This document shows, in pieces, positions 1 through 22,475 of a stretch of DNA of 22,475 nt. The number at the start of each line of letters is the position of its first letter. The first letter of the stretch is position 1. Position numbers and translations under genes: made by a program. This DNA comes from a virus. Below the pieces are notes generated by a model. That model saw nothing but the letters and a program-made list of their open reading frames with translations, did not search any database and was not told the origin of the DNA. The stretch is from positions 1 to 22,475 of the IMG/VR virus record IMGVR_UViG_3300023301_000124; one strand, 5' to 3'.

Positions 1-1643
1 TTGGTATAGAATCTACTGAGAAGAATACCATGAGGGTAGCAGATGTAATCACCACAGCAGTTACATCTGCTAATACCAATATATATGACTTGGCAGAAGC
101 GATGAAATATTCTATATCCACTGCTAAAGATCTTAATGTATCTCTGGAAGAGACCGCGGCTATGGTAATGATGGCGGGTGATGCGGGTATCCAGGGTTCT
201 ATGGCTGGTACTGCTGTAGAAAATATGCTTAGGTATGTTACCAGGGCTTCAGATGAAAGTAGAACTGGTAGATCGGGTAAAGCTTTAGACAAATTAGGTT
301 TAGGCCCCGAAGATTTAAAAGATGCCAACGGTGATTTACTAGCAATGTCTCCATTACTTAAAACCATATTCAATCAGGTTCAAGGTATGGGTAATGCTGA
401 TAAGCAAAACATATTAACAGATTTATTTGGGGTTAGGGGTAAAAGGGCTGCATCTATTAACCTTAGAAACCTAGATGACCTTGATCGTTATATAAATAAA
501 CTTAATACCAAGGCTACGGGTAAAGCTACTCAGAACCTTGAATCTATGATGGATACCCTACAAGGTGCTGGTATACAATTATCATCCACCTGGGAATCCT
601 TTCAGATTGCATTCACAGAAGCTTTAGAACCAATATTAAAACCCTTACTTCAAGGGATTACCCACTTACTTAAAGTAGTAACCCGATTAATTGAAACCCC
701 AGTTGGTAAATGGCTTACCGTTCTAGCAGCTGGGGGTATAGTAGCTAAGACAGCTATGATGGGTTATAAGGCTATAGTTCTAAGCCTTAGGTTATTACAC
801 ATGGATACCGGTAATTCAGCTGCTACTATGGCCGGTAGAACTGTATCAGGTTATAATGCTATGACAGCAGCCGCCACTAAATATGGGGCAACAGCTGCTG
901 CTGCTGGAAGACCCGGATTCTTTGCTCGGTCTATGGGATATGGGGGTAGTGCAAAAGCTAATGCTAAAACAGGTAGATATAGTAATAAAACCGGTAAGTT
1001 TATACCCACCGGGGTAGGCAATAGGTATAGTGGTATGGCCAAAAAAGGTAAATCCGTGGGCGGTAAAATGGGTGGCTTAGGTAAACTGGGTAAATTTGCT
1101 GGTAAGGGCATGGGACTTGGTATGTTAGGTGGAGCTGCTTTATCTATGGGGGGTGGAGCTGTAGGGGGAGATTTAGGTAATGCAATGTCTATAGGGGGTA
1201 ATGCTATAGGTATGGCTGGTACCGGAGCAATGTTGGGTTCTTTCCTATTACCCGGAATAGGAACAGCAGTAGGAGCAATAGTTGGTGGGGTAGGTAGTTT
1301 AGCTTACGAACTATATAGCCAACTATCAGATACAGCGGATGAAGTAGAAGATGCTAAGGACGAAGCTAAAACGGTAGCACTTAGGCCAGAAGGTAAAGCA
1401 GCTAATTGGGCTAATAAGGCTAAGACAGTTTTGGGTATGTATGAGGGAGAAAAAATATATGGTAGGGGATTAAATCCAAACATGATGGATGCAACTACTA
1501 GGGGTGGTGCTAATGAATTTGCTGGAGTGGGTATACCCACTCCACAAACCAATATAGTTATCATGGTTGATGGTAAAAAGGCTATGGAAAGAACAGTAAC
1601 AGAAAGTTATTATAAAACATTAATTGATTTAGGGACATTCTAA
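1..1643 (+). CDS. Phage tail tape measure protein (5'-truncated by window edge)
   Basis: Tape measure proteins fill the tail tube, set its length and help DNA cross the host envelope. The reading frame is open from base 3, so the ATG at 30 is internal and the gene starts upstream of the window. The first ~150 visible residues resemble the conserved TP901-type tape measure domain (helical, with an ETAAMVMMAGDAGIQGS block and a following LFGVRG segment). A hydrophobic helix follows (near VGKWLTVLAAGGIVAKTAMM), then a long Gly/Lys-rich stretch and a Gly/Ala-rich hydrophobic segment (about nt 1050-1310, with GMLGGAALSMGGGAVGG) that could insert in a membrane. The C-terminus is acidic and then compact. 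It overlaps the next gene by one base (TAATG). It heads the tail operon, the usual place for this gene. Family confidence is high; total length is unknown. Confidence 0.9.
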   Translation, partial: GIESTEKNTMRVADVITTAVTSANTNIYDLAEAMKYSISTAKDLNVSLEETAAMVMMAGDAGIQGSMAGTAVENMLRYVTRASDESRTGRSGKALDKLGLGPEDLKDANGDLLAMSPLLKTIFNQVQGMGNADKQNILTDLFGVRGKRAASINLRNLDDLDRYINKLNTKATGKATQNLESMMDTLQGAGIQLSSTWESFQIAFTEALEPILKPLLQGITHLLKVVTRLIETPVGKWLTVLAAGGIVAKTAMMGYKAIVLSLRLLHMDTGNSAATMAGRTVSGYNAMTAAATKYGATAAAAGRPGFFARSMGYGGSAKANAKTGRYSNKTGKFIPTGVGNRYSGMAKKGKSVGGKMGGLGKLGKFAGKGMGLGMLGGAALSMGGGAVGGDLGNAMSIGGNAIGMAGTGAMLGSFLLPGIGTAVGAIVGGVGSLAYELYSQLSDTADEVEDAKDEAKTVALRPEGKAANWANKAKTVLGMYEGEKIYGRGLNPNMMDATTRGGANEFAGVGIPTPQTNIVIMVDGKKAMERTVTESYYKTLIDLGTF

Positions 1644-2527
1644 TGGCAAAGTATATACCAAAAATAGCAAAAACAGCAGAATCAGAAATATTAAACTATG
1701 TACCATCAAATGATGTAGAAGAGGTGGTTTCTTATGTTTCAAAAGCTATGAGAGCTAAGATTATCTTAGATAGGTATACTAGGGGGTTTGAAAAGGTGGA
1801 AAGGAAAGGACCTTTAGAATCTTATGATAATGGGCCTAAAGGAGGTGAGCCTAGAATAACAGAAAAGCTATTAACCCCTCGGAAACAGGTTGACGGGTAT
1901 ACTTCAGAAGCACCTAGACTCTCTAGAGTACCCGATGTAATTAAAGATTATATTTCCATAGTAGATATAGATTATGATCCTTCTAGACACAATGATAGTA
2001 GGTATTATTCCTATCTCCAATTACCCTTTGTACCTCAAACTTTAGATTATGCACCCCAGTCTAAATTTGTAGGTATAGCTTCATTTGGAAATAATAATCC
2101 CATATATCATTACACAGGTTCAGAAGATACCTTAACATTTGTCATTGATTGGTTTAGTGAAAGGAATGATAGAGAAGATGTTATATTCAATTGTAGGTGG
2201 GTGGAGGCATTAACTAAATCAGATGCTTATGATGAACCACCTCACAGAGTTAAAGTAGTATGGGGAGGTTTGAACAGCATAGAAACAAGTGGTTTTAATT
2301 TTAATCCAGAAACATTATTTGGCGATTCGGTATGGGTATTAGTAGATGCACCCTACAAACTATCCCAATTTAATAGGGGTTATATGGATCCCCAAAGTAA
2401 ACAATTTGTATCTACTAATATGTTACCTCAACAAGCTTTACAAACGGTAACATTTAAAAGGTTGACCACATATAACCGTAGTAGTAAAGATATTATAGGT
2501 AATATGGGTACTCAAAAAAATAAGTAA
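1643..2527 (+). CDS. Tail tube-initiator / CIS-tube-like baseplate protein
   Basis: This 294-residue protein lies directly after the tape measure gene and before a LysM gene. Its core (about residues 125-280) runs LQLPFVPQTLDYAP, then YHYTGSEDTLTFVIDWFS, CRWVEALTKSDAY, KVVWGG, a VLVDAPYKLSQF strand, LPQQA and a final KRLTTYNRSS segment. That order and spacing match my memory of the contractile-injection-system tube protein domain found in LysM-linked proteins such as Afp7/PVC7, which joins tube to baseplate hub. The N-terminal ~110 residues are charged and unrecognised. The likely role is to bridge tail tube and central hub. In relatives the tube domain and LysM are fused; here the LysM is a separate gene one base downstream. 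Assignment rests on motif resemblance and position. Confidence 0.6.
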   Translation: MAKYIPKIAKTAESEILNYVPSNDVEEVVSYVSKAMRAKIILDRYTRGFEKVERKGPLESYDNGPKGGEPRITEKLLTPRKQVDGYTSEAPRLSRVPDVIKDYISIVDIDYDPSRHNDSRYYSYLQLPFVPQTLDYAPQSKFVGIASFGNNNPIYHYTGSEDTLTFVIDWFSERNDREDVIFNCRWVEALTKSDAYDEPPHRVKVVWGGLNSIETSGFNFNPETLFGDSVWVLVDAPYKLSQFNRGYMDPQSKQFVSTNMLPQQALQTVTFKRLTTYNRSSKDIIGNMGTQKNK

Positions 2528-2528
2528 T

Positions 2529-2798
2529 ATGAAAGAAGGATTATATAATAAGGGTTATATAGTTAACTATCCCGATGATGAGCAATCATTACAAAGGGAT
2601 TTGTTGTTGTATAAAGAAGATATAGAAGATAAATCTTATATGGTAGTTGAAGGTGATACACTTACTTCTATTGCATATAAATTCTATAAATCACCTTTAA
2701 AATGGTATGTGATTGCTGATGTGAATGAGATAGTGAATCCTTTTAATCTTAAGATCGGGGATGAAATAGTTATACCCAATCTAAATAACTACGAATAA
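2529..2798 (+). CDS. Small LysM-domain baseplate protein
   Basis: An 89-residue protein whose C-terminal half (about 37-85) is a single LysM domain: YMVVEGDTLTSIAYKFY, then KWYVIADVNEI, then NLKIGDEIVIPNL at the end. In phage baseplates such LysM modules (as in XkdP/gpX-like proteins and T4 gp53) mostly serve assembly at the hub/wedge interface rather than binding peptidoglycan. The N-terminal 36 residues are acidic and probably form an extension that docks on a neighbour. The gene begins one base after the previous stop and overlaps the following start by one base (TAATG), so it is probably translationally coupled and made in similar amounts. There is no signal peptide or membrane segment. 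Confidence 0.75.
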   Translation: MKEGLYNKGYIVNYPDDEQSLQRDLLLYKEDIEDKSYMVVEGDTLTSIAYKFYKSPLKWYVIADVNEIVNPFNLKIGDEIVIPNLNNYE

Positions 2799-4654
2799 TG
2801 ACTATAGAAGAATTAGCAAATATGGAGTATCCTTTGGGTATGCCAATAGCTTGGGTCTTTGATCCAAATGGTAATATGCTAAAGGATAAAGAAGGTAGGC
2901 CCATATCTAGGTACCTTACCGAATTTGAGTATACCTATGATGAAGAGGAAGATGATCAGTGTAGCATGACTTTTCAATTTGATGCTATAGAGAAATATGA
3001 CCTACCTTATTTTGATCATGATATTATCCTATTAGTTCAATGGGGATTTATAACCCCAGGGGGAGAAGTAATTAAAGGACCTAAACGTAAAGTAGCTGTT
3101 AGGGATATTACTACTGATTATTCACAAAAAGGTTTTACACTCACCTTAGAGTGTACAGATTTAGTAGCTTACTTAAAAGCTTATAACTCAAGGACAATAC
3201 GTAAAGGAGGTTTAATTGGTAAAATACATAATAATTTCTTAGGTTATATTAAGGAGTTAGTTAATGGTCAATTTACAGCCACCGTAACAAATGATAAAAA
3301 ATCTGTTCACTTTAATAGTAGGGGAGGTACTACAGTATCTGATTATGACCCGGTGGAGAACAAGATGAAAAATTCTGTAAGAGATGCTACTGCTATTGGG
3401 GATAAATTTTACTATGAACTCCATAGTAGAGAGGTTATTAAGGGTAAAGGTAAATCGGTAGATAATGGTATAAGAGAACTCTTAGAAGGTATGAAAGGTA
3501 TATCTAATGGTGAACCCGCTAACCTCGTATTAGATGGTACTGATGACAACATAAGTATCAGACCACGTAACTTTGATCAAAAACTATTTAAGGCTTTTTT
3601 GTGGCAAAATGGATTAAGGAATTTTATTGATTTCCAGAATAAAACAGATACCAGGAAGGTAGAAGAAGATAAAGCAACCTCAAGTGATATAAACCCATAT
3701 AATAAGGAATCAGAAACTACACAGGTTAACTATGCTGATTCAGAAGAAGAAGAGGGTATACAAGAACTTGCTTCTGTTTATGAACTAGGAGCTATGGATA
3801 GCCAAGAGAAAGAAGAGGAAATAGCTAGGAAAAAGATAGGTAAATTATTGAAAATTATAAAGAGCGATGGTATACCTAAAGAGGAAGAGGAAGGCTATAA
3901 TAAAGTATTAGGAGAATATAAGGAAACTCTTAAGATAGAGAGGGATCGAAAAGAGGATAGTTTAAAGTATGTTGGATTCGCTGATCAATTACTTGACAAC
4001 TATAAATATAATATGGATAACCCAACAGAACAAGAAGAACCCGGAAACCTTACCTATTCGGGGTCTTTGGATATTGAAAATAAAGGGGGTTCAGGTGATA
4101 TATACATACCTGAAAAATTAAAATTTAAAGTAGAGGCATCAGCAATTCTAAACGACCCAGGTTTTGAGGATGAATTAGATAATAGGAAAAAGGAATTAAA
4201 CGAGAAATATAAAAAATTATTTAATAAAGGTATCGAAAAGATACAGAGAAAACATGAGGCTTCAGCTACGGTAATGGGTGATCCTTCTTTAATAAAGGCA
4301 AGGACTTATGGATTCTTCGGTTTATCAAAGAAGGATTCTGGTAAATGGTACTGTAATAGAGTAACACATAAGATCAGTACTGGTAATGGTTATGTATGCC
4401 AACTAGATTTATTAAAGAAACCTAAAACCATAGGGGTTGTAGAGTTGAAATTTAAAGAGAAGAGGGAATTACTTTCTGAAGATGAGATATTAAACCTTAA
4501 TAGGTATTTATCAAGTGAAGTAAAGATAGTATCTAAAGGTACTGGTAAATTAACATCAGAAGAACTTAAAGATGTAGAGACTGATACACTCCGGGGTATT
4601 AATGATAGGATAGAAGTACTTAATGCTTCAGATGATTATAAAACAGAACAATGA
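2798..4654 (+). CDS. Baseplate hub protein (gp27/gpD-like) with charged insertion
   Basis: At 618 residues this is the likely central hub that connects the tail tube to the spike, as T4 gp27 and P2 gpD do. The first ~180 residues have the beta-rich pattern expected of a hub: an N-terminal strand pair, a short acidic loop (YDEEEDDQ), a QWGFITPGG turn, and VRDITTDYSQKGFTLTLECTDL, which is typical of late-control/hub domain strands. The last ~120 residues contain a second beta domain (GFFGLSKKDSGKWYCNRVTH, then YVCQLDLLKKPK), also usual for hub proteins. Between about residues 287 and 415 is a long Glu/Lys-rich, probably helical insertion that hubs normally lack. It is flanked by the LysM gene and the spike gene, and it overlaps the latter by four bases (ATGA). 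Confidence 0.75.
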   Translation: MTIEELANMEYPLGMPIAWVFDPNGNMLKDKEGRPISRYLTEFEYTYDEEEDDQCSMTFQFDAIEKYDLPYFDHDIILLVQWGFITPGGEVIKGPKRKVAVRDITTDYSQKGFTLTLECTDLVAYLKAYNSRTIRKGGLIGKIHNNFLGYIKELVNGQFTATVTNDKKSVHFNSRGGTTVSDYDPVENKMKNSVRDATAIGDKFYYELHSREVIKGKGKSVDNGIRELLEGMKGISNGEPANLVLDGTDDNISIRPRNFDQKLFKAFLWQNGLRNFIDFQNKTDTRKVEEDKATSSDINPYNKESETTQVNYADSEEEEGIQELASVYELGAMDSQEKEEEIARKKIGKLLKIIKSDGIPKEEEEGYNKVLGEYKETLKIERDRKEDSLKYVGFADQLLDNYKYNMDNPTEQEEPGNLTYSGSLDIENKGGSGDIYIPEKLKFKVEASAILNDPGFEDELDNRKKELNEKYKKLFNKGIEKIQRKHEASATVMGDPSLIKARTYGFFGLSKKDSGKWYCNRVTHKISTGNGYVCQLDLLKKPKTIGVVELKFKEKRELLSEDEILNLNRYLSSEVKIVSKGTGKLTSEELKDVETDTLRGINDRIEVLNASDDYKTEQ

Positions 4655-5388
4655 AAGGACCTAGATTTAAAGATACAATTTGGCATAAGATATCCCTATA
4701 TGGTTTAGAGATAATAGGGAAATACTATGGGAGTTATAGAGCATTCGTTTATGATAATGTAGACCCTTTAGATATGAACAGACTACAGTTAATCATACCC
4801 ACCTTAAATGAAAAGATAGTAGACCCCACCTGGGCATTTCCAAAGAACTGTTGGGGGGGTAAAGATTATGGGGTTAACCTATTACCCCGTAAAGCGGATG
4901 TAGTTTGGGTGGAATTTCAAAATGGTGATGCTAACTTTCCTATATGGACTCATGCGGGTTATGCTAAGAATGAGAAACCAAAAGAATTTTCTACTCCAAA
5001 TCATTATGGATTTAAAACTCCCCGAGGATCATTGGTATTAATTAATGATGTTAAGGATGAAGAGGAAATCCTAGTGAGATTGAATAATGGGAAAGAGTGG
5101 GTAAAAATAAATAAAGAACAATTAGAGATAGAAGCTAAGCTAATAAAGCTTGGGGCTAACGGGGATGAGAAAGCTGTAATGGGTGAAACCCTGTTATCAA
5201 AACTAGAAAACCTTTCAGATAAATTAGATGGTACCTACAATGCTATTATAAAACATAAACACACTAGTTCTAATAAGCCCCCTTCTCCGGATGATTTAAT
5301 AATATTTAAAAGAATACAATCAGAAGTCAAAGGTATAAAAGATAAACTTCCAGGTTTTTTAAGTGGAAAAGTAAAAATAGATAAGTAA
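4651..5388 (+). CDS. Baseplate spike protein (gp5/gpV-like, OB fold)
   Basis: A 245-residue central spike protein. About residues 25-115 form the OB-fold of the gp5/gpV/VgrG family: GSYRAFVYDNVDPLDMNRLQ, a PTWAFPKNCWGGKDYG segment, then LPRKADVVWVEFQNGD and PIWTHAGY. These resemble the conserved pattern of polar residues followed by a valve-like GD..FPIWTG motif. After it come short repeated strands (WVKINKEQLEIEAKLIKLGA) that would build a trimeric beta-prism. Near the end is an HxH pair (H202 and H204), reminiscent of the metal-binding HxH in phage spike tips. No lysozyme domain is present, unlike T4 gp5, so peptidoglycan digestion must come from elsewhere if it is needed. The start overlaps the hub stop as ATGA. 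Confidence 0.8.
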   Translation: MKGPRFKDTIWHKISLYGLEIIGKYYGSYRAFVYDNVDPLDMNRLQLIIPTLNEKIVDPTWAFPKNCWGGKDYGVNLLPRKADVVWVEFQNGDANFPIWTHAGYAKNEKPKEFSTPNHYGFKTPRGSLVLINDVKDEEEILVRLNNGKEWVKINKEQLEIEAKLIKLGANGDEKAVMGETLLSKLENLSDKLDGTYNAIIKHKHTSSNKPPSPDDLIIFKRIQSEVKGIKDKLPGFLSGKVKIDK

Positions 5389-5783
5389 TGAGCACCAAAA
5401 ATAAATTTATAGGTTCGGGCATAATTTTTCCCATTAAATTAAACCAAAGGGGTAGGCCTGAAATTATAGGTGATAAGACACTTATAGAGGCTTCTATTAC
5501 TATGGTACTTAATTGGAGGATAAGAACCAGGTATTTCAATGAGGCTTTTGGTAGTAGGTTAGAAGATATCCTAGAAGAACCGGATGATTCTATTACTAAA
5601 GCTTTATTAAGGTTTTTTATAAATGAGTCAATAGCTAAGTGGGAGAAGAGGGTGGATATAGGTAAGATAGACTTATTTAGTCCAGGACCAAATAGAATAG
5701 ATGCAAGATTATTCTATAGAATTAAGAATACTAAAGATGAGGACGTAATGATATTTCCTTTTTACAAATCTATCAATTATTAA
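5388..5783 (+). CDS. Baseplate wedge protein, gp25-like
   Basis: A 131-residue member of the GPW/gp25 family, the small wedge subunit that contacts the sheath and nucleates its polymerisation. Diagnostic features are a central SITMVLNWRIRTRYFNEAFG block ending in FGSRL (residues 54-58), the EEPDD turn just after it, a following long helix (ITKALLRFFINESIAKWEKR) and a terminal beta pair (IDARLFYRIKN). The length matches the family. The FGS.L motif after an Arg-containing helix is the part I rely on most. It overlaps the spike gene by one base (TAATG) and sits directly before the gp6/J-like gene, the order seen in P2 (W before J) and in contractile injection systems. Confidence 0.88.
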   Translation: MSTKNKFIGSGIIFPIKLNQRGRPEIIGDKTLIEASITMVLNWRIRTRYFNEAFGSRLEDILEEPDDSITKALLRFFINESIAKWEKRVDIGKIDLFSPGPNRIDARLFYRIKNTKDEDVMIFPFYKSINY

Positions 5784-5786
5784 AAC

Positions 5787-7469
5787 ATGGCTTTAAAAAA
5801 TCAATGGGTAGGATATTTAGATAGAAGCTACCAACAAATAAAGGCATCTCTTTTAAAGAGACTGGGTGAAACAGTACCAGAAGTCACAGATCACTCGGAA
5901 TCTAATATTCTGGTAGTGATCATATCTATGTTTTCAGGTATCACCGAGCAATTGGGTTATTATGTAGATAACATGGCTAGGGAAGCTTTCATCAGTACTG
6001 CCAGGAGATTTTCTAGTATGGTTAAACTAACCAAGCTAATTGATTATAGGATCAAAGCTGCTATCCCGGCTAGCGTTGATTTAAACCTTAGACTACCAGA
6101 ACCTTTAGTTTTCGTAATCCCGGGAGCCACTTCATTTACCATACCCTCCGGAACAGAATTTACTTCTACAAATAGTATACCCTTTATAACAACAAGTGAT
6201 CATATTATAACCGAGGGGGGTTTAAACATATTACCCTTGGTTCAAAAAACAGAAGTAGGTAATTTTTTTATAGGTAATACTACAGGAGCAATAGATCAGG
6301 AATATAAATTACCTGAAGGTTATGTACACAACAGTTTACTACTATCAGTTGGGGGTGATATATGGGAAAGAAGAGATACCTTAGGTAGGAGTAACCCTTT
6401 AGATAATCATTATATAGTTGAGATGTCAGAGGATAAAAAGGCATTTATAGAATTTGGAGATGACATCAACGGTAGGGTACCTTTGGGTAACCAGGAGCTA
6501 AGGGGGGATTTATATGAAACTAAAGGTAGTGAAGGTAATATAAATGCTGACACCCTAAATTCTTATTCATTTGATTTTGGCCAATACATAGAGGGTAGCA
6601 GTATTACAGTGATAAACGAATTAGATGCTGTAGGGGGAACAGATTATGAAAGTATAGAAAGAATAAGGAGATCAGCCCCATTATCTTTAAGAACACTGGA
6701 TAGGGCGGTAACCACACAAGATTTTAGGGACGTGGCTAAATTAGCACCTGGGGTTGATAAGGTAGATTTATCATATAACTGTGGGGAGAAAGCTAGAATA
6801 TATATAGCACCAAACGGTGGGGGTATAGCACAAAGTATCCTATTGGCAGATACCCACGAATTTATAAAGGAACGTAGGGTTTTAAACTTGAGGCATTTAG
6901 TATTAGCTGCTGGACAAAGTAAAATCTATATTAAGATAACGGCCAAAGCTAAATTCAGAAGGGATATTATATCTACCAAGGATGATATAATCCGGGCTTT
7001 ATTAACCGAATACTCTTATGATAATTCGGATATCAATAGAGCAGTAAGAGCTTCCGATATTATAGCACTGGTAGATAACCTAGAGAAGGTAGAATACCTA
7101 TCCCTTGATAAACTATATATGATACCTTTCTTCAGGGCTATAGACCATAACGTTGAACTAAATAAAACATTCGAAACACTTGAAAAAAGTGAATCCATAA
7201 ACCACTGGCAAATTAAATACTATGGTGCTACCTTTAAATTATTTAAGGATTATGCTTATGTGGGTGATGTAAATATAGGTGATAACTATGTAGACCCAGA
7301 CAATAATTTCAGGATAACTTTAGGACAGGGTAATTATGTTAATGGCCAAGAGTGGGAGTTTACAACCTACCCATATAATAACAATATAGAAACCGATGAT
7401 TTCACTATACCAGTAACTACACTGGCTAACCTAGATATTACGGTCAATGAAACATTAATAGTTAACTAA
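5787..7469 (+). CDS. Baseplate wedge protein J / gp6-like
   Basis: A 560-residue protein of the Baseplate_J family, which dimerises to form the ring of the wedge around the hub. Features seen in order are an N-terminal helical region (YQQIKASLLKRLGETVPEVT, then SMFSGITEQLGYYVDNMARE), a VIPGATSFTIPSGTEFTS segment typical of J proteins, IEFGDDINGRVPLGNQ, the AVGGTDYESIERIRRSAPLS block with TTQDFRDVAKLAPGVDKVD (the most diagnostic part), and a GGIAQSILL-containing domain. The last ~100 residues look like an extra beta-rich domain compared with short P2-type J proteins. It starts three bases after the gp25-like stop without a recognisable Shine-Dalgarno sequence (taaaacATG). Confidence 0.88.
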   Translation: MALKNQWVGYLDRSYQQIKASLLKRLGETVPEVTDHSESNILVVIISMFSGITEQLGYYVDNMAREAFISTARRFSSMVKLTKLIDYRIKAAIPASVDLNLRLPEPLVFVIPGATSFTIPSGTEFTSTNSIPFITTSDHIITEGGLNILPLVQKTEVGNFFIGNTTGAIDQEYKLPEGYVHNSLLLSVGGDIWERRDTLGRSNPLDNHYIVEMSEDKKAFIEFGDDINGRVPLGNQELRGDLYETKGSEGNINADTLNSYSFDFGQYIEGSSITVINELDAVGGTDYESIERIRRSAPLSLRTLDRAVTTQDFRDVAKLAPGVDKVDLSYNCGEKARIYIAPNGGGIAQSILLADTHEFIKERRVLNLRHLVLAAGQSKIYIKITAKAKFRRDIISTKDDIIRALLTEYSYDNSDINRAVRASDIIALVDNLEKVEYLSLDKLYMIPFFRAIDHNVELNKTFETLEKSESINHWQIKYYGATFKLFKDYAYVGDVNIGDNYVDPDNNFRITLGQGNYVNGQEWEFTTYPYNNNIETDDFTIPVTTLANLDITVNETLIVN

Positions 7470-7470
7470 G

Positions 7471-8463
7471 ATGGCAAAAACTAATTATTGTAATGCAGAT
7501 TTTGATGGTAGGGATTTTGATGACCAGGATTTTGAAACCGCCTATGGTGGCTATGACTTTAAATTCAGGTCCTATCTATTTTCTCTACTACCGGTTTTCT
7601 TTAAAAAGAATGATTCTTATAAAGATACCAATGATCAGGGGTTACTTGAAAGATACTTATCTGTATTCGGTACAGAATTAGATGCTGAAGTAGTACCAGC
7701 CATACATTGTTATATGAATGCTATAGATGCACGCCAATGTAATCCTAAATTCTTAAACCATATATCAGACACAGTAGGTAACCCTCCCGATATATTTCAG
7801 GACGAGGAAGTATATAGGAACTTATTAAGTTATATAGTTACCTTCTATAAAATAAAGGGGACGGTTAAGTCTTATAAGTTATTCTTTGCTATCTTAGGAT
7901 TCAATATAGAAATAGAAGAATTACCTCACGAAGATGATGATTCATTTTATGATAGTGGGGCAGAATATGATACTGGAGAAGAAAGGCATACTTATGATAG
8001 GAATGCCTGTTTAGTTTGCTATTACTATAATATCAATATAAGTTCCTTAGACCCTACCGAACCCTTAATATTATCTACCTCAACCCTAGATAAACTAAGG
8101 CGGGCAATAGAATTTAATGAACCCATAAATTGTAAATTAGGTACCTTTACCTCAACCTTAAATCTATTCAGTGAACTTAACACATCAACAGATCCCGAAA
8201 TTATATTAACCTGGGTAGATCATATAGTGGTAAAGGGAAGCTTTGGGCAATTAAACAAACCCATAGATAACTCAAGGGTATCGGAGGACGGTACTCAATT
8301 AGTATTTAGTACAACATTAACTGAAAATGATTTTGATGGTAACATAACTGGGGCAGAGTTAAAAAACATATCGATGAATTATTTAATGGCTACTAAATCG
8401 GGATTAAATATAGTAAAGGATTCCGAATCACGGGTTAGAATAAGTTGGACAATCAATATATAA
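7471..8463 (+). CDS. Tail protein I-like baseplate wedge protein
   Basis: A 330-residue protein matching the P2 gpI (Tail_P2_I) family, which partners J in the wedge and corresponds roughly to the middle of T4 gp7. The recognisable part is about residues 30-150: YLFSLLPVFFKKND, LLERYLSVFGTELDAEVVPA, FLNHISDTVGNP and then YRNLLSYIVTFYKIKGTVKS with YKLFFAILGFNIEIEEL. The RN...YI..Y..KGT..s...L...LG pattern is characteristic of this family. The C-terminal half (about 170-330) is beta-rich, unrecognised, and longer than in P2 gpI; it may form the peripheral part that receives fibres. The N-terminus is Asp-rich with repeated DFDG/DFDD units. Its start lies one base after the J-like stop. Confidence 0.8.
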   Translation: MAKTNYCNADFDGRDFDDQDFETAYGGYDFKFRSYLFSLLPVFFKKNDSYKDTNDQGLLERYLSVFGTELDAEVVPAIHCYMNAIDARQCNPKFLNHISDTVGNPPDIFQDEEVYRNLLSYIVTFYKIKGTVKSYKLFFAILGFNIEIEELPHEDDDSFYDSGAEYDTGEERHTYDRNACLVCYYYNINISSLDPTEPLILSTSTLDKLRRAIEFNEPINCKLGTFTSTLNLFSELNTSTDPEIILTWVDHIVVKGSFGQLNKPIDNSRVSEDGTQLVFSTTLTENDFDGNITGAELKNISMNYLMATKSGLNIVKDSESRVRISWTINI

Positions 8464-8473
8464 CAATAAAATT

Positions 8474-9562
8474 ATGGTACAGAAGAGATTCATTAATTAT
8501 AAAGCATCAGTAGATTCATTCCCACTGGGTGAACAACACTTAGGAGTATTCAAACCGGGTAGGTACAATGGTTTTGATGAAATGGTAGCAGTAGATAATC
8601 AAACATTAGATGTTAAACATAAGGGTAAGGTAACAAAAGCTGATGCGGATGGGAATGGAGTTAGTTTATATGGGGTACTTATTACTCCCACAGGTACTAT
8701 CATTCACCAAGAAGGTAAAATAACCGTGAACCTACCAACAAATTTAGCTCCACCCGTTGGTGAAGAACAGAAGAGAACCTTTATACTTATCTGTGAACAT
8801 AATTACCAAGCCGTAAAGGGTGGGGTTGAGGCTAGCTATTTTTTAATAGCTAACCCTGATTCAGGAACTGAACCCATGGAGTTACCCAATAATAATGCTC
8901 AAGTATTATTAGGTGTAATCACAAAGAACTATAATAATAATAACTTATCTTATGTTCCTTCTAAGGTACCCAACTTAGGGGACCAGAATGCACAGGATAT
9001 TTATAATAAGATAAAGGAGTTTATAGAAATACCAGAATTAGAAGCATTACCGGATTTCGATGCCATAGCAAAAAAATGGGTGGAAGCAAATAAACCCAAG
9101 GTTATAGTAACCGGTTACTTTGATGTGGGGGAAGGCCCCGATGTGACTACTGAGTGGCAGAGTCTAGGTTATACCCAATATGTAATAAATCATTTACATG
9201 ATGTAAAGGGACACCAAGTACATTGGAGGAGGGTTAAAATTAATAAGGGACAAGATTTTATAGATATAGAGGTAACACGGAATTTAACCCATACCGGGAC
9301 ACCTTGGGAAGCCGGGGCTGGCCAGGTTCAATCCGCTCTTGTCTTAAATGAATCTAACACTGGTGGTGTATTATACCAAGTGGAAGAGGTAACTAATCAC
9401 CAGGAGTCAGGCCCAAATGGTAAGAAGGTATTTAGGTTTAAATTACAAGAAACTGGTGGGTCAGTACAAAGAAACCAATTAAAGGTAGTTCTTTATAATA
9501 TAAACACAGTAACTCCCCAAGAAGAGATACTGTTACCAGGACCTGGTGATATAGTTATGTAG
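8474..9562 (+). CDS. Putative tail fibre or baseplate-decoration protein
   Basis: I do not recognise a named family for this 362-residue protein. It is the last gene of the tail operon, after the gpI-like gene, where fibre or receptor-binding proteins usually sit. The N-terminal half is beta-rich, with a conserved-looking opening (FINYKASVDSFPLGEQHLGV, then KPGRYNGFD) and GVLITPTGTIIHQEGKITV, resembling fibre-attachment regions. A helix near residues 175-210 (NAQDIYNKIKEFIEIPELEA) separates it from a C-terminal domain (about 212-362) with alternating strands (GYFDVGEGPDVTTEWQSLGY, then HQVHWRRVKI), which could bind a receptor or plug the baseplate. No enzyme motif, signal peptide or collagen-like repeat is visible. 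A strong terminator follows 22 bases after the stop. Confidence 0.6.
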   Translation: MVQKRFINYKASVDSFPLGEQHLGVFKPGRYNGFDEMVAVDNQTLDVKHKGKVTKADADGNGVSLYGVLITPTGTIIHQEGKITVNLPTNLAPPVGEEQKRTFILICEHNYQAVKGGVEASYFLIANPDSGTEPMELPNNNAQVLLGVITKNYNNNNLSYVPSKVPNLGDQNAQDIYNKIKEFIEIPELEALPDFDAIAKKWVEANKPKVIVTGYFDVGEGPDVTTEWQSLGYTQYVINHLHDVKGHQVHWRRVKINKGQDFIDIEVTRNLTHTGTPWEAGAGQVQSALVLNESNTGGVLYQVEEVTNHQESGPNGKKVFRFKLQETGGSVQRNQLKVVLYNINTVTPQEEILLPGPGDIVM

Positions 9563-9566
9563 TTTA

Positions 9567-10232
9567 TTAGGTTAAAGAGTAATCAGCCAGAGGATCCTTA
9601 TCTAGGAAATATTCTCTGGCTTTTTTGAGTGTAGTATTTACTTCTTTTTTAAGGTTCTTAATATACCTATCAGCACCATTGGGATTATCCACGTGAATAT
9701 CTAAAAATTCTGCTATTAAAGAATTAGGTATACGTGAATTACCATTTTTTATACGGTGTAGTATGTAGGGAGGGGGATCCATTTGTATTTGGAATAGGAT
9801 AAAAGCATTAGCGGTTAACCTCTCCTTCATAAATTCTAAAGCTATGTTGTAGAATATATCTTCGGTTTTATTAAAGGTTTCATCTGGTATGATATTTATT
9901 AAGTTATCTTCTCCCTCCAATTCTACTTTAGAACTGTGGAACTCACCCTCAATATTATATGCTTTCCTTAGTATCCTATACTTAAAAGTTTGTAAAGCAC
10001 TGATAATAAAACCCTTTAATACGTCCGGGTCTTTATTATCAAAATGTTTGTTGAATACAAAGATAAACTTATCATCAAACCAGGATAGTATGATGTCGTT
10101 TGTTACTCCATATCGACGACAATCTATTTGGCGAGCTAATGATTTTCTTAAATTTTGGGTTTCTTTGTAAAGTTTGTTGAATAGTTCTTCTGAGTAACCT
10201 TCTTTCATAGGTTTTAGTCTGTGAATTTCCAT
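9567..10232 (-). CDS. Putative divergent RNA polymerase sigma-like protein
   Basis: A 221-residue protein and the only - strand gene in the window. The segment at about residues 45-92 (TNDIILSWFDDKFIFVFNKHF, then DPDVLKGFIISALQTFKYRI and LRKAY) looks like sigma region 2: an alpha-helical F.NK.F... LK..II..L.tFK.R. pattern with basic and aromatic residues. After an acidic linker (EGEDNLINIIPDE), residues ~127-215 form helices around a PPPYILHRIKNGNSRIPNSL segment that could act as region 4, the -35 reader. This is similar in layout to small phage late sigma factors such as T4 gp55, but no residue-level homology can be proven by eye. If correct, it would direct host RNA polymerase to late phage promoters, possibly those of the tail operon it faces. 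Alternative: an unrelated helical regulator. Confidence 0.42.
   Translation of the reverse strand: MEIHRLKPMKEGYSEELFNKLYKETQNLRKSLARQIDCRRYGVTNDIILSWFDDKFIFVFNKHFDNKDPDVLKGFIISALQTFKYRILRKAYNIEGEFHSSKVELEGEDNLINIIPDETFNKTEDIFYNIALEFMKERLTANAFILFQIQMDPPPYILHRIKNGNSRIPNSLIAEFLDIHVDNPNGADRYIKNLKKEVNTTLKKAREYFLDKDPLADYSLT
9585..9626 (+). terminator. Rho-independent terminator closing the tail operon
   Basis: An 8 bp perfect stem (AGCCAGAG at 9585-9592 with CTCTGGCT at 9614-9621) can extend inward by a G.T pair and two A-T pairs, and a small CCT/AGG helix can form inside the loop. It is followed directly by six T residues (9621-9626). This is a classic intrinsic terminator for rightward transcripts. 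It lies 22 bases beyond the stop of the fibre-like gene, inside the 3' end of the oppositely oriented gene. On the - strand the U-tract is poor, so it should stop rightward transcription better than leftward. Confidence 0.85.
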
Positions 10233-10288
10233 ATATTGTTAATTTGGTTTTTTGGTTTATATAAATAAGTAGTTATTTATAATTTATT

Positions 10289-10296
10289 CAAATATA
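10289..10296 (-). promoter_or_regulatory. Candidate Bacteroidota-type -7 element for the sigma-like gene
   Basis: Read on the - strand, these bases are TATATTTG, a perfect match to the TAnnTTTG -7 consensus of Bacteroidota primary-sigma promoters. It lies 57 bases upstream of the ATG at 10232, which would leave a leader of about 45-50 bases. I see no convincing TTG -33 element at the usual spacing, because the region upstream is the poly-A/T tract near 10314-10320. In such AT-rich DNA the match could be chance. Confidence 0.3.
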
Positions 10297-10313
10297 AGAC
10301 AAATATTTTAAAT

Positions 10314-10340
10314 AAAAAAAGAGAGTGTGCGGCGCTCTCT
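10314..10340 (-). terminator. Leftward-facing hairpin with U-tract in the divergent intergenic region
   Basis: An 8 bp stem (10320-10327 with 10333-10340, one G.T wobble) closes a five-base loop (TGCGG). It is GC-rich compared with its surroundings. On the + strand seven A residues precede and join the stem, so on the - strand the hairpin is followed by about seven U residues, the signature of an intrinsic terminator for leftward transcription. No leftward gene lies to the right of it in this window, so its target would be antisense or stray leftward transcripts from the replication operon. It might instead act as a 5' leader stem-loop of the helicase mRNA. Confidence 0.5.
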
Positions 10341-10380
10341 CAAGTACTATTGTTATATACATTTAAAACAAGCTGAGCAG

Positions 10381-11805
10381 ATGTCAAAGAGTAAAAATAA
10401 ATTTGAATTTACCGAGGAATATCAATGGGATTTATTAAGGTATACAGCTCAAGATAAAAATGGTGAGAAGGCTTTAAAAAAATATAGTGATGATTACTTT
10501 ACTTTGGTAGAACATCAGATTATTGCTTTTGCTTTAAAGAATTTCTATAAAAAAGAGAAGAGAGTACCAGGGGAAACAATGTTAAGAGAATATGTTGTTA
10601 AGTTATTAAATACTAAGCAGTATGTAGACCTGGTAGCAAAGAACGAACAAGTGGGTATTATAGAATCCATATCCCCCTTATATAATAAACCAGTAACAGA
10701 TGGTGATTTAGTATATGATAAATGTAAAGATTTTTCATCTTATGTAAAATTAAAGGCTGTATTAGAGAATATGGATATTAATGACTACAATAGTTATAAT
10801 CAGTATGCTAAACAGGTATCAGAAGCTATTGTAGATGAGGATGAAGTAGAAAATATAAATACCTCATTATTATTGGGTGATATAAAAGCTCGGCAATTTA
10901 AAAGACAAGAGGTTAAGACTGTATTTCCCACTCCCTTTAAACAGATCAATAAATTAACAAATGCGGGGGGCTATGAAAAAGGCTCCATTTTAGTGTTATT
11001 AGATAAACAGAAGAAAGGTAAAACTACTGCTTTAGCTAACATAGCCAGGGGGTATTTGAAAATGAAAAAAAATGTATTGATTGTGGATTTAGAAAATGGA
11101 CAAGATAATATTTTTTCAAGGCTGGAACAAAGTATAATGAGGTTAACCAAGATGGAATTATTATCGGGTGATTATGATGATAAAGTACAGAAGAGATTTA
11201 GGAAGTATTCAAGGTTAGGCGGTGAGGTAGCCGTATTAAGGTTACCCGCATTGGTAACCACTGCTGATGATATCCAGAGTAATATAGATAAGATATACAG
11301 GGAAACCGGAATACAATTTGATGTTATCATTGGGGATTATTTTGCTAAGATGGGAGATATATCTGGAACAGATGATGAAAGGAAGAGAATATCAAATGTA
11401 TACTTAGATATGGGTAACTTAGCCCTAAAAAATGATATAGAACACATGTGGACTGCTAACCATGTTACTAGGGATGGTGCAAAGCATAGGCAGAACACAA
11501 GGTATACAGGTGAGGATATTGCTTTATGTATTGATATTGTAAGGCATGCTCATAGTATATTTGGTTTAAATAGAACAGCCGAGGAATTAGAAAACGGTTT
11601 CTTCAGGATGGAGATTGTAGAACAAAGAGATGGTGCCCCAAGTGGTAGAGCAGTATTTGATTTAAACATGGAAACCCAAAGGGCTGATGAATTAAGTAAG
11701 GCAGCTAGGAAAGTATATGATGTAGAATTTTATAGTAAAATAAATGAAGATGATGATGGTACTAAATCCGTAACTAAAAAGAATCGTAAACGTGATATTG
11801 AATAA
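10381..11805 (+). CDS. DnaB/gp41-like replicative helicase
   Basis: A RecA-fold (SF4) helicase that would unwind the fork 5'-3' and recruit primase. From the ATG at 10381 it is 474 residues. A GTG at 10327 would add 18 residues, but it lies inside the GC-rich hairpin, so I prefer the ATG, where MSKSKNKFEFTEEYQ begins a typical N-terminal helical domain. The C-terminal domain shows SILVLLDKQKKGKTTALANI as the Walker A region (G213, K214, T215) and VIIGDYFAKM as Walker B (D319). NHVTRDGAKHRQ lies where motif H3 is expected, with an Arg-rich VEQRDGAPSGR near the end. The first Gly of the canonical GxxxxGKT is replaced by Asp208, a deviation tolerated in some phage helicases. It overlaps the primase gene by 14 bases, the same pairing as T4 41-61. 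Confidence 0.85.
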   Translation: MSKSKNKFEFTEEYQWDLLRYTAQDKNGEKALKKYSDDYFTLVEHQIIAFALKNFYKKEKRVPGETMLREYVVKLLNTKQYVDLVAKNEQVGIIESISPLYNKPVTDGDLVYDKCKDFSSYVKLKAVLENMDINDYNSYNQYAKQVSEAIVDEDEVENINTSLLLGDIKARQFKRQEVKTVFPTPFKQINKLTNAGGYEKGSILVLLDKQKKGKTTALANIARGYLKMKKNVLIVDLENGQDNIFSRLEQSIMRLTKMELLSGDYDDKVQKRFRKYSRLGGEVAVLRLPALVTTADDIQSNIDKIYRETGIQFDVIIGDYFAKMGDISGTDDERKRISNVYLDMGNLALKNDIEHMWTANHVTRDGAKHRQNTRYTGEDIALCIDIVRHAHSIFGLNRTAEELENGFFRMEIVEQRDGAPSGRAVFDLNMETQRADELSKAARKVYDVEFYSKINEDDDGTKSVTKKNRKRDIE

Positions 11806-12739
11806 ACACATAAAGAAAAGAATTGCCCAGTATTTAAAACAAAAGCTGGGCATGTATGATTATAGGAGAGGGTGGTTGAAAGGTGATTGCCCTTATTGTG
11901 GGGACCATAAGTTTGGAGCTAATCTCAGTCAAGGTAGAACCAACTGTTTTAAATGTGGTCAACACCCTTCTCTTATTCAGTTAATAATGGACCTACAATA
12001 TTTCACTACCATACCGGAAGTAAACAATTATCTGAATACATTCGAAGGTGTAGAGTTTTATGAAGAATTAGTAGAACCCCACGAGTTAAAAGAAAATGTA
12101 ACATTACCAGAAGGATTTCATAATATTAAAAGGGGAGAAAACAAATTAGCCCGGGCAGCAAGAAAGTATTTAGAGGGTAGGGGATTTAATATAGATTCCT
12201 TATCTCGAAAGGGGTGGGGCTATTGTAATGCACCCGGTAAATATTTTGGTTATATCATAATGCCATTTTATATAAAAAGTAAGGTTGCTTATTTTAATGC
12301 CAGGTTATTTTTGGGAGATGGACCTAAATTTAATAATCCTTTAGTAGAAGATTTTGGGTTGGGTAAAAATATGTTAATATATAATGTGGATTCATTATAT
12401 ATGTATAAGACTATCTATGCGGTTGAGTCAGTAACTAACGCTACTACTATTGGGGATAATAGCATAGGACTGGGTGGAAAGAAGGTATCAAATTATCAGA
12501 AGAATATAATATTGAAATCACCTTGTGAAAGGGTAATTATAGGATTGGATGAGGATGCTATAGATGATGCTATAAAATTAGCATTGGGTTTATATCCTCA
12601 CAAGAAGGTAAAGATTATGGAATTTCCAAAACAGAAAGATATAAATGATTTAGGTAGGAAAGCAACAATGAAGATATCACACACCTCCAGGTATTTATCC
12701 TATAATGATATACTTAGTATGAAATTTAAACACAACTAA
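11792..12739 (+). CDS. DnaG-type DNA primase
   Basis: A 315-residue primase that would make RNA primers for the lagging strand. A zinc-binding domain sits near the N-terminus with Cys33, Cys36, Cys52 and Cys55 (CPYCGD... CFKCG). The Toprim catalytic core follows: the conserved Glu is probably E212 in AVESVTNATTIG, and the metal-binding acidic pair is D253 and D255 in IGLDEDA. A KDINDLGRK segment at the expected place ends the Toprim region. It is shorter than E. coli DnaG and lacks a recognisable helicase-binding C-terminal domain, as is common in phage primases. It starts inside the helicase gene (14-base overlap), which supports coupled expression and direct cooperation. Confidence 0.85.
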   Translation: MILNKHIKKRIAQYLKQKLGMYDYRRGWLKGDCPYCGDHKFGANLSQGRTNCFKCGQHPSLIQLIMDLQYFTTIPEVNNYLNTFEGVEFYEELVEPHELKENVTLPEGFHNIKRGENKLARAARKYLEGRGFNIDSLSRKGWGYCNAPGKYFGYIIMPFYIKSKVAYFNARLFLGDGPKFNNPLVEDFGLGKNMLIYNVDSLYMYKTIYAVESVTNATTIGDNSIGLGGKKVSNYQKNIILKSPCERVIIGLDEDAIDDAIKLALGLYPHKKVKIMEFPKQKDINDLGRKATMKISHTSRYLSYNDILSMKFKHN

Positions 12740-13605
12740 TGAAGAGAGAACCGAGTTTACATATAACAGAATCTAACCTCATCAAAGTATTATCTAAACT
12801 TAGGGGTTATAGTAATTATAATAAGCTAGATAGTAAAGAACTAGCGAAGCTTATAGTGCAGCATTCTAAAGGTATTTCCTGTAATAGTAGGACGGTTGTT
12901 GTATCTAATAACAAATTAGAGAAAAAAACCAATAAAATTTTAAAATCCTCTAAGAAAGATGCACAGATGTTATCCTCACTTATTTATATGGTAAGGATTA
13001 GGAAAAAACATAGGGGAGTAATTAAGATAGACCAAGATCATAGGGATTGGGGTAAATTAAAAGACCTGGTTAATGTATGTATACAATTTTGTAATGATTT
13101 CCAATTGGATAAGAAAAGCGGATTTACAAAATACCTTGAACTAGGATTTAATAAGATAAGTTCGTTCAGGAATTATATACATAAGCTGGTTGATATGTCC
13201 GAGTCAATCGGTAATGAATGGGAAGCTGAGTTAGAAATAAGAGATGATGACAACCCCCAAGAGACAGCGGAAATCCATGATCAATATGTATCAACCATTG
13301 CAACCAGGACTGGGATAACAGAAGAGTTTAGAAATAAGCCTTTGAAATATATTAATTTCTTAAAGGTTAGGAAGGTAACAGACAAATTAGATATACCCTC
13401 GGATATTTATATCAAAGCACAATTTGAAGGATTAGCTTGGGCATCAGCATATCCAGACCCCAACCAATTGATTAGCGATAAATCAATGGACAGGTTAAAT
13501 AAATACCTGTTTGAAAATAAGATAAAGGTTAAGGGTAAAAAATTGAATAACACTAAAAAAGAGGACCTTGGTAGTACATTACAGAGAATTAAAAATATGG
13601 TATAA
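12739..13605 (+). CDS. Unknown replication-cluster protein
   Basis: A 288-residue protein that I do not recognise. It is rich in Lys, Asn and Ile, appears mostly alpha-helical, and has an acidic patch in the middle (WEAELEIRDDDNPQE). There is no signal peptide, membrane segment, nucleotide-binding motif or Cys cluster. It is joined to the primase and UvsW-like genes by one-base TAATG overlaps on both sides, so it is surely expressed with them. In T4-type systems a helicase loader (gp59) acts with these partners, and that role is possible here. I see no gp59 motif, so the idea rests on position alone. Confidence 0.7.
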   Translation: MKREPSLHITESNLIKVLSKLRGYSNYNKLDSKELAKLIVQHSKGISCNSRTVVVSNNKLEKKTNKILKSSKKDAQMLSSLIYMVRIRKKHRGVIKIDQDHRDWGKLKDLVNVCIQFCNDFQLDKKSGFTKYLELGFNKISSFRNYIHKLVDMSESIGNEWEAELEIRDDDNPQETAEIHDQYVSTIATRTGITEEFRNKPLKYINFLKVRKVTDKLDIPSDIYIKAQFEGLAWASAYPDPNQLISDKSMDRLNKYLFENKIKVKGKKLNNTKKEDLGSTLQRIKNMV

Positions 13606-15041
13606 TGATACAGATAGTAGTAAATAATAACAAATGCCAATTAGATGGGCCTATTAAGAAATTAGTGGCAATACATAAGGCATTTAAAGTTAGGAACCCG
13701 AATGCTTTTTACATAAAGAAAATGGGTAATGTACAACCTGGTTGGGATGGTATGATTAATTATGTTAGTCCCACTTTTGCTTTTAAAACTGGCTTATTTC
13801 CAAAGGTAGTTAATTATATTGAGGATGAGTTGAGAGAAAATATAGATGTGGTAGATATGAGGGATAAGTTACCAGTCAAACCCAAATTTCCTAAAAAAGT
13901 GGGGAATCTAACTCCTTTCCCTTATCAAGAAAAAGCTATTAAGGCAGCTATTAATAATGAAGTAGGGGGTATACATTTCCCTATTGGGGTACAAAGTATG
14001 GCAACTAATGCTGGTAAAACTTTAATTATGGCCGGGATATATTTGGCTTATAAAAGAAAGATACCGGCTATTGTATTGATCAATGAAGCTGATCTCTACG
14101 ATCAATTTAAAAGGGAGATACCTGAATTAGTGGGGGATGATGCTGGCTTTGTAAGAGGTAAAGAAGCTAACTGGAATAAATTTACAGTGGTAATGGTACA
14201 GACTGTATCAAGGAATTTATCTAAGTATAAAAATGAACTATCCAAATTTGGGATGGTTCTTGTCGATGAGTGTGACCTTGGGTCAAGTAAATCTTATACC
14301 AGTATACTAACTAAATGTTACAATGCAAACATAAGAATAGGTTTATCAGGTTCTATATATATGGAGAAGTTGGTTAAATATAAACCCAAACAGATGAACC
14401 TAAGGTCATACTTCGGTAATATCATTGCTGAGATTAGTAAAGAGGAAATGCAAGAAGCTGGTTATTCAACCAAGATTATAATAAAGGTAACAAAAGGTAA
14501 TGAGAAACCCGGAGATAAAGCTGAGAAAGATTGGAAAGCAGAATACGATAGGCTAATAGTTTATAATGAGAAGAGAACCCAAAAGGTAATTGATAGACTT
14601 AGTTACAATGCTAAGCTTAAAAGATTACCGGCATTGGTAGTATGTAGGTACCGTCATCATGTAGAATTATTACACCAGGCATTCCAGAACCAACTAGGTA
14701 ATAAGTATAGTATAGCTTATGCACATGGGGATGTTAAAAACCGTAAGGATATTATAAAGGACTTTAGAGAAGGTGATATTGATATTTTAATAACTTCCTA
14801 TATTATTAAACGGGGTAAGAACTTACCAAAAACCAAGTTACTAATCAATGCAGCTGGTTCAGATTCACAATCAACGGTTATGCAATTAATGGGTAGGTTA
14901 GAAAGAAAAGATGAAAGTAAGAAGAAGGCATATATGGAAGACTTTTATGACGAGGGAACTTATGCTAGAAGACACTCGAAACACAGGGTTAACTATTATA
15001 AAAAAGAGGGAATGAAGCTTTATGAAAAATACAAAAACTAG
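13605..15041 (+). CDS. UvsW-like SF2 DNA helicase
   Basis: A 478-residue superfamily 2 helicase resembling T4 UvsW, which remodels branched DNA and helps switch origin-dependent to recombination-dependent replication. The N-terminal ~110 residues hold a small domain (PTFAFKTGLFPKVVNYIEDE) like the UvsW substrate-binding region, ending in a Q-motif-like PFPYQEKAI. Motif I is MATNAGKT (K138, T139); motif Ia resembles IPAIVLINEADLYDQF; motif II is DECD (221-224); motif III is GLSGS. Motif V-like ITSYIIKRGKNLPKT and motif VI QLMGRLERKDE with its arginine finger complete the set. All helicase motifs look intact, so it should be active. It overlaps the preceding gene by one base and ends with TAG before a 26-base AT-rich gap. 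Confidence 0.88.
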   Translation: MIQIVVNNNKCQLDGPIKKLVAIHKAFKVRNPNAFYIKKMGNVQPGWDGMINYVSPTFAFKTGLFPKVVNYIEDELRENIDVVDMRDKLPVKPKFPKKVGNLTPFPYQEKAIKAAINNEVGGIHFPIGVQSMATNAGKTLIMAGIYLAYKRKIPAIVLINEADLYDQFKREIPELVGDDAGFVRGKEANWNKFTVVMVQTVSRNLSKYKNELSKFGMVLVDECDLGSSKSYTSILTKCYNANIRIGLSGSIYMEKLVKYKPKQMNLRSYFGNIIAEISKEEMQEAGYSTKIIIKVTKGNEKPGDKAEKDWKAEYDRLIVYNEKRTQKVIDRLSYNAKLKRLPALVVCRYRHHVELLHQAFQNQLGNKYSIAYAHGDVKNRKDIIKDFREGDIDILITSYIIKRGKNLPKTKLLINAAGSDSQSTVMQLMGRLERKDESKKKAYMEDFYDEGTYARRHSKHRVNYYKKEGMKLYEKYKN

Positions 15042-15067
15042 TACTATTCAATATTAAATACAATTAG

Positions 15068-15466
15068 ATGGCTAAAAAGAAGAGAAAGGCAAGAGAATCT
15101 ACTGATAATGTAGATATGTTTAAACCTATAGACATTGAAAAATTTGGTTCCGATGAAGACCCTTGCTTTGGAAAACATTATGATTTATCCGCAGAAGAAT
15201 GTAAACGTTGTGGCGATTCAGAATTATGTGCAGCGGTATTCTCTCGAACAAATGCTAAGAAATTAAGGGATAAAGAAACTAAAGGTAACCGTTATAAGGA
15301 TATGGAATTGAAAGATCCCGATAAACCTATTAATGAAGCTTTACTTAATTGGGTAAAAGAAAAGAAAGAAGAGGGCTTAAAAAGAAGTGAAATAATTAAG
15401 AAAGCCAAGAAGATCTTTGGTTCAACTCGTAAAGAGGTTAAGGATTTATATAAGATAACACAATAG
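15068..15466 (+). CDS. Small basic protein with a four-cysteine cluster
   Basis: A 132-residue, Lys/Glu-rich protein. Four cysteines at 33, 45, 48 and 54 (C-x11-C-x2-C-x5-C, within DPCFGKHYDLSAEECKRCGD) could bind one zinc ion; similar CFGK..D....C..C....LC patterns recur in phage proteins of unknown function. The C-terminal half (INEALLNWVKEKKEEGLKRS and IIKKAKKIFGSTRKEVKDLY) is helical and could be a helix-turn-helix-like DNA-binding segment. The start codon is preceded by A/T-rich sequence (aatacaattagATG) without Shine-Dalgarno sequence. Its place between the UvsW-like helicase and the nucleotide genes suggests a DNA or expression role, but this is inference. Confidence 0.75.
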   Translation: MAKKKRKARESTDNVDMFKPIDIEKFGSDEDPCFGKHYDLSAEECKRCGDSELCAAVFSRTNAKKLRDKETKGNRYKDMELKDPDKPINEALLNWVKEKKEEGLKRSEIIKKAKKIFGSTRKEVKDLYKITQ

Positions 15467-15467
15467 T

Positions 15468-16109
15468 ATGGATTTATTCGAACATAAAGGAGTGTATACA
15501 ATATGTAATAAGGGTGATATTAAGGAAAGTATACTTAAAGGTATTATGAATGTTACCGAATTAGATATAGTTTATAACAGATTAGAAGAAGTTTATTTTA
15601 AGGTTGAACCAAAGGTAAACCATAGGATGGATAACCATGATGAACTTGTTTCAAATATGTATAAGGTAATGGGTGATGGTTTAATTATATTTCATTCCAT
15701 TTTTAAGCAGGCTAGTATTACAGAAGGCAATATAAATGATTATGTAGATAACATAATAAGAAGTGTACACTTAAATGACTCAGCGTATTATACCGAGGTT
15801 AGTTATATGGATAAGATTTCCAGGTTGATGAACTACTTTAGTACATTAGAATCTATGGATAATACCGGATATAAAGTTTTCAGTAAGGATTACATAACCA
15901 CTATGGTATCAAGCAAGGTGGCATCTAATTTTATGTTACAGGGTTTTAATGTTATTAATTACCTCAATATGGCAATACCTATAATCACAGGGGAAAAACA
16001 AGATAAGACCCAAGGTCAGGGATTAGTGGTTGAGTCTTTTATGTTGTGGATAAAAATTGCTAATACCTTAAGAATAGATTTACCAACCGTATTAAAAGAT
16101 AATGTATGA
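15468..16109 (+). CDS. Unknown protein upstream of the thymidylate-synthase-like pair
   Basis: A 213-residue protein that I do not recognise. It appears mainly alpha-helical, with an acidic N-terminus, several Met-rich helices (HDELVSNMYKVMGDGLIIFH, SYMDKISRLMNYFSTLES) and a hydrophobic C-terminal helix (LVVESFMLWIKIANTLRI) that is probably buried rather than membrane-spanning. No nucleotide-binding, metal-binding or catalytic motif is evident. It begins one base after the previous stop and shares an ATGA overlap with the first thymidylate-synthase-like gene, so it is co-expressed with the pyrimidine genes. A helper role in nucleotide or base modification is conceivable from context only. Confidence 0.7.
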   Translation: MDLFEHKGVYTICNKGDIKESILKGIMNVTELDIVYNRLEEVYFKVEPKVNHRMDNHDELVSNMYKVMGDGLIIFHSIFKQASITEGNINDYVDNIIRSVHLNDSAYYTEVSYMDKISRLMNYFSTLESMDNTGYKVFSKDYITTMVSSKVASNFMLQGFNVINYLNMAIPIITGEKQDKTQGQGLVVESFMLWIKIANTLRIDLPTVLKDNV

Positions 16110-16885
16110 TTAAGAATATAGATGCTCTTGCATTCGAAACCAGCCAGGAAGCTTACGATGAGTTAAATGCTCTTTTTTTAAACCAAGGGGGTAAGAAGTT
16201 AAGTAATATAGTAAGCGGCCAGGTTGTATCTTTTGATACTCTTATTTATATAGATAAGGGTTGGGTAAATCCGGACTTTGATTTTGGTAATACCTTTGGA
16301 TACCGAAAACAGAAATGGTCCATTTTAGTTAATAACTATATAGACAGGGAATCATTAGAAGGTTTACAATCTAGGGTTCAAACTCGGGTAGGTAAAGGTA
16401 GCAAACATTATAATGAATCAATGAGATTTGCTAACAACCATAATCATGGTAAGAATTGTTTACTATCACTAACTGTTACGGTTAGGGAAAAAGAACCCAG
16501 ACCCATTTTATCATTTACACTAAGGTCCTCAGAGATAACTAAAAGGTTACTGATGGACCTTTTACTTGTGCAAAGAATAGGGGAGACTATGTTTGATGAA
16601 CCTTGCAAGTTACAGATGCAGGTTATTAATATGTACCAAGACCCAGAGGCTTTTTGTATGTTGGATAGTTATATACCTCTTAAAGAAATGTTGATAAGGA
16701 AAAAAGGACAAAGGAAAAGCTGGTACCAAAAGAAGGTATTCAAAATATTAAAAAAGTTCAAGAGGGTTGACCTGGATGAAGTGAAATATAAAGTACATAA
16801 AAGATGTGTAAGGCAATTACAGAGACCGGAAGGTATACCTTTATCTGGGGATAGACCAATGTATGCAAAAGATTTAAAACTATGA
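16106..16885 (+). CDS. Divergent thymidylate-synthase-fold protein (first of tandem pair)
   Basis: A 259-residue protein whose middle lines up with the thymidylate synthase/pyrimidine hydroxymethylase fold. Seen: a candidate catalytic Cys118 (GKNCLLSLTV), then a strand leading to R140-S141-S142-E143, like the R-S-x-D phosphate and sugar-binding motif, with Asp151 exactly 11 residues after that Arg, where ThyA has Asn177. N175-M-Y177-Q-D resembles the THLYSN region, keeping the Tyr but with Asn for His. Spacing from Cys to Arg is 22 residues (20 in ThyA), and from Arg to Tyr 37 (43 in ThyA). The C-terminal ~60 residues are strongly basic and unrelated to ThyA. It may be an active paralogue, a decayed partner subunit or a base-modifying enzyme. 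Adjacent to a clearer homologue, linked by ATGA. Confidence 0.5.
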   Translation: MIKNIDALAFETSQEAYDELNALFLNQGGKKLSNIVSGQVVSFDTLIYIDKGWVNPDFDFGNTFGYRKQKWSILVNNYIDRESLEGLQSRVQTRVGKGSKHYNESMRFANNHNHGKNCLLSLTVTVREKEPRPILSFTLRSSEITKRLLMDLLLVQRIGETMFDEPCKLQMQVINMYQDPEAFCMLDSYIPLKEMLIRKKGQRKSWYQKKVFKILKKFKRVDLDEVKYKVHKRCVRQLQRPEGIPLSGDRPMYAKDLKL

Positions 16886-17658
16886 ATAAAAAACACCAAT
16901 TACAAGTACTCCACCTTTCACAAGTTATAGACCTATTACCTAACTCTGGTAGATTGGTTGAGTCTGGTACCTGGCAAGGTAACGATGATTATCAGGATCA
17001 GAAAATGTTTGTTGAAAGGAACCTAAGAGTATTATTCGATATAGAAAATTTACAACTGGATAAGATAGGAGCAGACCTACCTTGGGCAGAGGACCATTTC
17101 CAAGAGAGAGTAGGGGGTGAACCAACTAATCCGGGTGAAGCTTATAAAACATGGCCCTATGCAAAGCAAACCGAGGAATACATGGATGACAAAGTATTTA
17201 GCCATACCTATCAGGAAAGATTCTGGCCTAAGTTAGCTAATTCAGAAGAAAAGGGTTATTATATACATGTGGGGATAAGGTATAATGTTGGGGATTTACA
17301 AGATGTTATCAACCAATTAAGAGAAAACCCCCTAACCCGCCAAGCATATCTTCCTATTTTCTTTCCAGAAGACACTGGGGCTGTCCACAAGCAAAGAGTA
17401 CCTTGTACACTTGGGTATTACTTCTGGATAGAAGATAATAAACTACATTGTAATTATATGATAAGATCATGTGATGCTCTTAGGCACTTAAGAAACGACG
17501 TATATCTAACATCTAGACTATTAATATATGTAGCGAATGAATTAGATTTGTCATACGGTAAATTACATTTCTTCTGTTTCAACCTACACGTATTTCAAAA
17601 TGATGTTTATGCACTTACAAAAAAAGAAAATAAACTATGGAAAGAATTAATAGGTTAG
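16882..17658 (+). CDS. Thymidylate synthase / dCMP hydroxymethylase family protein
   Basis: A 258-residue ThyA-family enzyme, expected to transfer a one-carbon unit from methylenetetrahydrofolate to C5 of a pyrimidine nucleotide. Seen: catalytic Cys175 in RVPCTLGYYF, R195-S-C-D198 matching ThyA R166-S-C-D169, His236 and Phe238 in NLHVFQND matching H207 and Y209. Spacings Cys-Arg (20) and Arg to Phe/Tyr (43) equal those of E. coli ThyA. One upstream arginine remains (PLTRQAYL), but the second of the ThyA Arg126-Arg127 pair is Gln. The base-recognising Asn177 position is Asp206 (HLRND) in an ungapped alignment. Asp here is known in T4 dCMP hydroxymethylase and changes specificity to cytosine nucleotides. 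A one-residue shift would place Asn205 there instead, so substrate is unsettled between dUMP and dCMP. dCMP deaminase follows with a 22-base overlap. Confidence 0.8.
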   Translation: MNKKHQLQVLHLSQVIDLLPNSGRLVESGTWQGNDDYQDQKMFVERNLRVLFDIENLQLDKIGADLPWAEDHFQERVGGEPTNPGEAYKTWPYAKQTEEYMDDKVFSHTYQERFWPKLANSEEKGYYIHVGIRYNVGDLQDVINQLRENPLTRQAYLPIFFPEDTGAVHKQRVPCTLGYYFWIEDNKLHCNYMIRSCDALRHLRNDVYLTSRLLIYVANELDLSYGKLHFFCFNLHVFQNDVYALTKKENKLWKELIG

Positions 17659-18068
17659 AAATGTATTCAGAGATTGTTAATGTGGTATCCAAAAGGTCAT
17701 TGTGTCCCAGAAAAAAAGTGGGTGGTATATTAATAAAAGAAAAGAGGGTAATAGCTATGGGGTATAATGGTACCCTACCAAATGTTTCACCCCTAGAGGG
17801 TATAGATGAAGAAGGTAAATCCAAAACAATACATGCAGAAGCTAACATAATTTCATTTTGTGCTAAACATGGTATACCCACCGACGGGTGTACATTGTTC
17901 ATAACACTATCACCCTGTGAAAAATGTGCTGAATTAATAACTCAAGCAGGTATAGCAAATGTTATATATAAAGAACAATACCGAGATACAACTGGATTAG
18001 AAATATTAGAAAAACAAGGAATAGTATGCCATCAGTATTCAAAATTATCAAGAAAAGATACCAACTAA
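17637..18068 (+). CDS. Deoxycytidylate (dCMP) deaminase
   Basis: A 143-residue zinc enzyme that would convert dCMP to dUMP, the substrate of thymidylate synthase. Zinc ligands and catalytic Glu are clear: H66-A-E68 and P-C94-E-K-C97, plus the family-typical RSLCPRKKVGG near the N-terminus and AMGYNGT. Length is normal for phage deaminases. The chosen ATG lies 22 bases inside the preceding gene; an ATG at 17661, just after that stop, would shorten the protein by eight residues and is nearly as plausible. The 3' end overlaps the polymerase gene by 43 bases. In T4-like phages this enzyme balances dCMP, dUMP and hydroxymethylated nucleotides, which fits its two neighbours upstream. Confidence 0.92.
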   Translation: MERINRLEMYSEIVNVVSKRSLCPRKKVGGILIKEKRVIAMGYNGTLPNVSPLEGIDEEGKSKTIHAEANIISFCAKHGIPTDGCTLFITLSPCEKCAELITQAGIANVIYKEQYRDTTGLEILEKQGIVCHQYSKLSRKDTN

Positions 18069-20188
18069 AAAAGTTAATAAAATATTGTAAGCAAACTGGG
18101 TATGCATCCGTAGATTTTGAAACAAATGCAATGCCCATTACTAGCCCATTATTTTACCCCACTATATTAGGCGTATCTTTTCAACCCGGTTCTTCCTGGG
18201 TATTACCTTTGCAACATTTCGATTCACCTTTCAAAAAGGATGATAAGTGGAAAGAATTGTTTGATATGTTTTGTAAAGAAATCATAGAGAATAAGGACAT
18301 AATAAAGATAGCTCAAAATGCTAAATTCGAATACCAGATATTTAAAAAATATGGGTATGAGATGAAAGGTTATGTATTTGATACAATGTTGGCTAAACAC
18401 CTATTAGATGAAGATACACCTAATGGTTTAAAACCTATGGTGGATAGGTGGGTACCGGAGTTTGCTGGTTACTCTGAAGATTATGAAGGTGCTGCTTTAC
18501 CTTGGGATGAAAAGCCTCTAATAGGGTTATCCAAGTATTGTGGTTTAGATTGTGATTTAACTTTTAGATTAATGTTATTCTTTGAGGGTAAACTTATTGC
18601 AGGCCAATTCTTTTCATTATTTAGGAATATGCACATGATGGCTACCAGGGTATTAGCTGAATCAGAAACGGGTGGGATGAAGGTTGACCGGAATTACCTT
18701 GATAAACTAATTATAGAATATCAGGGTTACCTAAAAGATAATGATACTAAGGTAAGGTCTATTAGAAAGATTAGGAAATTCCAGGATTGGTTGGTACAAC
18801 ATAATATTAATAAACTAATCGATGAAGCTAGTGGGGAGATAAACAATATCCGAGATGAGTTAGAAGAGTTAGAAGACCCCAAGAAAATCAAAGCTGCTGA
18901 AAAGAAGATAAGTTCCAGGGAGGAAAAGATTGATAGGTATATGGCTCGGGAGATGAACACTAAAAAAGAATTAAAATGTTTAGAACCCATTAACTTTGGG
19001 TCACCAAATCAAATGAGAGACCTACTATTTCATTCTCCCGAAGGTTTTCAATTTGGGGTAGTTAAATATACCACCGACAAACAAAAGAATGAAACAGATA
19101 ATGCATCCACCGATGAATCTGTATTACTTGAATTAGGAGAAGGGGATAAGACAGGTTTTATAGAATCCTTATTAGATTATAGGAGATTAAGTAAATTAGA
19201 TTCTACCTATATAACTGGGATGAAGAAACACCTAGTAGGAGATTATGTTCATGCAAACTTTAATATACATGGTACCGTAACAGGTAGGCTTAGTTGTAAA
19301 CGACCCAACTTACAAAACATACCAAGGGATACTACTGCTAAGGATATTAAAAGGATGTTCGTACCACCCGAGGGTTATTACTTATTACAACTGGATTATT
19401 CACAGGCAGAGTTAAGGGTATTAGCTGCAATGGCGGGAGAAGAAACAATGATTAGTTGGTTTAAGGATGGAAAAGATATTCACCTTACCACCGCACTTAA
19501 AATGTATAAAGAAGAACATAGGTATGATGAGATTAAGGAATTATTAGATAAAGAGGATGGTTCTGATGCATTTGTTAAATGGAAAAAACGTAGGAAGTAT
19601 GCTAAGACAATTAACTTTGGTATTATATATGGGCAAGGGGCTCCTAAACTAGCAGAAGCATTGGAATGGACAGTGGAAGAAGCTAAGCAATTCTTAAAAG
19701 AATACTTCGAATTATTTCCCAAGATCCAGAAATTCATTAGGTCACAACATGGTAGAGCACATAGGGATGCATGTGTTAGAAACGTATTTGGTAGAAAGCG
19801 TAGGTTGTATGGTATAGATTCCGACCAACAGTGGGAGGTAGCAGAAGCAGAAAGACAATCGGTGAATGCCCCAATCCAAGGAGCAGCCTCGGACTATACT
19901 TTGTTTTCATCTATACTAATATGGGAGGAAATGAGAAAGGGTAATATACCTATTGACTTACCTCAAGTGTATACAGTACATGATTCCTTGGGTTATTATG
20001 TTAAAGGGGAACATGTACATACTGTAGTACCTATATTAGAAAAGATATGTGCTAACCCTCAAACTAAAGAATGGTTCGGGTTTCAGATAGATGATGTGAT
20101 AATGAAGGTAGATTTTGAATTATCTAAGGACAGCTGGCAAACACTTAAGTCTTATGATCCTAGCTTTGATTACACAGTTACCCAATGA
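18026..20188 (+). CDS. Family A DNA polymerase with 3'-5' exonuclease domain
   Basis: A 720-residue replicative polymerase of the Pol I/T7 type. The exonuclease domain has Exo I (D30-F-E32), Exo II as NAKFE where Klenow has Asp, and Exo III (Y171...D175), so proofreading is probably retained. No 5' nuclease domain is present. A Lys/Glu-rich, coiled-coil-like segment (about 250-320) lies in the thumb region. Polymerase motif A is DYSQAELR (D457), motif B runs RRKYAKTINFGIIYG (K527, F531, Y535), and motif C is HDS (652-654) with Ser in place of the usual HDE. Phe531 is the E. coli Pol I-like residue, not the Tyr of T7. The ATG is 43 bases inside the deaminase gene; no later Met leaves Exo I intact. 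Confidence 0.92.
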   Translation: MPSVFKIIKKRYQLKKLIKYCKQTGYASVDFETNAMPITSPLFYPTILGVSFQPGSSWVLPLQHFDSPFKKDDKWKELFDMFCKEIIENKDIIKIAQNAKFEYQIFKKYGYEMKGYVFDTMLAKHLLDEDTPNGLKPMVDRWVPEFAGYSEDYEGAALPWDEKPLIGLSKYCGLDCDLTFRLMLFFEGKLIAGQFFSLFRNMHMMATRVLAESETGGMKVDRNYLDKLIIEYQGYLKDNDTKVRSIRKIRKFQDWLVQHNINKLIDEASGEINNIRDELEELEDPKKIKAAEKKISSREEKIDRYMAREMNTKKELKCLEPINFGSPNQMRDLLFHSPEGFQFGVVKYTTDKQKNETDNASTDESVLLELGEGDKTGFIESLLDYRRLSKLDSTYITGMKKHLVGDYVHANFNIHGTVTGRLSCKRPNLQNIPRDTTAKDIKRMFVPPEGYYLLQLDYSQAELRVLAAMAGEETMISWFKDGKDIHLTTALKMYKEEHRYDEIKELLDKEDGSDAFVKWKKRRKYAKTINFGIIYGQGAPKLAEALEWTVEEAKQFLKEYFELFPKIQKFIRSQHGRAHRDACVRNVFGRKRRLYGIDSDQQWEVAEAERQSVNAPIQGAASDYTLFSSILIWEEMRKGNIPIDLPQVYTVHDSLGYYVKGEHVHTVVPILEKICANPQTKEWFGFQIDDVIMKVDFELSKDSWQTLKSYDPSFDYTVTQ

Positions 20189-20215
20189 TACTATTACAAT
20201 TTACAACTTATCAAA

Positions 20216-20686
20216 ATGAAAAAGAAACTGAAGAGAATAATAAAAAGGAGTCCTATAACGGATGTATCCATTAATTATGGGGGAGACAAGATTAAGTTTA
20301 ACCTCGTAGATGAATTAAAGATAGTTCAACAAAATATTAATGATGAACTAAAAGAGCAGCCTTCTTATACAGGTTTTTTAGGTTTACTACTTGTAAAGTT
20401 AAACACTATTAAACTGGATAGGGAGGCCCAATTAATAAAGACTGAAAATGAATTATTCATTGAGTTTAAAGAGGATGTAGACCCCAACACTAGCAAACCT
20501 TACAGTAATGATTTAGCTATGAGTTATGCAAGGTCGGAAGATGCTTATCAAGAAGCTTTAAAGGAATATCATAAAGCCCTTGAGAATCATGATATAATTG
20601 AGAAATGTGTAAATTCATTTAACTCAAGAGCCTTCCTGATCCAGACCTTATCAGCTAACACCAGAGATGAAAGAAAATTAAGTTAA
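20216..20686 (+). CDS. UvsY-like recombination mediator (putative)
   Basis: A 156-residue, helical protein. In T4, UvsY loads the UvsX recombinase onto ssDNA covered by gp32. The evidence is partly pattern and partly place. The N-terminal ~60 residues are basic, then LNTIKLDREAQLIKTENELF is followed by helices SEDAYQEALKEYHKALENHD and CVNSFNSRAFLIQTLSANTR. The ending SRAFLIQTL resembles the SRGFAIKHI ending of T4 UvsY as I remember it, and overall length is close to UvsY (137). The gene sits directly upstream of a gp32-like ssDNA-binding gene and a UvsX gene, its three expected partners. Alternative: an unrelated helical accessory protein. Confidence 0.6.
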   Translation: MKKKLKRIIKRSPITDVSINYGGDKIKFNLVDELKIVQQNINDELKEQPSYTGFLGLLLVKLNTIKLDREAQLIKTENELFIEFKEDVDPNTSKPYSNDLAMSYARSEDAYQEALKEYHKALENHDIIEKCVNSFNSRAFLIQTLSANTRDERKLS

Positions 20687-20706
20687 CAATAATAAATATT
20701 TAAAAC

Positions 20707-21489
20707 ATGGCAAAGAAGAAAAAGTCCTCCGTTAAAAGTAAAACCGGCAAAACCCTTAAGCAAAGGCTTAGGGAAAGGAAAGAAGAACTAAAGAAAAGAG
20801 GACAAGGTTCTAACATTATACGACAAAGAGAAGAAGGAACTTTGAGGGTTCGTATATTACCGGTTAATGAGGGGGAAGAATTTGCAAGAGAGATAACCCA
20901 GTTCTGGTTAGGGGCTGAAATAAAAGGAGTTATCTCACCTGAAACATTTGGTGAATCCTGTGCAATTTTTGAAAAGTATAGTGAACTCAAACAATCTAAG
21001 GATGATGTAGATTTGGAGATAGCTAAGAAACTTGTACCCCGTAGAAAATTCGTTGTCCCGGTATTAGTTTATAAGGATGACAAAGGTAAGAAGGTAGACA
21101 CCGATGACTCAGGTAAATTACTCCAAATATCTAATGGGTTGTACCAGGAGATAATTGACCTTTATCTAGACGAAGATGATTGGGGGGATATGACCGATCC
21201 AATAAAAGGTTATGACCTTAAGATCACAAGAGAAGGTAAAGGTAAAACAGATACTAACTATTCAGTGATGCCTTGTAAAAATTCTAAGTTACCCAAGGAA
21301 TTTAGAAAGGACATCGATCTAGATGATTTAATTCGAGAAGAGGTTGATAGCTTTGAAGACACAGAACAGAAACTAGAAAAGTTCTTAGGTACAGCATTCA
21401 CTGATGATGATGACGATGATGAACCTAAGAAGAAAAAGAAGAAAAGTAAATCCACTAAGAAGAAATCCAGAAGAAGAAAGGACGTATAG
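20707..21489 (+). CDS. gp32-like single-stranded DNA-binding protein
   Basis: A 260-residue protein that coats ssDNA in replication and recombination. The core (about 45-205) contains VRILPVNEGE, a FEKYSELKQSKDDVDLEIAKK helix, then KFVVPVLVYKDDKGKK and DMTDPIKGYDLKITREGKGKT with NYSVMPCKNS, the order of strands in T4 gp32-type OB-fold proteins. The N-terminus is a Lys/Arg-rich helix, as expected for cooperative binding. A zinc cluster like that of T4 gp32 is not evident; few Cys residues occur. The C-terminus is unusual: six Asp (233-238) followed by about 20 residues rich in Lys and Arg (241-258), whereas SSB tails usually end acidic. It stands between UvsY-like and UvsX genes. Confidence 0.82.
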   Translation: MAKKKKSSVKSKTGKTLKQRLRERKEELKKRGQGSNIIRQREEGTLRVRILPVNEGEEFAREITQFWLGAEIKGVISPETFGESCAIFEKYSELKQSKDDVDLEIAKKLVPRRKFVVPVLVYKDDKGKKVDTDDSGKLLQISNGLYQEIIDLYLDEDDWGDMTDPIKGYDLKITREGKGKTDTNYSVMPCKNSKLPKEFRKDIDLDDLIREEVDSFEDTEQKLEKFLGTAFTDDDDDDEPKKKKKKSKSTKKKSRRRKDV

Positions 21490-21492
21490 AAT

Positions 21493-22475
21493 ATGGCAAA
21501 GAACAAAGAAACTACTAAAGTTAAATCCCGGAATGCTCTCAATAAAAAATATGAGGGTACCGGGGTTGCTTCGGATATAGTTCTTTCAGCTGAAGAAATG
21601 TTATGGTTACCTTCAAGGTTCTTAGCATTTAATTATCAACTGGGCGGGGGTATTCCTTATGGGAAAATCCTAGAGCTATTTGGACAAGAGTCATCAGGTA
21701 AATCTTTATTAGCCTATGACTTTGCCTATTGTTGTCAAGCATTAGGAGGACAGGTATTATGGGCTGACTCTGAACATTCCTTCACTAGGGATTGGGCAGA
21801 GCAAAATGGTTTAGACCTGGATTTCGTAGAACTATACACTGAGAAAGCAATTGAGTATATCTCAGACTGGTCAATGGATATGGCTATGTTCTACAGAGAG
21901 AAATTAACTAATAACGAACCCATATTATTAGTGGTAGATTCTATTGCCGCATTAGATTGCCTAGCAAATAGAAACACAAGTGATGTAGATGCCAAAGCAG
22001 AAATGGGTAACCGAGCTAAGGCTATGGATAAGTTCCTAAGAGGTAGAAACCTATTGTTTGAAAAGCTTGGGGTAACGGTTGTACTTATTAATCAACTAAG
22101 GTCCAAGATTGGGGCTTCTAAATTTGAAGACCCAGATACTACACCTGGAGGTAAGGCAACTAAGTTCTATGCTTCTCAAAGGATAGGGGTATATGGGGGT
22201 AAACAATTAAAGGGTAAGATAGATGGTTATGAGGATAGGATAGGTAGAGTAACAACCGTAAGAGTTACTAAGAATAAAGTAGCCCCACCTAAACCCACTA
22301 TTAAACAAGCAGAGGTTTATTTTCACCCTCACTATTCTGAACCGGTTGGTTTTAGTAGGTACTTTGGTTTTGCAGAAGTATTAGAAAGAACTAATGTTAT
22401 CAAAAGGAAAAAGGGAGCTTCACGATATTACCTGGGGGATAAGATGTTAGCTAATGGGGAAACAGCTTTAGCTAA
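21493..22475 (+). CDS. UvsX/RecA recombinase (3'-truncated by window edge)
   Basis: The first 327 residues of a RecA-family strand exchange protein; the frame is open to the window end. Walker A is GQESSGKS (64-71), the catalytic Glu lies in ADSEHSFT (E94), and Walker B is ILLVVDS (D149). The L1 region is near NTSDVDAKAEMGNRAKAMDK, and L2 follows NQLRSKIGASKFEDPDTTPGG. The N-terminus is short and basic, lacking the long helix of bacterial RecA polymerisation domains. Together with its two upstream neighbours it makes a UvsY-SSB-UvsX set and should drive recombination-dependent replication and repair. The start ATG lies three bases after the SSB stop (tagaatATG). There is no sign of intein or frameshift in the visible part. 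Confidence 0.93.
   Translation, partial: MAKNKETTKVKSRNALNKKYEGTGVASDIVLSAEEMLWLPSRFLAFNYQLGGGIPYGKILELFGQESSGKSLLAYDFAYCCQALGGQVLWADSEHSFTRDWAEQNGLDLDFVELYTEKAIEYISDWSMDMAMFYREKLTNNEPILLVVDSIAALDCLANRNTSDVDAKAEMGNRAKAMDKFLRGRNLLFEKLGVTVVLINQLRSKIGASKFEDPDTTPGGKATKFYASQRIGVYGGKQLKGKIDGYEDRIGRVTTVRVTKNKVAPPKPTIKQAEVYFHPHYSEPVGFSRYFGFAEVLERTNVIKRKKGASRYYLGDKMLANGETALA

Follow-up and report, generated by a model that had tools for sequence, protein, structure and literature searches.

We find that two adjacent genes of a 22,475-base phage contig, hereafter the window, encode a pair of proteins that recurs across very different phages and is therefore likely to supply phage DNA with a modified cytosine. 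The reading that we favour, and hold to be rather probable, is that these genes form a conserved phage module which modifies cytosine at the nucleotide stage, with the second protein (P2) acting on dCMP and the first (P1) serving as a second enzyme of the thymidylate synthase (TS) fold. The folds, the conserved residues and the pairing were computed; the substrates, the product and the roles are what we infer from them. A first-pass annotation of this DNA had noticed that both genes encode a Cys, an Arg-Ser-x-(Asp/Glu) motif and an Asp 11 residues after the Arg, and had proposed that both are TS homologues with Asp at the base-recognition site. These observations are right, and they are more general than that reader could see.

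Both open reading frames are where they had been placed, on the plus strand. P1 (259 aa, 16106..16885) and P2 (258 aa, 16882..17658) share four bases, an ATGA in which the stop codon of P1 overlaps the start of P2 (16882..16885), and translation of the two is likely to be coupled. The end of P2 is overlapped in turn by a dCMP deaminase gene (17637..18068, plus strand; PF00383, E 3e-20; phrog_174, E 5e-44), with relatives in 97/152 loci, and a DNA polymerase A gene (18026..20188, plus strand; PF00476, E 8.5e-86) is a conserved downstream neighbour, found in 142 of the 152. The same genes, 100% identical to the window copies, are present on contig L002, and a megablast search of phage records with the entire window as query found no match. 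Immediately 5′ of P1 lies an ORF (15468-16109) with no family match and relatives in three loci only. Many relatives of the window locus carry a dUTPase-like gene near this place; none was recognised next to P1 in the window. Between the helicase and P1 there is also a 132-aa Cys-containing ORF (15068-15466, phrog_13400) with a conserved CFGKxYDL...CxxCGDxELC motif, relatives of which occur in 65/152 loci.

The second protein is the easier of the two to place. Pfam (PF00303, E 9e-13), PHROG (phrog_160, E 6.5e-33) and PDB sequence and structure searches agree that P2 belongs to the TS family, and a tblastn search with it matches 646 phage records. Its closest PDB sequences are AfhB, which acts on dCMP, and MilA, which acts on CMP, while its structure search returns TS folds with AfhB among the top three. 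In an alignment of P2 to TS sequences that include E. coli ThyA and T4 gp42, P2 Cys175 (17404..17406), Arg195 (17464..17466), Asp198, Asp206 (17497..17499) and His236 fall on ThyA C146, R166, D169, N177 and H207. P2 thus has the domain, the fold, the catalytic Cys and the equivalents of Arg166, Asp169 and His207 that characterize the superfamily, and its Arg195-Ser-Cys-Asp198 motif is followed, at Arg+11, by Asp206 in place of Asn177, the uracil-reading residue of a canonical, dUMP-using ThyA.

This Asp is a family trait. Column 177 is Asp in 57/57 readable P2-type proteins, most of which were reached via their P1 neighbour and not via their own sequence. A larger set of 129 P2 proteins has Asp in 128/128, which is not an independent count because the scan that supplied the second half of the set used patterns containing that Asp, along with the Arg discussed below. 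The preceding column, Asn205 in P2, varies between N, D, S and T, so it is Asp206 and not Asn205 that sits at the base site, as had been suggested. An Asn to Asp change at position 177 switches the preference of TS from dUMP to dCMP. A P2 profile scores the L. casei N229D mutant (1njc, 65.1 bits) above the wild type (61.4 bits). The TS of Pseudomonas phage M6, which makes a base derived from 5-hmU, aligns with Asn at this position. In the MetaGPA study (PMC8670742), the TS proteins of phage contigs with modified cytosine are marked by Asp177, and PF01503 and dCMP deaminase are domains that co-occur with them.

P1 is far more diverged. A Pfam search gave no family, PF00303 included, and the PHROG matches are to function-unassigned families only (phrog_13667, E 3e-5; phrog_34294, E 1.8e-8). 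An AlphaFold (AF2) model built from 53 relatives has a pLDDT of 93.3 and a pTM of 0.91. With this model Foldseek ranks MilA (2e-6), AfhB (5.7e-6) and T4 dCH first, the values ranging from 2e-6 to 3e-5, and VIA-align gives Z scores of 13.8 for AfhB, 13.1 for MilA and about 10 for many ThyA chains; against 999 chains, Z was at least 8 in 396 and at best 13.8. The sequence homology between P1 and TS is visible only with P1 family profiles. Among 6602 ORFs, a strict P1-only profile of 133 sequences matched 26 TS proteins (best E 9e-5) and no others, and it matched no decoys; it was used instead of an iterative profile that had drifted into TS proteins and was discarded. Aligned with hhalign, deeper profiles of P1 and P2 gave a probability of 82% (pairwise E 1e-5) and placed Cys118, Arg140 and Asp151 of P1 on Cys175, Arg195 and Asp206 of P2, whereas shallow profiles reached 6-8% only. 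Against PDB sequences the P1 profile found nothing relevant, with weak matches to centrin only.

The putative active site of P1 consists of Cys118 (16457..16459), Arg140 (16523..16525) within Arg140-Ser-Ser-Glu143, and Asp151 (16556..16558) at Arg+11, the equivalents of ThyA Cys146, Arg166 and Asn177. Among 130 full-length and very divergent relatives, Cys118 and Arg140 are each kept in 130/130 and Asp151 in 129/130; with Lys/Arg70 and Tyr78 these are the near-invariant positions of the family. The two search patterns behind the P1 loci cover none of the three residues, and their conservation, as judged from these sequences, exceeds chance. By its predicted model, P1 is a member of the TS superfamily, with the TS fold and the equivalents of the catalytic Cys and the phosphate-binding Arg166 retained. 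The suggestion that the first homologue is a divergent subfamily of its own is borne out by its relatives, which are widespread and belong to no Pfam family. Some of them are encoded by phages of Gordonia, Microbacterium and Yersinia and match PHROG 13667 and 34294, one copy in Yersinia phage P744 being annotated as 'pyrimidine hmase synthase'. One scan of cellular genomes, with a single pattern and thus insensitive, found none.

The two genes are nearly always found together. In a scan driven by P1, P2 lies downstream in 59 of 60 contigs, the exception being L046. In the reverse direction, a P1-type ORF is in the locus of 121 of 129 distinct P2 proteins, always on the same strand, and 51/120 upstream P1 copies are within 20 bases of P2; the remaining 8/129 P2 loci, some at contig ends, are without P1. 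The order is also kept in Microbacterium phage Triscuit, Gordonia phage Cozz, Yersinia phage P744 and the isolate ctuI7215; cultured phages infecting laboratory strains are among the carriers of the pair. Typically it precedes dCMP deaminase (97/152 loci) and DNA polymerase A, and all-alpha dUTPase-like ORFs occur in 96/152 loci.

Some loci depart from this plan. P1 is duplicated in L004 (5004-5993 and 5986-6771), L005, L006, L055, L062 and L066, the first copy extending further at its C-terminal end. Three gut phages have two P1 copies ahead of P2, and between the copies stands a ThyX gene in L005 and an Asn-type ThyA gene, just upstream of P2, in L062. The P2 of L044 (6890-7601) and the P1 of L105 (97-926) each seem to be split into two ORFs, by a frameshift or an assembly error. 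The DNA polymerase ORF of L005 (8368-12633, 1421 aa) apparently carries two intein insertions with homing-endonuclease parts.

The gene order allows another reading of P2. The neighbouring dCMP deaminase could just as well supply P2 with dUMP, and P2 would then be the dTMP synthase of the phage with Asp177 tolerated; the deaminase gene overlaps P2, and 34/50 related contigs have neither ThyX nor an Asn-type ThyA. We regard this as quite improbable. Asp177 is invariant in P2, and it is established that Asp at this position turns TS from dUMP to dCMP. Moreover, the other 16 of these 50 contigs encode a separate dTMP synthase (ThyX in 13, Asn-type ThyA in 3, including L062), and P2 is therefore probably not one.

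A cytosine-nucleotide role for the pair, as far as conserved residues and gene context can tell, is well supported. In the favoured reading, P2 would bind dCMP through Asp206, which is able to hold the protonated N3 and the 4-amino group; Cys175 would attack C6, and a substituent would be installed at C5. Once phosphorylated, the modified nucleotide would be used by the phage polymerase in making phage DNA. P1 most likely handles a cytosine nucleotide too, since the nucleophile, the Arg166 equivalent and the base-reading Asp are all retained, and would do so as a separate second enzyme. More tentatively, P1 may represent a new catalytic class of the TS fold that carries out a second step, either on a cytosine nucleotide or on the modified base that P2 makes, i.e. 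a hypermodification by two TS-fold enzymes in sequence.

Which product P2 makes is bound up with the residues around its catalytic Cys. Three positions before it (Cys-3) stands Arg172 (17395..17397, plus strand), and this is Arg in every member of the family (129/129, and all of the P1-driven set). The position is Leu in E. coli ThyA, Asp in T4 gp42, ViI, M6 and MilA, and Glu in AfhB. A carboxylate here has been proposed as a mark of hydroxymethylation, e.g. Asp145 in T4 dCH (PMC6400193). P2 thus lacks the Asp or Glu of a T4-type dCMP hydroxymethylase, yet has the Asp at the Asn177 position. Tyr110 is invariant, and the N-terminal half is too poorly aligned to place Glu60 or the Ser of the Ser/Thr-x-Tyr geometry. 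Position 147, the second top position in the MetaGPA study (PMC8670742), is Thr or Ser in the P2 family and not His.

Could P2 instead resemble AfhB of Mosigvirus phages, a flavin-dependent dCMP 5-hydroxylase, and make 5-hydroxy-dCMP for later glycosylation? AfhB (9iqu, 9iqc; FAD and dCMP appear in the PDB title) comes first among the PDB sequence matches of P2, is in the top three by P2 fold and has the best Z score for P1, and the 5-hodCMP synthase of Mosigvirus belongs to the TS superfamily (PMC13390438). However, the Cys-3 and D169 positions are Glu and Asn in AfhB and Arg and Asp in P2, and no GT2 glycosyltransferase is found among 50 relatives, which together make this an unlikely account. 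We give a similarly low weight to P2 being a dCMP methylase, an activity reported for phage Xp12, that makes 5-methyl-dCMP and not a hydroxymethyl product. The missing hydroxymethylase Asp at Cys-3 would fit, and N229D TS is established as a dCMP methylase (cited in PMC8670742), but the Leu143 of methylating TS is not retained in P2, and most members have Phe or His in place of Trp83, in a stretch that is poorly aligned.

On its aligned residues, then, the P2 signature matches none of the three characterised outcomes, i.e. methyl, hydroxymethyl and hydroxy. With regard to the first-pass proposal that one or both enzymes act on dCMP to give 5-hydroxymethyl- or 5-methyl-dCMP, the substrate has gained the precedent of Asp177 in cytosine-modified contigs (PMC8670742), while the choice between the two products is not readable from sequence given the invariant Arg at Cys-3, and 5-hydroxy-dCMP is also possible. 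We suggest hydroxymethyl as the likeliest product of P2, with methyl and hydroxy as further candidates.

Enzymes that might decorate such a base were sought in related phages. Neither the carbamoyltransferase PF02543 nor GT2 PF00535 occurs in 50 related contigs, and the closest relative (78.6 kb; P1 and P2 64-65% identical) has no decorating enzyme among the families listed; these absences are weak, because many contigs are fragments. They count against the module, as does the lack of Asp or Glu at Cys-3 of P2. A C5-cytosine DNA methyltransferase is encoded by 16/50 phages with the pair, and it would be redundant if all cytosine were replaced, so complete replacement is disfavoured, at least in those phages. 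In the gut phage L004, an IspD-like cytidylyltransferase (8158-8913) and a LicD-family phosphotransferase (8906-9778) lie 3′ of P2; the two could synthesize a CDP-activated alditol phosphate and pass it on, perhaps to the modified base.

The first-pass annotation had also raised the idea that P1 is a partner subunit. TS dimers contribute active-site Arg residues across their interface, and P1 as a non-catalytic or shared-site subunit in a heteromer with P2 would agree with the near-constant adjacency of the genes and the ATGA overlap in the window. We find this rather unlikely. Of 130 P1 relatives, 129-130 retain the Cys, the Arg and the Asp, and the two genes are sometimes separate (L046, and the 8/129 P2 loci). 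P1 distances track those of the DNA polymerase (r 0.86) and not those of P2 (partial r -0.10, a value reached or exceeded in 490 of 500 permutations), i.e. there is no specific signal between the two. Furthermore, in trees of 11 representatives, which are small and have some weak forks, the P1 of the window clusters with L003, L004 and L016, and its P2 with Cozz, Triscuit, P744 and ctuI7215. One P1 clade is thus paired with two P2 clades; P2 appears to have been exchanged inside a P1 lineage, which disfavours an obligate heterodimer and weakens the subunit idea. Given this exchange, the kept residues of P1 and the single-gene loci, two separable enzymes are favoured, and P1 is probably a second enzyme in the pathway of P2 and not its obligate subunit.

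P2 alone is a further member of a known group, because Asp-type TS proteins already mark cytosine-modified phage DNA. The new part is P1, whose widespread family has no function assigned to it; P1 can now be seen as a diverged TS homologue with a nucleophile, an Arg and a base-reading Asp, nearly always beside P2. The product of the pair would bear on how phages escape restriction and CRISPR, and on the finding of new DNA bases.

Several known systems resemble this one in part. T4 dCMP hydroxymethylase (gp42) shares with P2 the TS fold, the catalytic Cys, the Asp at the Asn177 position and a Thr after the Cys; it differs in having Asp and not Arg at Cys-3, and the T4 stretch examined (L069) is without a P1-like protein. 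AfhB, the flavin-dependent dCMP hydroxylase of phage HY126 (Mosigvirus; 9iqu, 9iqc), also has Asp at 177, is closest to P2 in PDB sequence, uses dCMP and scores highest against P1, whereas its Cys-3 and D169 positions are Glu and Asn, and no P1-like gene lies in the Mosigvirus stretch examined (L152). MilA, a CMP 5-hydroxymethylase, has the TS fold and Asp at 177 like P2, but has Asp at Cys-3 and works on CMP in an antibiotic pathway. The TS proteins of cytosine-modified contigs in MetaGPA (PMC8670742) share Asp177, an altered residue 147 and co-occurring dCMP deaminase and PF01503 domains; P1 is not described in the text searched, and PF02543 is absent from the 50 phages with the pair. Finally, PHROG 13667 and 34294 hold P1-type proteins with no function given there, and the relationship of these families to TS comes from the present analysis.
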